Source: Nitrosospira briensis
GTDB lineage: Bacteria > Pseudomonadota > Gammaproteobacteria > Burkholderiales > Nitrosomonadaceae
DNA length: 64,000 nucleotides
Direction of reading: 5' to 3'
NCBI RefSeq assembly: GCF_900115125.1
Contig: NZ_FOVJ01000002.1
Coordinates: forward strand, 434,001-498,000
Position 1 is the stretch's first letter; every line of letters begins with the position of its first letter. Below the pieces are notes generated by a model. The model saw nothing but the letters and a program-made list of their open reading frames with translations. It was not told the origin of the DNA and did not search any database. Both the position numbers and the translations under genes were made by a program. Positions 1 through 64,000 of the stretch are shown in pieces.

Positions 1-1832
1 GCCCAGGCCAGATCACCTACCCTTTGAAAGCCGAACATCGAGTAAAAAATATAAAACGGGATCATTTGCACACCATGCGTACTATAGGCAGTTGCCGCCG
101 CCATCCACGATGACATGGCCCCCGCCTCATTGATGCCCTCTTGAAGAATCTGCCCGTTCTTGTCTTCCTTGTAATACATCAATTGATCAGCATCCTGTGG
201 CGTATAGAGCTGTCCCGTCGAAGACCAGATACCTAATTGCCGGAACATTCCCTCCATGCCGAAAGTACGCGATTCGTCCGCAACGATCGGCACCACCCTT
301 TTACCGATGTTCTTGTCTTTTACCAGAATATTGAGTATGCGTACGAAAGCCATGGTGGTGGATGATTCCCGCCCTTCGCCGCTGGCCTTGAGCAGCGTAT
401 CGAACGCGGACAACGGCGGTATCTGGAGCGCGTCAGCCTTGCGCTGGCGATGATGAATAAAGCCTCCCAGCGCCTGCCGCTGCTGGTGCATATAGATGGC
501 TTCGGGGGAATCCTTGTCAAATGTCAGATACGGTATGTCGTCTATCGTGTCGTCGGAAATTGGCAATGCAAAGCGGTCGCGAAATGCTTTCAGCGAAGTG
601 GTGCCCATTTTCTTTTGCTGGTGGGTAATGTTCTGCGCCTCGCCTGCTTCCCCCATCCCGTATCCCTTGATTGTCTTCGCGAGAATCACGGTCGGCTGCC
701 CGGTATGCCGTACCGCTGCGGCATATGCCGCATAGACTTTGTGCGGATCGTGACCACCGCGATTCAAACGCCATATGTCATCGTCGGACATGCTGGCGAC
801 CATCTCCAGCAGCTCCGGATATTTTCCGAAGAAGTGTTCACGAACATAGGCGCCGTCTCTCGACTTGAAGGTCTGGTATTCTCCATCAACGCATTCCATC
901 ATGCGTTGCTGCAGCAGGCCTTTGGTGTCCTTTGCAAATAGCGGGTCCCAATACGAACCCCAGATCACCTTGATGACGTTCCAGCCCGCGCCGCGAAAAG
1001 CGGCTTCGAGTTCCTGGATGATCTTCCCATTTCCTCGCACGGGTCCGTCCAGGCGCTGAAGGTTGCAGTTGATGACAAAAATCAGATTGTCCAGATTCTC
1101 CCGTGTGGCCAGCGAAATAGCGCCCATCGATTCCGGCTCGTCCATTTCCCCGTCGCCCATGAATGCCCAGACTTTGCGCCCCTGCGTCTTGACCAATCCG
1201 CGGCTGTCCAGATATTTCATGAAACGGGCCTGGTAGATCGCCATCAACGGTCCCAAACCCATCGATACCGTCGGGAACTGCCAGAAATCCGGCATTAGCC
1301 AGGGATGCGGATAAGAGGAAAGCCCCTTGCCCCCAACCTCGCGACGAAAATTATTGAGCTGGTCCTCCGTCAACTCTCCCAGCAGAAAGGCGTAGGCATA
1401 AAGGCCGGGGGAAGAGTGCCCCTGTGCGAATACCAGATCCCCACCGTGACTTTCCGAGGCTGCATGCCAGAAATGATTGTAGCCGACGTCATAGAGGGTA
1501 GCGGCGGACGCGAAGCTGGCAATATGCCCGCCGACATTGGAATTCTTGTTGGCGCGCAGCACCATCGCCATGGAATTCCAGCGGACGTAGGAACGAATGC
1601 GATGCTCCAGAGCATGATTGCCAGGCGACCGGTCTTCCTTCCCCGGTGGAATGGTATTGATATACGCAGTGGTGGCGCTGTAAGGAAGGTATGCGCCTGA
1701 ACGGCGGGCTTTTTCCACCAGCCGCTCCAGCAGGTAGTGCGCCCGCTCGGTTCCTTCGTGCGTTAGCACGGAGTCCAGCGCCTCCAGCCACTCCTGCGTT
1801 TCTGGTGGATCTATGTCGGGTATGGGTTCCAT
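1..1832 (-). CDS. aceE: Pyruvate dehydrogenase E1 component, homodimeric type (partial, C-terminus beyond the left edge)
   Basis: This encodes the thiamine-diphosphate E1 subunit that decarboxylates pyruvate and acetylates the lipoyl groups of AceF. About 610 N-terminal residues are visible of the roughly 880-890 usual for the AceE family; the frame is open to the edge. The TPP/Mg motif GDGEMDEPES starts near residue 226 and the matching NCNLQRLDGP segment lies downstream; GGHIASFASAATLYDVGYNH near residue 101 and SSYPHPWLMPDFWQFPTVSM near 172 are family hallmarks. The start ATG (MEPIPDIDPP) is preceded by a GAGA stretch; a second ATG seven bases upstream is in another frame. folD lies 81 bases upstream on the same strand, so co-transcription is possible. 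Identification is firm; aceF would be expected to the left but cannot be seen. Confidence 0.95.
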   Translation of the reverse strand, partial: MEPIPDIDPPETQEWLEALDSVLTHEGTERAHYLLERLVEKARRSGAYLPYSATTAYINTIPPGKEDRSPGNHALEHRIRSYVRWNSMAMVLRANKNSNVGGHIASFASAATLYDVGYNHFWHAASESHGGDLVFAQGHSSPGLYAYAFLLGELTEDQLNNFRREVGGKGLSSYPHPWLMPDFWQFPTVSMGLGPLMAIYQARFMKYLDSRGLVKTQGRKVWAFMGDGEMDEPESMGAISLATRENLDNLIFVINCNLQRLDGPVRGNGKIIQELEAAFRGAGWNVIKVIWGSYWDPLFAKDTKGLLQQRMMECVDGEYQTFKSRDGAYVREHFFGKYPELLEMVASMSDDDIWRLNRGGHDPHKVYAAYAAAVRHTGQPTVILAKTIKGYGMGEAGEAQNITHQQKKMGTTSLKAFRDRFALPISDDTIDDIPYLTFDKDSPEAIYMHQQRQALGGFIHHRQRKADALQIPPLSAFDTLLKASGEGRESSTTMAFVRILNILVKDKNIGKRVVPIVADESRTFGMEGMFRQLGIWSSTGQLYTPQDADQLMYYKEDKNGQILQEGINEAGAMSSWMAAATAYSTHGVQMIPFYIFYSMFGFQRVGDLAW

Positions 1833-1870
1833 ATTTCATCTCGAAATTGTTGGTTTGCCGGTAGGTCTCA

Positions 1871-1901
1871 GCCGGCAATATGGTTCGCCGTATTGCCCGG
1901 C
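1871..1901 (-). other. Intercistronic stem-loop between folD and aceE
   Basis: GCCGGCAATA (1871-1880) pairs with TATTGCCCGGC (1891-1901) with one bulged base around a ten-base loop. There is no T-run on either side, so an intrinsic terminator is unlikely; an mRNA processing or stabilising hairpin between the two genes is a guess. Confidence 0.4.
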
Positions 1902-1913
1902 GGCGCAGCTCGG

Positions 1914-2780
1914 CTAAACGCTGCTAAACCCGGAATGCGCGCGTTCCGCGGCCTCGATTGTATTACACAGCAACATGGCGATTGTCATTGGGCCTACACC
2001 GCCCGGCACAGGCGTGATGTAAGCCGCTTTTTCCTTGACTGACTCGAAATCGACGTCACCCGTAAGCTTGCCGTCGGGCAAGCGATTGATGCCAACGTCT
2101 ATCACCGCCGCTCCGGGTTTTACCATGCCGGCAGTAATCATACGCGGTTTTCCGGTGGCAACCACCAGGATGTCAGCCCGGCTCGTGTGTTCTGCGAGGT
2201 TGCGGGTCCTGGACGTGCAGATGGTGACAGTCGCACCCTTTTGCAACAGCATCAGCGCCATCGGCTTGCCCACGATGTTGCTGCGGCCTACTACTACCGC
2301 ATGCTGCCCCTCGATCGGAATATCATACCTTTCCAGCATTTTCATTATCCCCTGAGGGGTGCAAGGTGGAAAAATGGTATTGCCGGTAACAAGCGCACCA
2401 ATGTTATACAAATGAAAACCATCCACGTCCTTTTCCACCGCGACTGATGCAATTACTGTATTGCTGTCAAAGTGCGGCGGCAGGGGCAGCTGTACCAGAA
2501 TGCCATGAATTGCCGGATTCCTGTTCAGTTCCTGGATACGACGTATCACCTCGTCCTGGCTCGCGCTTGCCGGGAACTCATGTATTTCGGAATAAATTCC
2601 CGTGTCGCTGCTGGCCTTGGCCTTGTTTCGGACGTAAATACTTGAAGCCGGATTATCCCCCGCAATGACTACCGCCAATCCGGGCTGCATGCCTTTTGCC
2701 GTCAAACGCATGGCGCGGATCTTCCACTCCGCCCGCACCTCTCGGGCAAACGCATTCCCATCCATGATTTTGGCGCTCAT
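1914..2780 (-). CDS. folD: Bifunctional methylenetetrahydrofolate dehydrogenase / methenyltetrahydrofolate cyclohydrolase
   Basis: FolD interconverts 5,10-methylene-, 5,10-methenyl- and 10-formyl-tetrahydrofolate using NADP, supplying one-carbon units for purines, thymidylate and formyl-Met. The 288-residue length is typical. Visible signatures are Tyr49 and Lys53 in SSIYVRNK, the DVDGFH segment, the NADP-binding GRSNIVGKP and the C-terminal [12 protein letters not shown]. The start [10 protein letters not shown] matches the usual MSA.I.DG beginning of the family. A MITE-like element ends only three bases upstream of the ATG, so the ribosome-binding region is formed by the end of that element (TTTAGGATA before ATG). 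A 65-codon open frame through the element stops at TAATG overlapping the folD start, but I do not think that frame is a gene. aceE follows on the same strand. Confidence 0.95.
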
Positions 2781-2783
2781 TAT

Positions 2784-3019
2784 CCTAAATCCGGCAGTTG
2801 GACGGGGTGGAGTGTGCGGTTTTTGGGGTGCAGGGCAAGGCGCAACGACGCGGAATGGTCATTCCATTCCATGGAGTTGCAACGCAGCCATGTGCCGCAA
2901 AAACCGTTCAATCCGCCTCGTAGCGAACTCACCAGAAAGGTGAAGGCCAAGGGATACAAAAAGCCTCTGTGGATCATAACGCTAAATTGAAAAATAAGCG
3001 GTCAACTGCCGGGTTTAGG
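2784..3019. mobile_element. MITE-like element, complete copy with terminal inverted repeats
   Basis: CCTAAATCCGGCAGTTG (2784-2800) and CAACTGCCGGGTTTAGG (3003-3019) are 17 bp terminal inverted repeats matching at 16 positions. The 236 bp interior can fold back on itself: CGGTTTTTG near 2818 faces CAAAAACCG near 2900, and GAATGG faces CCATTC around a central palindromic patch. No transposase frame is present. A second, incomplete copy lies at 20410-20545. I could not see a clear target-site duplication. Together this fits a non-autonomous miniature inverted-repeat element; the parent transposon family is not identified. Confidence 0.7.
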
Positions 3020-3186
3020 ACCATGTGCTCGATCTACAATATAGGTGAGTGGGTGAGTAGACGAACAATTATACTTTGTCCCCCCGCAGCTTTCACGCCC
3101 GGCAGTTTTATTGCGTGTTATTGCGAACAACTGCAAGCACGCGACAGTCGGCGCGCACTGCGATGTGATGCCGGCATGCCTCTGAA

Positions 3187-3843
3187 TCAGGACGGGGGGG
3201 AAGCCGGCTGGTTTGGCTTCTTGATCTTGACTCGATAAATCAGCAATCCGATCAAGAACGTGGGAATGACAACCAGGGCTGCAGCCATCAATCCTGCCGC
3301 CAATATATCGATCCCCTCGCTTTTCGGGATGAATATCGTAGTAAGCCAGATTGTCAAAAAGGCAGCCACCGCACCACCTATCGCCATAATCTTCTTGCCA
3401 CGTTCGAAGAGCCGCCATAATGCGCCGGAGACGCGTGTTTCATCCCGATATTCATCAAAGAGCCTGATCATGCTATCGTCATTCACCTCTGCGTCGTAAC
3501 CCATGGCTACGGCCAGTGTGTCGGCGCCGCCTTCCACCAGAGACATTTTTTTCAGGAATTCTATTCGCTGTTCAGCCTGCTTCTTTTTCATGCCATCGCT
3601 GATCAGCATCGATTGAAGTGCGTCAAAAGCATGATCACGTGCGTTGATTGGCAAACCGAGGCTCTCGCCCTTGCGCCACATCACACCGATCAGATAAAGC
3701 TGAATGGTCATTTGCCTGAACAGCGGCGCAAAATCATATCCTTTGTCTTTAATCTGCGGGAGCTGTGAAGCCAGTATCTCGCGCGCATTTTGCACGCAAA
3801 TATCAATTGCGGACGTTCCCGGCTCAGTTTTCGTGTCATTCAT
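3187..3843 (-). CDS. Unknown protein with two C-terminal membrane segments
   Basis: I do not recognise this 218-residue protein. The first 145 residues are soluble and mostly charged helix, including a stretch rich in Lys and Glu around residues 85-100 (KKKQAEQRIEFLKK). Two hydrophobic segments follow, roughly residues 150-172 (GGAVAAFLTIWLTTIFI) and 181-205 (LAAGLMAAALVVIPTFLIGL), separated by a short loop, then a basic tail ending in KIKKPNQPASPPS. This suggests a cytoplasmic domain anchored by a helical hairpin in the inner membrane. It stands alone: folD is over 400 bases away on the same strand with the MITE-like element between, and the upstream flavoprotein is divergent. Codon use looks like that of its neighbours. 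The frame is long and the layout is protein-like, so I believe it is real, but no function can be given. Confidence 0.75.
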   Translation of the reverse strand: MNDTKTEPGTSAIDICVQNAREILASQLPQIKDKGYDFAPLFRQMTIQLYLIGVMWRKGESLGLPINARDHAFDALQSMLISDGMKKKQAEQRIEFLKKMSLVEGGADTLAVAMGYDAEVNDDSMIRLFDEYRDETRVSGALWRLFERGKKIMAIGGAVAAFLTIWLTTIFIPKSEGIDILAAGLMAAALVVIPTFLIGLLIYRVKIKKPNQPASPPS

Positions 3844-4184
3844 TGTCGAAATTTACGGGCCATGCCCAGCCTTAGCTTTGAATTTATAGGGGAACCCATT
3901 ATATACTGGCATCAGCCTAGTTGAATAAGGATGAATTGGGTGCTGTTGCATCAATCAGCCGCGAAATTCGCCGCATGCAACTCACCCATTCGTGAAGCAT
4001 CAGGCAGTCTTCAAAAATCGAGACAGGGTTTTCATGAGGTTTCCAACCTATTGGATAGGTCCCATCTGTCAGAGTTCCGCGATGTGGCGCAACACCCTTT
4101 GCCATAATTCGATATCGGAAAGATCGGAATATTATAACTTGGTCAATTTTTAATGCGCTTTAGGCGTCTACATAGGAAACCATC
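3844..4184. other. Intergenic region without a convincing gene
   Basis: This divergent spacer lies between the membrane protein and the flavoprotein gene. It holds the nested inverted repeat at 3933-3991. A 62-codon frame on the minus strand (3917-4105) crosses that repeat and shows no family resemblance I can defend. An AGGA Shine-Dalgarno precedes the flavoprotein start at 4185. Confidence 0.6.
3933..3991. repeat. Nested imperfect inverted repeat (REP-like)
   Basis: The left arm GAATTGGGTGCTGTTGCAT (3933-3951) and right arm ATGCAACTCACCCATTC (3975-3991) pair as GAAT, GGGTG and GTTGCAT blocks with small bulges. Inside sits a second palindrome, GCGAAATTCGC (3961-3971). The result is a 59-base structure that could form a cruciform or RNA hairpin. 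There is no T-run, so it is not a standard terminator. Whether it recurs elsewhere in the genome cannot be seen here. Confidence 0.6.
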
Positions 4185-5363
4185 ATGAAACATCATAAAT
4201 ATCTTATTGTGGGCGGTGGAATTACCGCCGATTCCGCTGTTCACGGCATCCGCAAGGTCGATCCGGACGGCGCCATCGCCATGATCTGTGAGGAGCAGCA
4301 CCGGCCATATGATCGCCCCCCCCTTACCAAATCACTGTGGAAGGGCGCGCCCTACCAATCCATATGGCGCGATGAGCACGGACTGAACGTTGCCATTCAC
4401 CTGGGCAAAAAAGTGGTGGCGCTTGATCCGGCAAGGAAGACTGCTACCGATGACGCGGGAAACGTCTACACCTACGAAAAGCTATTGCTTGCCACGGGCG
4501 GCATCGTGCGGCGTTTTCCCGGTTTTGACGGAAGCATAATCTACTACAGAACCGCTGACGACTACCGCAAATTGCGCGAACTGAGTGAGCACGGTTCGGA
4601 CTTTGTCGTTATCGGCGGGGGCTTCATCGGTTCCGAAATCGCCGCTGCGCTTGCAATGAACGACAAACGGGTCACAATGATCTTTCCGGAGAACGGAATC
4701 AGCTCACGGGTTTATCCGCCACCTCTTGTTGAATTCCTGAGTTCATATTACCGCGAAAAGGGTGTCACTGTGCTTGCGTCCGAAACGGTTAAATCCCTGC
4801 GGACCGAAGGCGCCAAAACAATCGTGACAACGGGAAACGGCACGGAAATTTCCGCCGACGGCGTTGTGGCCGGGCTGGGTATTCTCCCCAATACGGATCT
4901 GGCCGCACAGGCCGGGCTTGCTATTGACAACGGCATAGTAGTGGACGAATTGCTGCGTACGAGCAATCCCGACATCTACGCTGCGGGCGACGTGGCAAAC
5001 TTCTACAGCCACATATTGGAAAAACGTACTCGCGTGGAGCATGAGGATAACGCCAACATCATGGGAGAAACGGCGGGCAGGAACATGGCCGGCGAGTCGG
5101 AGCCATATCATCACCAACCCTTCTTTTATTCCGACCTGTTTGACCTGGGCTATGAAGCAGTGGGAGAACTGGATTCCAGTCTTGATATTATCGAAGACTG
5201 GAAAGAACCTTTCCGCAAAGGCGTAATTTATTATTTACGGGACGGCCGTGTCCGCGGTGTCCTGCTTTGGAATACCTGGGGACAGGTTGCTGCCGCTACT
5301 GAGCTAATTGCAGAAAAGGCTGCGCATACCAGCGAGACGCTGATGGGCCACATATCAGACTAA
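4185..5363 (+). CDS. AIF-like FAD-dependent pyridine nucleotide-disulphide oxidoreductase
   Basis: The 392-residue protein has the two-Rossmann layout of ferredoxin-reductase/AIF-type flavoproteins. The FAD dinucleotide motif VGGGITADSA is at residues 9-18, the PYDRPPLTK segment that contacts the flavin near 43-51, the NAD(P)H motif VIGGGFIGSEIAAAL near 142-156, and the second FAD motif IYAAGDVANF near 265-274. The C-terminal domain (FFYSDLFDLGYEAVGELD) resembles the AIF C-terminal domain rather than a disulphide dimerisation domain. It probably passes electrons from NAD(P)H to a small redox protein or quinone, but no ferredoxin or Rieske gene is adjacent, so the partner is unknown. An AGGA Shine-Dalgarno supports the start. 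The family call is firm; the role is not. Confidence 0.85.
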   Translation: MKHHKYLIVGGGITADSAVHGIRKVDPDGAIAMICEEQHRPYDRPPLTKSLWKGAPYQSIWRDEHGLNVAIHLGKKVVALDPARKTATDDAGNVYTYEKLLLATGGIVRRFPGFDGSIIYYRTADDYRKLRELSEHGSDFVVIGGGFIGSEIAAALAMNDKRVTMIFPENGISSRVYPPPLVEFLSSYYREKGVTVLASETVKSLRTEGAKTIVTTGNGTEISADGVVAGLGILPNTDLAAQAGLAIDNGIVVDELLRTSNPDIYAAGDVANFYSHILEKRTRVEHEDNANIMGETAGRNMAGESEPYHHQPFFYSDLFDLGYEAVGELDSSLDIIEDWKEPFRKGVIYYLRDGRVRGVLLWNTWGQVAAATELIAEKAAHTSETLMGHISD

Positions 5364-5383
5364 ACTGCCCGAACCAGCCGACA

Positions 5384-5485
5384 AAACCCGGGTTTAAGTC
5401 CCGGTGTTCCGTCCCATCTTTGGGGAGTGCTCGTTATTTACGCGCGCTAGCGTGCAAAAGTCGTAACGGAAGGCTCTCCTTCCGT
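5384..5485. other. Intergenic hairpins between the flavoprotein gene and pyrC
   Basis: AAACCCGGGTTT (5384-5395) is a perfect 12 bp palindrome just after the flavoprotein stop, and ACGGAAGG/CCTTCCGT (5466-5473 with 5478-5485) is an 8 bp stem closed by a CTCT tetraloop. Neither has a T-run. The second lies in the likely pyrC leader, about 120 bases before the start, and could be regulatory, but nothing shows that. Confidence 0.35.
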
Positions 5486-5604
5486 GGCGAGCAAGGTACA
5501 CCTTTCATTGCCGGCGTGGACCGAATCCGGCGTCAGGCAAAGAAGAGGAAATTCATGCTGTTTTCACGCCGCACAAATAAGAGAAGCGATTTTCAGGGAT
5601 TATC

Positions 5605-6648
5605 TTGAGCCTAATCCCGACCCTCACTCTTACACGACCAGACGATTGTCATCTTCATCTTCGGGATGGCGAGCAGATGCGCGCGGTGCTGCCCGATACC
5701 GTGCGACGCTTTGCCCGTGCCATTGTCATGCCCAACCTCAGGCCGGCTGTGGTGACAACGGAAATGGCGCTCGCCTACCATGACCGAATCCTGGCCGCCC
5801 TTCCGCCCGGCACGCAGTTCGAGCCGCTGATGACGCTCTATCTTACCGATAACACGACAAGCACGGAAATTATCCTGGCGAAGAACAGTGGCGCGATACA
5901 TGGGGTGAAATATTATCCCGCCGGCGCGACGACAAACTCCGCCGCGGGAGTAAGCGATATTGCAAGATGCTACGGAACGCTAGCGACAATGGAAGAGACA
6001 GGCATGCCGCTACTGGTGCATGGCGAGGTGACCGACCCGGAAGTGGATGTGTTCGACAAGGAAAAGATTTTCCTGGAGCGAGTACTGGTCCCGGTAACAC
6101 AACGGTTTCCGCGTTTGCGCGTGGTGTTCGAACATATCACTACGTCAGAGGCAGTGGATTTCGTCACCTCTGCCTCGAACCATATTGCCGCCACCATCAC
6201 CGTTCATCATATGCTGCTCAACCGCAATGCCCTGTTTCAGGGCGGCATCCACCCGCACCATTATTGTCTTCCTGTGCTGAAGCGTGAAACTCATCGGCGA
6301 AAACTTGTCGCGGCCGCCACCAGCGGCAGCCCAAAATTTTTCCTCGGAACAGATAGCGCACCTCATTCCCGTTCCACAAAGGAAAGCGCCTGCGGCTGCG
6401 CAGGCATCTATACCGCTCACGCGGCGATCGAACTTTATGCGGAAGTCTTTGAACAGGTGGGCGCGCTGGATAAACTGGAAGCTTTCGCCAGCTTTCATGG
6501 CGCGGATTTCTACCGGTTGCCGCGTAACAGGGACAGTATTACGCTGAAGAAAGAAAGCTGGAAGGCAGCGACGGAACTTGAATTTGGAGGTGAAACGCTG
6601 GTTCCATTGCGGGCGGGGGAAAGCCTGGGCTGGAAATTGATAGGCTGA
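5605..6648 (+). CDS. pyrC: Dihydroorotase, class II
   Basis: PyrC closes carbamoyl-aspartate to dihydroorotate, the third step of pyrimidine synthesis. The 347 residues match the E. coli-type enzyme over the full length. Zinc ligands His16 and His18 are in DCHLHLRDG, the carboxylated lysine is Lys102 in [11 protein letters not shown], further ligands are His139 (LLVHGEV) and His177 (FEHITT), and the catalytic Asp is in [10 protein letters not shown]. The start is a TTG, with CAGGGA seven bases upstream; no ATG is available near the conserved N-terminus, so I accept TTG. recQ begins one base after the stop codon, which implies a transcriptional and probably translational unit. Identification is firm. 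Confidence 0.96.
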
Positions 6649-6649
6649 C

Positions 6650-8530
6650 ATGCAGACACAGCAGGAATCCCGGGTTTCCGAAGCTTCCTCCGACACGCCG
6701 TCGCGCGCGCTCGCCATTCTCAAAGACATTTTCGGTTACCCCGCTTTTCGCGGGCTTCAAGCCGAGGTAATTACGCATATTGCCGGGGGTGGGGACTGCC
6801 TTGTGCTGATGCCAACCGGCGGGGGCAAATCGTTGTGTTACCAGATCCCCGCATTATTGCGCGACGGCGTTGCGGTAGTGGTTTCGCCGCTGATTGCGTT
6901 AATGCAGGATCAGGTAGCGGCTTTGCATGAAGCGGGGGTGCGCGCGGCATTCCTCAATTCTTCGATGACGCAAGCGGAAGCGGCAGCGGTTGAGCGCGGC
7001 ATGCTCACCGGAATGCACAATCTGATATATGTAGCTCCGGAGCGGCTGTTAACGTCCCGCTTCCTTGATCTGCTCTCTCGTACGCATCTCTCGCTGTTCG
7101 CCATTGATGAGGCGCATTGCGTGTCGCAGTGGGGGCACGACTTCCGCCCGGAGTACATCCAGCTTTCGATTCTGCATAAGCGCTTTCCGAACGTGCCACG
7201 CATCGCCCTGACCGCAACGGCGGATAACGTGACACGCGAGGAAATCGTGGAACGGCTCGGCCTCAACGGCGCCCGCATATTCATTTCCAGCTTCGATCGT
7301 CCCAATATTCGCTATCAGATTGTGGACAAAGTGAATGGCAGGGCCCAATTGCTTGATTTCATCCGTGCTGAGCATGACGGCGACGCCGGTATCGTCTATT
7401 GCCTCTCGCGCAGGAAAGTCGAGGAAACAGCGGCATGGCTGGTCGGGAAGGGCATACGCGCGCTTGCATACCATGCGGGCATGGGCGCGCCAGACCGCAG
7501 CCGCAATCAGGAACAATTTCTGCGCGTGGATGGAGTTGTGATGGTCGCCACCATTGCATTCGGCATGGGCATAGACAAGCCGGACGTTCGCTTTGTCGCT
7601 CATCTCGACCTGCCCAAAAGCGTGGAAGGCTACTACCAGGAAACCGGTCGGGCTGGACGCGATGGCCAGGCAGCTACTGCCTGGATGGCGTACGGCTTGG
7701 GAGATGTAGTCCAGCAGCGGCGCATGATCGAAAGTTCGGAGGCAGAGCCGCAGTTTAAACGTGTAGCCTCGGCCAAGCTCGAAGCGCTGCTGGCGTTGTG
7801 CGAGTCGACCACCTGCCGCCGCGTGCGCCTGCTTGGCTATTTCGGCGAGTCGTCGACCAGCAGCGCATGCGGCAATTGCGACGTCTGTCTCAATCCACCG
7901 CAAGTGTGGGACGGCACGGTGGCGGCGCAAAAGGCGTTATCTTGCGTATTCCGCACAGACCAGCGCTTCGGCGCCGGGCACCTGATCGACGTGCTCCGCG
8001 GCAATGAGACCGGGCGGGTAACGCAGTGGGGTCACGACAAGGTCAGCACCTTCGGTATCGGCAAGGAACTGGACGAAAAGACATGGCGGGCCGTGTTCCG
8101 GCAATTGGCGGCACTCGGCTTGCTTGCTGCGGATGTCGAGGGCCATGGTTCGCTACACCTCACCGCCGCCAGCCGCGCCGTGCTGAATGGGAGTCAAGCA
8201 GTGCCTCTGCGTCTGCAGCCTGAACGTAAAAAGACTTCGGCCAGGACCGGGAGCGCGTGTGAAGACAGGTCCGCCGCGCTTGATCCAGCGGCTCAGGCAT
8301 TGTGGGTGCGCCTGCGCGCGTGGCGCGCTGACGTGGCGAAGCAGCACGGCGTTCCTGCTTATGTCGTATTTCATGATGCGACACTGGCGGAATTAGTGCG
8401 CAGGCACCCGCAGACAGAAAGTGGACTGAGCCAGATAACCGGTATCGGTACACGTAAACTGGAGAGTTACGGCGAGGAACTGCTTGAGATTCTTCGGCTT
8501 CAACTTGATTCCGGGTCACGTTTGGAGTGA
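6650..8530 (+). CDS. recQ: ATP-dependent DNA helicase RecQ
   Basis: RecQ is a 3'-5' superfamily 2 helicase acting in recombination and fork repair. The 626-residue protein has the full architecture: Walker A TGGGKS at residues 56-61, DEAH at 153-156 ([12 protein letters not shown]), helicase C motifs including [10 protein letters not shown], a four-cysteine zinc site around residues 385-415 (CRR ... CGNCDVC), a winged-helix RQC region, and a C-terminal HRDC domain (roughly 540-615, containing [13 protein letters not shown]). About 18 residues precede the usual family start; the ATG used here lies one base after the pyrC stop, and no better start is evident. It converges with the next minus-strand gene. 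Confidence 0.96.
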
Positions 8531-8573
8531 TGAAATTCATGTCATTTTCAACCCGGAAGAATAAGCACCGGCC

Positions 8574-8942
8574 TTACCAATGTCGCTTGGCACGGTTCCA
8601 ACGGTAGAGCAGGCGGGCAAAGACATTGTATGCCGTTTGCGCAAATGATCTTAGAACGGGCAACTGAAACAGTTTTGCCAGCCAGCGCTGACCAGGCGTT
8701 TGTGACCATAACCGAGTGAAAGCGTCGGCTCCGACATTGAGCCGCCCATCCGGGTCTTTGACATACAGCCGCTCCCGAACCTGCTCCAATGACGCGCCCA
8801 CCTCCCGCACGGCCTCAGGGTTTTCGTGCACATCAACCCACTCGATGTCCCTGATGCCGCACGCCTCCATACGCTGGCGCTGATCCTTGATGCCCGCATT
8901 ACAAACCGGGCAAGCGCTGTTGTAGTAGACCTTGCTGGGCAT
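8574..8942 (-). CDS. DUF393 (DCC-family) thiol-disulphide oxidoreductase-like protein
   Basis: This 122-residue protein belongs to the DUF393 family, named DCC for its N-terminal redox motif. The motif here is CPVC at residues 11-14 in YYNSACPVCNAGI; the leading Asp of the family's DxxCPxC signature is replaced by Ser. The body has the expected WVDVHENPE segment and a C-terminal amphipathic helix (PVLRSFAQTAYNVFARLLYRW) typical of the family. The substrate is unknown. It may have a thioredoxin-like fold and act in the cytoplasm, since no signal peptide is present. It is convergent with recQ and about 65 bases downstream of the lipoprotein gene on the same strand. Confidence 0.85.
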   Translation of the reverse strand: MPSKVYYNSACPVCNAGIKDQRQRMEACGIRDIEWVDVHENPEAVREVGASLEQVRERLYVKDPDGRLNVGADAFTRLWSQTPGQRWLAKLFQLPVLRSFAQTAYNVFARLLYRWNRAKRHW

Positions 8943-9006
8943 GTTCCAACCCTCGACATATGATTCTGAAAACGCAACAAGGGATATCCGGAACTCGAAT
9001 CCTTAA

Positions 9007-9348
9007 CTACTCACAACGATAGACAACGCCAAGAACGGTTGTGTTCGAGGTCCCTTTGCTGCCCCATGCGTTGGTATTACTGGAGTCTTGCACCCAGACA
9101 TAGTTTCCGCCCATCTCAGCCGCCTTGTTCCGCAGGTCGTTTCTGGCCCCGATGAGGAGATTTTTGTTTGATGTGTAATCGCCCGTAAACCAGTTGCCCT
9201 GTGAGCCCACGACATCTCCGAGCGGCTTGCAATTGCCGGGCGGCTTTTCCGTTACGAGTTCAACGGATTTTCCTTCCGGCGTCGTTGAAATCGCTGAACA
9301 GCCAACAAGAAGAAGAACTGATACCGCAGCGCCTGTTTTCATGATCAT
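9007..9348 (-). CDS. Small DUF4156-like lipoprotein
   Basis: The 113-residue product starts with a lipoprotein signal peptide: a short basic start, hydrophobic VSVLLLVGC and a lipobox cysteine at residue 17. The remainder (NCKPLGDVVGSQGNW, then ARNDLRNKAAEMGGNYVWVQ, then VYRCE) matches the DUF4156 pattern of small envelope lipoproteins, in which two cysteines at either end could form a disulphide. Its function is unknown. GGGAG lies about ten bases upstream of the start; ATG two codons later is an alternative. There is no obvious operon partner. Confidence 0.8.
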   Translation of the reverse strand: MIMKTGAAVSVLLLVGCSAISTTPEGKSVELVTEKPPGNCKPLGDVVGSQGNWFTGDYTSNKNLLIGARNDLRNKAAEMGGNYVWVQDSSNTNAWGSKGTSNTTVLGVVYRCE

Positions 9349-9579
9349 CTATCTTTCTCCCATGTCTCATGCTTCTGATCGATCGTCTTTACCCCAAAAC
9401 TTTAGGATCGACGACAAATAGCTTGGAGACTTCCGGATTTCCGCTAGAAGGACTGTGCGCCCGTGTTCATCGCATAAAAACCCAGGAAGCAGCGTTTGAT
9501 GATTGTACGGCTTGGGGCGTAGCCGTCAACCAAACAGTATCACGCTTCACTTTCTTAAACCGGTAGTCACACTGGGCTG

Positions 9580-9933
9580 CTATGCATGTCTTGGCCCAAA
9601 CATGATAATGGCCATGCCCGCGAGCGCCACCAGAGAGCCCGTCACATCCCAGGCCGTAGGCCGAATACCTTCAATAGCCCAGAGCCAGAGTACCGCTACA
9701 AAAATATAGACCCCTCCGTACGCGGCATAGGTCCGGCCGGCAGCGGACGGATGGAGCGTGAGCAGCCATGCAAACAATGCAAGGCTGCCAGCGGCCGGCA
9801 CAAGAAGCCATATGCTCTGGCCCTGTTTGAGCCAGAGATAAGGCAGGTAGCACCCAACGATTTCAGAAACTGCCGTCGCCAGGAAAAGAACAAAAGTCTT
9901 CAGCTCAAACACTTTCAATAATGCCCCATGCAA
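9580..9933 (-). CDS. YnfA/UPF0060 family small membrane protein
   Basis: The protein has four hydrophobic segments across 117 residues and the family hallmark [15 protein letters not shown] at about residues 22-36, followed by [15 protein letters not shown] and a final [14 protein letters not shown]0060 proteins sit in the inner membrane and resemble small multidrug-resistance transporters in fold; transport has been suggested for some members but the physiological role is unclear. Family members are usually about 108-110 residues. A GTG at codon 8 (VFELKTF) would give 110 residues and align better with the usual start, so the true N-terminus is uncertain. Confidence 0.9.
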
Positions 9934-9985
9934 GTCGCATCAATTCACCTAGGCAGTAATTATGAAGCCCATTTGATGCAGCTAT

Positions 9986-10624
9986 TTACTTCTCGGCTGT
10001 CTTCTCGATAGAACGTTTTTTCACGGCTTCAAAGAGTTCGGGTATCGCAATCGTATTCGACAGATTGACGACAAAACCGGGAATCAGCCCACCCGCGTTG
10101 GTCAGCAGCGTGTAGGTGAGGCGCGTGCGCTTGCCTCTGTGAAGAGGTTCAACCAGCCACGAACCCTCGCTCAGCTTGACCCGTACCACGCCCTCGATCT
10201 CCGGCCAGGCCCCCGGAAGCGCCGTCCAGTCTATCCTGAATACGCCGCCATTCCTCGGTATGCCCCGGGTCATCCTGACCTTGAGCGGGTAATCCCGCTC
10301 ACTCACGAATGGCGGTGCAACACGCGCATAAGTGACAACCTCGCTGCTCCCCCTGCGACTGAGCACTCGCGATTCTTTTACGTACGGCATGAAATCCGGG
10401 TAGTGCTCAAAATCGCCCAGAACGTTGAAAACAGTCTCCGCAGGAGCCTTTATCTCGGAAACCGCTATAATTCTGCGGCCTTCTTTCACGTCCTTCGTGA
10501 AGATGACAAGCTCACTGCTGCGATGAGCCTCCGTCCAATCTGGCCCGGGGATTTTCACGTTGAGTGCCCGAGCAGGGGAGGCAGCGAGTACAGCGGTGAT
10601 AGCGAAAACGGCAATGCAGTGCAT
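9986..10624 (-). CDS. Secreted START/polyketide-cyclase (SRPBCC) domain protein
   Basis: The chosen start gives 212 residues with a clear Sec signal peptide (MHCIAVFAITAVLAASPARA). An ATG 20 codons upstream would place a non-signal stretch in front of it and is less likely. The rest is a SRPBCC/START-like helix-grip fold: AEIK..ETVFNVLGDFEHYPDFMPYV is a typical first helix and strand, and FEAVKKRSIEK forms the C-terminal helix. Such domains bind lipids or other hydrophobic ligands in a central cavity, so a periplasmic lipid-binding role is plausible but unproven. It follows the methyltransferase and lgt on the same strand, which may form one unit. Confidence 0.8.
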   Translation of the reverse strand: MHCIAVFAITAVLAASPARALNVKIPGPDWTEAHRSSELVIFTKDVKEGRRIIAVSEIKAPAETVFNVLGDFEHYPDFMPYVKESRVLSRRGSSEVVTYARVAPPFVSERDYPLKVRMTRGIPRNGGVFRIDWTALPGAWPEIEGVVRVKLSEGSWLVEPLHRGKRTRLTYTLLTNAGGLIPGFVVNLSNTIAIPELFEAVKKRSIEKTAEK

Positions 10625-10712
10625 GGGGTCCACGTCGAATATCTGGGCAGTTTCGGCGCCGGGCAGGTCGAGTAAGCCGGGCAAGGTATTCTACTTCCAT
10701 TCTTCATCCGGA

Positions 10713-11309
10713 TCAGCCCTTCAGCAAGCGGATACTACGAAACCATCCTCCCGTCAGCACGGGCATATCCGCTTCCACTTTCAATTGCGGGGTGCTCGCC
10801 AGCACGTCTTCAAACACCACATCCAATCTTGTCACGACATGCTGCGTCAAAAGATTCAGGGTTCGCCTCAGCCACGCGGTTTCGCCCGGCCTGAGAAACT
10901 TGTCGAGTATCAGCACGGTGCCACCCGGTTTCAGGACGCGCGCAGTTTCTCGCAAACAGCCGCGCGCATCGGGAACGATCGCGAGGATCAGATGCAACAC
11001 CACGTGATCAAAGCATTCGTCCGCAAACGGCACAGACATGCTGTCGCCCTGGACCAGATCCACCCGGAGCTTGCCGATGCGGGGCGTGACGCGGTTTAGC
11101 ATGGCCCGGGTAAGGTCCAGCCCGGTATAACGGTGACAGGGCGCAAGGTAGGGTAAATCCAGCCCGGAGCCGATACCACTGATGAGGATATGAAGATCGC
11201 CCTGTTGTGGCAGTTGTGCGAGACTTGTTGAACGTACACCGGTCCCCGCACCGGCGAGCAGAGCATCGTAAAGCGGGGCGATAACAGTGTAGGAATGGCG
11301 CAAGGACAT
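10713..11309 (-). CDS. Class I SAM-dependent methyltransferase (UbiE-like fold)
   Basis: The 198-residue protein shows the Methyltransf_11 pattern: motif I is ISGIGSGLDLPY (residues about 43-54), the acidic ribose-contacting residue is in YTGLDLTRAML, motif II is VQGDSMSVPFADECFDHVVL, and post-motif LKPGGTVLILDK follows. The hydrophobic C-terminal half and the lipid-related neighbours (lgt 11 bases upstream, a lipid-binding-type SRPBCC protein downstream) make a lipid or quinone substrate conceivable, but this is inference only. The start MSLRHSYTVIAPLYD matches the family pattern of a short N-terminal helix ending in PLYD. Confidence 0.85.
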   Translation of the reverse strand: MSLRHSYTVIAPLYDALLAGAGTGVRSTSLAQLPQQGDLHILISGIGSGLDLPYLAPCHRYTGLDLTRAMLNRVTPRIGKLRVDLVQGDSMSVPFADECFDHVVLHLILAIVPDARGCLRETARVLKPGGTVLILDKFLRPGETAWLRRTLNLLTQHVVTRLDVVFEDVLASTPQLKVEADMPVLTGGWFRSIRLLKG

Positions 11310-11320
11310 TAATCAGTATC

Positions 11321-12190
11321 CTACCTGCGATGACGGGTTCGCTTGCCGGTGGCCACCGGCCCGGTCCGCTGATGTGGCGCTTCTGGTTTATCTGGTTTAT
11401 ATAGAGTAGCCTGAGTGCGGTTAGCCCAGGCTATCATGATTAGCCCCGCTGCAATCATCGGCAGCGACAACCATTGACCCATGCTGATACCCAATGTCAA
11501 CACGCCCATAAAGCCATCCTCGGGCTCGCGAAAAAATTCCGCGACCGACCGGAATACGCCGTAACCGATAAGGAACATGCCGGAGACTGCCCCGACCGGC
11601 CTCGGTTTCGCGGAATAGATCCACATCAACGCAAAAAAAGCCAATCCTTCCAATGCGAACTCGTAGAGTTGGGAAGGGTGCCGCGCCAGGCTATCCACGT
11701 CAGGAAAAACCATACCCCAGGACACATCTGTGGGACGTCCCCATAGCTCCGCGTTGATGAAATTACCGATGCGGCCCGCGCCCAGGCCCAGCGGTACCAG
11801 CGGCGCGATAAAATCGGTTACGGCCAGCCACGGCAACTTATATTTTCGGGCAAGCAGCGCCATCGCGCTTATCACGCCAAGAAAACCGCCGTGGAACGAC
11901 ATTCCGCCCTGCCAAACTGCAAAAATTTCCAGTGGGTGCTGGAGATAGTAGCCGAACTGATAAAATACCACATGACCCAGACGCCCGCCCAATATCACGC
12001 CCAAGACGCCATAAAACAGCATGTCATCAAGCATGCTGATGGTAAATGCCCCTTGCGGATTTTGCTTGATGCGATAGCGTCCCAGCAGTATGAATAACGC
12101 AAAGCCGATGAGATACATGAGCCCATACCATCGGACTGCGAGAGGTCCCAGATGGATGGCGATGGGGTCGAACTGGGGATGGACGAGCAT
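11321..12190 (-). CDS. lgt: Prolipoprotein diacylglyceryl transferase
   Basis: Lgt transfers diacylglyceryl from phosphatidylglycerol to the lipobox cysteine of prelipoproteins in the inner membrane; the lipoproteins in this window (RlpA, MlaA, the DUF4156 protein) would be its substrates. With the start at [10 protein letters not shown] the protein has 289 residues and seven membrane segments. Signatures are [11 protein letters not shown] with the essential His, [17 protein letters not shown] and [12 protein letters not shown]. An in-frame ATG 32 codons upstream would add a hydrophilic extension not seen in the family, so I prefer the shorter form. It heads a possible unit with the methyltransferase and SRPBCC genes. 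Confidence 0.96.
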
Positions 12191-12556
12191 GAGATTCTGC
12201 TTTTTGAGGTAAAATAACGATCGGCCTGGGGCAAACAGCGGCACGGTGTCGGCAGCCGATAGACGATGGAAAAACAGGCCAGTCATTGGTGGCCTCGACT
12301 GGGTTTCCGCGTCAGGACCGGATAACGGGTTTCAAGTATTTTTACGCCGGAAATCATTATACATACGGCAACAGTTCTTTGCCCTAGAGGCGTGATCAAT
12401 GGCGCGCGAAATCGTGAAAAGACAGGCACGTATCCATTGATCTCCACTTTTTTCCATGGACGATTCCGTTAAACAGCGTCGTCCACTATTTTCTCGCGAC
12501 CCCGCAACCGAAGATGATCGTTGGGTCTTGAAGTCTTTCAACATCAAGGAGCATTT
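12191..12556. other. Divergent intergenic region between lgt and ilvD
   Basis: No credible gene is visible in this stretch. It must hold promoters for both flanking genes. An AAGGAG Shine-Dalgarno seven bases before the ilvD ATG is clear. A possible minus-10-like TTATAC near 12356 lacks a good partner, so I do not call a promoter. Confidence 0.5.
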
Positions 12557-14230
12557 ATGCCAGATAACCAACGCAGCCGCGCCATTACACAGGGCGCACA
12601 GCGCACACCCAACCGCGCCATGCTGCGGGCGGTAGGTTTCAGCGACAAGGATTTCGAAAAACCCATTGTCGGCGTAGCCAACGGCTTTTCCACCATTACT
12701 CCCTGCAACAAGGGATTGAACGAATTGGCATTGACCGCCGAGCACGCGTTGAAAGAATCGGGAGCAATGCCGCAAATGTTCGGCACCATTACCGTATCCG
12801 ACGGCATTTCCATGGGCACGGAAGGCATGAAATACTCCCTGGTATCGCGCGAGGTTATTGCGGATTCGATCGAGACGGCGGTACAGGCGGAAAGCATGGA
12901 TGGCGTAATTGCAATCGGCGGTTGCGACAAGAACATGCCCGGGGCAATGATCGCGATGGCGCGCATGAACGTTCCGGCCATTTTTGTTTATGGCGGCACC
13001 ATCAAGCCCGGCCACTACAGGGGAAGAGACCTGACCATTGTCAGCGCTTTCGAAGCGGTCGGACAATATACGTCGCATAAGATAGATGAGAAAGAATTGC
13101 TCGAAGTGGAACGACATGCCTGTCCAGGCGCCGGTTCCTGTGGAGGTATGTTTACCGCCAACACCATGTCCTCGGCATTCGAGGCGATGGGAATGAGCCT
13201 GCCTTACTCTTCCACCATGGCCGCGGAGGATGACGAAAAACGTACGAGCGCAGCCCGTTCCGCGGAAGTCCTGGTTGATGCCATAAGGAAACAGATTCGC
13301 CCTCGCGACATCATCACCAGAAAGTCCATAGAAAATGCGATTTCCGTCATCATGGCCGTCGGTGGCTCAACCAACGCCGTCCTGCACTTTCTGGCTATTG
13401 CTCATTCGGCGGAAGTGACATTGACCATCGACGATTTCGAACGGATGCGCGGCAAGGTGCCGGTGCTGTGCGACCTGAAACCCTCGGGCCGATATGTGGC
13501 TACCGACCTGCATAAAGCGGGGGGGATTCCGCAGGTAATGAAAATGCTACTTGAACACGGCCTGTTGCATGGGGACTGCATGACCATAAGCGGCGCGACA
13601 GTGGCGGAATTATTAGCCGATATTCCCTCTACGCCGCGCACCGATCAGGATGTCATCCGGCAATGGGAAAACCCGATGTATGCGCAGGGGCATCTCGCCA
13701 TACTCAAGGGAAATCTCGCGACCGAAGGGTGCGTGGCCAAAATCACCGGCGTAAAAACGCCAAAAATAACCGGCCCGGCAAGAGTATTTGAATCGGAAGA
13801 AAACTGCATGGCCGCTATTCTTGCGCGCGAAATCCAGCCGGGTGACGTGGTCGTGATACGCTATGAGGGACCGAAAGGCGGACCCGGTATGCGAGAAATG
13901 CTTTCTCCCACTTCCGCTCTTATTGGAGAAGGACTTGGGGATTCGGTAGGACTCATCACGGATGGCCGCTTCTCCGGGGGCACCTATGGCATGGTGGTTG
14001 GACACGTCGCACCCGAAGCTTTCGTAGGCGGCACGATTGCCCTCGTGCATGAAGGAGATTCAATAACCATTGACGCCGAGCAACGGCTGCTACAGCTGAA
14101 TGTTCCAGGAGACGAACTGGCACGGCGAAGAGCAGAATGGAAAGCGCCCCATGCCCGCTATACCCGGGGGGTGCTCGCAAAATACGCAAAATCGGTCTCA
14201 AGCGCGAGCCGCGGTGCAATAACCGATTAA
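12557..14230 (+). CDS. ilvD: Dihydroxy-acid dehydratase
   Basis: IlvD dehydrates dihydroxy-isovalerate and dihydroxy-methylvalerate in valine, leucine and isoleucine synthesis. The 557-residue protein carries the iron-sulphur cysteines Cys50 (TITPCNKG), Cys123 (GGCDKNMPG) and Cys195 ([11 protein letters not shown]). The length and spacing fit the shorter dehydratases, many of which hold an oxygen-stable [2Fe-2S] cluster, rather than the longer E. coli-type [4Fe-4S] enzyme; the cluster type is inference. AAGGAG seven bases before the ATG fixes the start; an upstream in-frame TTG is rejected. The next gene begins 25 bases after the stop on the same strand. Confidence 0.96.
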
Positions 14231-14255
14231 ACCTGGCACTCCGCGCGGCCACCAT

Positions 14256-16340
14256 ATGCCCAATCATCTCGCCAATGAAACCAGCCCTTACCTGCTTCAG
14301 CATGTAGACAATCCGGTGGACTGGTATCCATGGGGAGAAGAAGCGCTGGCGAGAGCTCGCGCGGAGGACAGGCCCATACTGCTATCCGTCGGCTACTCGG
14401 CCTGCCACTGGTGCCACGTGATGGCGCATGAAAGTTTTGAAGACGCGGAGGTGGCGGCGGCGATGAACCGGGACTTCGTCAATATCAAGGTAGATCGCGA
14501 GGAACGCCCCGATATCGATCAGATTTATCAGATGGCGCTTTACATGCTGACCCAACGTAGCGGCGGCTGGCCGCTGACCCTGTTTTTAACGCCTGATCAG
14601 AAACCGTTCTTCGGCGGAACGTATTTCCCCAAGAAACCGCGTCATGGCATGCCGGGTTTTCTCGATTTATTGCCGCGCGTGGCCGACACTTATCATATTC
14701 GCGGTGCGGATATCGAGCGCCAGAGCGCCTCACTGCTGAAGTCGTTCGCCAACATGTTGCCATCAAAGGGCTCGTCAGTGCCGGAATTTTCGGAGCAAGC
14801 ACTTGATGAGGCGCTTGCGGAGTTGGGAAACCGGTTCGATCCGGTAAATGGCGGTTTTGGTGATGCGCCAAAGTTCCTGCACCCAACGGAACTGGAATTT
14901 TGCTTGCGCCGCCACTTCGCGACAGAGAATGGCGAAGCCTTGCATATGGCGACCTACACCCTGCAAAAAATGGCGGAAGGCGGCATCTATGACCAACTGG
15001 GCGGCGGCTTCTGCCGTTACAGCACGGATTCGTACTGGCATATTCCGCATTTCGAGAAAATGCTTTATGACAACGGGCCACTGCTACGGCTTTATGCGGA
15101 TGCCTGGATCGCTTCCGGAAACCCTTTATTTCAGCAGGTGGTGGAAGAAACAGCTGCCTGGGTGATGCGTGAAATGCAGCCGCAGGGAAGAAGCGAAACA
15201 GAGGGCGGCTACTATTCCACCCTGGATGCCGATTCGGAAAACGAGGAAGGCAAATTCTATGTATGGGATCGCAGCCAGGTGGCGCAGGTTCTGTTGCCGG
15301 AAGAATACGCGATTATTGCACCACACTACGGACTGGTGCATAGCGCGAATTTCGAACAGCGGCACTGGAATCTGCTTATTGCCGACTCACTTGAGAAGAT
15401 CGCGAAGGATAGCGATATCAGTGTGGAAGAAGCCCGGGAAAAACTCGCCTCGGCCCGCAATAAACTTTTCGCTGCGCGCGAAATGCGTGTGCATCCGGGC
15501 CGCGATGAAAAAATCCTTACCAGCTGGAACGGGCTCACGATCAGGGGAATGGCGCGGGCAGGCCGTGTGTTCGCTCGCGAGGAATGGGTAAAATCGGCTG
15601 CTCTCGCTGTGGACTTCATCCGCTCGACCTTATGGAAGAATGGCCGCCTGTTGGCAACTTACAAGGACGGGACTGCGCATCTCAACGCATATCTCGACGA
15701 TCATGCATTTCTGCTGGACGGTTTACTGGAACTGATGCAGGCCGAGTTTCGCCAGGATGACCTGGATTTTGCCGTTGCGCTGGCCGATGTATTGCTGGAG
15801 CAATTCGAAGACAAACAAGCTGGAGGTTTTTTCTTTACCAGCCATGATCACGAAAAGCTGATTCACCGCCCCAAGCCCAGCCAGGACAATGCCACACCTT
15901 CGGGAAACGGCGTGACAGCATATGCTCTGCAACGGCTGGGGCATTTGCTGGGCGAATTCCGTTATCTGGAAGCCGCGGAGCGCACCCTGGGGTTGTTCTA
16001 TCCCACCATATCACGCTATACCGGCTCCTGCTGCAGCATGCTGACGGCGCTGGAACAATCGCTGACGCCACCGCAAATCATCATCCTCCGGGGAGACACG
16101 AATGCCTTGGCGGAATGGAAGAATGCGCTGCGGTATTGTTCCCCCCGTACCCTTGTGTTTGCCTTGCCGCTGGAACTTGTAGGCCTGCCGCCGAGTCTGA
16201 GTAAAGCAGCACCTGAGAATAACGCTGTCAACGCCTGGGTATGCCAAGGCGTTAAATGCCTGCCGGAGATCTCTGACTTGCTGGAATTGCTGCGTTTCTG
16301 CGAAATTCAAGGTAAGATAGGTCCCCTTTCTATAAATTAA
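14256..16340 (+). CDS. DUF255 thioredoxin-fold / glycoside-hydrolase-like protein (YyaL/spermatogenesis-associated 20 family)
   Basis: The 694-residue protein belongs to the conserved family sometimes called thioredoxin domain-containing YyaL. The N-terminal domain (about 1-165) has a thioredoxin-like fold with redox motif CHWC at residues 50-53 ([15 protein letters not shown]) and a cis-Pro region in [11 protein letters not shown]. The long C-terminal part is an alpha/alpha-barrel like those of N-acylglucosamine epimerases ([41 protein letters not shown]). The biochemical role is not established. It lies between ilvD and a cytochrome c gene with spacings of 25 and 18 bases, all on one strand. 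No signal peptide is visible. Confidence 0.92.
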
Positions 16341-16358
16341 CGGATAAAAGGAGAAAGT

Positions 16359-16670
16359 ATGAAAGCTGTCTGGATGGGAATAGCTGCGGCATCGGCGCTT
16401 TTGATGGTAGGTACGGCGCAGGCGAACGCGGATCTGGCAAAAAGCAGCGGTTGCATGAACTGTCATACCGCTGACAAAAAGTTAGTCGGACCCGCACTCA
16501 AGGATATTGCGGCCAAGTATAAGGGCGATGCAGGCGCTGTGGACAAGCTTGCGGTAAAGGTGCAAAAGGGAAGTCAAGGCGTTTGGGGACCCGTTCCCAT
16601 GCCCCCCAATGCAAAGGTCAGCGATGCTGATGCCAAGAAACTGGTGGAATGGATTCTGTCGCTCAAGTAA
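16359..16670 (+). CDS. Small periplasmic monohaem cytochrome c (c551/c552 type)
   Basis: The 103-residue precursor has a Sec signal peptide ending near ANA (residue 24), then the haem-binding motif CMNCH at residues 32-36. Met81 in PVPMPPNAKVSD is the likely sixth iron ligand, giving the fold of bacterial c551/c552 electron carriers. The mature protein of about 80 residues would shuttle electrons in the periplasm, in ammonia oxidisers plausibly towards a terminal oxidase; the partner cannot be read from sequence. A strong AAAGGAG precedes the start, and a rho-independent terminator follows, so this gene can be a strongly translated end of the ilvD unit or have its own transcript. Confidence 0.93.
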   Translation: MKAVWMGIAAASALLMVGTAQANADLAKSSGCMNCHTADKKLVGPALKDIAAKYKGDAGAVDKLAVKVQKGSQGVWGPVPMPPNAKVSDADAKKLVEWILSLK

Positions 16671-16691
16671 GCCGGGTTTAATTTAGAAGAA

Positions 16692-16724
16692 AGCCGACGC
16701 AACAACGCGCCGGCTTTTTTATTT
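16692..16724 (+). terminator. Rho-independent terminator after the cytochrome c gene
   Basis: AGCCGACGC (16692-16700) pairs with GCGCCGGCT (16707-16715) with one mismatch around a six-base loop, and the stem is followed directly by a T-rich run. It lies about 20 bases after the cytochrome stop codon. Confidence 0.85.
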
Positions 16725-16779
16725 TCCCGTAATAATCCTAATAACAAAAGAGTTTTGCGAACTCATTCCAAGTTGAATC

Positions 16780-17538
16780 ATGGACTGGTTTGCCACTAAC
16801 CTGATAAGCGCATTTCTGCTCCCGCCATTAAATCTCATCCTGTTGGGCGCTACAGGGATTCTGCTTCTGAAGAGGCGACCGGGATTGGGCAAAGGGTTGC
16901 TCGCCGCTACGCTGGCTCTGCTTTATCTACTGTCCACTCCACTGGCCGCCGACACCCTCCTGCAAGAACTGGAGACACCGCCCGAACGCTACGATTTAAA
17001 TAATGCACAGGCCATCGTCGTGCTCGGTGGCGGTACGTACTACGATGCTCCCGAATACGGGAATCATACCGTAGGCCGATACACTCTGGAGCGCATCCGA
17101 TATGCGGCACAACTGCACCGTATCACGGGCAAACCCATGCTGGCGACTGGCGGCGCCCCCGTTGGCAGCGGCTCTTCTGAAGCGACGCAAATGAGGACTG
17201 TGCTCGAGGATGAGTTTCAGATTCCGGTCAAGTGGATAGAAGACGCCGCGGGCAACACTCACGAAAACGCCTACAATAGTTTCGCGATATTGAAAAAGGA
17301 TGGGATCAACCGTATTGCGCTTGTCACTCATGCCTGGCACATGCCAAGAGCGAAAAGGGAATTCGAACGGGCCGGGTTTGAAGTCATGCCTGCTGCTACG
17401 GCGTATACCACACGGTATAAAACGGATATATTCGCTTTCATTCCCACGGCGGGCGCGCTGCAAAGGAGCAATTTATTCTTCCATGAAGTGATCGGCATGA
17501 TGTGGTATCGGATTATGCCTGCAAGACGCTCAGTTTGA
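16780..17538 (+). CDS. YdcF/ElyC-like DUF218 membrane protein
   Basis: The 252-residue protein has two N-terminal membrane segments (about 8-30 and 38-57), then a DUF218 domain starting AIVVLGGGTYYDAPEYG near residue 78, with GGAPVGSGSSEATQM, the central NTHENAYNS and the THAWHMPRA motif that are diagnostic of the ElyC/SanA/YdcF group. ElyC in E. coli affects envelope and lipid-carrier homeostasis; a similar envelope role is possible but not shown. It follows the terminator of the cytochrome gene, so it should have its own promoter. Identification of the family is firm, the function is not. Confidence 0.87.
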   Translation: MDWFATNLISAFLLPPLNLILLGATGILLLKRRPGLGKGLLAATLALLYLLSTPLAADTLLQELETPPERYDLNNAQAIVVLGGGTYYDAPEYGNHTVGRYTLERIRYAAQLHRITGKPMLATGGAPVGSGSSEATQMRTVLEDEFQIPVKWIEDAAGNTHENAYNSFAILKKDGINRIALVTHAWHMPRAKREFERAGFEVMPAATAYTTRYKTDIFAFIPTAGALQRSNLFFHEVIGMMWYRIMPARRSV

Positions 17539-17645
17539 CTGACCTCTAGCGGATCCATGGATTTGATCTCACCAGCTATGTGACTTCTTCCTCCTTCACA
17601 GGCCATTTAATTGAGCAGAACGGATTAAAACAAGATGGAAATAAT

Positions 17646-18062
17646 ATGAAAACGCGAATCGAATGGAAGGATGGAATGAGTTTTCTAGCCGAATCCGGTA
17701 GCGGACATTCGGTGCTGATGGACGGCCCGCCGGAAGCGGGCGGCAAAAACCTGGGACCGCGCCCAATGGAAATGTTGTTGATGGGTACCGGCGGTTGCAC
17801 CGCTTTTGACGTCGTGCTGATTCTGCAAAAGAGCCGCCAGGACATCAGCGATTGCGTAGTGGAAATCGAAGCGGAGCGAGCTGGGGAAGAACCTAAGGTA
17901 TTCACCCGCATTCATTTCCATTTTATCCTGAGCGGAAAGAAGCTGAATCCGCAGCAGGTGGAACGGGCTATCAACCTTTCTGCGGAAAAATATTGCTCAG
18001 CCTCTATCATGCTGGGAAAAACGGCGGAACTGACGCATGACTTCGAGATCGTGGAGACCTGA
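17646..18062 (+). CDS. OsmC/YhfA-family protein
   Basis: The 138-residue protein is OsmC-like. The two redox cysteines of the family are in GTGGCTAFDVV (Cys about 55) and EKYCSASIML (Cys about 117). YhfA-type members have this short form, while OsmC and Ohr proteins reduce organic peroxides with the same cysteine pair; the actual substrate here is unknown. I start at the ATG of MKTRIEWKDGMSF because this aligns with the family; a GTG 22 codons upstream gives an unrelated extension. It is convergent with coq7. Confidence 0.88.
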   Translation: MKTRIEWKDGMSFLAESGSGHSVLMDGPPEAGGKNLGPRPMEMLLMGTGGCTAFDVVLILQKSRQDISDCVVEIEAERAGEEPKVFTRIHFHFILSGKKLNPQQVERAINLSAEKYCSASIMLGKTAELTHDFEIVET

Positions 18063-18103
18063 AAGTTTTTTCGTCAAGATCTTCCGTTTAAACCCTCTTC
18101 CGC

Positions 18104-18730
18104 TCAAACCCAGTAAGCGGTTCCCGTCATTACTTTTGATCCCAGCTTCATCATCATCTTTACGGGCATAGGCAGTTCCACGCCGCCATGAGCCATGGCC
18201 GAGGTAGCATGGCCCGCCTCGTCGATCTGCATCTGCGTGATGATGGCGCGGCTTTTTTCGTCGTGATGCGGCAAGCGCTTCAAGTGCCCAGCCAGGTGGG
18301 CTGTAACCTGGCGTTCTGTTTCGGCAAGAAACCCAAGATTCCACTTGTCGCCGAGTATGCCCGCGAAGGCCCCCATGGCAAGCGATCCACCGTACCATAA
18401 GGGATTCAATATACTCTTGCGGCCACTCAATTCTGCAATGCGCCGCTCGGTCCAGGCAAGATGTTCGGTTTCCTCGCGCGCCGCTTGTGCCAGCGTATGC
18501 TGCACTTCCGCGTTACGGGCAGTAAGGGCTTGCCCCTGATATAGGGCTTGCGCGCAAATTTCGCCAGTGTGGTTGACACGCATCAGCGCGCTGGATTCGT
18601 GTTTCTCCACCTCATTCAACTCGACTTGCGGCAGTTGAGTCCCTGGAACTGGCCGCAGTGTTTGCGCAGGCGTCAGTAGCGTGCGCAATGCATGGTCGAA
18701 ACCGATGATGAATTTATCCAGATTTGGCAT
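18104..18730 (-). CDS. coq7: 2-polyprenyl-3-methyl-6-methoxy-1,4-benzoquinone monooxygenase
   Basis: Coq7 hydroxylates the penultimate ubiquinone intermediate at C6, using a carboxylate-bridged di-iron centre. The 208-residue length is usual for bacterial Coq7. The iron-binding Glu and His residues are visible in [33 protein letters not shown] and QIDEAGHA. It sits 60 bases downstream of glcF on the same strand; glycolate oxidase feeds electrons to the quinone pool, so the link may be more than accidental, although the two are not a known conserved pair. Members are peripheral inner-membrane proteins, consistent with the short hydrophobic stretches around [18 protein letters not shown]. Confidence 0.95.
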
Positions 18731-18790
18731 GGAAGTCCCTCGGCAAACAATGAAAACAAAACTGTGCGGGAACGATATGGGTGATATTTT

Positions 18791-20215
18791 TTACGACTGC
18801 GCACCCATACCCATCTGTCGCGCTATCAGCGTCGCCGGATGCACCACTTCGATCGCTGAGCCGGCTTCGCGCAATGCGCTCGCAATATGCATGGCGCACC
18901 CTACGTTGGATGTGGCGAGATAACGCGCGCCGCTTACGTTTAGCGCGCTGATTTTATCACGTAGCAGTATACTTGCCATCTCCGGCTGGTCGAGAAAATA
19001 GGTGCCAGCCGCACCGCAGCACTGGTCATTCCCCTCAAGCGGTTCAATAACAGCGCCGGGGATGCGCTCCAGCACGCTATAAGGATGCGCTGCGCCGCGC
19101 AGCACATTGCGCAAGCTGCAGGGCTCGTGCACCAGGATTTTGTGCGTCAAAGGCGTGAGCTTCACGTCATCCCATCCTTCAGCAGCCGCTAGAAATGCAC
19201 TCATATCCACAACCTTCGCCATGAGTTTCCTGACGGGCTTACCCTGCAACGAATCCTGGACAACGTTTTTTTCCGCCTTCTGTAGTAAAGGCCGGGGGTT
19301 TCTTGACTGTTGCAATGCTGAAGGGAAGGAATGCTCTGCCAATTGCACCCCGCAGCCCGACGCCGTGCTGATAATCGCGCCCAGATTCAACTCGTCAAAA
19401 GCCATGCTGTTCTCATGCGCCAACCGGGCCGCGGCCTGCATGTCACCCCCATGCTGATGCAAGGCGCCGCAGCAGGTCTGCGCAGGTGGCACATGCACTA
19501 CATAACCCAGATGATTGAGCACCCATATTGCCGCATTAAGCGTCTCAGCGTCCGTCAGCCTGGCCACGCAACCCAGGAACAGCCCGACTTCGCCGCGCGG
19601 TCTGCCGATTGAAGGATAAAGCTGCCGCCATGACCCGGCACTGCTCGTTTGAGCTGACAAAGAGCAGGGCTTGGCGATGTGCGGCAATTGCGCCTCCAGC
19701 AGGCCAAGTTTTGTTTGTCCCAATAAGCCGAATCTGCGCACAGCACTTTGCACACCTCTTCTCTGATAGAAACGCAAGAGTGGGCGTAGCGCGTCGATGC
19801 GGTCCGGTTTGGCGATTAACTGGCTTTCCACCCATCTACGGAACCAGGATTTCCTCGCACCGGTTTTTTCCTTCGGAAGGTCGGACGGCGGCGCCGCCAG
19901 CATGGCTCGGGCCCCATCCATCAAGCGCCCGAAACGCACCTGGTTCGGGCAGGCCGCCTCACAGGCACGGCAGGTCAGGCAGCGGTCCATATGCAGCGCA
20001 AAGCGCTCATTCATCGGAATGCGCTTTTCCGCCACGCCGCTCATCAGGGCAATGCGTCCGCGGGGAGAATCAGCTTCCGATTGCGTTATGCGATAGGTTG
20101 GACAATGCGGCAAGCAAAGGCCGCATGCAACGCACTGGTTCGCTTCCGCGCTTATGTCGACGCTCAGCGCTTCGAGGGAAAAATCCGGTGGAAGATCGGT
20201 GGGCTTCATGGTCAT
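18791..20215 (-). CDS. glcF: Glycolate oxidase iron-sulphur subunit
   Basis: GlcF is the Fe-S subunit of glycolate dehydrogenase (GlcDEF), which oxidises glycolate to glyoxylate and passes electrons to the respiratory chain. The 474 residues contain two [4Fe-4S] motifs, Cys28/31/34/38 (CVACGLCLPHC) and Cys79/82/85/89 (CLTCRACEAAC), followed by two CCG domains (FLGCVARLTD ... CCGALHQHGG and HEPCSLRNVLRG ... CCGAAGTYFLD). The lactate-utilisation LutA protein has only CCG domains, so GlcF is the better call. glcD and glcE are not in this window, which is unusual since the three are often adjacent. The start may be the first ATG or the one two codons later. A terminator-like hairpin lies ten bases upstream. 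Confidence 0.93.
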   Translation of the reverse strand: MTMKPTDLPPDFSLEALSVDISAEANQCVACGLCLPHCPTYRITQSEADSPRGRIALMSGVAEKRIPMNERFALHMDRCLTCRACEAACPNQVRFGRLMDGARAMLAAPPSDLPKEKTGARKSWFRRWVESQLIAKPDRIDALRPLLRFYQRRGVQSAVRRFGLLGQTKLGLLEAQLPHIAKPCSLSAQTSSAGSWRQLYPSIGRPRGEVGLFLGCVARLTDAETLNAAIWVLNHLGYVVHVPPAQTCCGALHQHGGDMQAAARLAHENSMAFDELNLGAIISTASGCGVQLAEHSFPSALQQSRNPRPLLQKAEKNVVQDSLQGKPVRKLMAKVVDMSAFLAAAEGWDDVKLTPLTHKILVHEPCSLRNVLRGAAHPYSVLERIPGAVIEPLEGNDQCCGAAGTYFLDQPEMASILLRDKISALNVSGARYLATSNVGCAMHIASALREAGSAIEVVHPATLIARQMGMGAQS

Positions 20216-20223
20216 CCGCTAAT

Positions 20224-20245
20224 AAAAAAGCTGTAAACAGCTTTT
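20224..20245 (-). terminator. Terminator-like hairpin in the glcF leader
   Basis: AAAAGCTG and CAGCTTTT form a perfect 8 bp stem with a four-base loop (20226-20245). Read on the minus strand, it is followed directly by six T and then the glcF start ten bases later. This is the form of an intrinsic terminator placed in front of its own gene, so an attenuator is possible; it may also just shield glcF from antisense or upstream transcription. Confidence 0.5.
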
Positions 20246-20409
20246 ACCACTTTTATTGAAACGAGGGGCATTCGAAAAAGTCTATTCGCTAAAACCTTCA
20301 AAAGGTAGAGCCCATTGATACCCCCTTGAAATGGGGAGCGCTACAGGTAATAAAACGAACTGGATACCAACGATTAAAACGCTCGTGGAGAATGTCCCGG
20401 ATCGTTGAC

Positions 20410-20545
20410 CCTAAATCCGGCAGTCAGCCGCTTAGTTTTCAGTTTAGCCTTATGACTTACAAAGGCTTTTTGTATCACTTGGCCTTCACACTTTTCTGCG
20501 AGTTCGCTACGGGGCGGATTTGCTTCTTTCAAAAAACATGCGGGT
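20410..20545. mobile_element. Incomplete second copy of the MITE-like element
   Basis: The segment begins with CCTAAATCCGGCAGT, matching the terminal repeat of the element at 2784-3019, and continues with blocks nearly identical to the reverse complement of that copy, such as GGCTTTTTGTATC, TTGGCCTTCAC and AGTTCGCTACG. Similarity fades near 20545 and the opposite terminal repeat is missing. One block differs in length by one base between copies, which breaks any shared reading frame and argues against a conserved small protein. Confidence 0.65.
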
Positions 20546-20611
20546 CAGAAGCAGTATAAGACAACAAAGCCGCGCTACAATTCTCTGTTCCGTTTATGCT
20601 TCATTCCTATT

Positions 20612-21196
20612 TTGGAAGCTTTTTTTACCTCTACCGTTCTGGTTGCGCTGGCTGAAATTGGCGACAAAACACAGCTTCTTTCGTTGGTGCTTGCGGCTAA
20701 ACTGCGACAGCCCTATTCCATTATCGGAGGCATCTTCGCTGCCACGTTACTTAATCATGCGTTGGCTGCCTGGGCTGGTGCGTGGCTCGCCGGCTTGATC
20801 TCTGCCCAGCTTCTCAACTGGATCGTGGGACTGTCTTTCATCGGGTGCGGTCTTTGGGCGCTCAAACCCGATACGCTTGAAGGGGATCCACAATTTTTTG
20901 GTGCCGGGGTATTTGTGACGACGCTGATTGCTTTCTTTCTAGCCGAGATGGGGGATAAAACGCAGGTTGCAACGGTCGCATTAGCGGCACGTTATGATGC
21001 GCTGGCAGCGGTTGTATCAGGAACCACGCTCGGCATGATGCTCGCAAACGCACCGGTGGTGTGGGCGGGTAAAGAACTTGCCGGCCGCATCAGCATGGAA
21101 AAAGTACGCTGGCTGGCCGCGGCTTCATTCCTTGTGGTGGGAGCGTGGACGCTATCAGCCCAATATTTGGTGCCATACCTCAATAGTCATCAGTAG
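20612..21196 (+). CDS. Gdt1/TMEM165 family (UPF0016) cation transporter
   Basis: The 194-residue inner-membrane protein has six hydrophobic segments and the two family motifs E-x-G-D-K-T: EIGDKT at residues 15-20 and EMGDKT at 112-117, arranged as an internal repeat. Relatives export or exchange Mn2+ or Ca2+; bacterial members are mostly manganese exporters (MneA/MntX type), so Mn2+ export is the best guess. I use a TTG start because MEAFFTSTVLVALAEIGDKT lines up with the normal family beginning and no ATG is close. A remnant of the MITE-like element lies about 65 bases upstream. Substrate not proven. Confidence 0.9.
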   Translation: MEAFFTSTVLVALAEIGDKTQLLSLVLAAKLRQPYSIIGGIFAATLLNHALAAWAGAWLAGLISAQLLNWIVGLSFIGCGLWALKPDTLEGDPQFFGAGVFVTTLIAFFLAEMGDKTQVATVALAARYDALAAVVSGTTLGMMLANAPVVWAGKELAGRISMEKVRWLAAASFLVVGAWTLSAQYLVPYLNSHQ

Positions 21197-21218
21197 TGCT
21201 TCGCCGTGCACCTCTTAA

Positions 21219-21653
21219 TCAGCGAAACCCATAGATGTAACGTTCGAGCTGATGAATGATGAATTCCTTCCCGGAGATAGCATCCTTGACCAGATCGCCG
21301 ATGGAGATAATGCCAACCACTTCACTGTTGTCCAGCACGGGCAAATGGCGCACACGCATCTCGGTAACCAATGCCATGCAATCCTCAGCCGTATAATCCG
21401 GGTTCACATACGCCACTTGCGCGGTCATGATTTCCTTTACCTGGATGTCCTTGGCAGATTTATCCAGCAGATATGCCTTGCGAGAATAATCTCTTTCAGT
21501 AAAAATACCGGCCAATTTTCCAGCTTGCAGCACCAACAATGCGCCAATGTTCCTGTCGGCCATCAATTGCATTGCATCGTACACAGAATTGTCGGGGTCG
21601 ATGCTTGCAACTTCGTAGCCCTTGCCTTCGAGCAGTTGTCTTACAGTCGTCAT
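21219..21653 (-). CDS. CBS-domain pair protein
   Basis: The 144 residues are almost entirely two CBS domains: DPDNSVYDAMQLMADRNIGALLVL ... GIFTERDYSRK and a second with NPDYTAEDCMALVTEMRVRHLPVLD ... GIISIGDLVK. Such stand-alone pairs form dimers that bind adenine nucleotides (AMP, ATP or SAM) and sense energy state. No catalytic domain is fused and no obvious client is next door; the gene is convergent with the Gdt1-type transporter. The family is certain, the ligand and partner are not. Confidence 0.9.
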   Translation of the reverse strand: MTTVRQLLEGKGYEVASIDPDNSVYDAMQLMADRNIGALLVLQAGKLAGIFTERDYSRKAYLLDKSAKDIQVKEIMTAQVAYVNPDYTAEDCMALVTEMRVRHLPVLDNSEVVGIISIGDLVKDAISGKEFIIHQLERYIYGFR

Positions 21654-21840
21654 GGTGTAACTCTCCGCACCTCAGTTTTTGTTGAAAACGTTGAAAACCT
21701 TTCTATCACGCTCATCCAAATCATAGCACGCCGGAGGAATAAGCCGAGCACTGTCCTGGCGGGGCCGCAGCAGGACGTTGACGGGGGATGGATAACCCCT
21801 TCGTCACCTATCTTCTCGCGCAAGCGCCGATAGGATGGTG

Positions 21841-23046
21841 CTACAACATACGGCTTTTATCTCCACTGACGAAGCCGGCAAGAGGCTGGCGAACGTTCCT
21901 GCCGAACGCAATGACTTTGAATAATTCGCCCATTTCAGCCGGGCTCACCAACTTTTGTACCTGGTTTGCCAGCGGCATGTAGTCCTTTGCATTTTCCGCG
22001 GGAGACTGCGCCAGAATACCGGTTATGCCGCAATTGATAAGGAAGTACGCCTGACTGGTATAACCCAGCAATTCAAGTCCTGCATTTCCCGCCGCATCGG
22101 CAATCGCACTGAAATCGACATGGCTGGTGATATCCTGCAAGCCCGGCAAATAAAAGGGATTGTCGTGGACACGATGGCGGTAATGACACATCAAAGTGCC
22201 ACGATTGCGCTGGGGATGATAATACTCGTCCCGGCCGAAGCCATAATCGATCAGCAGAATCACGCCTCGCCGTAATACATCCCCGAGACTCCGCATGAAG
22301 CGCCGCGTATCAAGATTGATTTCACTGATATAGTCGCCATCGGAATCGATACGGAGATTTAATTCGCGTGCCGCCGCCAGAAGCTCTCCTTCCCTGAGCG
22401 GACGGTCGCTCCATTGGAATTCGTCATTGTCGGACGTTACGCCTCGCTCGAACAGATCAGTGCCGCGGCAAGCAAGCAGATGCGCGGGCATGGCATCCAG
22501 CACCTCGTTGGCAAGTATCAGTCCGGTGAATTCCGAAGGCAAGTGTTCCAGCCAGACAAACCGGGACGCGAGATGCGGCGCGGCTTTTTCAAACAGCAGC
22601 CGCTGCCGCTCTTGTAGCTCTGCGCTGACTTCGAGAATAAAATACTGCTCTGGCAAATTGCCCAGTTTTTCCAGTTCAAGCAGTAAATCAAGCGCAAGTT
22701 TGCCTGTCCCTGCTCCGAATTCGAGAATATCGCCGCCATCGCCTGTAAGCTCAAGCACCTGTGCGGCCTGCTGTGCTAGCGCCCGGCCGAACAGGGCGGA
22801 AATTTCGGGTGCAGTGATGAAATCCCCTTCCTGGCCGAATTTGGCTGCGCCGCCGCTGTAATAACCCATACCCGGCGCGTATAAAACCAGCCTCATGTAT
22901 CGTTCGAATGATATCCAGCCGCCTGCGGCAGCAAGCTCTGCCTGGATCAGCTGCTTTAGGGCGCGGCTGTGTTGGAGGGCGGCTTCGCTCGCAGCAGGCA
23001 TTTGGCGCATTTGGGGCAGGTGGGTCGGTGGTGGTAGTGGCTGCAT
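21841..23046 (-). CDS. MidA/NDUFAF7-family SAM-dependent methyltransferase (DUF185)
   Basis: The 401-residue protein matches the DUF185 family, whose mitochondrial member NDUFAF7 methylates an arginine of a complex I subunit during assembly. Visible features are GWISFERYMRLVLYAPGMGYY near residue 42, GQEGDFITAPEIS, SAM motif I LEFGAGTGKLA, ANEVLDAMPAHL and VILLIDYGFGRDEYY. A similar role with bacterial NADH dehydrogenase is possible but not shown. The start has an N-terminal Pro/Gln-rich extension of about 25 residues, so a later start is conceivable. The gene is divergent from the neighbouring SDR with 76 bases between starts. Confidence 0.9.
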   Translation of the reverse strand: MQPLPPPTHLPQMRQMPAASEAALQHSRALKQLIQAELAAAGGWISFERYMRLVLYAPGMGYYSGGAAKFGQEGDFITAPEISALFGRALAQQAAQVLELTGDGGDILEFGAGTGKLALDLLLELEKLGNLPEQYFILEVSAELQERQRLLFEKAAPHLASRFVWLEHLPSEFTGLILANEVLDAMPAHLLACRGTDLFERGVTSDNDEFQWSDRPLREGELLAAARELNLRIDSDGDYISEINLDTRRFMRSLGDVLRRGVILLIDYGFGRDEYYHPQRNRGTLMCHYRHRVHDNPFYLPGLQDITSHVDFSAIADAAGNAGLELLGYTSQAYFLINCGITGILAQSPAENAKDYMPLANQVQKLVSPAEMGELFKVIAFGRNVRQPLAGFVSGDKSRML

Positions 23047-23122
23047 CGGCTCTATGCTACTCTGCTAAATATAAGGTGGATGGATGTGCAGGCATCGAGG
23101 AGCAAGTGTAGAGGAGATAGCG

Positions 23123-23863
23123 ATGCAAGGGAAAGTGATACTTGTCACCGGAGGGGCCAGACGCGTAGGCGCAGCCACGTGCCGAAAATTGCATGCAGGC
23201 GGCGCTAATCTGGTCGTGCATTATCGCGAGTCGGAAAAAGAGGCGCGGGGTTTACAGGCTGAACTCGATAGCATCCGGCCAGATTCCGTGGCGCTGGTGC
23301 AAGCCGATCTGCTCGATACTTCACGGCTACCTTATCTGGTTGACGAGACGATACAGCGTTTTGGAAAACTCGATGCGCTCGTCAACAACGCTTCCAGCTT
23401 TTTTCCCACTCCCATGGGGGAAATTACCGAGCAAATGTGGGATGATCTTATCGGCAGCAACCTGAAGGCCCCACTGTTTCTGTCCCAGGCGGCGGCGCTT
23501 CCGCTCAGGAAACAACATGGCTGCATCGTGAATATTGTCGATATCCACGCGGAGTGGCCGTTGAAAAGATACGTCATATACAATGCTGCCAAGGGCGGAC
23601 TAGCTTCGCTCACCCGGTCGTTGGCACAGGAACTTGCACCCGAAGTCCGGGTGAACGGCATCTCCCCAGGTCCCATTCTTTGGCCTGAAGAAGGCGAATG
23701 GGCCGACGAAGCATCGAGACAGCACATTATCAATAGAACGCTGCTGAAACGAACGGGGGAACCGGACGATATTGCCAGAACCGTGGCCTTTCTCATTGAG
23801 GACTCGCCCTATATCACTGGCCAGATCATTTCAGTAGATGGCGGCCGCAGCGTTAATTTGTAG
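23123..23863 (+). CDS. Pteridine-reductase-like short-chain dehydrogenase (FolM/PTR1 type)
   Basis: The 246-residue protein is a classical SDR. The cofactor motif is TGGARRVG at residues 9-16, the TGxxxRxG form of pteridine reductases that prefer NADPH. The active site is Tyr153-x-x-x-Lys157 (YNAAKGG), and NNASSF and DGGRSVNL at the C-terminus also fit. Such enzymes reduce dihydro-pterins or dihydrofolate. GAGGAG upstream of MQGKVILVTGG fixes the start; an in-frame ATG 13 codons earlier is ignored. It is divergent from the MidA-type gene. The SDR call is firm; the exact substrate is inferred. Confidence 0.88.
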   Translation: MQGKVILVTGGARRVGAATCRKLHAGGANLVVHYRESEKEARGLQAELDSIRPDSVALVQADLLDTSRLPYLVDETIQRFGKLDALVNNASSFFPTPMGEITEQMWDDLIGSNLKAPLFLSQAAALPLRKQHGCIVNIVDIHAEWPLKRYVIYNAAKGGLASLTRSLAQELAPEVRVNGISPGPILWPEEGEWADEASRQHIINRTLLKRTGEPDDIARTVAFLIEDSPYITGQIISVDGGRSVNL

Positions 23864-23916
23864 GGGGTGCATTGTAAATTTGTGCGCCTCGCTCTCGGCC
23901 TTGACAGCACTCACCG

Positions 23917-24711
23917 TCATCCCGCTATCCGCGCCAGCAGGGCGATACTCGTAGCGTTCAGCAGCGGATCAGCGCGAAACTCCTTGTGGACTGTCCGGCC
24001 ATTGAGGTGGAAGGTCTGCATTGCATGGATATGAACGGTCCAGCCGCAGCGCTCGAATGCCTGCCTGTACTCATGGGGGCGGACGCGATTCGGCTGGCCA
24101 GGGAAGTAAAACAACCTATAGAGCCAACGTGGGTAGCGATAAATGTTGTTCGGATCCGCCTCGCGGATCCACCTCGAGTGCGTCTGCAAGTCGATAAAAG
24201 CACACAGCACCGCGCCCGGCGTGACAACCTTCGATAGCTGTCTTGCGGTCCGTTCAATATCATCGAAGTGCTCGAACGCTGCATTGCTCACGACGAGGTC
24301 GAATGCCTGTGGCAATACCTCCATATTAAAATCCCCGCGCGCGACATAGTTGAGATCGCTGGGCGAGAAGTTCGAGCCCATCAGCGTATTCAATCCCGTA
24401 TAGATTTCTGATGGTACATCGGCGGCAAGATCATGACGATCGAACGCGGTATAGGAAGCCGCTCCGTGAGACAACAGGCATAGCCCTGTACCGAGATCGG
24501 AGCCAGGGCCCAGTTCCAGCACACGCTTCCCGCGGACGGATTCGCCGAAGCCGCGCAACTCTTCGACCCAAGTTTCTGCAATGCTCGCGTCGTAGGTGAT
24601 GCAGCGCTGGATATCCGAGAAGGGCTTTGGAGTCGTGTAACCATGAATTGCGTGCTTGGCTTTCGCCAAGGCGAGAAATAATACCCCGAGGAACCAGTAG
24701 ATGGCGTTCAT
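23917..24711 (-). CDS. Membrane-anchored class I SAM-dependent methyltransferase
   Basis: The 264-residue protein starts with one hydrophobic segment (IYWFLGVLFLALAKA, residues 4-18) that may anchor it to the membrane. A methyltransferase domain follows with motif I VLELGPGSDLGTG near residue 65, the acidic residue in AFDRHDL, and FDLVVSNAAFEHFDD typical of Methyltransf_11/12 proteins; LCAFIDLQTHSRW and the Arg-rich PNRVRPHEYRQAFERCGW resemble methyltransferases found in polysaccharide loci. The substrate is unknown. It lies 25 bases before the gatB stop on the same strand, so it is probably unrelated in function to gatB but lies upstream... in fact it is downstream of gatB in transcription order and may be co-transcribed. 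Confidence 0.8.
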   Translation of the reverse strand: MNAIYWFLGVLFLALAKAKHAIHGYTTPKPFSDIQRCITYDASIAETWVEELRGFGESVRGKRVLELGPGSDLGTGLCLLSHGAASYTAFDRHDLAADVPSEIYTGLNTLMGSNFSPSDLNYVARGDFNMEVLPQAFDLVVSNAAFEHFDDIERTARQLSKVVTPGAVLCAFIDLQTHSRWIREADPNNIYRYPRWLYRLFYFPGQPNRVRPHEYRQAFERCGWTVHIHAMQTFHLNGRTVHKEFRADPLLNATSIALLARIAG

Positions 24712-24735
24712 GGAATCCCTGTTTAGGTCAGTCGA

Positions 24736-26229
24736 TCATTCGGCTATTTTCTTTCTCATTATTTCGTTTACCTGCGATGGGTTGGCTTTGCCCCTGGCAG
24801 CTTTCATCACCTGCCCTACCAGGGCATTGAAAGCCTTTTCCTTGCCGGACCTGAATTCTTCAACCGATCTGGAATTGGCTGCAATCACTTCATTGACCAA
24901 TTTTTCCAGTTCACCGGAATCAGAAATCTGCTTCAATCCCTGAGATTCGATGATCTGGTCGGCGAGATTCTCATCCCGTTTTGAATCTCGATCCTTCCAT
25001 GCCACTGGCTGCTCGCGTACCTTGATCCACATTTGCCTGAATACTTCCTTCGCGATTTTCCCGGAGATCGTGCCATCCTTGATACGCACCAGGAGTTGCA
25101 CGAGTTGTGCCGGGGACAGCGGGCAGTTATCGAAAGAAGTGTCTTCGTCATTGAGATAAGCAGAGATGTCCCCCATTACCCAGTTCGCGCAAAGCTTGTG
25201 ATCGAATGGAAGTTTCCCGGCCACCGCCTCGTAGTATTCCGCAATGTCCCGATCCGCTGTCAGGGCGGATGCGTCATAAGCGGAAAGCTCATGGTCGCGC
25301 TCAAAGCGGATTCGCATTTCTTCTGGCAGTTCAGGTAGTCTGCTCCTTACTTCCGCAATCCAGTCCTCCGAAATTTCGAGGGGCAATAGATCCGGATCGG
25401 GAAAATAGCGGTAATCCTGCGCATCTTCCTTGCTTCTCATCGCGCGGGTTTCGCCCTTTTCGGGATCGTAGAGCCGCGTTTGCTGCTGTATGGTCCCGCC
25501 ATCTTCGAGAATCTCTATCTGGCGTCTGGCCTCGTACTCGATGGCCTTCTCAAGAAAACGAAACGAGTTGAGGTTTTTTATTTCGCATCGGGTACCGAGC
25601 CTGTCCGATCCTTGATGTCGAACGGATACGTTGGCGTCGCAGCGGAAGGAACCTTCCTGCATATTGCCGTCGCATATGCCGATCCACCGTACGAGCGAAT
25701 GCAGGGTTTTGGCATACGCCACCGCTTCGGCGCTGCTGCGCATATCCGGTTCGGAAACAATCTCGAGCAGCGGCGTCCCGGCGCGATTCAGATCTATGCC
25801 TGTCATGCCGTGAAAATCCTCATGCAAGGACTTGCCTGCGTCTTCCTCCAGATGTGCCCGGGTAAGCCGTATCGTTTTCTCGCATTCCTTTCCGTCCTGG
25901 GCAGACCGAATCCGGACAACGCCGCCTTCAACCACGGGCAATTCATACTGGCTGATCTGATAACCTTTGGGAAGATCAGGATAGAAATAGTTTTTCCGCG
26001 CAAAGACAGATGGCGAATTGATTTTTGCTCCCACAGCCAGACCGAGCTTGATCGCGCGTTCAACCGCGCCTCGGTTCAATACCGGCAGGACGCCCGGCAA
26101 GGCGAGATCAACGGGGCAGGCTTCTGCGTTCGGCGCGGCACCAAATGCAGTCGATGCGCCCGAGAATATTTTCGATTGGGTCGAAAGCTGCGCGTGAACC
26201 TCAAGACCTATAACGATTTCCCATTGCAT
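24736..26229 (-). CDS. gatB: Asp-tRNA(Asn)/Glu-tRNA(Gln) amidotransferase subunit B
   Basis: GatB is the tRNA-binding, kinase-like subunit that activates mischarged Glu-tRNA(Gln) or Asp-tRNA(Asn) before amidation by GatA. The 497-residue protein starts [15 protein letters not shown], the universal GatB beginning, and contains [17 protein letters not shown], the [11 protein letters not shown] segment with activated-Glu contacts, [15 protein letters not shown] and a C-terminal YqeY-like domain ending in [20 protein letters not shown] seven bases upstream supports the start at MQWEIVIG; an ATG 23 codons earlier is rejected. It lies about 100 bases after gatA in a gatC-gatA-gatB unit. Confidence 0.97.
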
Positions 26230-26330
26230 TGCGAAATCCTTTCTGTGGTACAAATTGCTACGGACGGTGCCGAGGCTAAAGCAGTCCTCGGATCCCATAT
26301 CCTCTGATCTCCGTGGCGATCAGATCCAGT

Positions 26331-27791
26331 TCAAAGGGCGGCTGACGTTGGCATGCGAATATGCCAGTCCGTTATCTGCTGATACTGATGCGCCACCTTC
26401 AGCATTTGCGCTTCTGCAAAATAATTGCCGATGATCTGCAATCCGACCGGCCTGTTATTTTTGCCAAAACCTGCGGGAATGGACATGGCGGGCAGACCGG
26501 CAAGGTTGACCGCGATGGTGTAGGCATCGGATAAGTACATTTGCACCGGATCGCTGCTTTTCTCCCCCAGGTCGAATGCAACAGTAGGCGAAGTCGGTCC
26601 CATGATGATGTCACACAGCTTGAACGCCTCGGTAAAATCCAGCGCCATCAGCCTGCGCAGTTTCTGTGCCTGAATGTAGTACGCGTCGTAATACCCGTGC
26701 GATAGCACGTAGGTGCCGATCAGAATGCGGCGCTTCACTTCCGCGCCAAACCCCTGGGCACGGCTTTTTTGATACATATCGTTGAGGTCCGCATATTCCG
26801 GCGCACGGTAGCCGTAGCGCACGCCATCGAAACGGGAAAGATTACTTGATGCTTCCGCCGGAGCAAGCACGTAATAAACTGGAACGGACAGTCTCGTATT
26901 GGGCAGCGATACTTCCACTGTTTTTGCGCCAAGCTTGCGATATTCGGCGATGGCGGCTTCCACTGCAAGTGCCACATCATCATTTATTTCCTTCACGAAA
27001 TATTCTTTCGGCAGGCCAATACGCAGGCCTTCCAGCGGCTTTTCCAGATCGCGCGTGTAATCTTCCGGTTCGCGCTGCAAACTGGTTGAATCCCGGGTGT
27101 CGAATCCAGCCATGACATTCAGCATCAAGGCAAGGTCTTCCGCCGATTTTGCCATTGGCCCGCCCTGATCGAGGCTGGAAGCGAATGCGATCATGCCGTA
27201 GCGGGAAACCAGCCCATAAGTTGGCTTAAGCCCCGAAATACCACATAAGGCCGCCGGTTGACGGATCGAACCGCCGGTATCCGTGCCCGTCGCGGCAGGG
27301 GCCATGCGTGCGGCGACCGCACATGCAGAACCACCCGAGCTGCCGCCCGGCACGGCCGAGGTGTCCCAGGGGTTTTTTACCGGCCCGTAAAAAGAGGTTT
27401 CATTGCTGGACCCCATGGCGAATTCGTCCATGTTGGTCTTGCCGATGTTCACGGCACCCGCCGAATTGAAGCGCTCGACCACGCAGGCGTCGTACGGCGA
27501 AATGAAATTCGACAGCATCCTGGAACCACAGGTCGTGAGCCAGCCCCTCGTACAGAAAATGTCCTTTTGAGCAATCGGAATACCGGTTAGCGGCTGCGCC
27601 TCGCCGGATGCGACGATCGTATCGGCGGCGCGCGCCTGGGCTAGGCTCGTCTCTTCATCGAGCGTAATGAAAGCATTGTAGTCTGAGTTCAATGCCCTGG
27701 AGCGCTTGAGAAATTCAACGGTCAATTCAACGCTGGAAATTTTTTTTGTGGCGAGTAGCGCTGAAAGCTGCTTGAGGCTGGAATTCAACAT
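26331..27791 (-). CDS. gatA: Asp-tRNA(Asn)/Glu-tRNA(Gln) amidotransferase subunit A
   Basis: GatA is the amidase-signature subunit that releases ammonia from glutamine for transamidation. The 486-residue protein has the catalytic Lys76 (IPIAQKDIF), cis-Ser151 ([10 protein letters not shown]) and nucleophile Ser175 ([11 protein letters not shown]). [20 protein letters not shown] is the usual family start, preceded by AGG; an ATG twelve codons upstream is ignored. gatC lies about 95 bases upstream. These intercistronic gaps are wider than in many gat operons but contain no terminator. Confidence 0.97.
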
Positions 27792-27887
27792 GACGACCTG
27801 TGCACGAGGATTCGGAGGAAAAGGCAAATAGTGAAAGAAAGTGCGGAAGGAGAAAACAACAGCCGCGGCAGGTTTGTTTGCCGGACC

Positions 27888-28175
27888 TCACTCGATAACT
27901 TTCGGCACCAGGTAAAGCCCCGCCTCGACCTGGGGCGCCACGGATTGAAACAATTCGCGCTGATCCGTTTCGGTGACGACATCCGGACGCAAACGCTGCA
28001 TCACATTCTGAGCGTGGGACATGGGCGTTATCGGCGACGTATCGACTGCCTGCATCTGCTGGATGAGGCTGAAGATGCCCGTTAACTGTGTCAGCGCGGT
28101 ATGCGCCTCATGCTCGCCAACCTCGATGCGGGCCAAGTTGGCGATACGTTTTACATCATCCAGAGACAGGGACAT
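27888..28175 (-). CDS. gatC: Asp-tRNA(Asn)/Glu-tRNA(Gln) amidotransferase subunit C
   Basis: GatC is the small belt-like subunit that ties GatA to GatB. The 95 residues match the family: [19 protein letters not shown] at the start, a central helix [17 protein letters not shown], and the LRPDVVTE segment followed by the C-terminal [16 protein letters not shown]. It is the first gene of the gatCAB unit and is divergent from mreB, with about 108 bases between the two start codons for both promoters. Confidence 0.96.
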
Positions 28176-28280
28176 TGGCTGCGAAATCCTTTATAACCCT
28201 TATATTCAAATAGCTAATAGAGTATCATAGCCCGATTCTTTTCACGCGCTTTTAATCGCCACCCGCAACGGATTCCGTAA

Positions 28281-29342
<1,062 letters not shown>

Positions 29343-29409
29343 TTGCTTCTGCACCCTCGATTGGTTTGCTGTGCCGCGCACCTTGAATGGGGCATTCTGA
29401 AACCGCGGA

Positions 29410-30324
29410 ATGATGGAAATGACCCCGCAGTTTTTCAGGCATGGCCCCAGTCTGCTGGCGCGGCTGGTTTTTTTTGTAATGCTGTCATTAGTGCTGATGG
29501 CGGTGGATGCCCGGTTTAAATACCTCGTCGAAATTCGTCAGGCTTTCTCTACCATAATCTATCCGCTACAAAAACTGGCCAACGTGCCACAAACGATTTA
29601 TGACGGAATAAGCGAGGTTTTTTCCAGCGGGGACCTGGCCGAAGAAAACGCAAATCTCAAGCAGCAGCATCTTGTAGATCGGGGGCAACTACAGCAGTTA
29701 CGGGCGCTGGAGGTTGAAAATGCACAATTGCGCAAGCTTCTGGAAACTGCACAGCGGGTTGAAACCAAAGCAGTGATGGCTGAAATCCTGCGTGTCCCGC
29801 ATGACCCCTTTAACCGCAAGGTTATACTCGACAAAGGCAGCCAAAGCGGAATCCAGCCGGGGCAGGTCGTGGTGGATGATATTGGCGTGATAGGGCAGGT
29901 TACGCGAGGTTATCCCTTTGTGTCTGAAGTCACGCTCATTACCGACAAGGACCATTCCGTACCGGTGCAGGTGGTGCGCAATGGCCTGCGCTCCGTAGTA
30001 TCGGGCATGGGGAAAGACGCGATGCTGGAATTGCGTTATCTAGCGGTCAATACCGATATTCAGGAAGGCGATATGCTGGTAACCTCCGGCATAGATGGTG
30101 TTTATCCCCCCGGTCTTCCCGTGGCGGTTGTGTCAAGAATTGAACGTAATTCCACTTATGTCTTTGCGCGCGTTACTTGCACACCCGTTGCCGGGGTGGG
30201 TCATAACCGGCAACTGCTGATACTATCCATGCTGACGCCCGTCACGGAAATTCCGGCGGATGCGATTGAACTAGAGCCCGAGAGCAGGAAGCGAGAAAAA
30301 GGTGGCGTTCGCCGAACACCCTAA
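29410..30324 (+). CDS. mreC: Rod shape-determining protein MreC
   Basis: MreC is a bitopic protein linking MreB to the transpeptidase PBP2. The 304 residues show a cytoplasmic start, a membrane segment (about 15-35, LARLVFFVMLSLVLMAVDARF), a coiled coil around 65-105 (EENANLKQQHLVDRGQLQQL and LEVENAQLRKLLE), then the beta-rich periplasmic domain with DKGSQSGIQPGQVVVDD and VTSGIDGVYPPGLPVAVV. Sixty-seven bases separate it from mreB. The end overlaps mreD by 23 bases. Two ATG codons in a row at the start leave a one-residue uncertainty. Confidence 0.96.
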   Translation: MMEMTPQFFRHGPSLLARLVFFVMLSLVLMAVDARFKYLVEIRQAFSTIIYPLQKLANVPQTIYDGISEVFSSGDLAEENANLKQQHLVDRGQLQQLRALEVENAQLRKLLETAQRVETKAVMAEILRVPHDPFNRKVILDKGSQSGIQPGQVVVDDIGVIGQVTRGYPFVSEVTLITDKDHSVPVQVVRNGLRSVVSGMGKDAMLELRYLAVNTDIQEGDMLVTSGIDGVYPPGLPVAVVSRIERNSTYVFARVTCTPVAGVGHNRQLLILSMLTPVTEIPADAIELEPESRKREKGGVRRTP

Positions 30325-30823
30325 ACAGGAAATTCTGCTACCGGTCAAACGCTCGTTCATTGCTCTCAGCCTGATACTGGCGCTGTTGCTGAATCTGATA
30401 CCGCTGCAGGGACTGGCACTGGCCTCGTGGCCGGACTTTATCGCACTGACCATACTCTACTGGTGCATCAGCCAGCCGCAGCGGGTCGGCATCAGCGCGG
30501 CTTTCGCGATGGGTCTGTTAATGGATATCGGCGATGGCAGCCCATTCGGCCAGCATGCCCTTGCCTATACTATAATGGCTTTTGCCGCACTGGTGCTTCA
30601 CCGGCGTTTGAGCAATTTCGGCCTGGCTAAACAAGCCCCACAGATAGGGTTGATATTGATTGCCGGGCAACTCATCATACTTTTGACGGGATTGCTGGGC
30701 GGGTCCCATTTCCCGGGATGGGATTTCTTTCTCGCCAGTGTCACGGGCACATTGCTGTGGCCGTTTCTGTCTTCAATGTTGAGAATTCCGCAGAAGCCCA
30801 GGTCCGATAGCGATGCATTATGA
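30302..30823 (+). CDS. mreD: Rod shape-determining protein MreD
   Basis: MreD is a small inner-membrane member of the elongasome. The 173-residue protein has about five hydrophobic segments, with the family pattern WPDFIALTILYWCISQPQRVG and MGLLMDIGDGSPFGQHAL. A GTG is used as start, inside the end of mreC; the overlap points to translational coupling. The stop codon overlaps the mrdA start as ATGA. Identification rests on the context and on the conserved D-I-x-x-G-S-x-F-G motif. Confidence 0.93.
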   Translation: MAFAEHPKQEILLPVKRSFIALSLILALLLNLIPLQGLALASWPDFIALTILYWCISQPQRVGISAAFAMGLLMDIGDGSPFGQHALAYTIMAFAALVLHRRLSNFGLAKQAPQIGLILIAGQLIILLTGLLGGSHFPGWDFFLASVTGTLLWPFLSSMLRIPQKPRSDSDAL

Positions 30824-32730
30824 ATCGTAGGGTAGAGCTTCGTAATCATCTGCGCGAGCAGCATAATTTCAGGTTTCGGCTCGCCATCAGCGCCGGCTTC
30901 GTGCTGTTGCTGTTCCTGCTGTTGTTCGCGCGTTTCTTTTACCTGCAGGTATCGCAACGAGAGCACTATCACACCCTGGCGGAAGCCAACCGGATATCCA
31001 TTTCGCCCATCGTGCCCAACCGGGGCCTGATCTTTGATCGCAACGGCGAAGTGCTGGCGCATAACTACTCGGCTTACACCCTCGAAATTGTGCCAAGCAA
31101 GGCTGGCGACCTTGAAGCTCTCATCCATGAATTGTCCACTGTTGTCGAAATCGCGCCGAGAGACCGCAAGCGTTTCAAGAAGCTGCTGGAGGAAAGCAAG
31201 AGATTTGAAAGCCTGCCTATCCGAACCCGTTTATCAGATGTGGAAGTGGCACGTTTCGCAGCTAACCGCTATCGCTTCCCTGGAGTGGAAATCAAGGCGC
31301 GGTTGTTCCGGCAGTATCCAAAAGGGGCCAGCGCAGCTCACGTAGTGGGTTATATTGGTCGGATCAACGACAAGAATCTGGAGCAACTGGAGGCCAGTGA
31401 CGACCTTGCGAATTATCGCGGCTCTCAATACATGGGTAAAATCGGTGTTGAGCAAAGCTACGAAAAGGAGTTGCACGGCATCACGGGGTTCGAGGAAATG
31501 GAAACCGACGCAGCCGGGCGCGTAATCAGGACGATATCCCGAACTCCGCCCATACCGGGCAATAACCTGACGCTTTCGCTCGACGCCAAACTGCAGGAGG
31601 TAGCCGAAAAGGCATTTGGGGATCGACGGGGCGCGCTCGTGGCGATCGAACCTGCCACTGGTGACGTGCTGGCGTTTGTCAGCAAACCGGGATTCGATCC
31701 CAATCTGTTTGTCGACGGCATAGACTCCGAAAATTGGGACTTGCTGAATACTTCCATCGACAGGCCTCTAAACAACCGCGCTCTGCGCGGATTGTATCCG
31801 CCGGGTTCCACGTTTAAACCGTTCATGGCCCTTGCGGGACTAGAATTAAAAAAACGCGGGCCTCAACACGCCATCAATGATTCCGGATACTTCAGTCTGC
31901 CCGGAAGTACGCACCGCTTCCGCGACTGGAAAGCCGGCGGTCATGGTGTCGTCGATTTGCACAAATCCCTGGTCGTGTCGTGCGATACATATTATTACGG
32001 GCTTGCCAACGACCTCGGCATTGACAACATCTTCAAATTCATGAGCCAGTTCGGGCTGGGGAAAAAAACCGGAATCGATATCGAAGGCGAAGCCTCCGGC
32101 CTCCTACCCTCCCAGGAATGGAAAATGAAGCGGCACAAGCAGAAATGGTATGCAGGCGATACCATCTCCGTCGGCATAGGCCAAGGTTACAACCTTACCA
32201 CGCCCTTGCAACTGGCTTTTGCCACGGCAGTACTGGCGGGGAATGGTACCGCGTTCCGCCCGCATCTGGTAAAGCAGGTGCTGAATAACAATAACGAGGT
32301 GGTGCGCGAAATCGGTACCCATCCGTTATATACGCTCGATCTTGATCCGGATAATTTACGTGTGGTGCGGAACGCGCTTGTGGACGTAACGCAGCCTGGG
32401 GGAACAGCGGCGCTCGCAGGTACGGGCGCCGCCTATTCTTTTGCCGGAAAAACAGGCACGTCGCAAGTGATCGGCATGAAGCAAGGGGAAAAATACGACG
32501 AAAGCAAGATCCGGGAACGCCATCGCGATCACGCGCTGTTCATCAGCTACGCCCCGGCTGAATATCCTAAAATTGCGCTATCGATACTGGTGGAAAACGG
32601 TGGGCATGGCGGCTCTGCCGCGGCCCCAATCGCCAGACTGGTGATGGACTATTACCTGCTCGGCAAACTGCCCGAAGAAGCGGCGGCATTGCCGGTCGAT
32701 CAGGAGGATGAGGAAGGCGAGCATGATTGA
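30820..32730 (+). CDS. mrdA: Penicillin-binding protein 2 (elongasome transpeptidase)
   Basis: PBP2 cross-links peptidoglycan during side-wall growth with RodA as its glycosyltransferase partner. The 636 residues include one N-terminal membrane segment (about 22-44), a pedestal domain with NRGLIFDRNGEVLAHN, and the transpeptidase domain with the nucleophile Ser330 in PPGSTFKPF, an SCD-type second motif near VVSCDTYYY and the KTGT motif starting near residue 544. It starts at an ATGA overlap with mreD and overlaps rodA by eight bases at its end. The C-terminal tail is acidic (DQEDEEGEHD), which is common. Confidence 0.97.
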   Translation: MNRRVELRNHLREQHNFRFRLAISAGFVLLLFLLLFARFFYLQVSQREHYHTLAEANRISISPIVPNRGLIFDRNGEVLAHNYSAYTLEIVPSKAGDLEALIHELSTVVEIAPRDRKRFKKLLEESKRFESLPIRTRLSDVEVARFAANRYRFPGVEIKARLFRQYPKGASAAHVVGYIGRINDKNLEQLEASDDLANYRGSQYMGKIGVEQSYEKELHGITGFEEMETDAAGRVIRTISRTPPIPGNNLTLSLDAKLQEVAEKAFGDRRGALVAIEPATGDVLAFVSKPGFDPNLFVDGIDSENWDLLNTSIDRPLNNRALRGLYPPGSTFKPFMALAGLELKKRGPQHAINDSGYFSLPGSTHRFRDWKAGGHGVVDLHKSLVVSCDTYYYGLANDLGIDNIFKFMSQFGLGKKTGIDIEGEASGLLPSQEWKMKRHKQKWYAGDTISVGIGQGYNLTTPLQLAFATAVLAGNGTAFRPHLVKQVLNNNNEVVREIGTHPLYTLDLDPDNLRVVRNALVDVTQPGGTAALAGTGAAYSFAGKTGTSQVIGMKQGEKYDESKIRERHRDHALFISYAPAEYPKIALSILVENGGHGGSAAAPIARLVMDYYLLGKLPEEAAALPVDQEDEEGEHD

Positions 32731-33823
32731 GCCTTTGCGCTTGTGGCACTACCTGACCCGCTATGTGGATGGATTTTTGCTGGGCGGAATATTGCTGCTG
32801 ATGTTGACTGGCCTGTTCACACTGTATAGCGCCACTGACGCGAATCTCGGCCGTGTCACCAACCAGGGGATCAACATGCTTGTGGCGCTCGCCATCATGT
32901 GGCTGATTGCCAACATCCCGCTGCAGCATATCATGCGTATTGCCCTGCCGATATATATGACGGGTCTTGTACTGTTGCTGGGCGTGGCGCTGTTCGGCGA
33001 AATCAACAATGGGGCGCGTCGCTGGCTCAATATCGGCGTTACCCGCATTCAGCCTTCCGAATTGATGAAGATAGCGGTTCCGCTGATGATGGCATGGTAT
33101 TTCGATAAGCACGAAGCTGCCTTGCGGCTGCGAGACTACGCGGTAGCAACGCTTCTGCTGGCGTTGCCGGTAGCATTGATCTTGCGCCAGCCAGATCTGG
33201 GCACCGCACTGCTCATCGCATCCAGTGGTTTCTATGTACTGTTTCTAACGGGGCTATCATGGCGCATCATGGCTACATTGGGTGTTGCTGCAGCGGGAAG
33301 CCTGCCGGTGCTATGGTCGATGATGCACGATTATCAGCGCCGGCGTGTCATGACGCTGATCGACCCTACCCAGGACGCGCTGGGCGCCGGGTATCACACC
33401 ATACAATCCACCATCGCTATCGGATCCGGCGGTGTTCTCGGCAAGGGCTGGGAGCGCGGTACCCAGACTCATCTCGACTTCCTTCCCGAGAGAAGCACGG
33501 ATTTCATCTTTGCAGTATTTTCAGAGGAATTCGGGCTGATCGGCAATTCGCTGCTATTACTTCTATATCTGATCGTAATAGGTCGCGGCATGGTTATCGC
33601 GGCCAATGCTTCAACCCAGTTTACGCGGTTGATCGCCGGTTCGATCACGTTGACATTCTTCACGTATATCTTCGTCAACGTTGGCATGGTCATCGGCATC
33701 CTGCCCGTGGTGGGGGTACCACTGCCGCTGATCAGCTACGGCGGTACGTCGATGGTGACAATGCTGCTGGGATTTGGTATTTTGATGAGCATTCAGACGC
33801 ACCCCAAGCTGGTGAAGACGTGA
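32723..33823 (+). CDS. rodA: Rod shape-determining protein RodA (SEDS peptidoglycan glycosyltransferase)
   Basis: RodA polymerises lipid II into glycan strands together with PBP2. The 366-residue protein has about ten membrane segments and the SEDS signatures GARRWLNIGVTRIQPSELMK, RQPDLGTALLI, LPERSTDFIFAVFSEEFGL and PLISYGGTSMVTMLLGFGIL. The GGAAGG sequence six bases before MIEPLRLWHYL selects this ATG over the one five codons upstream. The stop overlaps the rlpA GTG start. Order and overlaps leave no doubt about the operon. Confidence 0.97.
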   Translation: MIEPLRLWHYLTRYVDGFLLGGILLLMLTGLFTLYSATDANLGRVTNQGINMLVALAIMWLIANIPLQHIMRIALPIYMTGLVLLLGVALFGEINNGARRWLNIGVTRIQPSELMKIAVPLMMAWYFDKHEAALRLRDYAVATLLLALPVALILRQPDLGTALLIASSGFYVLFLTGLSWRIMATLGVAAAGSLPVLWSMMHDYQRRRVMTLIDPTQDALGAGYHTIQSTIAIGSGGVLGKGWERGTQTHLDFLPERSTDFIFAVFSEEFGLIGNSLLLLLYLIVIGRGMVIAANASTQFTRLIAGSITLTFFTYIFVNVGMVIGILPVVGVPLPLISYGGTSMVTMLLGFGILMSIQTHPKLVKT

Positions 33824-34938
33824 GGAACGCTGACTCAGGATTGGAACACACATCGAATCCTTTATCCGCCTTCGGGCGGCGGACCGCCTGGATCGTCGCT
33901 GTGGGAGCTCTCGTTGCCCTTGCCGGCTGCGGCACCTTCCTGAAACAGGACAAGAGAGGGAAGACGCCTTCCATCACATCCATATTCTCGGGGGCCAAAA
34001 AAGGCGGCGGCTATTATCTGGACGACGGGCCCGGCGATAAGCCGCCCGCTGATCTCGCTTCCATTCCCGATGCCGTTCCCCGCGATGAACCCTTGCGCCC
34101 GGCCAACATGCGGCCTTATGCCGCGCTAGGGAAATGGTATACGCCAATGACCGGCCTTGAATCCTATAGAGAGCGCGGAATCGCCTCATGGTACGGGCGC
34201 CGCTACCATGGACAAAAAACAGCATCCGGCGAAGTCTACGATATGTACGGCATGACGGCCGCGCATACCACATTGCCAATCCCCAGCTACGCCCGCGTTA
34301 CCAATATCAGGAGCGGGAAATCCGTCGTGGTTCGCGTCAACGATCGCGGGCCATTCCTGTCAAACCGGTTGATCGATCTTTCCTATACTGCCGCTTACAA
34401 GCTCGATGTGCTCGGCGGCGGCAGCGCCTGGGTGGAAGTGGAAACCATTCTGCCCGGCGCCGGGCCCACCCTACAGGTTGCGACAGCGCCTGGCCGTGCT
34501 TCAAATTCGGCAGGCAGCCCCGTTCCTACGCTTATCGCTATTCCCGCCTCTACGCGTGAAGCGGGGAGCCAGTCGCTGTCTCTCGCTGCGAATTCACAAA
34601 AAGGAGAGATCACGCCGGATTTGTTCGAGGTTGATTCTGCACAAGCTCCATCGGCCGCCTTGCCGGTTCCGGCTTCCGCTGGCGCGGACGTACGCGCTGA
34701 TGCCGATGCAGGCGGAATTTACCTGCAACTGGGCGCATTCAGAGCTTATGACAACGCTGATAATTTTATCGCGCGCATGCGTGCTGCGCTACCTTCCATT
34801 CGTACCCTCGGCATCGTTACCAAGGATGGTTTGTTCAAGGTTCATGCGGGACCCTATTCCGACCATGCGGTAGCCAGACAGGCGGCTGACAAGATCGCAC
34901 AAGCGCTTTCCATCAAGCCACTGTTCCTGGTGCGGTAG
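33820..34938 (+). CDS. rlpA: Septal ring lytic transglycosylase RlpA, lipoprotein with SPOR domain
   Basis: RlpA is an outer-membrane lipoprotein that cleaves peptidoglycan lacking stem peptides. The 372-residue protein starts at a GTG overlapping the rodA stop (GTGA). Its signal ends in a lipobox with Cys37 (LVALAGC). The double-psi beta-barrel domain runs from about 122 to 212 (ASWYGRRYHGQKTASGE, then TAAHTTLPIPSYARV and VRVNDRGPF), a low-complexity linker follows, and a SPOR domain (about 300-372, YLQLGAFRAYDNADNF ... FKVHAGPYSD) binds denuded glycan. The leader before the hydrophobic core is long (about 23 residues), so a later start is possible, but the overlap favours the GTG. Confidence 0.93.
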   Translation: MRNADSGLEHTSNPLSAFGRRTAWIVAVGALVALAGCGTFLKQDKRGKTPSITSIFSGAKKGGGYYLDDGPGDKPPADLASIPDAVPRDEPLRPANMRPYAALGKWYTPMTGLESYRERGIASWYGRRYHGQKTASGEVYDMYGMTAAHTTLPIPSYARVTNIRSGKSVVVRVNDRGPFLSNRLIDLSYTAAYKLDVLGGGSAWVEVETILPGAGPTLQVATAPGRASNSAGSPVPTLIAIPASTREAGSQSLSLAANSQKGEITPDLFEVDSAQAPSAALPVPASAGADVRADADAGGIYLQLGAFRAYDNADNFIARMRAALPSIRTLGIVTKDGLFKVHAGPYSDHAVARQAADKIAQALSIKPLFLVR

Positions 34939-35153
34939 ATTCCCAATCTACCCGTATAACGCGGCTTGGTAAGGCTCGATTATTTGAAACCGATTCTCTC
35001 TTCTGCAAAATCATTATTTTTAAGCTACCTCGCATTTCAATTCTGTCATCATGAGGCTATCTTAGCGTTCGCCGATTGGTTACTCATCCTTTCGGTGATG
35101 GTCTGCTGGCATACTCGTGTGAAGTGGCCTCAAATTTCCTATCCTGGCGCTAC

Positions 35154-35270
35154 TTTCCTACCAATTCCCTTGCGGGAAGTATGCATGTTGGCATACTGCA
35201 GCAAGCCCAGTTTCTGACTTGCGGCCTTTTGTCCTTCTGTAGATACATGCGAATAGCCGAAGTATTTATA
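35154..35270 (-). pseudogene. Remnant of a serine recombinase (resolvase) N-terminus
   Basis: A minus-strand frame reads YKYFGYSHVSTEGQKAASQ and then LGLLQYANMHTSRK. This resembles the start of resolvase-type serine recombinases, K-Y-x-G-Y-x-R-V-S-T-x-x-Q followed by K-L-x-L-L-x-Y-A-N. The conserved catalytic Ser would be the one in HVST, but the preceding Arg is His, the start ATG is missing, and about ten residues seem deleted between YANMH and the later S-R-K. The frame stops soon after. I infer a decayed fragment of a mobile element; the match is by eye and short. Confidence 0.45.
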
Positions 35271-35283
35271 CTGCCCAGCCTGG

Positions 35284-35340
35284 CCTGGTGGGAAACCTCG
35301 TGGAGGGATAAATCGCCCGTCCACGAGGTTTCCCACCAGG
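35284..35340. repeat. Long perfect inverted repeat (21 bp arms, 15-base spacer)
   Basis: The left arm at 35284-35304 (begins CCTGGTGGGAAACC) and right arm at 35320-35340 (ends GGTTTCCCACCAGG) are perfectly complementary over 21 bp; the spacer is 35305-35319. There is no T-run. It abuts the upstream side of the recombinase remnant, so it may be the end or recombination site of the lost element. Confidence 0.8.
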
Positions 35341-35462
35341 GAGCCACAGGCCGCCCGAACTTCACCCACCTCAAAACGACTAACACCGCCGGGCCTGAGT
35401 TAATTAGGTGAGAAATTTCTCTGCTCTGAAACTCTCTGCCCTAGCTCAAAACAGTTCTTTAA

Positions 35463-36305
35463 TTACTTCTTTAACCTCCGTGTCTTCCATCCGAGAAGAC
35501 CTAGGCCTGCCATTATCATCGCCCAACTCTCAGGCTCCGGGACTAGGACCATGCTTCCCGGCCCTTCTGTGTAGTACCTGTATTGACCAAGACCTGGATC
35601 TACAAATGCCGTATCTGCTCCATTGAAATCAAAACTGACAGGAGGGTCTTGCGGCACATCATTAATCGAAACCACATTACTAACGGTAAGAGGTAGAGCT
35701 GGATTGCTGCTGATACTGAGCAGGCCGTCTACAGAGGAGGGGAGGCCATTAATAATGGTTGGCGGGTTCGTGGCGTGGTCTAGCATGAAGCCACCACCTG
35801 AGCCGTCATCATATAAAGTGAAATTCAAGTTCCACTCCGAGATATTACCGGTCGCATCAGTTGTTACCTCACCGTCCAGGGAACTATAACGATCATAGGA
35901 AGAGACGGTACCGGCCGAACCTGATAAGTATGCATTTATGTCGCTAGTTATCGGATATAAAGAAACCTGGGTAGAGTAAGCCTCTACATTGCCTTGATTA
36001 GGCCTCCCCATAAAGTCAAAACCGCCACTTTCAGCTGAAAGCTGGATAGTGGAGTTAGGCGCAAGGGGAGAAGCAAAGGTTAGAGAAGCAGTTAATGGAT
36101 CACCTATATTAACGGTGCCGCCGGGAAGAAACCCTTCGGTAGTTTTAACTTCATATTGCGATAAATTCTGCACCCACCCCACAGCGAAGGGAGCGCTCTT
36201 AAATTCATAGACCACGCTTGCCTGTACAGGTAACGTGCCCGCCCATAAGCCAATTGTCATAAGGAAATTGCGGGAAGGATGATTCAAAATATCATGTAAG
36301 TTCAT
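35463..36305 (-). CDS. PEP-CTERM sorting-signal protein of unknown function
   Basis: The 280-residue precursor has a Sec signal (about 13-30, NFLMTIGLWAGTLPVQAS) and ends in a PEP-CTERM tail: VPEPESWAMIMAGLGLLGWKTRRLKK split as the VPEP motif, a hydrophobic stretch and a basic end. The exosortase system would cut the tail and release or anchor the protein at the cell surface, often in exopolysaccharide-forming bacteria. The middle is Ser/Asn/Gly-rich beta-type sequence with no recognised domain. GGGGG six bases upstream supports the start. It stands alone among accessory DNA; no exosortase gene is in the window. Confidence 0.9.
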   Translation of the reverse strand: MNLHDILNHPSRNFLMTIGLWAGTLPVQASVVYEFKSAPFAVGWVQNLSQYEVKTTEGFLPGGTVNIGDPLTASLTFASPLAPNSTIQLSAESGGFDFMGRPNQGNVEAYSTQVSLYPITSDINAYLSGSAGTVSSYDRYSSLDGEVTTDATGNISEWNLNFTLYDDGSGGGFMLDHATNPPTIINGLPSSVDGLLSISSNPALPLTVSNVVSINDVPQDPPVSFDFNGADTAFVDPGLGQYRYYTEGPGSMVLVPEPESWAMIMAGLGLLGWKTRRLKK

Positions 36306-37092
36306 TATTGCCCCCTATGAAAAGGAATACTCTTCGTTCAAGTGTTGCTCCGGTACGGCTCAACAATTTCTTTCTAAGGGTTCTCGAAAAAAAATGATTT
36401 TCGGGATTTAATTACATTTGCCTATCCTTGTTAGAGATTTAAAGGATCCCCCCTCAGAGGAAGTTCCTCACTGACTTCATAAGCAGGAACTATTCCATAA
36501 ATGGAAATTAGCTAAGTGACTGACCTAAATAGAAACTGTATCAGCGGAAAAACAGAGCCGGGTTATTTTCTACCCAGAGAGAGGCGAATTAAAGGAAGGT
36601 TTTGCTTGGGAAATGGTGGCAGTTCACAGGTGTACAAGGTTGACCCGCTCCGGGTCATTTTAATCCCATCATTTGTACAAACACTGCAACGACAATGCAA
36701 GCCGTCGTTTTGAACGCTTGGCCCACCCTGTTTCCCGCTTCTGTTCACCAAATAGGCATCCGCGATTACTCTGCTTAATTACTCCAGGCTTGGATCGAGA
36801 GTTGCGAAACGACGGGGTTTGAGAAAGTCTGGCGGATGGTATTAATACCATCACTGCCGGAAGGCTATTAATGAATGCTAAATGAGGTTTTCAACTGTAA
36901 AAAAATAACAATACGTCTTATTTAGGACGTGCGTCTCGCGCAGCTCGCTCGATTGGGTAAAACTTAAGTCCAGTCTGGGCAAGAAAAACAGGCTCGTTCT
37001 GGCATCTGGATAGCAAATTCTCCGCTCCCTTGATAAAATCGGCTGTCCTTCCAGCTAAATTCAGCCCATTACTACACTCAGGATGATCACCC
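36306..37092. other. Long gene-free region between the PEP-CTERM gene and the aminotransferase gene
   Basis: Nearly 800 bases hold no convincing gene; the frames of 60-65 codons present here have no family resemblance. Visible structures are TGACCCG/CGGGTCA (36641-36657), inverted TGTACAA/TTGTACA at 36631 and 36673, a palindrome TTCCATAAATGGAA near 36492 and the 18 bp palindrome at 36835-36852. The DNA is more AT-rich than its surroundings, which fits an insertion or decayed gene. Confidence 0.55.
36835..36852. promoter_or_regulatory. Perfect 18 bp palindrome, possible operator
   Basis: GATGGTATTAATACCATC is a perfect palindrome with an AT-rich centre, the usual form of a site bound by a dimeric regulator. 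It lies about 240 bases upstream of the aminotransferase start. No regulator gene is adjacent and no second copy was seen in the window, so the role is a guess. Confidence 0.4.
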
Positions 37093-38337
37093 ATGACCAC
37101 TAATAACTTTTATCCCGCCAAAAAGATCAGCACGTTTTATCCGCCGCAACGCACTTTGATGGGACCCGGCCCTTCCGACACGCATCCCCGGGTGTTGTCC
37201 GCCATGGCACGCCCGACACTCGGACATCTTGATCCGGTGTTTACCGATATGATGGAGGAACTGAAAAGCCTGCTGCGCTACGCCTTTCAAACGTCCAATC
37301 TGCTGACTTTTCCTGTTTCGGGCCCCGGCTCGGTCGGGATGGAGATGTGCTTTGTCAATATGGTCAACCCCGGAGACAAGGTGATTGTCTGTCGCAACGG
37401 CGTATTTGGTGGGCGCATGATTGAGAACGTGCAACGCTGCGGCGGCACGGCAGTGGTCGTGGAAGACAAGTGGGGAGCACCTGTTAATCCGCAAAAACTG
37501 GAAGACACATTGAAACAGAACCCCGACGCGAAGATCGTCGCTTTCGTTCATGCTGAAACCTCCACCGGCGCGTTATCGGATGCCAAGACACTCTGCGAGA
37601 TTGCTCATCGCCACAATTGCCTCACCATTGTAGATACGGTCACTTCACTGGGCGGTTCTCCTCTCAAGGTTGATGAATGGAAGATCGACGCGATTTATTC
37701 CGGGAGCCAGAAATGCCTGTCGTGTCCACCCGGCCTGTCGCCCATCAGTTTTTCCGAGCGCGTCGTGGATCTGGTCAAGAATCGCAAAACAAAGGTACAG
37801 AGCTGGTTTATGGATTTGAACCTGCTGCTTGGGTATTGGGGAACCACCCGTACTTACCACCACACCGCTCCCACCAACGCGCTTTATGCATTGCATGAAT
37901 CATTGGTAATGTTATACGAGGAGGGGCTGGAGCATTCCTGGGCACGTCATCAGCGCAACCACCAAGCGTTGAAAGCGGGGCTGGAAACGCTGGGCATGGA
38001 GTATCTCGTGGAAGAAAAATCGCGCCTGCCGCAACTCAATTCCGTTTATGTGCCGGAAGGCATCGATGAAAAGGAAGTGCGCCGCAGACTGCTTGCAGAC
38101 TATGATCTCGAAATCGGCGCGGGCTTGGGCGACTTCGCGGGCAAAATCTGGCGTTTTGGCTTGATGGGTTATTCAAGCAGAATAGAAAATGTGATGCTAT
38201 GTCTCGGCGCGCTGGAAACGGTCTTTTCCGATATGGGCGCAAAAGTCGAATACGGTGCGGCGGAATCGGCGGCGCATTACGTCTACGCCACCAATCCGCT
38301 GCCGGTGGAAAGTAAAAATTCTGCCAAGGCAGCCTGA
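37093..38337 (+). CDS. Class V aminotransferase: alanine/serine--glyoxylate aminotransferase
   Basis: The 414-residue PLP enzyme matches alanine- and serine-glyoxylate transaminases. It has TLMGPGPSDTHPRVLSAM at about residues 21-38, GSGS-like substrate loop FPVSGPGSVGMEM, the cofactor Asp in TIVDTVTSLGG and the Schiff-base Lys207 in YSGSQKCLSCPPG. It converts glyoxylate to glycine, which together with GlcF would form a glycolate salvage route; serine as donor is likely but cannot be separated from alanine by eye. The last 25 residues are a poorly conserved tail. GGATGA upstream gives a usable ribosome site. A hairpin follows the stop. Confidence 0.92.
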   Translation: MTTNNFYPAKKISTFYPPQRTLMGPGPSDTHPRVLSAMARPTLGHLDPVFTDMMEELKSLLRYAFQTSNLLTFPVSGPGSVGMEMCFVNMVNPGDKVIVCRNGVFGGRMIENVQRCGGTAVVVEDKWGAPVNPQKLEDTLKQNPDAKIVAFVHAETSTGALSDAKTLCEIAHRHNCLTIVDTVTSLGGSPLKVDEWKIDAIYSGSQKCLSCPPGLSPISFSERVVDLVKNRKTKVQSWFMDLNLLLGYWGTTRTYHHTAPTNALYALHESLVMLYEEGLEHSWARHQRNHQALKAGLETLGMEYLVEEKSRLPQLNSVYVPEGIDEKEVRRRLLADYDLEIGAGLGDFAGKIWRFGLMGYSSRIENVMLCLGALETVFSDMGAKVEYGAAESAAHYVYATNPLPVESKNSAKAA

Positions 38338-38359
38338 TTCCATTAAGAGTCCTCGAACA

Positions 38360-38385
38360 AACCTCCGCTCTTTACAGCGGGGGTT
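38360..38385 (+). terminator. Probable terminator hairpin after the aminotransferase gene
   Basis: AACCTCCGCT and AGCGGGGGTT form a 10 bp stem with one G-T wobble and a six-base loop, about 23 bases after the stop. The following T-run is only three long, so termination may be weak. Confidence 0.5.
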
Positions 38386-38470
38386 TGCCGGTGACGATGA
38401 GGATTTGTGAGGGGATGGGGTAGTCGAAGGCGGAGGACACGCGGCGAGTGTTTATATGGTGTGGTTTTAA

Positions 38471-38497
38471 GGTGTAATGCGCTACGCTTATTACACC
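38471..38497. repeat. Short interspersed palindromic repeat
   Basis: GGTGTAAT and ATTACACC (38471-38478, 38490-38497) flank an inner GCG/CGC pair. The pattern GGTGTAATGCGCTACGC, followed by TTATTACACCCTACG, belongs to a type of intergenic repeat I know from many unrelated bacteria (GGTGCGTTACGC... variants). Only one copy is in this window. Confidence 0.55.
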
Positions 38498-38538
38498 CTA
38501 CGACTTTCCTAAGACTCCTCGTGGCGCAATACGAAGAC

Positions 38539-39384
38539 TTACAATCCCAGCCGCTGCCAGATCGTGGTTGTCAGCCCAGCCGAGTTCAGCGTATAGAAGT
38601 GAAGTCCCGGCGCGCCCGCGCTCAGCAGGCGGTCGCACAAATCAGTTACGATATCCAGTCCGAATGCGCGTATTGATGCGCTATCGTCTCCATAACTTTC
38701 TAGTTTTTTTCTGATCCAGCGCGGTATTTCGGCCCCACAGGTGTCCGAGAACCTGGCGAGCTGGGAAAATTTATTGATCGGCATGACGCCTGGTACGATA
38801 GGAACTCCGATACCCATTGCCTCGCATGCATCGATGAAGCTGAAGTAGGCATCGGCATTGTAGAAATACTGGGTAATGACGGAATCTGCTCCCGCATCTA
38901 CCTTGCGCTTGAAGTTCTGTAAATCAGCCTGCACTGAATTGGCCTGTGGATGGTATTCAGGGTATGACGCCACATCGATATGGAACGCATCGTCGAATTC
39001 CTTGCGGATGAAAGCTACCAGTTCATTGGCGTAGCGAAATTCACCGCCCTGCGCCATGCCCGAGGGCAGGTCTCCTCGCAGCGCAATCACATGGCGGATA
39101 CCTCCATCGCGGTATTTTTGCAACATCGTGCGTATGTTTTCGCTGGTTGCGCCAATACAGGAAAGATGGGGTGCGGCCGCATATCCCTCTGCCTGAATTT
39201 CCAGAACCGTTTCAAGAGTACGATCACGGGTGGATCCGCCCGCGCCAAAGGTCACGGAAAAGAATTTTGGATTGAGTTGCGCCAGCTGTCTACGAGTCGC
39301 CCGCAGCTTCTCTACTCCTTCGGGCGTTTGCGGTGGGAAAAACTCGAAGCTGAAAGTGGGGGCAAACTTTTTTTGTGATTCCAT
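38539..39384 (-). CDS. metF: Methylenetetrahydrofolate reductase
   Basis: MetF reduces 5,10-methylene-THF to 5-methyl-THF, the methyl donor for methionine synthase. The 281-residue FAD enzyme has SFEFFPPQTPEG near residue 12 (with the catalytic Glu), FFSVTFGAGGSTRDRT, HLSCIGATSENI, IALRGDLP and ADSVITQYFYNADAYFSF, all typical. It is the last gene of a metK-ahcY-metF series on the minus strand, so methyl supply, SAM synthesis and SAH removal are together. A long perfect hairpin lies between ahcY and metF. Confidence 0.96.
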   Translation of the reverse strand: MESQKKFAPTFSFEFFPPQTPEGVEKLRATRRQLAQLNPKFFSVTFGAGGSTRDRTLETVLEIQAEGYAAAPHLSCIGATSENIRTMLQKYRDGGIRHVIALRGDLPSGMAQGGEFRYANELVAFIRKEFDDAFHIDVASYPEYHPQANSVQADLQNFKRKVDAGADSVITQYFYNADAYFSFIDACEAMGIGVPIVPGVMPINKFSQLARFSDTCGAEIPRWIRKKLESYGDDSASIRAFGLDIVTDLCDRLLSAGAPGLHFYTLNSAGLTTTIWQRLGL

Positions 39385-39598
39385 TTTGTTACCGTGGATA
39401 GTTCACCGGGTCGCCGGATAGCGAAGTGGCTGCGAGGTCCATTTGCAAATCCTGCACCGACTGACTAGCGCGCTTCCAGAGAGCCGGGGGGCAAATGTAT
39501 CGCAAGACGACTTCAGCGGCGAGAATGCCGGGAGTAAAATTGACTTCAACCCGTTGCACATATCGGTACTCGCGTGAGCCATGACTATTTTGGCCGCG

Positions 39599-39650
39599 CA
39601 GAGACCGGAGCAGATAAGCGCTTAAACCGCCTTATCTGCTCCGGTCTCTG
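39599..39650. repeat. Long perfect stem-loop between ahcY and metF (20 bp arms)
   Basis: The arms 39599-39618 (CAGAGACCGGAGCAGATAAG) and 39631-39650 are perfect complements around a 12-base loop. No T-run follows on either strand. It lies 12 bases after the ahcY stop and about 215 bases before the metF start, so it could protect or process the mRNA, or limit read-through into metF. Confidence 0.75.
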
Positions 39651-39662
39651 TAAGTCCAAAAA

Positions 39663-41129
39663 TCAATACCGGTACAGTGCGGGTTTATATGGTCCGTTCT
39701 TGTCCAGGTTCAGGTAGCTTGCCTGCTCCTCGGTCAATTCCGTAAGTTTTACGCCCAGCTTTTTGATATGTAAGCGCGCCACTTTTTCGTCCAGGTGCTT
39801 GGGCAGCACATACACATTCTTCTGGTAGCTTGCGCCATTTTGCCACAGCTCCATTTGTGCCAGCACCTGGTTGGTAAACGAACTGGACATGACAAAAGAA
39901 GGGTGGCCGGTAGCGCAACCCAGATTCACCAAGCGCCCCTGCGCGAGCACGATAATGCGGCGGCCGGTTGGAAAAATGACGTGATCCACCTGCGGCTTGA
40001 TATTTTCCCATTGATATTTCTGGACAGACGCAATATCTATTTCGGAATCGAAGTGACCGATATTGCAGACGATAGCCTGGTCCTTCATTCTCAGCATGTG
40101 GTCATGGGTGATGACGCGGAGATTGCCGGTGGCGGTGACGAAAATGTCCGCCTGATCGCAGACTTCGTCCATCGTAACCACGCGATAGCCTTCCATTGCG
40201 GCCTGGAGAGCGCAAATCGGGTCTATCTCGGTAACCCATACGGTTGCACCCAGACCACGCAATGATTGCGCACAACCCTTGCCCACGTCGCCATAACCGC
40301 ACACAAGCGCTATCTTGCCGGCTATCATGACGTCAGTGGCGCGTTTGATGCCATCAACCAGGGACTCGCGGCAACCATAAAGGTTGTCGAACTTGGACTT
40401 GGTGACCGAGTCGTTGACGTTGAACGCCGGGAACGGCAACTCATTCTTCTTTTGCATCTCGTACAGACGGTGGACGCCGGTCGTGGTTTCCTCCGTCACG
40501 CCCCGAATATTGGCGCGTCTGGCAGAATACCAGCCGGGACTGGTGCTCAGCCGTTTCCGGATGGCCGCAAACAAGGCCTGCTCTTCCTCATTGGTGGGGT
40601 TGGCGATAACCGAGGGGTCTTCTTCAGCGCGGCTGCCCAGGATAATGAGCAAGGTCGCGTCGCCGCCATCATCCAGAATCATGTTGGGTGTGCTGGCCGC
40701 GTCCCCTGCGCCGCCCCCGGACCATTCAAAGATACGGTGGGTATATTCCCAGTAATCATCCAGTGATTCGCCCTTATAGGCGAATACTGGAATTCCCTCC
40801 GCTGCGATGGCTGCTGCGGCATGGTCTTGCGTGGAAAAAATATTGCACGAAGCCCAGCGCACCTGCGCGCCCAGTTTGATCAGGGTCTCGATCAACACCG
40901 CCGTCTGAATGGTCATGTGAAGTGAACCGGCAATACGCGCACCAGCCAGGGGCCTGGTATCAGCGTATTCTTCACGCAGCGCCATCAAACCGGGCATCTC
41001 GGTTTCGGCAATGGCGATTTCCTTACGTCCCCACTGCGCCAGGGACATATCGGCTACTTTATAGTCGGTAAATTTATTATCCGCACGCACAGAGGCGGGT
41101 GCGGAGGCAGGACTAAGCACAGCGTTCAT
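39663..41129 (-). CDS. ahcY: Adenosylhomocysteinase
   Basis: AhcY hydrolyses S-adenosylhomocysteine to adenosine and homocysteine, removing the product inhibitor of methyltransferases. The 488-residue protein contains the NAD motif GYGDVG at residues 278-283 and the C-terminal [10 protein letters not shown]. It is the long bacterial form with an insertion around residues 165-210 ([19 protein letters not shown]) absent from the mammalian enzyme. CAGGAG upstream of the ATG is the ribosome site, and an SAH riboswitch lies just before it, so expression should rise when SAH accumulates. metK is upstream and metF downstream. Confidence 0.97.
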
Positions 41130-41150
41130 GAAGCAATCTCCTGAAAATGA

Positions 41151-41226
41151 ACGAGCGCCGTTGTTGCAATCCTTCCTTGCCGAGCCTCGCGGGACTTGCC
41201 CGTTGCAGCGCTCCTCGGCAGGGAAG
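41151..41226 (-). promoter_or_regulatory. SAH riboswitch controlling ahcY
   Basis: On the minus strand TGCCGAGGAGCGCTGCAACG is followed by GCGAGGCTCGGCA, which closes stem P1 (GCCGAG with CTCGGC) and shows the conserved GAGGAGCGCTGC core of the class. Further on, ACGGCGCTC can pair with GAGCGCTG to form the pseudoknot P4. The CAGGAG ribosome site of ahcY is about 10 bases after this, so SAH binding would favour translation or read-through. SAH riboswitches are known upstream of ahcY mainly in Beta- and Gammaproteobacteria. Confidence 0.93.
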
Positions 41227-41250
41227 AGGTTGAAGCTGACTTGAAGAAAC

Positions 41251-42453
41251 TTAAGCCCGGAGACTCATTGCCTGGGCTTCCATCGCGATTTCGATTCCCG
41301 CTTCAGCGCTCAGTTGCGCGGCTTTATCGGTTGCTTCCCAGGTGAATTCCGGTTCATCCCGTCCAAAATGGCCATATGCCGCGGTCTTTTCATAGATAGG
41401 ACGCAGGAGGTCGAGGCTGTGAATAATGCCGCGCGGGCGCAGGTCGAAATGACGCTCGATCAGTTTGACGATTTCCTCGTCGGAAATCTTCCCCGTGCCG
41501 AAGGTATCGACCATCAATGAAACGGGGCGCGCCACGCCTATAGCGTAGGCCATCTGGACTTCACATCTGCTCGCGATACCCGCGGCAACGATGTTCTTGG
41601 CCACGTAACGCCCCGCATAGGCCGCGGAACGATCCACCTTGGACGGATCTTTCCCTGAAAATGCGCCGCCGCCGTGATGGGCGGTACCGCCGTAGCTGTC
41701 CACGATGATCTTGCGGCCAGTCAGGCCGCAGTCGCCCATGGGTCCTCCCACTACAAAGCGCCCGGTGGGATTGATGAGGAAGCGGGTATCGCCATTCAGC
41801 ATCTTTTTCGGAAGCACCGGCTTGATGACTTCTTCGATTATCGCTTCGCTTAGCTGCGCATGAGAAATGTCCGGATGGTGCTGGGTTGAGATCACGACGG
41901 TTTCAATCTGCTGTGGCTGCCCATCCTGATAGCGTACCGATACCTGCGACTTTGCATCGGGGCGCAGCCACGGCAGACGTCCATCTTTTCTCAGTTCTGC
42001 TTGCCGCTCCATGAGACGATGGGCATAGAAGATAGGCATGGGCATCAATTGCGGTGTCTCGTCGCAGGCATAACCGAACATGAGTCCCTGATCGCCTGCA
42101 CCCTGTTCCATTTCCTCTTCTTTGGTACGGTTGACTCCCTGAGCAATATCGGGAGACTGTTTGTTGAAAGCGGTTAGCACCGCGCAGGTATGATGATCAA
42201 AGCCGATTTCGGAACTGTTGTACCCGATACGCTTGACCGCCGCACGCGCCACCTGCATATAGTCTACGTTAGCCTCGGTGGTGATTTCGCCCGACATTAC
42301 AATCAGGCCGGTACTGCACAGCGTCTCGCAGGCAACCCGCGCGTTGGGGTCCTGGGCCAGGATGGCATCCAGGATTGAATCGGAAATCTGATCAGCCACC
42401 TTGTCGGGATGACCCTCGGACACGGATTCGGAAGTAAAAAGATATTCGCTCAT
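41251..42453 (-). CDS. metK: S-adenosylmethionine synthetase
   Basis: MetK makes SAM from methionine and ATP. The 400-residue protein has [17 protein letters not shown] near residue 10 with the catalytic His and Mg-binding Asp, the hexapeptide [11 protein letters not shown] near 120, and the glycine-rich [19 protein letters not shown] near 265. The end [11 protein letters not shown] is also typical of the proteobacterial branch. It is divergent from dapF. About 120 bases with the SAH riboswitch separate it from ahcY, so ahcY can be controlled on its own or by read-through. Confidence 0.97.
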
Positions 42454-42582
42454 GTTGTCCCAGCCGTTTTTGTCGTAAAAGGTCTAGAATACCAAATTAT
42501 GTATCTATTAAGAAGACGAATAGTAATGTAATGCTTGCACCGGTCTTTGTATTTCCTCCTGCCGCCTCCATTTGCCGTTCAG

Positions 42583-43410
42583 ATGAAGCTCAAGTTCACT
42601 AAAATGCATGGTTTGGGAAATGACTTCGTTGTCATTGACGGTATAAATCAATCTGTTTCCCTTAGTCCGGAACAATTGCGCCAGCTTGCCGACCGTCACC
42701 TTGGTATCGGTTGTGATCAGATCCTGCTGGTAGAAACAGCTGAAGGACGCGCTGATTTTCGCTATCGCATCTTTAATGCCGATGGAGGCGAGGTGGAGCA
42801 GTGTGGCAATGGAGCCCGCTGTTTTGTTCGCTATGTGCATGACCGCGGAATGACAAGCAAGAATGAAATAAGGGTCGAAACGCTGAGCGGCGTTATTATG
42901 CCCAGACTGGAAGCCAATGGGGACGTTACCGTCAATATGGGCATACCGAGATTTGAACCACGCGAAATTCCATTTATCGCTGAGCAGCGGGCACCGGCAT
43001 ATTCACTCGATATCGGCGGCAAGGAGGTGGAAATCAGCGCTGTATCCATGGGCAACCCTCACGCGGTGCAATGGGTGCCGGATGTAGATCATGCTCCGGT
43101 ATTGACCGAAGGCCCGCTCATCGAACATCACGCACGTTTTCCTCAACGGGTAAATGCAGGTTATATGCAGCTTGTGGACCGTCATCATATCCGACTTCGG
43201 GTATATGAGCGGGGCGCCGGCGAAACGCTTGCCTGCGGCACCGGTGCGTGCGCGGCGGCAGTAGCGGGAATCCAGCACGGATTGTTGGAGTCGCCGGTGA
43301 AGGTCAGCTTTGGAAGCGGCGACTTGCTTATACGCTGGGAAGGCGAAAATCAGCCGGTCTGGATGACTGGCCCCGCAGTCGCGGTGTTTGATGGAGAGAT
43401 CAACCTATAG
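42583..43410 (+). CDS. dapF: Diaminopimelate epimerase
   Basis: DapF converts LL- to meso-diaminopimelate for lysine and peptidoglycan. The 275-residue enzyme has the two catalytic cysteines, Cys74 ([12 protein letters not shown]) and Cys218 ([12 protein letters not shown]), and the family start [15 protein letters not shown]. An in-frame TTG 16 codons upstream adds unrelated residues and is rejected. It begins the conserved dapF-DUF484-xerC series; the next start lies eight bases after its stop. Confidence 0.97.
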
Positions 43411-43417
43411 TCTCAAC

Positions 43418-44101
43418 ATGGAAAATATGAAATTCAGTTCCGAAGACGTAGCCCAATATCTGCGAGAACATCCGGAGTTCTTCGAGGAATATGCCGAGAT
43501 GCTCACGGGGATCCAGGTCCCTCATCCTCACGGCGGTCGCGCAATACCGATCAGCGAGCGTCAAATCGTCGCGCTGCGGGATAAGAATCGCGTCTTGCAG
43601 GACAAATTGGGCGAGCTGATCAGATTTGGCGAAGAGAACGGCGCTATTACCGAAAAAATGCACCGGCTGTCTGTCGCGCTACTGGCTTGCGATCGTTTGA
43701 CCGATTTCATGCATGGGCTGAACTTTCATTTGCGCGAAGATTTTTCAGTGCCTCATCTCGCGCTGAGGTTGTGGGATATAAGTGCCGAAGACATGGAATT
43801 GCCGGAGTTCACTCCAGTCAGTACTGATATTCACATCCTGGCCGACAGCCTGCTGCATCCTTATTGCGGTTCCCATGTATTGGACGAAATTAAAGGCTGG
43901 TTCGGGGAGGACGCCATCCGTCTGCGCTCTTTCGCGATTGTGGCGCTGCGGGCTGAGCGAACCATGGGTCTGCTGATCATGGCCAGCGAAGATCCCGAGC
44001 GGTTTTATCCGGAGATGGGAATAATCTACCTGGCGCAGCTTGGTGAACTTGTAAGCGCCGCCTTACGACGTTTCACCAAGCCGCCAAATAGCGCAAAATG
44101 A
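43418..44101 (+). CDS. DUF484 family protein
   Basis: The 227-residue protein is the DUF484 member that sits between dapF and xerC in many Proteobacteria. It has an N-terminal helical part (SSEDVAQYLREHPEFFEEYAEML, then VPHPHGGRAIPISERQI), a coiled coil (VALRDKNRVLQDKLGELI) and a C-terminal GAF-like domain with LRSFAIVALRAERTMGLLIMASED. The function is unknown. I start at MENMKFSSED, just after the dapF stop; the Met three residues later is equally possible. The stop overlaps the xerC start as ATGA. Confidence 0.9.
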   Translation: MENMKFSSEDVAQYLREHPEFFEEYAEMLTGIQVPHPHGGRAIPISERQIVALRDKNRVLQDKLGELIRFGEENGAITEKMHRLSVALLACDRLTDFMHGLNFHLREDFSVPHLALRLWDISAEDMELPEFTPVSTDIHILADSLLHPYCGSHVLDEIKGWFGEDAIRLRSFAIVALRAERTMGLLIMASEDPERFYPEMGIIYLAQLGELVSAALRRFTKPPNSAK

Positions 44102-45033
44102 CATCCAGTACCAGCCATCCCGAACTTGCCTCTGCCTATCTCTTCCATCTTGCCAAAGAACGGCGTTTGTCACCACTTACTTGCGAAAGCTATGGGCGCG
44201 ATATCGGTGTCTTGCTAAAACTCGTAGAACAAGCGAAGAAGGAAGCGGAAGCCGAAACTGGAATATCGCTCGCTCGATTGCAAGCACATCATATCCGCCG
44301 CTTTGCCGCCCAACTCCACGCGAGCGGTTTTTCAGGCAAAAGCCTGGCCAGAATGTTGTCAGCCTGGCGCGGCTTTTACACCTACCTGACGCGGGATCAC
44401 GGTTATGTTTGCAATCCCTGTGCCGGTATACGCGCGCCAAAGTCGCCAAAAACCTTGCCGCATACGCTTTCACCTGATGAGGCCGCAAAGTTGCTGGAGT
44501 TCTCAACCGATGACTTGATGGCGTTACGCGACAAAGCCATGTTCGAGCTGTGCTATTCGTCCGGGTTGCGGCTGGCAGAACTCGTGGACCTGAAACCCGA
44601 GGACCTGAGCCTGTCCGACGGCATGGCGCGGGTTACCGGCAAAGGCGGCAAAACCCGCATTGTGCCGATAGGCAGCAAGGCGGCGCTGGTTTTGCATGAA
44701 TGGATGAAGCAGCGTGAGACGCTGGCCAAGGCCGGCGAGTCCGCCTTGTTCCTGTCCCGATACGGCAAAAATATCAGTCGCAGGTCTATCGGCCAGCGGC
44801 TTAAAATCGTAGCGGCCCGGCAGGGAATAAGCGCCAACACCCATCCCCACATGTTGCGGCACTCGTTCGCGTCACACCTTCTGCAGTCCAGCGGGGATTT
44901 GCGGGCAGTGCAGGAGATGCTGGGGCATGCCAGCATCAGCACCACGCAGGTTTATACTCATCTCGATTTTCAACATTTGTCCAAGATCTACGATGCGGCC
45001 CATCCGCGAGCAAGGAAGAAAGTGAAGAGCTGA
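44098..45033 (+). CDS. xerC: Tyrosine recombinase XerC
   Basis: XerC with XerD resolves chromosome dimers at dif. The 311-residue protein has an N-terminal SAM-like core-binding domain and the catalytic domain with Arg158 (SSGLRLAEL), Lys near 183 (GKGGKTR), His251 and Arg254 (HMLRHSF), His277 (LGHAS) and the nucleophile Tyr286 (TTQVYTHL). The context after dapF and DUF484 is the classic one and supports XerC rather than XerD or an integrase. Confidence 0.95.
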   Translation: MTSSTSHPELASAYLFHLAKERRLSPLTCESYGRDIGVLLKLVEQAKKEAEAETGISLARLQAHHIRRFAAQLHASGFSGKSLARMLSAWRGFYTYLTRDHGYVCNPCAGIRAPKSPKTLPHTLSPDEAAKLLEFSTDDLMALRDKAMFELCYSSGLRLAELVDLKPEDLSLSDGMARVTGKGGKTRIVPIGSKAALVLHEWMKQRETLAKAGESALFLSRYGKNISRRSIGQRLKIVAARQGISANTHPHMLRHSFASHLLQSSGDLRAVQEMLGHASISTTQVYTHLDFQHLSKIYDAAHPRARKKVKS

Positions 45034-45051
45034 GTTGTGTAGACATACAGT

Positions 45052-45082
45052 TTGCATTTCCTCTGCAAATCAGCGTTATAAT
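45052..45082 (+). promoter_or_regulatory. Possible promoter for hslVU
   Basis: TATAAT at 45077-45082 is a perfect minus-10 hexamer. The best minus-35 is TTGCAT at 45052-45057, with a long 19-base spacer. TTTGCA/TGCAAA form an inverted repeat over the same stretch. A heat-shock promoter is not evident. Confidence 0.4.
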
Positions 45083-45114
45083 TCCGGGTCCCAATCATCT
45101 CTCTCGCGCCAACC

Positions 45115-45651
45115 ATGGTAGAACATCACGGTACAACGATACTTTCGGCAAGACGCGGGGGTCAAGTCGCGCTCGGCGGCGATGGTCAGGTAACATTGGG
45201 CGCTGTTGTAGCCAAAGCCAGCGCCCGCAAGGTGCGCAGGCTTTACCATGACAAGATACTCGCCGGATTTGCAGGCGGAACAGCAGATGCTTTTACCTTG
45301 TTTGAACGTTTTGAAGGCAAGCTTGAAAGGCATCAGGGGCATCTGATGCGTTCGGCAGTGGAACTCGCCAAGGATTGGCGCACGGATCGCATCCTGAGGC
45401 GGCTGGAAGCAATGCTGGTCGTAGCCGATCCGACCACCACTCTCATCATTACAGGCTCAGGCGACGTAATTGAACCCGAATTCGGAATAGCTGCGATTGG
45501 AAGTGGCGGCTCTTACGCTCACTCTGCCGCCCGCGCACTTCTGGAGAATACCGATATGATGCCGCTGGAGATTGTCAAGAAGTCGCTTTCCATCGCTGGC
45601 GACCTGTGTATCTATACCAATCAGAACCATGTAATCGAGGTGCTCGAGTAA
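45115..45651 (+). CDS. hslV: ATP-dependent protease peptidase subunit HslV
   Basis: HslV is the proteasome-like threonine peptidase of the HslUV complex. The 178 residues show [20 protein letters not shown]; the catalytic Thr should be Thr7, so six residues would be removed from the precursor. [27 protein letters not shown] and [13 protein letters not shown] are family hallmarks. hslU starts about 140 bases downstream on the same strand, a wider gap than usual, with no terminator between. Confidence 0.97.
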
Positions 45652-45792
45652 CGTGGAAAATGGGGTGGGATATGAGGTGGAATACAGGGGGAAAGGTGCG
45701 GCACCCCTGGACGGATAAGTATCACAGGCAAAATGTGCGCTGCCGCATATCTCTTATTTCTCACCTCTCGCATTTATCATTGATCTGAAATC

Positions 45793-47124
45793 ATGTCTCA
45801 ACTAACTCCGCAGGAAATTGTCCACGAGCTGGATAAGCACATTATTGGGCAGGACGCCGCCAAGCGCTCCGTGGCCATAGCACTCAGGAACCGATGGCGC
45901 AGACAGCAGGTAAAGGATCCACTGCGGCAGGAAATCACGCCAAAAAATATTTTAATGATCGGTCCAACCGGGGTTGGCAAGACTGAAATCGCGCGGCGGC
46001 TGGCGAAACTTGCGGATGCGCCCTTCATCAAGGTGGAGGCGACCAAGTTTACGGAGGTGGGTTATGTCGGGCGTGACGTAGACTCGATCATTCGGGATCT
46101 GGCGGAATCTGCTGTCAAACTGTCGCGTGAGCGGGAAACGCATAAAATGCGGGCTCGCGCAGAAGATCACGCCGAAGAGCGCATTCTTGATGTGCTGCTG
46201 CCACCTGCAAGAGAGATGGGTTTACAAGCGGAAGCCAGTGAGGGGGAAAACGCGACCCGGCAGAAATTTCGCAAGAAATTGCGCGAAGGGGAATTGAACG
46301 ACAAGGAAATAGAAATAGAAGTGGCGGCGGCGCATACACATATGGAAATATTCGCGCCTCCGGGTATGGAGGAACTCACCACACAGATTCAAGGGATGTT
46401 CCAGAACCTGGGGGGAGAAAGAAAGAAAACCCGAAAGCTGAGAATTCGCGAGGCGATGAAATTGATTATCGATGAGGAGGCGTCCAAGCTCGTCAACGAT
46501 GAGGAACTCAAGCTTGACGCGGTCCAGAATGTCGAGCAGAACGGCATCGTGTTCCTGGATGAAATCGATAAAATCACGAGCCGCTCCGAAAGCACGGGAG
46601 GAGACGTATCGCGCCAGGGGGTCCAGCGAGACCTCCTTCCATTAGTGGAAGGCACTACTGTTTCCACCAAGTACGGCATGATCAAGACTGACCATATCCT
46701 GTTTATCGCAAGTGGCGCATTTCATCTCGCCAAGCCTTCCGATCTGATTCCAGAATTGCAGGGACGCTTTCCCATCCGCGTCGAACTCGCAAGTCTTAGC
46801 GCTGACGATTTTGTACAAATCCTTACCAATACGGATGCGTGTCTGACACGGCAATATGAGGCACTCCTGGAAACGGAAGGCATCAAGCTTGAATTCACGC
46901 CTGACGCGGTGAAGCGCTTGGCGGAGATTGCCTTTGCCGTCAACGAAAAAACCGAGAACATTGGCGCGAGGCGTCTTTATACGGCAATGGAGAAGCTTCT
47001 GGAAGAGGTTTCCTTTGATGCCGAGAAGCATACCGGCAATACCATTGTCATTGATGCCGCTTATGTGGATGCGCGGCTCAAGAGCTTGTCCCAGAGCGAG
47101 GATTTGGCACGCTACGTGCTCTAG
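45793..47124 (+). CDS. hslU: ATP-dependent protease ATPase subunit HslU
   Basis: HslU is the AAA+ unfoldase that feeds HslV. The 443-residue protein starts [17 protein letters not shown], has Walker A GPTGVGKT at residues 57-64, the pore-loop-bearing region [15 protein letters not shown], an intermediate domain rich in Glu and Lys (about 110-235), Walker B FLDEID, and the C-terminal ending SEDLARYVL that docks into HslV. Everything needed for activity is visible. Confidence 0.97.
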
Positions 47125-47242
47125 AAACAAATCCTCCCTGAAGCAGCGTGGCAAGCCCCGGAACGGATTCGTGGATTGCTGATCCCGCCCAGTGTAGATA
47201 AACACACATCTCGGGCAAATGGCGCAGCGGGATGCGATCTGT

Positions 47243-47248
47243 TATAAT
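47243..47248 (+). promoter_or_regulatory. Possible minus-10 element upstream of rhlE
   Basis: TATAAT in GATCTGTTATAATCGC lies about 120 bases before the helicase start. No good minus-35 is found at 16-18 bases (TGGCGC is the nearest). The long leader this implies is common for cold-inducible RNA helicase genes, but that is speculation. Confidence 0.35.
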
Positions 47249-47370
47249 CGCTCCTTGCGGCGTTCGCTCCACGTCTTCACGCCGTCCTTTCTGTTTTTCA
47301 AACTTTATCCGTCTGCCTAAGACTGGCGTCTCGTAACCGGGACGACAGGCCGATGTTACCTTGGAGTTCT

Positions 47371-48723
47371 ATGTCTTTCTCTATCTTCGGCCTGTCCGAT
47401 GAAATCATTCGCGCCGTGACTGAATGTGGCTACACCGATCCAACTCCCATACAGCTGCAAGCGATTCCCGCTGTGCTGACTGGCAGCGACCTGATGGCCG
47501 GAGCTCAAACCGGCACTGGCAAAACGGCCGGTTTTACCTTGCCTATTCTTCACCGCTTGTCCGATAAGAGCGTTAAAGGTCCATCCAGCGGTCGGCCACC
47601 GATACGTGCATTGATTCTTGTCCCGACGCGCGAACTGGCAGCACAGGTGGAAGAAAGCATTCGCGTATATGGAAAATACCTGAAGCTGAGTTCGATGACG
47701 ATGATAGGCGGGGTCAACATCAATCCCCAGATTAATCGACTGAAAAGCCGCGTCGACATTCTGGTCGCTACTCCAGGACGCCTGCTGGATCATGTGCAGC
47801 AAGAAACGCTCGATTTATCGCATGTTGAAATCCTTGTGCTGGATGAGGCCGATCGCATGCTCGACATGGGTTTCATTCGCGATATAAAAAAAATACTCGT
47901 GCTGTTGCCCAGGCAGCGCCAGAATCTGCTTTTCTCCGCAACCTTTTCCGACGAGATCCGGGCGCTGGCCGGGAGTCTGCTCAACCAGCCGGCCCTGATC
48001 GAAGTGGCGCGCCGCAACGCAACCGCTGACAATATAACGCATGTAGTGCATCCCGTAGACCGTGAACGAAAGCGCGACCTGCTTGCCTATCTCATCAAGC
48101 AGCACCAGTGGTCGCAGGTGCTGGTATTCACTCGCACCAAGCATGGGGCCAACAAGCTGGCTGAGCATCTAGTGGCGAACGGCGTTCCATCGCTTGCCAT
48201 ACATGGCAACAAAAGTCAGTCGGCGCGCACTCGGGCGCTGGCGGAATTCAAGACCGGCACCCTGCAGGTACTGGTAGCAACCGACATTGCCGCACGCGGA
48301 ATCGATATCAGCGAACTGCCGCACGTCGTCAACTTTGAGTTGCCCAACGTGCCGGAGGATTATGTTCACCGTACCGGACGTACGGGACGCGCCGGGGCGG
48401 GAGGAGATGCGGTCTCCCTAGTGTGTGTGGATGAGCACAAACTGCTGACGGACGTCGAAAGGTTGATCAAACGGGAATTGCCTAGCAAAGTTATTGCTGG
48501 GTTCGAGCCGGACCCCCGGATCAGGGCAGAGCCGATTGTGAATGGCAGCGGCGGGGGACAACGCCCGGTGCGAAGTGGACTGCCCGGATTATCCGGTCTA
48601 TCCGGGCGGGGCCAACAGAGAAGCCAGCCAGGCGCCAAGCCTCAGGTGGTCCGAATATCTGCTGGCAGGCCCGCCGGTGGTCGCGCACCCGCACTGCATC
48701 GTACGGGCGGACGTGGGCGTTAA
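47371..48723 (+). CDS. rhlE: DEAD-box ATP-dependent RNA helicase, RhlE type
   Basis: The 450-residue protein has the full DEAD-box set: upstream Phe6 and the Q motif ([10 protein letters not shown]), AQTGTGKT at residues 45-52, PTRELA, DEAD at 158-161 ([13 protein letters not shown]), SAT in LLFSATF, and [10 protein letters not shown]. The C-terminal 70 residues are Gly/Arg/Pro-rich low complexity, as in RhlE proteins, which act in ribosome assembly and RNA turnover. GGAG just before [12 protein letters not shown] favours this start over an ATG six codons earlier. It converges with the flavoprotein gene that follows. Confidence 0.93.
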
Positions 48724-48864
48724 ACGGATTTATGCCCATTCCGTCTACCGCGAAGCGAGAGGGCAGACATACGATAACATACGGCTGAGTAGCACCGGCT
48801 TCTCCCAGGAATACAAGGGGCAAGGACAAGGAAGAAACTCTTAGCGTGCGGCTGATGAACGGAA

Positions 48865-50058
48865 CTATACAAACTGCCCCGCCGCGTAACCGGATGCCCA
48901 GGCCCACTGGAAATTGAACCCGCCGAGATGTCCTGTTACGTCTATCACTTCACCGATAAAATAAAGCCCTGGTACTTTTTTCGCTTCCATGGTTTTGGAT
49001 GACAACTCGCGGGTATCTATCCCGCCCAGCGTCACTTCCGCCTTCTTATAGCCTGCGGTACCGTCTGGAATAATTTTCCAGTCATGCAACTGTGTGGCAA
49101 TTTGCTCCAGATCCTTGTGACTGTAACGGTTCATCGGCACTTCCGATCGTTCGCCGACGATTGCCTGCGTCCAGGCCTCTGCAAAGCGCCGCGGCAGATG
49201 TTGCGCTAACAGACTGGGCAGACGCGCGCTGCCGTGTCTGTGATCAGATAGCCACGAGGCCGCGTCTATATCCGGTAGCAGGTCGATATGAAGGGGTATA
49301 CCGGGCCGCCAGTATGAAGATATCTGCAATATTGCAGGACCGCTCAAACCCCGGTGCGTGATCAGCAAATTCTCGCGGAAGCGCCCACCGTTGCAACTCA
49401 CGACGGCATCAATCGAAATTCCGGAAAGCGTGGAAAAACCTGCCGGGTGTTCGGAGCCGAAGATCAGTGGAACCAGCGCCGGCCTCACAGGCGTAACCGA
49501 GAGTTTAAACTGCTCCGCGATACGATAGCCGAAAGAACTTGCGCCAATTTGCGGGATGGAAAGACCACCGGTTGCGATCACCAGTGTCTCCGCGCTTAAT
49601 GTTCCTCTGTCGGTTTCAAGCATGAATCGCCCGCCACCGGCATTGGCACGGCTGACATTGTTTACGCGACACGGCATCTGCCATGTCACGCCTGCCGCCT
49701 CACACTCATGCCGCAGCAGCTCTATGATTTGCTGGGAGCTTTCGTCGCAAAATAATTGCCCCGGCTTCTTTTCGTGATAACGAATACCATGCTTCTCCAC
49801 CAGCGCGATAAAATCTTGCGGAGTGAAACGCGCCAGCGCGGATCGGCAGAAGTGGGGATTGTGGGAAAGGAAGTGTTCTGGCCTGCTATGACGATTGGTA
49901 AAATTGCATCGGCCGCCACCGGAGATACGAATTTTTTCCGCCAGCTTGCTTGCGTGATCCAGGAGCAGGACCGAACGACCGCGCTTTCCAGCTTCAATCG
50001 CACACATCATTCCCGCCGCACCAGCTCCTATTACTATTACATCTTTTTTTAAGAACAT
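48865..50058 (-). CDS. HI0933/BaiN-family NAD(P)/FAD-dependent oxidoreductase
   Basis: The 397-residue flavoprotein starts VIVIGAGAAGMMCAIEAGKRG (two-step: VIGAGAAGM is the FAD motif), then KIRISGGGRCNFTN, LVIATGGLSIPQIGASSFGY, ITHRGLSGPAILQIS and ends GLYFIGEVIDVTGHLGGFNFQWAW. These are hallmarks of the HI0933 family, whose physiological substrates are mostly unknown. I begin at MFLKKDVIVIG; the frame is open for 79 further codons upstream without homology. It lies 31 bases downstream of the methyltransferase gene and may be the last gene of the RiPP-linked unit. Confidence 0.88.
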   Translation of the reverse strand: MFLKKDVIVIGAGAAGMMCAIEAGKRGRSVLLLDHASKLAEKIRISGGGRCNFTNRHSRPEHFLSHNPHFCRSALARFTPQDFIALVEKHGIRYHEKKPGQLFCDESSQQIIELLRHECEAAGVTWQMPCRVNNVSRANAGGGRFMLETDRGTLSAETLVIATGGLSIPQIGASSFGYRIAEQFKLSVTPVRPALVPLIFGSEHPAGFSTLSGISIDAVVSCNGGRFRENLLITHRGLSGPAILQISSYWRPGIPLHIDLLPDIDAASWLSDHRHGSARLPSLLAQHLPRRFAEAWTQAIVGERSEVPMNRYSHKDLEQIATQLHDWKIIPDGTAGYKKAEVTLGGIDTRELSSKTMEAKKVPGLYFIGEVIDVTGHLGGFNFQWAWASGYAAGQFV

Positions 50059-50089
50059 AAGGGTGAGAGTGAGGATGCGGAGCGTTTTG

Positions 50090-50722
50090 CTATGAATCCG
50101 CCTTACGCCACAAACTGGCCAGCCATGGCTGCTGTTCCCGAGGTAGGCCCTTCGGACGATAGTAATGGGTGATTTCAATGAAATTCGCATCAGCCATATA
50201 CCGCCTCCAGCATTCAATATCATGGTAGACGGCATAGCGCCCCTGGTTCCAGCCCTCCTCGTTGTTCCCCCGCGGGTTGGAGCTGAATAATACACCGCCG
50301 GGCCTCAGGGTTGCCCTGAGCTCTCTTAATACACGTGGCAATTCAGAGCATGGGACGTGAAACAGCGAAGCATTGGCGAATATTCCGTCGAAGTATTCAT
50401 CGGGCAGGTCGAGATCGAGGAAATCCTGATGCCATACAGCGCAGCCGCTATAGTTGCGAGCCATTTCGACAAAACGCGCCGCACCGTCCAACCCCACTGC
50501 AACATGACCAAGTTGTGAAAAAGCCTTGAGATCGCGGCCGGGTCCGCAGCCAAAATCCAATATTATGCAAGGCGGTCTCCTCGTTAGATGCTGTAACAAG
50601 ACGGTGACATTTTGCATCACATCGTGGTCTTTCGTCCCTTCCCAGAAGGCCTCGGCCCGCTCGTTGTAGCGAGCGGTTGTTAGATGGGAAATTTCCTTGA
50701 AATTTGACGGGTCGGGTTTCAT
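50090..50722 (-). CDS. Class I SAM-dependent methyltransferase
   Basis: The 210-residue protein has motif I IILDFGCGPGRDLKAF near residue 53, the acidic residue in VGLDGAARFVEMA, HQDFLDLDLPDEYFDGIFANASLFHV and LRPGGVLFSSNPRG, the pattern of Methyltransf_11/25 proteins similar to TehB. The start MKPDPSNFKEI is chosen because the sequence upstream in the same frame is unlike any methyltransferase. It sits about 100 bases downstream of the DUF2063 gene on the same strand, so a link to RiPP maturation is possible but unproven. The substrate is unknown. Confidence 0.85.
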   Translation of the reverse strand: MKPDPSNFKEISHLTTARYNERAEAFWEGTKDHDVMQNVTVLLQHLTRRPPCIILDFGCGPGRDLKAFSQLGHVAVGLDGAARFVEMARNYSGCAVWHQDFLDLDLPDEYFDGIFANASLFHVPCSELPRVLRELRATLRPGGVLFSSNPRGNNEEGWNQGRYAVYHDIECWRRYMADANFIEITHYYRPKGLPREQQPWLASLWRKADS

Positions 50723-50826
50723 GGGAGGACAGTCATGGCGAGCGAAATAAAAGCGGTTAACAGCGCATCCAGGCGGCGAGTAATACCCCGGTCGGGCTCT
50801 CGCACAGGCGACAGAACAAGAAGATG

Positions 50827-51594
50827 CTATTTTGCAACGCCCAGCAGCGCACCCCGCACCTGCAAATCGCGCATGATTTCCAATCCCCCTTGAATTACGA
50901 CTTCCGGCGAAGGGTGACGGCTTTCCTCGGCGACGATTTCGAGCGCGGCGCGACCCGTTTGCTCGGCAGGTATCAGGAGATTTATCAGGCGCGACGTAAA
51001 AGCATTGATTTCGATAAACCTGACCTGATCGGTGGCATCGCGAAATACCAGTAAACAAGTTTCAGCCGGTGTAACACGGGCACGCGGCGGACCAATGCGG
51101 TGTACCGGCCAGTTATAACGTAGATTGGCTAACGCCGGATTCATGACCGGGCGCTGCTCGAGCAAACTGCCTTCAGTGTCGATCGTTTCCCAGGCCGGGG
51201 TGTGCGTTGAAACGGAAAGCGCGAGTTCTACCCACTCATAGTGGGCAAGTTCCAGCGCGAATTCCGGATAACCAGCAGGAATGGCGCCGGTGCTTTGCAG
51301 GAATTGGATAAACTCATCGGGTATCTGGCGAAAAAAAGGAGAGCAACTATGGTGCGTGGCAAGAAAACGCCTAACGAGCCGTGCCCATCGGCGGCTTCCC
51401 AGCACTTTCCTGAGTACCGGGAAACAAGTCAGTAGAAAGCTTTCCAGATTGCTGTATACGAGCCTCCGGTATATCCCCATACGCCGCGCTTCGATGCCCC
51501 GCGGGCAGGGGTTCGCCTTCGGGTTGCGTATATGCGCGGTAAACGCGTATTGAAAGCGCTGAAATTCAGGAAGCGGCGCAGACATGGCTCGCAT
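50827..51594 (-). CDS. DUF2063 (HvfC/BufC-like) MNIO partner protein
   Basis: The 255-residue protein has the DUF2063 N-terminal domain (FQYAFTAHIRNPKANPCPRGI, RMGIYRRLVYSNLESFLLTCFPVLRKVLG) and a beta-rich C-terminal part (LVFRDATDQVRFIEINAFTSRLINLL). In characterised systems such as HvfBC and BufBC this partner binds the precursor leader and presents it to the MNIO enzyme. Its start overlaps the end of the DUF692 gene by about 29 bases, so the two are translationally coupled. ATG three codons later is an alternative start. The partnership here is inferred from family and context. Confidence 0.9.
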   Translation of the reverse strand: MRAMSAPLPEFQRFQYAFTAHIRNPKANPCPRGIEARRMGIYRRLVYSNLESFLLTCFPVLRKVLGSRRWARLVRRFLATHHSCSPFFRQIPDEFIQFLQSTGAIPAGYPEFALELAHYEWVELALSVSTHTPAWETIDTEGSLLEQRPVMNPALANLRYNWPVHRIGPPRARVTPAETCLLVFRDATDQVRFIEINAFTSRLINLLIPAEQTGRAALEIVAEESRHPSPEVVIQGGLEIMRDLQVRGALLGVAK

Positions 51595-52414
51595 TGATAT
51601 GACGGGACTGAATCAGGCCGATGTGTTCGACTTCACGCATCAACTCGTCGAGAGGAGGGATATTGAAGTCGCGCTCCAGCAGCGTGGGCACGACGCCATG
51701 GATATTATAGGTTTGATCGAGCAATGACCATACCGGGTCGATCACGTCCGCGCCGTGAGTATCGATAATGATGTTATCCGCTTCATTGTGATGGCCGGCC
51801 ATATGCATATAAACGACGCGGTCGGTCGGCATCGCACGGATGAACTCAACCGGATCATAACCATGATTCATACTGTTGACGTATACATTATTGACGTCGA
51901 GATGCAGGTCGCAGTCTGCCTCCGTCAATACCGCACGGATAAAGTCTGCTTCGCTCATTTCCGTAATGGGCGCACGTAAATAAAACGAGGCATTTTCGAG
52001 TGCGATGCGCTGTCCCAGGATATCCTGGGCGCGGCGAACGCGGGCCGCCACATATTTCACTGCTTCTTCGGTAAAAGGTATCGGGAGCAGGTCGTATAAA
52101 TGGCCGTCGTCAGAGCAGTACGAGAGGTGCTCGGTATAAAAGAGAATGTGATGCTGATCCAGAAACTGTCGGATTTTGTGAAGCAATACTTCGTCCAACG
52201 GCGCGGGGCTGCCGATCGAGAGTGATAAACCATGGCAGACAAAAGGGTAGCGCTCCGTGAAGGCGCGTAAATCGCGCCCCGCGGCGCCGCCGAGGTCAAT
52301 CCAGTTTTCCGGAGCGATTTCGAAAAAATCGATGGCTTCGGGAACGCGGGTTTTTAACGCTGGAATCAACTCGCGCCGAAAACCCAGTCCCACACGTAGC
52401 CGACCCGGGTTCAT
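51566..52414 (-). CDS. DUF692 multinuclear non-haem iron oxidase (MNIO; HvfB/BufB-like)
   Basis: The 282-residue TIM-barrel enzyme belongs to DUF692, the family of MbnB, HvfB and BufB, which use two or three iron ions and O2 to rearrange cysteines of precursor peptides. Likely metal ligands are His61 (CHGLSLSIGS), His96 (TEHLSYC), Glu140/Asn141 (ALENASFYL), Asp173 and Asn175/176 (LHLDVNNVYVN), His204/His208 (YMHMAGHH), Asp218 and His220 (DTHGADV) and the Glu of LLERDFNIP; all are present, so the enzyme looks active. It starts 14 bases after the EF-hand precursor-like gene and overlaps its DUF2063 partner. The expected substrates are the two small upstream proteins. Confidence 0.93.
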   Translation of the reverse strand: MNPGRLRVGLGFRRELIPALKTRVPEAIDFFEIAPENWIDLGGAAGRDLRAFTERYPFVCHGLSLSIGSPAPLDEVLLHKIRQFLDQHHILFYTEHLSYCSDDGHLYDLLPIPFTEEAVKYVAARVRRAQDILGQRIALENASFYLRAPITEMSEADFIRAVLTEADCDLHLDVNNVYVNSMNHGYDPVEFIRAMPTDRVVYMHMAGHHNEADNIIIDTHGADVIDPVWSLLDQTYNIHGVVPTLLERDFNIPPLDELMREVEHIGLIQSRHINASHVCAAS

Positions 52415-52428
52415 GGTAGCCAGTTAGA

Positions 52429-52827
52429 TTACTTCTTCATCCCGCCATGGGGCGCTGTGCCCGGCGGGGCGGAGCCAGGGCCTGGCTTGGTCCCGCCGTA
52501 GCTGTCAGCTTCTGGTTGGTCCACGGCACCGTCTTTGTTGGCGTCTATCCGGTCGAATATGGCTTCATGATGCTTGAGGAACTCTTCCTTCGTGACCTTG
52601 CCGTCCTTGTTGACATCTACCATCGACATGCCGCATCTGCCTTCGCCAGATTTTGATCCACCATATTTATTGGGATCTACCTTGTCCGCATAAGCGAGCA
52701 TATACCCCTTATCGAGAGATTGCATGGCGAAAGGGCTATCGGCAGCAGAAGCGACGGGGACGGTGCCGAGCGTTGCGGCAAAAGCAGAACCTATTGCGAC
52801 GGAAATGAGGGTTTTCTTGTAGCGCAT
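52429..52827 (-). CDS. Secreted EF-hand protein with one EGRCG motif: candidate hybrid RiPP precursor
   Basis: The 132-residue product begins with a signal peptide (IGSAFAATLGTVPVASAAD) almost the same as that of the EGKCG precursor upstream (AGSAFIVTLGAVPVASAAD), and both continue with PF..(H/S)LD.GYM. It then has GEGRCGM with its only mature cysteine at residue 65, followed at once by two complete EF-hand loops: D71-x-N73-x-D75-G-K-V-T-x-x-E82 and D95-x-N97-x-D99-G-A-V-D103-x-x-E106. A Gly/Pro/Thr-rich tail ends in GGMKK. AGGAGA seven bases before the ATG decides the start over an ATG 37 codons upstream. I infer it is a second substrate of the DUF692 enzyme that combines a modified Cys with Ca2+-binding loops. 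Confidence 0.85.
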   Translation of the reverse strand: MRYKKTLISVAIGSAFAATLGTVPVASAADSPFAMQSLDKGYMLAYADKVDPNKYGGSKSGEGRCGMSMVDVNKDGKVTKEEFLKHHEAIFDRIDANKDGAVDQPEADSYGGTKPGPGSAPPGTAPHGGMKK

Positions 52828-52886
52828 AGATCGTCTCCTAAAATTTTGGACAAATATTATGTCACAATTCCACGAGAGTGGGCCGT

Positions 52887-52924
52887 CGGCTTCCTTATGC
52901 TCGAGACCTCGCAAAGGGAAGCCG
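52887..52924 (-). other. Hairpin between the two precursor genes
   Basis: CGGCTTCC (52887-52894) pairs with GGAAGCCG (52917-52924) around a 22-base loop that itself contains CTCGAG. No T-run follows. It could set the ratio of the abundant first gene to the downstream genes by partial termination or RNA protection. Confidence 0.4.
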
Positions 52925-52971
52925 CCTCGACCGGGCAACTATAAGAATTTCATCAGGTGGAGTACTTTCTA

Positions 52972-53196
52972 TTATTTGCTGCCACCACACTTGCCTTCGC
53001 CGCACTTGCCTTCGCCACATTTGCCTTCGCCGTCTTTTTTCCCGCTGGATTCGCCAGCATCGGCGACCATATAGCCCGCATCCAGCGCATGCAACCCAAA
53101 AGGATTGTCAGCAGCCGAAGCGACGGGTACCGCGCCAAGCGTGACGATAAAAGCGGAGCCGGCGGCTACGGCTAGGATGGATTTTTTTCCAGACAT
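52972..53196 (-). CDS. Bufferin/HvfA-like RiPP precursor with three EGKCG repeats
   Basis: The 74-residue precursor has a Sec signal peptide (residues 1 to about 29, ending VASAAD), a linker NPFGLHALDAGYMVADAG and a core of three tandem EGKCG units (residues 57-71) with cysteines 60, 65 and 70, ending GGSK. EGKCG is the motif modified by MNIO enzymes in bufferins and in HvfA, giving copper-binding heterocycles from the cysteines. Here the modification and metal are inferred from motif and from the DUF692/DUF2063 genes downstream. AGGAG precedes the ATG, and a sigma-70-like promoter lies 43 bases upstream. The mature product of about 45 residues would be exported to the periplasm. Confidence 0.9.
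   Translation of the reverse strand: MSGKKSILAVAAGSAFIVTLGAVPVASAADNPFGLHALDAGYMVADAGESSGKKDGEGKCGEGKCGEGKCGGSK
52984..53028 (-). repeat. Three 15 bp tandem repeats coding for EGKCG
   Basis: The three EGKCG units are coded by near-identical 15 bp blocks (GAAGGCAAGTGCGGC and variants AAATGT, AAGTGT). The copy number could change by replication slippage and would add or remove one cysteine at a time without a frameshift. Confidence 0.9.
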
Positions 53197-53238
53197 GATG
53201 TTTCTCCTGTGTATGATTTGAAAGAATAGGAATGTCGT

Positions 53239-53266
53239 ATTGTACCCGTTGGGAAAGGGGTGTTAA
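53239..53266 (-). promoter_or_regulatory. Sigma-70-like promoter of the RiPP operon
   Basis: On the minus strand TTAACA (53266-53261) and TACAAT (53244-53239) are separated by 16 bases. A transcript would start near 53232 and give a leader of about 35 bases with AGGAG before the precursor ATG. No metal-regulator site such as a CueR palindrome was recognised. Confidence 0.55.
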
Positions 53267-53634
53267 AGAAGCCTGACAAGAAAGCGGGGCAAGCGCGACA
53301 TAAATGTGGAACTTTTGCCACATGGATTCGGCCATGTATGAAAGCCTTGGCCGTAATAATACCTCTTTCTGAGTCGCGATAAAGATGCGTATTTTATTTT
53401 CTTAAAAGGGGTATCCAAGCAATGGAAATTCTGCAAGAATCCGTGCTGTCGTTCAATGGGGATTTCACGCGGAGGTCATTCTAAGTGCTTTCGAATATGA
53501 ATCACGCGCCTTCAGATTTTCTCGTCGATGAATGTTCCCTGAACTCATCTTTTATTTTCTTCTTCAGGTTCTTATCCTGGTTGGATGTGATTTTGGTGCT
53601 CAGCACTTCAGCCGGACAGCAAATTTACTTGCTG

Positions 53635-53640
53635 TATAAT
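53635..53640 (+). promoter_or_regulatory. Possible minus-10 element of dksA
   Basis: TGTATAAT lies about 60 bases before the dksA start codon. The sequence 16-17 bases upstream (CGGACA) is only a partial minus-35 match. Confidence 0.4.
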
Positions 53641-53698
53641 ATATTTTTCTGTAAAAGCGTCTCCATACGTAACTGAAAATATAGAAGGAACACTAAAA

Positions 53699-54121
53699 AT
53701 GCCGCAAGAACTCCGTAAGCAAGCCATTCCTTATAAACCGAAGAAGGGAGAGGGCTATATGAGCTCAAAGCAGCTTATGCATTTCCGGAACATACTGGAA
53801 GGCATTAAAGTTGAATTGGGCCAGGATATAGACCGCACGGTTCATACCATGCAGGATGAAGCGACGATTTTCGCCGATCCGAATGATCGCGCCAGTCAGG
53901 AGTCGGACATGGCGTTGGAGTTGCGCAATCGGGACCGTGAGCGCAAGCTGATCAAGAAAATAGACGAGACCATCGCAAAAATAGATACCGGAGATTATGG
54001 TTATTGTGAGAGCTGCGGTATAGAGATAGGCCTTAAACGCCTTGAAGCCCGCCCTACTGCCACGCTCTGCATTGATTGCAAGACGCTGGACGAGATAAGG
54101 GAAAAGCAGGTAGCCAAATAA
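53699..54121 (+). CDS. dksA: RNA polymerase-binding transcription factor DksA
   Basis: DksA binds the RNA polymerase secondary channel and works with ppGpp to tune rRNA and amino-acid gene transcription. The 140-residue protein has the coiled-coil with the tip Asp residues ([12 protein letters not shown] at about residues 59-70), and a C-terminal four-cysteine zinc finger, CESC (about 102-105) and CIDC (about 123-126). GAAGGA upstream supports the first ATG; a second ATG 20 codons in also has a good ribosome site (GGAGAGGG), but the [10 protein letters not shown] segment is conserved in short betaproteobacterial DksA proteins. A strong terminator follows. Confidence 0.95.
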
Positions 54122-54166
54122 ACCTGTTAACTACCTGTTCTTCCCCCTTGCCTTTCACGCTCCATT

Positions 54167-54200
54167 AAAAAAGCCCCTCTCTTCCGATCGGGGCTTTTTT
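54167..54200. terminator. Bidirectional rho-independent terminator between dksA and pnp
   Basis: AAAAAAGCCCC (54167-54177) and GGGGCTTTTTT (54190-54200) form an 11 bp stem with a 12-base loop and T-runs on both strands. It serves dksA on the plus strand and can serve pnp, whose stop is about 95 bases away, on the minus strand. Confidence 0.92.
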
Positions 54201-54295
54201 ATGGCATCAGGAACTGGCGGAATCTGTCCAGTTAGTCGCGGGAACCGTAGCGGGTTTGTTCGCTTCTACGGAACCACGATCCTGCCCGGCCACAG

Positions 54296-56401
54296 CTATG
54301 TCGTTACGCTGTCCGGGACTTCGGCCCCAATTGCCTTCATGCTGAGGCGTAAGCGCCCCTTGTCGTCAGCCTCCAGGACTTTCACTCGCACCACCTGACC
54401 TTCCTTGAGATGATCGGCCACGTTATTGACACGCTCATTGGCGATTTGCGAAATATGCAACAAGCCATCCTTGCCCGGCAGGACACTAACGATTGCGCCA
54501 AAGTCCAGAAGTTTCAATACGGTGCCATCGTACGTTCTTCCTACCTCAACCTCGGCAGTAATATCTTCAATACGCTTTCTCGCTAGTTCACCGCCTTCTG
54601 CATTGATACACGCGATCATAACGGTACCATCGTCAGCGATATCGATAGTCGTGCCAGTCTCTTCGGTCAACGCCCGAATCACCGCGCCGCCCTTGCCAAT
54701 CACATCCCGGATTTTCTCCGGATTGATTTTTATTTTAATGATACGTGGAGCATGTTCGGAAATATCCTCACGTGTGGCAGGCAGCGCGTTTTTCATAATC
54801 TCAAGAATATGCAGGCGCCCTTCTCTGGCTTGTATCAGCGCGGCATGCAGAATCTCTGGGGTAATGCCCTGGATCTTGATATCCATCTGCAACGCGGTGA
54901 TGCCCCTTTCGGTACCCGCCACCTTGAAATCCATGTCGCCCAGGTGATCCTCGTCTCCGAGGATATCGGTCAGCACAGCAAACCTGTTCCCTTCTTTGAT
55001 CAGCCCCATGGCAATGCCTGCCACGTGCGCTTTCAGCGGCACACCCGCGTCCATCAAGGCAAGGCAGCCACCACAAACCGACGCCATGGAACTGGAACCG
55101 TTCGATTCGGTAATTTCGGACACAACCCGAAGTGAATACCCGAATTCTTCCGGAGATGGCAGTACGGCAACCAGGGCTCGCTTGGCAAGGCGCCCGTGGC
55201 CGATTTCGCGACGCTTGGGCGTTCCCACGCGGCCAGTCTCGCCGGTAGCATAAGGGGGCATGTTGTAGTGAAGCATGAAGCGCTCGGAGTAATCCCCCTG
55301 CAGCGCGTCAATTTTTTGCTCATCACGCCCCGTACCCAGCGTTGCTATTACCAGTGCCTGGGTTTCGCCGCGAGTAAACAGGGCGGAGCCGTGCGTCCTC
55401 GGCAACAGCCCGTTACGGATTGTAATTGGACGAACGGTGCGCGTGTCGCGCCCATCTATGCGGGGTTCGCCATCCAGGATCTGGGAGCGCACGATTCGGG
55501 ACTCAAGAGCGAAGCAGGCTTCCTTCACAGCTTGCGCATCCGGCCCACCTTCAGCATCGACGCCGACTTCAGTAAAAACCCTTGTCCAGATATTGTCTAT
55601 GGTTTCGGAACGCGCCTGTTTCTGCTTCAACTGGAATGCCGCACGCAAATCATCTTCCGCCAAGCTGGCGATTTTGTCCGCCAAGGCGGAATCTCGCGTC
55701 GCAGGGGTCCAGTCCCAGGCAGTCACCCCCGCTTCGTCTGCCAGTTCATTAATGGCATTGATTGCCGCCTGCATTTGCTGGTGACCGTAAACAACGGCGC
55801 CCAGCATGATATCCTCCGATAGTTCCGTCGCCTCGGATTCCACCATGAGCACAGCTTGTTGCGTACCTGCCACAACCAGATTCAACTGAGCGTGCTTTAA
55901 TTCTGTAGCGCCGGGGTTCAGGACATATTCCCCGTCCATGTAACCGACCCTGGCGGCACCTATAGGTCCGTCGAAGGGGATGCCGGAGAGAACCAGGGCG
56001 GCCGATGCGCCCAGCATCGCAGGTATGTCCGCATCCACTTCATTATCGGACGACAGGACCGTAGCGACGATCTGCACTTCATTATAAAAACTTTCAGGAA
56101 ATAGCGGGCGAATGGGACGATCAATCAGGCGGGAAGTGAGGATTTCCTTTTCGGAAGGGCGGCCTTCGCGCTTGAAAAAACTGCCTGGTATCCTGCCGGC
56201 CGCGTAGCTCCTTTCCTGATAATCTACAGTCAAGGGGAAAAAATCCTGCCCCTGTTTAGCATGCTTTGCGCCCACCACCGTAACCAGAACTACTGTATCG
56301 TCCATGGTTACAATTACTGCGCCGTGTGCCTGCCTTGCTATTTCGCCGGTTTCGAATGTTAGTTGATGAGATCCGTAACTAATGCTTTTCTTGATTTTCA
56401 A
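54296..56401 (-). CDS. pnp: Polyribonucleotide nucleotidyltransferase (PNPase)
   Basis: PNPase degrades RNA 3' to 5' with phosphate and is part of the degradosome in many bacteria. The 701-residue protein holds two RNase PH-like domains (the first starting [16 protein letters not shown], the second with [17 protein letters not shown]), a KH domain near 555-615 with [15 protein letters not shown], and a C-terminal S1 domain ([17 protein letters not shown] ... GLLHISQI). AAGGG precedes the ATG. It follows rpsO on the same strand, the classic rpsO-pnp unit, with a processing-type hairpin between. Confidence 0.97.
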
Positions 56402-56463
56402 TTAACTGCCCTTTTCGATAAAATCATGCGGTTCCACCTTGCGTCAACCGATACGAGCGAATT

Positions 56464-56492
56464 TCGACTGCTCCCTGGAAAATAGCAGTCGA
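56464..56492 (-). other. Stem-loop between rpsO and pnp, possible RNase III processing site
   Basis: TCGACTGCT (56464-56472) and AGCAGTCGA (56484-56492) form a perfect 9 bp stem with an 11-base loop, extended by a GAAT/ATTC pairing after a small bulge. In E. coli a hairpin at this place is cut by RNase III as part of pnp autoregulation. A similar role is inferred from position only. Confidence 0.5.
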
Positions 56493-56526
56493 CTGATTCG
56501 AGCGCTATCTCATCCGGGATTAATAT

Positions 56527-56796
56527 CTATTTGCGCAAGCCGAGGCGTTCGATCAGCGCGCGATAGCTATCGTCGCTGCTGCTCTTCAGATAATCCAGCA
56601 ACTTGCGGCGGCGGCTTACCATGCGCAATAGGCCGCGGCGGGAATGATGATCCTTGACGTGGGCCTTGAAATGATTGGATAAATCATTGATACGTGCGGT
56701 CAGTAGTGCTACCTGCACTTCGGGAGAACCCGTATCGCCAGCCGCTCGTTGATAGTCGCGCACCACCTGCGCTTTTTGATCGGTTGTGACTGCCAT
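56527..56796 (-). CDS. rpsO: 30S ribosomal protein S15
   Basis: S15 binds the central domain of 16S rRNA early in 30S assembly. The 89 residues are typical: [20 protein letters not shown], the [21 protein letters not shown] helix that touches 16S rRNA, and the end [10 protein letters not shown]. It is upstream of pnp in the conserved order. A short GCCC/GGGC hairpin lies in its leader, and S15 is known to repress its own translation in other bacteria, but no specific site is recognised. Confidence 0.98.
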
Positions 56797-56832
56797 GCCT
56801 ATGCTCCATTACGCCCGATGGGAAAGGGCGAT

Positions 56833-56862
56833 ATTTTACTCTTTAACAGGGTCAGTTCTCAA
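56833..56862 (-). promoter_or_regulatory. Sigma-70-like promoter of rpsO-pnp
   Basis: On the minus strand TTGAGA (56862-56857) and TAAAAT (56838-56833) are 18 bases apart, about 37 bases before the rpsO start codon. The match is five of six positions for the minus-10 and four of six for the minus-35. Confidence 0.55.
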
Positions 56863-56960
56863 GTAATGTGATGATTTAATTTCATACCCCCTGGCGCCAA
56901 ATGACATATCTCTTATTTTGCTTGAATGAACAGACAGCAAACTTGATAGGAATCTTCGAA

Positions 56961-57719
56961 TCATGCTTGACGCCCCTGGTCTACCGCATATCCTTGGGCG
57001 GATCCGGGGCGATTCCGGGAAATGCCCATTTCGGCTCCAGCATATCGCACGACGGTTGACAAGGTAGAGCAGGCGGCGCGCGAGTCCTTCGCCAGCCGCA
57101 GTAGCGTGGCAACAGTTAAAGATCGACGCAACAGCAGCGGCAGCAAGCGGGACAAGTCCGCGCTTCCATCCTGACGTACCGCGTCGAGCAGGGCCGGAGG
57201 AGGCGAAAATCCGGCTGGGTCCGAGATCGCCCGTATTGCCAGGAACGGTAAATCCGCACGAGCGGCAACTTCCGCCACCGCTCCACTCTCCATATCAACT
57301 GCGCACGCTTCCTCGGTGTGCGCCAGTTCACCTTTCGCAGCGGTCGAGGTCACGACTGTCCTGCTCGCAGCCAACACCCCGCCGCCAATGCGCAAGTAGC
57401 CGGGAAGGTGCTGCCGCAGGCGATCACGCCAACTCAAGTCAACTTCAAACGAACGACCGAAACGGATGGACTCGGGCAATATCAGATCTCCTGGATGCAG
57501 ATCCGCGTGCAAGGCGCCTGCAAATCCAAAGCTCATCAGAGCGGTCGCACCACCTGCCCTCAGTCCTTCTGCTGCTCCCCGCGCCGCCTCCTCGCCCATC
57601 CCGCAGAGCCATATCGACGCGTTCTCTCCCAGCCTGATCCGTTGATTAAAGGGCAGGCGGCGCGATGTAATACAACGTGCTTCCACTCGCATCGCCGCGA
57701 CAATGCCAACCCCGCTCAC
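56961..57719 (-). CDS. hpnG: Hopanoid-associated nucleoside phosphorylase HpnG
   Basis: HpnG removes adenine from adenosylhopane to give phosphoribosylhopane on the way to bacteriohopanetetrol. The 252-residue protein has the nucleoside-phosphorylase fold: GIVAAMRVEARC at the start, LMSFGFAGALHADLHPGDLILPE, AVDMESGAVAEVA (the ribose/phosphate and substrate site) and IRAISDPAGF. The start is the GTG overlapping the shc stop (GTGA), giving VSGVGIVAAM; an upstream ATG inside shc is less likely. Direct contact with shc supports the name over other phosphorylases such as MtnN. Confidence 0.9.
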   Translation of the reverse strand: MSGVGIVAAMRVEARCITSRRLPFNQRIRLGENASIWLCGMGEEAARGAAEGLRAGGATALMSFGFAGALHADLHPGDLILPESIRFGRSFEVDLSWRDRLRQHLPGYLRIGGGVLAASRTVVTSTAAKGELAHTEEACAVDMESGAVAEVAARADLPFLAIRAISDPAGFSPPPALLDAVRQDGSADLSRLLPLLLRRSLTVATLLRLAKDSRAACSTLSTVVRYAGAEMGISRNRPGSAQGYAVDQGRQA

Positions 57720-59662
57720 GCGGAACTTTTCCGGGTCATCGCATGGAATCTGGTCAGGGCCCATAACGGGAAATATTTCGAATACCCGTAATATTTCAGG
57801 TAAAAAACCCTCGGGAAGCCGGGGGCGGTAAACCAGGGTTCATACCACAGTCCATCACCGCTCTGCTCGCGCAACAGGTATTCGATGCCACGGCGCACTT
57901 CATCGCTGTTTCCTTCACCTGCCGCCATTAAGCCCAGCAAGGCCCAGGCCGTCTGGAAAGATGTGCTCCTTTCGAACTGCCCGGCTTTCTGAGGCTCGGC
58001 ATAGCTGCCGTTACTTTCACCCCACCCGCCATCGTCGCGCTGCACGGACTTCAGCCACTGTACCGCGCGGCGAATGGCAAGGTGGTTGGTATCAAGACCG
58101 GCAAGGCGGAAAGCCTCCAGTACCGACCACGTCCCGTAAATGTAATTGCTTCCCCAACGGCCGAACCACGCTCCGGTCGATTCCTGCTCGCGGAATAGAT
58201 AAGCCAGGCCCCGCTCCACTGCATCCCTATGCCTGGACTCACCGCATAGGGCAAGAAAACCAGTGCATCGGGCGGTTACGTCGCTGGTAGGCGGATCGAG
58301 CAGGGCACCATGGTCCGCAAATGGAATTTCATTGAGATAATAATAAGTATTGTTGGTGTCAAACGCAGCAAAGCCGCCATTGCGCGACTGCATGCCTGCT
58401 AGCCAGTCCGCGGCACGCGCTATGCTTTCACGATAGGCTTCAGGGTCCGCCTGATGCAAAGACCAGGCAACCGCTGCGGTATCGTCCAGATCCGGATAAT
58501 GCGGGTTTGCATACTGGAAGGCCCAGCCGCCCCCTGGCAAGTCAGGATGTTCTTCCTGCCAGTCCGCGGGCGCATCAAGTATCTGATGCGGAATGAGCCA
58601 GTCAAGTGCTTTCCGGATGGGCTTTTGATCCGCGCCGGCTTCCTCCTGCAAGGCGAGGCACGTCAGGACGGTGTCCCATACGGGCGATACGCAGGGCTGA
58701 CACCAGACACGCTCGCCTTCGTCCACCAGCAGTCCGCGTAGAGCGTCACGGCACTGCTCTCGGTACGGATGCTCATACGGATAGCCCAGTAACGCGAGAG
58801 CCTCGCCTGCGTTCACAATAGCCGGAAAGATTCCTCCCAGGCCCGAATCACCATTAAGCCGCTCCACTATCCAGCGTTCGGCGCGGCGTATCGCGTGGCG
58901 GCGCAGACCCTGCGGGATAAACGGTTCAAATATGGAAGCAGAACGCTCCAGCATTAAAAACAGACGATTAAGGCGGGTACGCACGGGAAAATAATTTCGC
59001 TCGTCCTCGGGAGCCACCGTAAATAGTTCCCGAATGTGGACCTTGCGCGGATTTGCTGCACGTGCCTTCAAGCTGCATAGAATGGACAGGGGTATTGTAA
59101 CGGTACGAGACCAGTATGCGATCTTGCTCAGGTGGAAAGGAAACCATCGCGGCAACAGTATGATTTCTACCGGTACAAATGGAACGCCGCGCCAGGGAAT
59201 CTGTCCATACATGGCAAGCAATATCCGCGTAAACACATTGGCCCGCGCCGCGCCACCGTGTTTCAGGATGGCTGCTCTCGCTCGCTTCATATGCGGCGCA
59301 TCAGGCGCATCACCTACGATTTTCAAGGCGTAATAAGCCTTGACGGTACAACTTAGATCGAAATCCCCGCCATAATATAAGGGCCATCCGCCATGGCTGG
59401 AATCCTGCTTTTCACGGATAAATTGTGCAATCCTGATTTCCAGGTCCACGTCGACATCATCCATGAAGTGCATCATCAGCACATACTCTGCTGGAATCGT
59501 ACAGTCCGCTTCCAGCGGAAAACACCAATGACCATCATCCTTCTGCGTTGACAGCAGCGCATTGCGTGCTGCAACCAGCCCATCTTCCAGGGGCGTAGTG
59601 CTGGCTGAATTTTGGTACGGATCTTGCAGGGACAATTTGGCGGCACCTCCAAATCTTTTCAT
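57716..59662 (-). CDS. shc: Squalene-hopene cyclase
   Basis: Shc (HpnF) folds squalene into hopene or hopanol at the membrane. The 648 residues are the usual length. The catalytic acid motif DxDDTA is seen as DLDDTAAV near residue 388, and several QW repeats are visible (QKDDGHWCFPLEAD, QSRNGGFAAFDTNN, QRDDGGWGESNGSY, QSGDGLWYEPW), together with FALSE-type YFPLWALTRFHAM at the end. It overlaps hpnG by four bases and lies about 170 bases after mlaA on the same strand. Confidence 0.97.
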   Translation of the reverse strand: MKRFGGAAKLSLQDPYQNSASTTPLEDGLVAARNALLSTQKDDGHWCFPLEADCTIPAEYVLMMHFMDDVDVDLEIRIAQFIREKQDSSHGGWPLYYGGDFDLSCTVKAYYALKIVGDAPDAPHMKRARAAILKHGGAARANVFTRILLAMYGQIPWRGVPFVPVEIILLPRWFPFHLSKIAYWSRTVTIPLSILCSLKARAANPRKVHIRELFTVAPEDERNYFPVRTRLNRLFLMLERSASIFEPFIPQGLRRHAIRRAERWIVERLNGDSGLGGIFPAIVNAGEALALLGYPYEHPYREQCRDALRGLLVDEGERVWCQPCVSPVWDTVLTCLALQEEAGADQKPIRKALDWLIPHQILDAPADWQEEHPDLPGGGWAFQYANPHYPDLDDTAAVAWSLHQADPEAYRESIARAADWLAGMQSRNGGFAAFDTNNTYYYLNEIPFADHGALLDPPTSDVTARCTGFLALCGESRHRDAVERGLAYLFREQESTGAWFGRWGSNYIYGTWSVLEAFRLAGLDTNHLAIRRAVQWLKSVQRDDGGWGESNGSYAEPQKAGQFERSTSFQTAWALLGLMAAGEGNSDEVRRGIEYLLREQSGDGLWYEPWFTAPGFPRVFYLKYYGYSKYFPLWALTRFHAMTRKSSA

Positions 59663-59831
59663 ATATTTTTTTACCTAAGCTGCCTCATGCGGAATTCAGT
59701 ATGAATTCCACTCGGTCGGCATGAAAGTGATTACAAAGCTTCAAAGAAAACGTGCTTGCATTGAGCTATCTGAATATAATGCTGCGAGCGATTCGAGGAC
59801 TTCGGAAAGGCGCCGCCCACTGAATCAAGCT

Positions 59832-60617
59832 TCAGAGTAACGACTCGGCTTTGGATTCATTCTGTAATGCATCATCGTCAATCGGATCGTCGTAACTCTC
59901 GGGCGGCGGGTCGCCATCATAAATCAGATGCTTGCGCTGCTGCAAAAATCCCTCTCGCACAAACAGATAAGGATCCAGCGCGGCCTGGTCCCGAACCCGC
60001 ATGGGGCCGGATAACCTGGCACGTCTATCAATGATACTTAAAACCGTGACAGGGCCGACAATTGCTGTACTGGCAAAAGATCCGGCATAAAACAAAAGAT
60101 TGCTGAAAACACTCACGGGAATGCCTGGCGCATCGCGATAGGTACTGGGACCGATCAGGGGAACAAAAAGGTAAGATCCGGTATCGACACCCCAAACACC
60201 AAGTGTTTGCCCAAAATCCTCGTCATGTTGCGGCAGGCCCATGGACGCAGCCATATCGAAAAGTCCGCCCACACCGATCGTTGAATTGACCACGAAGCGC
60301 ATGCTATCCTGAAAACCCTGCCGTACCTTACCCTGTAAAAAATCGTTCAGGATAACGTTCGGGTATGCAAGGTTGTCATAGAAATTTCCTATTGAACGCT
60401 GCATGGGGTCAGGCACATACTTTATATAAACATCAGCGACCGGGGCGAGAACGTTTCGGTCCACCATATCCGTAAAGTTATAAAATTTCCGGTTGGTTTC
60501 TTCATTGGGGTCAACCGTATCCATGCTCGCGTTGTTCTGGCGCGTGCTTGCACAGCCCGTAAACAGTAATGCGCACACTAACAATAGAGCCGTTGCCGGC
60601 TTATGCTTCATGATCAT
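59832..60617 (-). CDS. mlaA: MlaA (VacJ) family outer-membrane lipoprotein
   Basis: MlaA removes phospholipid from the outer leaflet of the outer membrane and hands it to MlaC. The 261-residue precursor has a lipobox with Cys22 (LLFTGC). The family signature DPNEETNRKFYNFTDMVDRN starts near residue 36, and RFVVNSTIGVGGLFDMA, DFGQTLGVWGV and LIGPSTYRD follow. The acidic C-terminal tail is low complexity. Its place between hpnN and shc suggests a job in hopanoid or lipid trafficking along with HpnM (MlaC family) and HpnN. Confidence 0.94.
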   Translation of the reverse strand: MIMKHKPATALLLVCALLFTGCASTRQNNASMDTVDPNEETNRKFYNFTDMVDRNVLAPVADVYIKYVPDPMQRSIGNFYDNLAYPNVILNDFLQGKVRQGFQDSMRFVVNSTIGVGGLFDMAASMGLPQHDEDFGQTLGVWGVDTGSYLFVPLIGPSTYRDAPGIPVSVFSNLLFYAGSFASTAIVGPVTVLSIIDRRARLSGPMRVRDQAALDPYLFVREGFLQQRKHLIYDGDPPPESYDDPIDDDALQNESKAESLL

Positions 60618-60802
60618 TAAGGCAAGTACCTTGTTAATCCTCGGGCATGCTGGAACTCGGGTGCTTTTTCAGGCGCCGCCACCGCAAGTGCGAAGTATAA
60701 ACAATAATCGCCAAATTATGGCATAACTTTCTCTTATCACGCTTGTTTTACAACAATAACGGTGTGTGCAACGGGAACCCGGCCAGTTTTGGTACTCACC
60801 CT

Positions 60803-63460
60803 TCATGCTCCGGCCCTTCGAACGGGAGCCCGCAACAGCGCGGGCAGTATCACGAGAGTGCAGAGCAGAGTAAACGTGAGGCCCACAGTAAGCATTATTC
60901 CCATGCTGGCGGTACCCTGGTGCGATGAAAACATGAGGCTGGCGAAATCGACCAGAGCAGTCAGTGCGCTGTAAAAAATGGCGCGCGCCGTACTGGTGTG
61001 AATCAGAAGTTCGCTCACCATTTCGTTATTCAAGCTCCGGTGTACCATGTGAAGGCTGCTATCGATGCCCAGGCCCAGCAGGAGCGGCAAGGCAATAATA
61101 TTGGCAAAGTTGAATGGTACGTTCAACAATACCGTGAAGGTGGCGGTGAACAAGCTGGATAGTAAAAGTGGAAGCAGAACCAGCAGCGTGTACTTCAGGC
61201 TGCGCAACAATATCAACAGGGCCACGATAATCCCCGCCAGCGCGAGGAGAAACGCCTGAATGAATGCCTGCACCACGGCCTCGCCCGCCTCAAGGCTCAC
61301 CATGGGCGCGCCAGTCGCATTCGGGGTCACTTGCTGCACGGCCCGCACGAAACGCCGTAACGCCTCATTGTCGTTGAGGTCTTCTTCTGGATAAATTGCC
61401 AGCCGATATTCACCCGCCCGGCTCTGCCACCGGCTTGCTAAAGGTGCGGGGAGGTCCTGCTGTTCAAATGGCACGGCTTCAGTAGCGATATGCAGGCTCT
61501 GCAAGGCGGCCGGCAGGGTAAGGAGTAGATCGTTCTCCATAGAACTCAGCAACCTGTCCCTCTCGTCGGGACCGGCGGAATCAAGCCGGGTGAATAGCGC
61601 AGCGAGCGACGACCTGAGTGTGCGCGCTGTCGCCAGTGCAGGGTGTTCGGGGCGGCCGGCAATAAAGCGGTCTAATGTATTCGCCAGTTCGGTCAACGCC
61701 TTGCGCTGCTGTGCCGCCGCGTCCCCTTCCGGTGGCGGAGGCTGCGTCGCGGTGATAATCGGCCCCATGGTAAGCGCCATTTCCTCGATAAGCTGGATTT
61801 TTTCATCCTGTTCGGATGGCACAAAATCCAGGATGGTCAGCACCTTGCTCACTTCAGGAAGCTCAGTCAACTGTTTAGCCAGACGTTCTGCTTCCTTGCG
61901 ATCGCGGGCCAATGCAGTCGCGTGCCAGGGCGATTGGTCAGCCTCCGCAAGAAGTTCCTGGAAAGTGCGTACCGCCTGCCCCTTGGGATCCTGCATGTTC
62001 AGCAGGTTGTAGTCGAATCTTACCTGGGGCAGTATTACAAGCGCAGCAATTGAAGCGATCAAAGTGATGGCATACGTTACCTTGTGCCACCTCAAGGATA
62101 GCTCGAGCACTTTACCCACGGAGCTCTTCGTAATGGCTTTCGCTGGCGGTCGCTTCGGCAGGTAACGGAGCAGGGCAGGGCCTACGGTGAGTGTAACGAG
62201 CAGACTGATGATCATGCCGGTACCGGAGATGATTCCCAGCTCCGCCACGCCGCTATAGTCGGTGGGTATAAATGCGTAAAAACCGATGGCGTTGGTAATC
62301 GTGCATGCAGTCAGGGCGGCTCCGGCATCGCCGCCGGACACGTGTATAGCCTCGGCCGGTGGTGCCCCGCCTTCCAGAATCTCACGATATCGGAGCAGAA
62401 AATGGATAGCAAAATCAGCGCCCAATCCGATGTACAAAACCGCGAATGCGATGGATATTATATTCAGATGGCCGACGGCGACGGTGGCGAACGCCGCAGT
62501 GAGGATCAGGCCCAATGTCAGACAGACAAGCACGTTGAGTATCAGCCCGGGGGTACGCATGGCAAAATAGAGCACTACCACCACCATGACGAACGTGACT
62601 ATCCCTGCATATTCCATACCCCGCAGCGAACTGTTGAGCTCCTCTTCGGCTAACGCTACCTCGCCCGTGATTCGCAGGCTTACGGGGCCATCCTCGGTCA
62701 CCCCGGCATCCTTTGCCGCTTCATGCAAGGCCGCAATGGATTGCTCGGCCGGGAATAGCTGGGTGTAATCGAGTCTCGGTTTTACTACAATCAGTTCCTG
62801 GTATTTGCTCTTCTGCGGTTCGTTGTTGAATAACGATTGCCATGACAATGCTCTCGGCGATCCGGTGAGCCTTGCGTCCAGAGTCGCGCTCATCCCGCTC
62901 AGTACGGGACCGAGTTCCATGGTGCGTCCCTTGTACAACTCCTCGACCGCTCCAGTAAGCACGGCAGCAAAGGCAGTCAGGGTGGGTTCGCGGGCAATGT
63001 GGGCGATCAACGGCTGTGCCGCCGCGAGCCTGTCGGTGATCTGTTCCAACTCCGGAATGCTTTCGTAGAGCAGACCATTACGCACGAAAAAATCGTCTAC
63101 GTTTGGCGGATAAACATCATGAAAATTTGTGGTATCTTTTTTTAACGTGGCAGCAAGGCGTTTCGTTGCGGAGCGGGCCTGTTCGGGTGTCGGCGCATCC
63201 AGCACTACCAGCAGCGTGTCCATATCCTGCGGGAACGTCTTATTGTAGTGCTTCATGTTGACGCGAAACGGCAAGTCCTCCGAAAGCATTTCCGTAGTAT
63301 CGGTATTCATGCCCAGATTGCGCGAAATGTATACGCTGCAACCCGCCGCGACCAGCAGTGCTAAAAGAAGAACCCAGAAACCATAACGATAGGAAATGGC
63401 AGACCAGCGCGCAAAGGAGTCATAGATGCGGCTGTGAGACGCTTTATTTGGATTGGTCAT
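60803..63460 (-). CDS. hpnN: Hopanoid transporter HpnN, RND superfamily
   Basis: HpnN is an inner-membrane RND-type (MmpL-like) transporter that in Rhodopseudomonas and Burkholderia carries hopanoids to the outer membrane. The 885-residue protein has one N-terminal membrane segment (about 27-48), a large periplasmic loop, five segments including SIAFAVLYIGLGADFAIHFLL (a GxxxD-type core), a second loop (about 480-720) and a final set with ALPLLLGLGIDSSLHMVHRSL. The two-fold pseudo-symmetry is clear. hpnM ends 51 bases upstream and mlaA starts 185 bases downstream, so substrate delivery proteins flank it. Confidence 0.94.
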   Translation of the reverse strand: MTNPNKASHSRIYDSFARWSAISYRYGFWVLLLALLVAAGCSVYISRNLGMNTDTTEMLSEDLPFRVNMKHYNKTFPQDMDTLLVVLDAPTPEQARSATKRLAATLKKDTTNFHDVYPPNVDDFFVRNGLLYESIPELEQITDRLAAAQPLIAHIAREPTLTAFAAVLTGAVEELYKGRTMELGPVLSGMSATLDARLTGSPRALSWQSLFNNEPQKSKYQELIVVKPRLDYTQLFPAEQSIAALHEAAKDAGVTEDGPVSLRITGEVALAEEELNSSLRGMEYAGIVTFVMVVVVLYFAMRTPGLILNVLVCLTLGLILTAAFATVAVGHLNIISIAFAVLYIGLGADFAIHFLLRYREILEGGAPPAEAIHVSGGDAGAALTACTITNAIGFYAFIPTDYSGVAELGIISGTGMIISLLVTLTVGPALLRYLPKRPPAKAITKSSVGKVLELSLRWHKVTYAITLIASIAALVILPQVRFDYNLLNMQDPKGQAVRTFQELLAEADQSPWHATALARDRKEAERLAKQLTELPEVSKVLTILDFVPSEQDEKIQLIEEMALTMGPIITATQPPPPEGDAAAQQRKALTELANTLDRFIAGRPEHPALATARTLRSSLAALFTRLDSAGPDERDRLLSSMENDLLLTLPAALQSLHIATEAVPFEQQDLPAPLASRWQSRAGEYRLAIYPEEDLNDNEALRRFVRAVQQVTPNATGAPMVSLEAGEAVVQAFIQAFLLALAGIIVALLILLRSLKYTLLVLLPLLLSSLFTATFTVLLNVPFNFANIIALPLLLGLGIDSSLHMVHRSLNNEMVSELLIHTSTARAIFYSALTALVDFASLMFSSHQGTASMGIMLTVGLTFTLLCTLVILPALLRAPVRRAGA

Positions 63461-63511
63461 GCTTCAGGAAGCAATTGGGGACGATCGATCCTTGGTGCTG
63501 CCCAGGTTTGT

Positions 63512-64000
63512 TCAACCTTCTTGTTCAGTCAGGACGACCTTTTTCTTCAGCATGTCAATGAGCGCGGCGAAGCCATCGCGCTGCAGGATGGCGCGGTACT
63601 CGACCCGTTTCAAGGCAAGATCACTGACGCCGTCGGCCAGGACGTTTACGATGCGCCAGCCTTCCTTGCCCTCGCGCAGGACGTAGTCGAAACGTACGGG
63701 TTCGCCGGCCTTTTGAACCAGCCGGGTGCGGATCATAATCTGATCTCGGGGCATGGGCTGTCGCTCCAGAAATTCGAAACGCTCTCCCTCATGGCTTTTA
63801 AACCACCCGGCGTAGCTACCAACGCTGAGCTTTCGGAAAACATCCGTAAAGGTACGCTGCTGCTCGGCAGTCAACTGAGTCCAGTTGGCCCCTAATGCGG
63901 TACGGGCGATAAAATCAAGATCATGAGTTTGATCAACAACAGGAGCAAGCAAGTCGTACCGTCCTTGATACCCGAGTTTTGGGCCTTCACGCATCGCCTT
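63512..64000 (-). CDS. hpnM: HpnM / MlaC-family periplasmic carrier (partial, N-terminus beyond the right edge)
   Basis: About 163 C-terminal residues are visible; the frame runs off the window, so the signal peptide is not seen. The pattern YDLLAPVVDQTHDLDFIARTALG, LTAEQQRTFTDVFRKLSVGSYAGWF, and GWRIVNVLADGVSDLALKRVEYRAIL is that of MlaC/Ttg2D proteins, which bind lipids in a periplasmic pocket. Next to hpnN this is best called HpnM. It is probably the first or an early gene of the hopanoid transport unit. Confidence 0.9.
   Translation of the reverse strand, partial: KAMREGPKLGYQGRYDLLAPVVDQTHDLDFIARTALGANWTQLTAEQQRTFTDVFRKLSVGSYAGWFKSHEGERFEFLERQPMPRDQIMIRTRLVQKAGEPVRFDYVLREGKEGWRIVNVLADGVSDLALKRVEYRAILQRDGFAALIDMLKKKVVLTEQEG

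Follow-up and report, generated by a model that had tools for sequence, protein, structure and literature searches.

A captophorin-type operon of Nitrosospira with a predicted single-cysteine EF-hand precursor

Oxazolin (HvfABC of Haemophilus influenzae), fontiphorin (FonABC) and the captophorins share a Sec-leader EGKCG precursor, an HvfB-type multinuclear non-haem iron oxidative enzyme (MNIO) and a DUF2063 partner (PMC13097082; PMC13419390). In oxazolin, as in bufferin, the signal peptide reportedly plays the part of a leader (PMC13419390). Enzymes closely related to those considered here make copper-binding 5-thiooxazoles on EGKCG motifs, and the characterised EGKCG products considered here are many-site peptides, whose aggregation has hampered studies of thiooxazole copper binding; in vitro, FonBC modified a two-repeat peptide but not a one-repeat peptide (PMC13097082). 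Bulbicupramide MmrABC of Microbulbifer likewise joins an EGKCG precursor to an MNIO and a DUF2063 protein and is linked to copper; it differs from the locus below in having five to eight Cys, and the words EF-hand and DoxX are absent from the text of that paper (PMC12538549). Two further likenesses involve EF-hands: chimaeras termed Buf_EGKCG|EF-hand_5 carry an EGKCG-type segment followed by two EF-hands and are MNIO-linked, and EfhP (PA4107) of Pseudomonas aeruginosa, likened here by description and not by sequence, is an EF-hand protein with four EGKCG motifs (PMC11559002). The name bufferin proper covers the DUF2282 and 6/12-Cys families (PMC12452194).

Within the window, the whole 64,000-nucleotide stretch of Nitrosospira briensis DNA that was analysed, an operon of this published oxazolin/captophorin class occupies 50827-53266 on the (-) strand, in the order hvfA1, hvfA2, hvfB and hvfC (Table 1). 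Every element that an initial annotation had named there was recovered, including a 29-nt coding overlap between the DUF692 and DUF2063 genes and, as the annotation had noted, without a DoxX-type gene in the operon, the genome's single DoxX match being unlinked. Its assignment to MNIO plus DUF2063 operons of HvfA type is borne out by scores above both equivalog cut-offs: HvfB reached 433 bits against NF003818 (cut-off 360) and 354 bits against PF05114, and HvfC, a partner of the PME1 type, 272 bits against NF050145 (cut-off 142), with additional matches to PF09836 and PF22106. Alignment of HvfB to PDB 3bww (269 bits) revealed conserved blocks HGLSLS, HLS, EN, HLDVNN, H-AGH, DTHG and LLERDFN, and HvfC matched PDB 3dee with 60.5 bits. 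The alternative label of bufferin did not stand: Buf1, which combines a DUF2282 precursor with a BufB-type MNIO, was rejected because none of the 23 clade genomes gave a DUF2282 match and HvfB scored 269 bits against the BufB model, under its cut-off of 310. Compared with oxazolin, fontiphorin and the captophorins, where DoxX genes are frequent though not universal, the present operon lacks DoxX and has two precursors, of which one is an EF-hand chimaera with a single site; a third relative is unlinked.

Table 1. Coordinates of operon features in the window
Feature	Position	Strand	Basis
Sigma-70-like site TTAACA-16-TACAAT in front of hvfA1	53239..53266	(-)	Consensus scan, 10/12 matches
hvfA1, 74-aa precursor	52972..53196	(-)	ORF; NF050137
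Three EGKCG units of hvfA1 (Cys60, Cys65, Cys70)	52984..53028	(-)	Positions counted from translation
Invariant 14-mer TGTGACATAATATT, 25 nt before hvfA2 start	52853..52866	(-)	Once per genome in clade genomes with hvfA2
hvfA2, 132-aa precursor chimaera, from ATG behind AGGAG	52429..52827	(-)	ORF, EF-hand profiles
EGRCG site of hvfA2 (Cys65)	52630..52644	(-)	Six residues before first Asp of EF loop 1
EF-hand loop 1, DVNKDGKVTKEE, residues 71-82	52582..52617	(-)	PF13202, PF00036 best stretch
EF-hand loop 2, DANKDGAVDQPE, residues 95-106	52510..52545	(-)	By eye; invariant ligand positions
hvfB, HvfB-type MNIO (DUF692), 282 aa	51566..52414	(-)	NF003818, PF05114
hvfC, DUF2063 partner (HvfC family), 255 aa	50827..51594	(-)	NF050145, PF09836, PF22106

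The operon was also sought in relatives, as the initial annotation had proposed. Among the 23 genomes of the Nitrosospira/Nitrosovibrio clade that were compared, hvfB is present in all, with hvfC behind it in each: the operon is a conserved one and no chance set of genes. The neighbouring genes that were read, dksA, pnp and a methyltransferase, include no copper genes, and a plasmid home for the operon was rejected since a plasmid collection gave no tblastn match. Among the matches listed from the main texts of one library of papers, none deals with this operon in these bacteria; what is new is the arrangement in the Nitrosospira/Nitrosovibrio clade, as both the operon class and EGKCG/EF-hand chimaeras are already published. 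The proposal that the host is an ammonia oxidiser, a group whose central enzyme needs copper, fits two PF13447 genes in this genome, which we take to be of the hydroxylamine-oxidoreductase family, together with AmoA in 16 of the 23 genomes when the search was repeated over the clade; that the operon buffers copper for ammonia monooxygenase would be one possible role. AmoA was not found in this 20-contig draft, and a first search also matched in no control genome.

The two precursors have a signal peptide and leader in common. hvfA1 encodes a Sec-like signal peptide (VASA|AD, by eye), the leader NPFGLHALDAGYM and, as previously annotated, three EGKCG units, without an EF-hand; it scores 24.1 bits against the NF050137 model KCGExKCG_twice (cut-off 19.5), in keeping with secreted precursors of repeated EGKCG, and its tandem EGKCG DNA pattern has no other match in the genome. 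The second secreted protein, hvfA2, was correctly described as carrying one EGRCG; its EF-hands and its place as a conserved precursor had been missed, along with the conserved element at 52866-52853 and the unlinked third relative. Behind a Sec-like signal peptide and the leader SPFAMQSLDKGYMLAYAD, hvfA2 bears the single EGRCG (Cys65), two EF-hands and a C-terminal MKK, and is without a match to NF050137. Profiles PF13202 (39.5 bits) and PF00036 (34.7 bits) both exceed their cut-offs, with the best stretch at loop 1, and the pair model PF13499 gives 24.7, under its cut-off of 30; in loop 2, which was recognised by eye, the ligand positions D95, N97, D99 and E106 are invariant in 21/21 aligned rows. 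hvfA2 thus has the published chimaera layout of an EGKCG-type segment (here EGRCG) and two EF-hands in an MNIO operon.

Found in 22 of the 23 genomes and always directly before hvfB, hvfA2 varies little. All 22 orthologues have one Cys behind the leader, an EGxCG motif with E, G, C and G invariant, a fixed spacing from Cys to EF loop 1 and an invariant MKK, and dN/dS lies at 0.04-0.07 (against three relatives), as slow as for the enzymes. An hvfA1-type gene, on the other hand, is present in 11/23 operons of the clade and absent from 12/23. In this clade hvfA2 is the constant, conserved precursor and hvfA1 the variable, optional one. Relative to Buf_EGKCG|EF-hand_5 chimaeras, hvfA2 is distinguished by its one site, the fixed distance to EF loop 1 and its standing as the clade's constant precursor. 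Two or more Cys are present in each of the EGxCG-type chimaeras examined from beyond Nitrosomonadaceae; L141, with one EGKCG and one further Cys, comes closest to a single site. A spacing fixed across all chimaeras was not kept: in 8 of 29 loci it was 6 in five (four by script and a fifth, L197, by eye, where the pattern skipped the first loop), and 8, 9 and 16 in the others. Nor did we keep loss of a second Cys of HvfA2 by Cys-to-Ser change, given that KSG/KAG also precede the first EGKCG in many hvfA1-type proteins. Ser-bearing forms of HvfA2 do occur, as EGKSGEGRCG in G109 and EAKSG in G106, G110 and G114. An AlphaFold2 model of HvfA2 is weak overall (mean pLDDT 55, <50 at Cys65), with block means of 76-85 over residues 71-110, and a Foldseek search with it gave 16 matches up to E 10, none below E 0.001. 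The best PDB sequence match is lanmodulin 6mi5 (32.7 bits); lanmodulin was rejected as the family, at 21.9 bits against a model cut-off of 135.

A census of precursors showed that hvfA2 is the sole EGxCG-type ORF found within 4.5 kb before hvfB in 12/23 genomes. The unlinked relative, present in 23/23, is also one-Cys in 10 of those 12, so that the precursors found are of the one-Cys kind only in 10/23 genomes; for these counts the unlinked rows were cut behind the EF-hands (that of G103 has 3 Cys so cut, 5 otherwise). Of the same 12 genomes a tandem EGxCG pattern matched in two, each time within hvfA2 at a spot where Ser is encoded in place of the first Cys; this pattern misses 2/11 operon hvfA1-type genes (G095, G099), and its reversed control matched once (G100). 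In G112, the one genome that lacks hvfA2, the enzymes are accompanied by an hvfA1-type precursor. In other bins, two hvfA2 relatives, L115 and L120, have no hvfB match beside them and keep the leader, EF-hands and MKK with Tyr in place of Cys (EDKYG and GGGYG), which suggests that the enzymes maintain that Cys; the two also show that the EF-hand body is retained even without an EGxCG site. They were found among 13 further loci read out of 80, the others reported having an MNIO or EGxCG-type match. L115 has a broken hvfC-like remnant behind the hvfA2 relative. The two loci share gene neighbours and may represent one event, the view of each being confined to its surroundings.

Upstream of hvfA2, the 14-mer TGTGACATAATATT occurs exactly once in each of 22/23 genomes, only in front of this gene, and 0 times in the genome that lacks hvfA2; a reversed control gave 0 in 23. 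The longest invariant upstream run was 14 nt for hvfA2 (22 rows, of which six, G094, G104, G105, G107, G111 and G113, hold some coding bases because an inner ATG was taken and not the upstream GTG), compared with 5 nt for hvfA1 (11 rows) and 5 nt for the unlinked relative (22/23 rows, G104 left out). The same comparison was weak for two neighbouring genes and is set aside for them: it gave no shared run for dksA, and pnp was found in only 9 genomes. The element reads as an extended -10 promoter when matched to the consensus, which we take to be TRTGnCATAAT. No conserved -35 accompanied it across the clade upstream regions, and it may instead be an operator or mRNA element.

From the genes, their families, the shared leader, the conserved single Cys, the EF-hands and the 14-mer, we infer modification, export, promoter activity and the roles of both products and, by analogy with relatives, copper binding by these peptides. 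It is likely that the enzymes and two precursors form an oxazolin/captophorin-type RiPP system working along the following lines. Both products would be made with a signal peptide and a shared leader, which HvfC would recognise, after which the HvfB-HvfC pair would turn the EGxCG Cys residues into 5-thiooxazoles by oxidation, at a loss of ~4 Da per site. Export by Sec would then bring both products into the periplasm, and there copper(I) would be bound through the thiol of every thiooxazole. The three sites of HvfA1 would make it a buffer; HvfA2, with one site beside two EF-hands, would be a defined carrier or sensor that takes up a single copper for each protein or each dimer, and the substrate for which the clade mainly keeps the enzyme pair. 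An extended -10 promoter of their own would drive hvfA2-hvfB-hvfC, and hvfA1 would be an addition ahead of them. Against this scheme, one thiooxazole by itself makes, in our judgement, a poor site for copper(I). The operon thus probably modifies secreted peptides into copper binders, as the initial annotation had supposed for the EGKCG Cys, and the likely product chemistry can now be stated as 5-thiooxazole, following two reports (PMC13097082; PMC13419390).

A different purpose for the same chemistry is somewhat unlikely, namely that thiooxazole proteins are made for other stress (iron, gold, oxidative or calcium signalling) and not for copper. Gold and oxidative stress also induce thiooxazole pathways (PMC13097082), and EfhP senses calcium and is connected with iron uptake (PMC11559002); however, copper is generally the metal bound by the products characterised to date (PMC13097082). 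Returning to copper, a more specific proposal for HvfA2, which we consider unlikely, is that it does not buffer copper(I) but senses or carries it in a calcium-coupled way: one thiooxazole would lie at a distance of exactly six residues from EF loop 1, so that calcium filling of the EF-hand sets copper affinity or dimer state. If true, HvfA2 would be the first captophorin substrate for which a single site in each folded protein is enough, and a promoter element unique in the genome would serve it alone.

The failure of FonBC on a one-repeat peptide (PMC13097082) counts against modification of one-site HvfA2, and is consistent with a scheme, in our view quite unlikely, in which modification is confined to poly-EGKCG peptides like HvfA1 and HvfA2 is a periplasmic calcium-binding protein with its leader by descent and its Cys a plain thiol (e.g. 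for disulphide dimers). Relatives without the site that keep the leader or EF-hands would similarly indicate a protein body of its own use. Set against this are the 12/23 genomes that keep hvfB and hvfC without an hvfA1-type gene near hvfB, and the motif itself, invariant in 22/22 and lost in the two relatives without an adjoining hvfB. If HvfA2 is modified, the handling of calcium and that of copper would be connected in ammonia oxidisers; HvfA2 would also offer a one-site protein for the study of thiooxazole copper binding. An ammonia-oxidiser clade keeping the enzymes with one-site precursors makes the two-repeat rule directly testable.

For hvfA1, the promoter-like site previously annotated in front of the gene is present, and taken alone it is no better than chance because the region's 5 sigma-70-like sites lie within the range of shuffles (3.2 +/- 1.8). 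It is very unlikely that in this strain HvfA1 is decaying and on its way out, as might be proposed from its dN (~2.5 to 3x that of hvfA2, same two relatives), the operons lacking such genes and the EF-hands kept by 8/11 hvfA1-type proteins and absent in this genome, G110 and G114, since its three EGKCG are intact, its dN/dS is 0.16-0.22 (against two relatives) and the short form is common to three genomes.

Four genes on the minus strand of the window, spanning 53196-50827, make up the operon (hvfA1, hvfA2, hvfB and hvfC; see table), and its presence is a solid observation. As the initial annotation had described, an MNIO (DUF692) gene, hvfB, is followed by a DUF2063 partner, hvfC, with a coding overlap; both exceed their family cut-offs and the overlap measures 29 nt. 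Alignment to PDB 3bww spans most of the hvfB product and retains His-, Glu- and Asp-bearing blocks, which presumably contain the metal ligands. Of the two precursors, hvfA1 scored 24.1 with the EGKCG metallophore model (cut-off 19.5), and hvfA2 did not match this model. The single EGRCG read earlier in a second secreted protein is indeed present in hvfA2, but the EF-hands of that protein had been overlooked: loop 1 is above the Pfam cut-offs, and the second loop is canonical when read by eye. Rough dN/dS estimates against two close relatives, for which dS was often near or above 1, were 0.04-0.06 for hvfA2, 0.06 for hvfB, 0.06-0.07 for hvfC and 0.16-0.22 for hvfA1.

Features of the operon, its orphan relative and the Cys-less hvfA2 relatives
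Feature	Location	Strand	Description
hvfA1	window 53196-52972	-	ORF
hvfA2	window 52827-52429	-	ORF
hvfB	window 52414-51566	-	HvfB-type MNIO; NF003818 433 bits, cut-off 360
hvfC	window 51594-50827	-	HvfC-type partner; NF050145 272 bits, cut-off 142
14-mer	window 52866-52853	-	run conserved upstream of the hvfA2 orthologues
Own-genome orphan (kind C)	L086:8799-9353, G000:C10 ~216.8 kb		EF-hand protein with one EGRCG; tail rich in His, Gly and Tyr, with LPHMRQMGQ at its end
Cys-less hvfA2 relative	L115:4001-4387		Nitrosomonadaceae bin; site EDKYG
Cys-less hvfA2 relative	L120:4001-4396		betaproteobacterial bin; site GGGYG

Assignment to a published operon class is strongly supported; PMC12452194 already describes this class together with EGKCG/EF-hand chimaeras, and notes tandem and orphan precursor genes among bufferins. 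EfhP of Pseudomonas aeruginosa is likewise an EF-hand protein, with four EGKCG motifs (PMC11559002). The one-site arrangement constant across the clade and the 14-mer described below were not found in the literature searched. The point of interest is the puzzle posed by precursors with one site.

A search for the operon among relatives, as had been proposed, gave an hvfB match in 97 of 125 Nitrosomonadaceae genomes (two of them, G002 and G003, at only 33% identity), including all 23 genomes of the Nitrosospira/Nitrosovibrio clade, whose hvfB neighbourhoods were covered by 12-kb regions (21 genomes), the window and a 3.4-kb contig of G108. A gene tree of 63 rows resolved three kinds of precursor. 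The hvfA2 orthologues group as B with support 99 and the unlinked orphans as C with support 98, and the hvfA1-type genes, A, fall among precursors of other genera with weak support (62). Kind B occurs in 22 of 23 genomes, always with exactly one Cys after the leader. Kind C is present in all 23; counted as far as the EF-hands, it contains a single Cys in 19 genomes and at least two in the other 4 (G094, G103, G106 and G115). Kind A, with three to six Cys, was found in 11 genomes, 8 of which encode EF-hands in it (absent in the own genome, G110 and G114); G112 possesses A and lacks B, and G095 has an additional, unlinked A. On the hvfB tree, in which only 4 of 20 inner branches are strongly supported, A must change between presence and absence five times, vs 7.9 in shuffles. 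All MNIO matches of the own genome lie away from its orphan. Orphan relatives keeping the leader and tail without the EGRCG site were also observed near the orphan in G108 (L093:2501-2917) and G107 (L094, around 9720), the latter very His-rich.

In 12 of the 23 genomes, B is the sole EGxCG-type ORF found within 4.5 kb before hvfB. Apart from B and C, genome-wide profile searches of these 12 returned just five weak relatives, namely four small EF-hand proteins devoid of Cys (L225, L226, L228 and L229, in G097, G098 and G100) and a His-rich protein without EGxCG (G107). Two (G106 and G115) carry a C with more than one Cys, and only one-Cys precursors were found in the other 10. A tandem EGxCG pattern allowing up to two mismatches, which is not exhaustive as it missed 2 of 11 A genes, matched in 12 of 23 genomes; among those without A, it matched only in G106 and G109, both times inside B with a Ser codon replacing the first Cys.

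Characterised relatives of HvfB and HvfC turn EGKCG cysteines into copper-binding 5-thiooxazoles (PMC13097082, PMC13419390, PMC12538549), and a lipidated EGKCG product shows a change of -12 Da for three motifs (PMC12636315). By analogy, a copper role of the operon is likely. Since A, B and C share a leader, all three are likely substrates of HvfB/HvfC. The FonBC pair of the fontiphorin system modified a two-repeat peptide and not a one-repeat peptide, although certain two-repeat variants received a single modification (PMC13097082); one-site precursors of the clade may thus be modified by a laxer enzyme pair, or be unmodified. We favour a laxer pair, because hvfBC is kept in genomes where no other precursor was found and the motif is lost where the enzymes are missing.

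The latter pattern comes from two hvfA2 relatives (L115 and L120; 62% identity) in which the AYAD segment, the two EF-hands and the terminal MKK are kept, with Tyr in place of Cys. No credible hvfB match lies in the 8.4 kb of either locus, and the 14-mer is absent (best 4 and 5 mismatches, respectively); at L115, two broken hvfC-like pieces lie directly 3' of the relative. Both loci have common neighbours (by eye, rsmI-like and nrdA-like genes) and may represent one event, in which the enzymes were apparently lost from the locus and the EF-hand protein retained. This suggests that Cys and EGxCG go with the enzymes while the protein body, useful without the site, stays. Retention of that body is what would be expected if only poly-EGKCG peptides were modified and HvfA2 were a calcium-binding protein with an unmodified single Cys; however, loss of both Cys and motif where no hvfB adjoins makes this explanation, already doubtful, rather improbable. 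The same loci modestly raise our confidence that hvfA2 is the main substrate of HvfBC in a two-precursor copper-peptide operon, which we regard as the probable explanation. His-rich EF-hand relatives without EGxCG were also observed in Nitrosomonas (L136, L137, L138, L140, L142, L144 and L146) and at L147, with Cys before EF loop 1 in settings such as HQCEHKM, CPHMM and CSQKM; no hvfB match was found within these loci.

The longest run common to all 22 B upstream regions is TGTGACATAATATT; the 11 upstream regions of A, and likewise the 22 (of 23) compared for C, share only a 5-nt run corresponding to the ribosome-binding site. Each of the 22 genomes with B contains this 14-mer exactly once, in every case positioned at B, and it is absent from G112, the genome without B; its reversed control occurs in none of the 23. 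The 14-mer reads as a putative extended -10 element, to which the sigma-70 scan is blind because it demands a -35. Variants such as TGTGACGTAATATT were found upstream of a precursor in another genus.

In the AlphaFold2 model of hvfA2, only residues 71-110 fold with any confidence (block means 76 to 85); a helix starts two residues after Cys65, at low confidence, and the remainder is below 50. The top PDB sequence match of the EF-hands (window 52510-52617) is a lanmodulin (32.7 bits).

AmoA was identified in 16 of the 23 clade genomes and not in the own draft, which is 99.7% complete; as genomes of one to four contigs (such as G094, G095, G096 and G105) give three AmoA matches of equal score, a gap from repeats likely explains this absence. 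The own genome carries two hydroxylamine-oxidoreductase-type genes (PF13447). It also encodes a second, divergent MNIO domain in a 494-aa ORF (L103:8001-9485, G000:C10 ~513 kb; PF05114, 141.5 bits), with a small ORF upstream that appears phage-terminase-like by eye.
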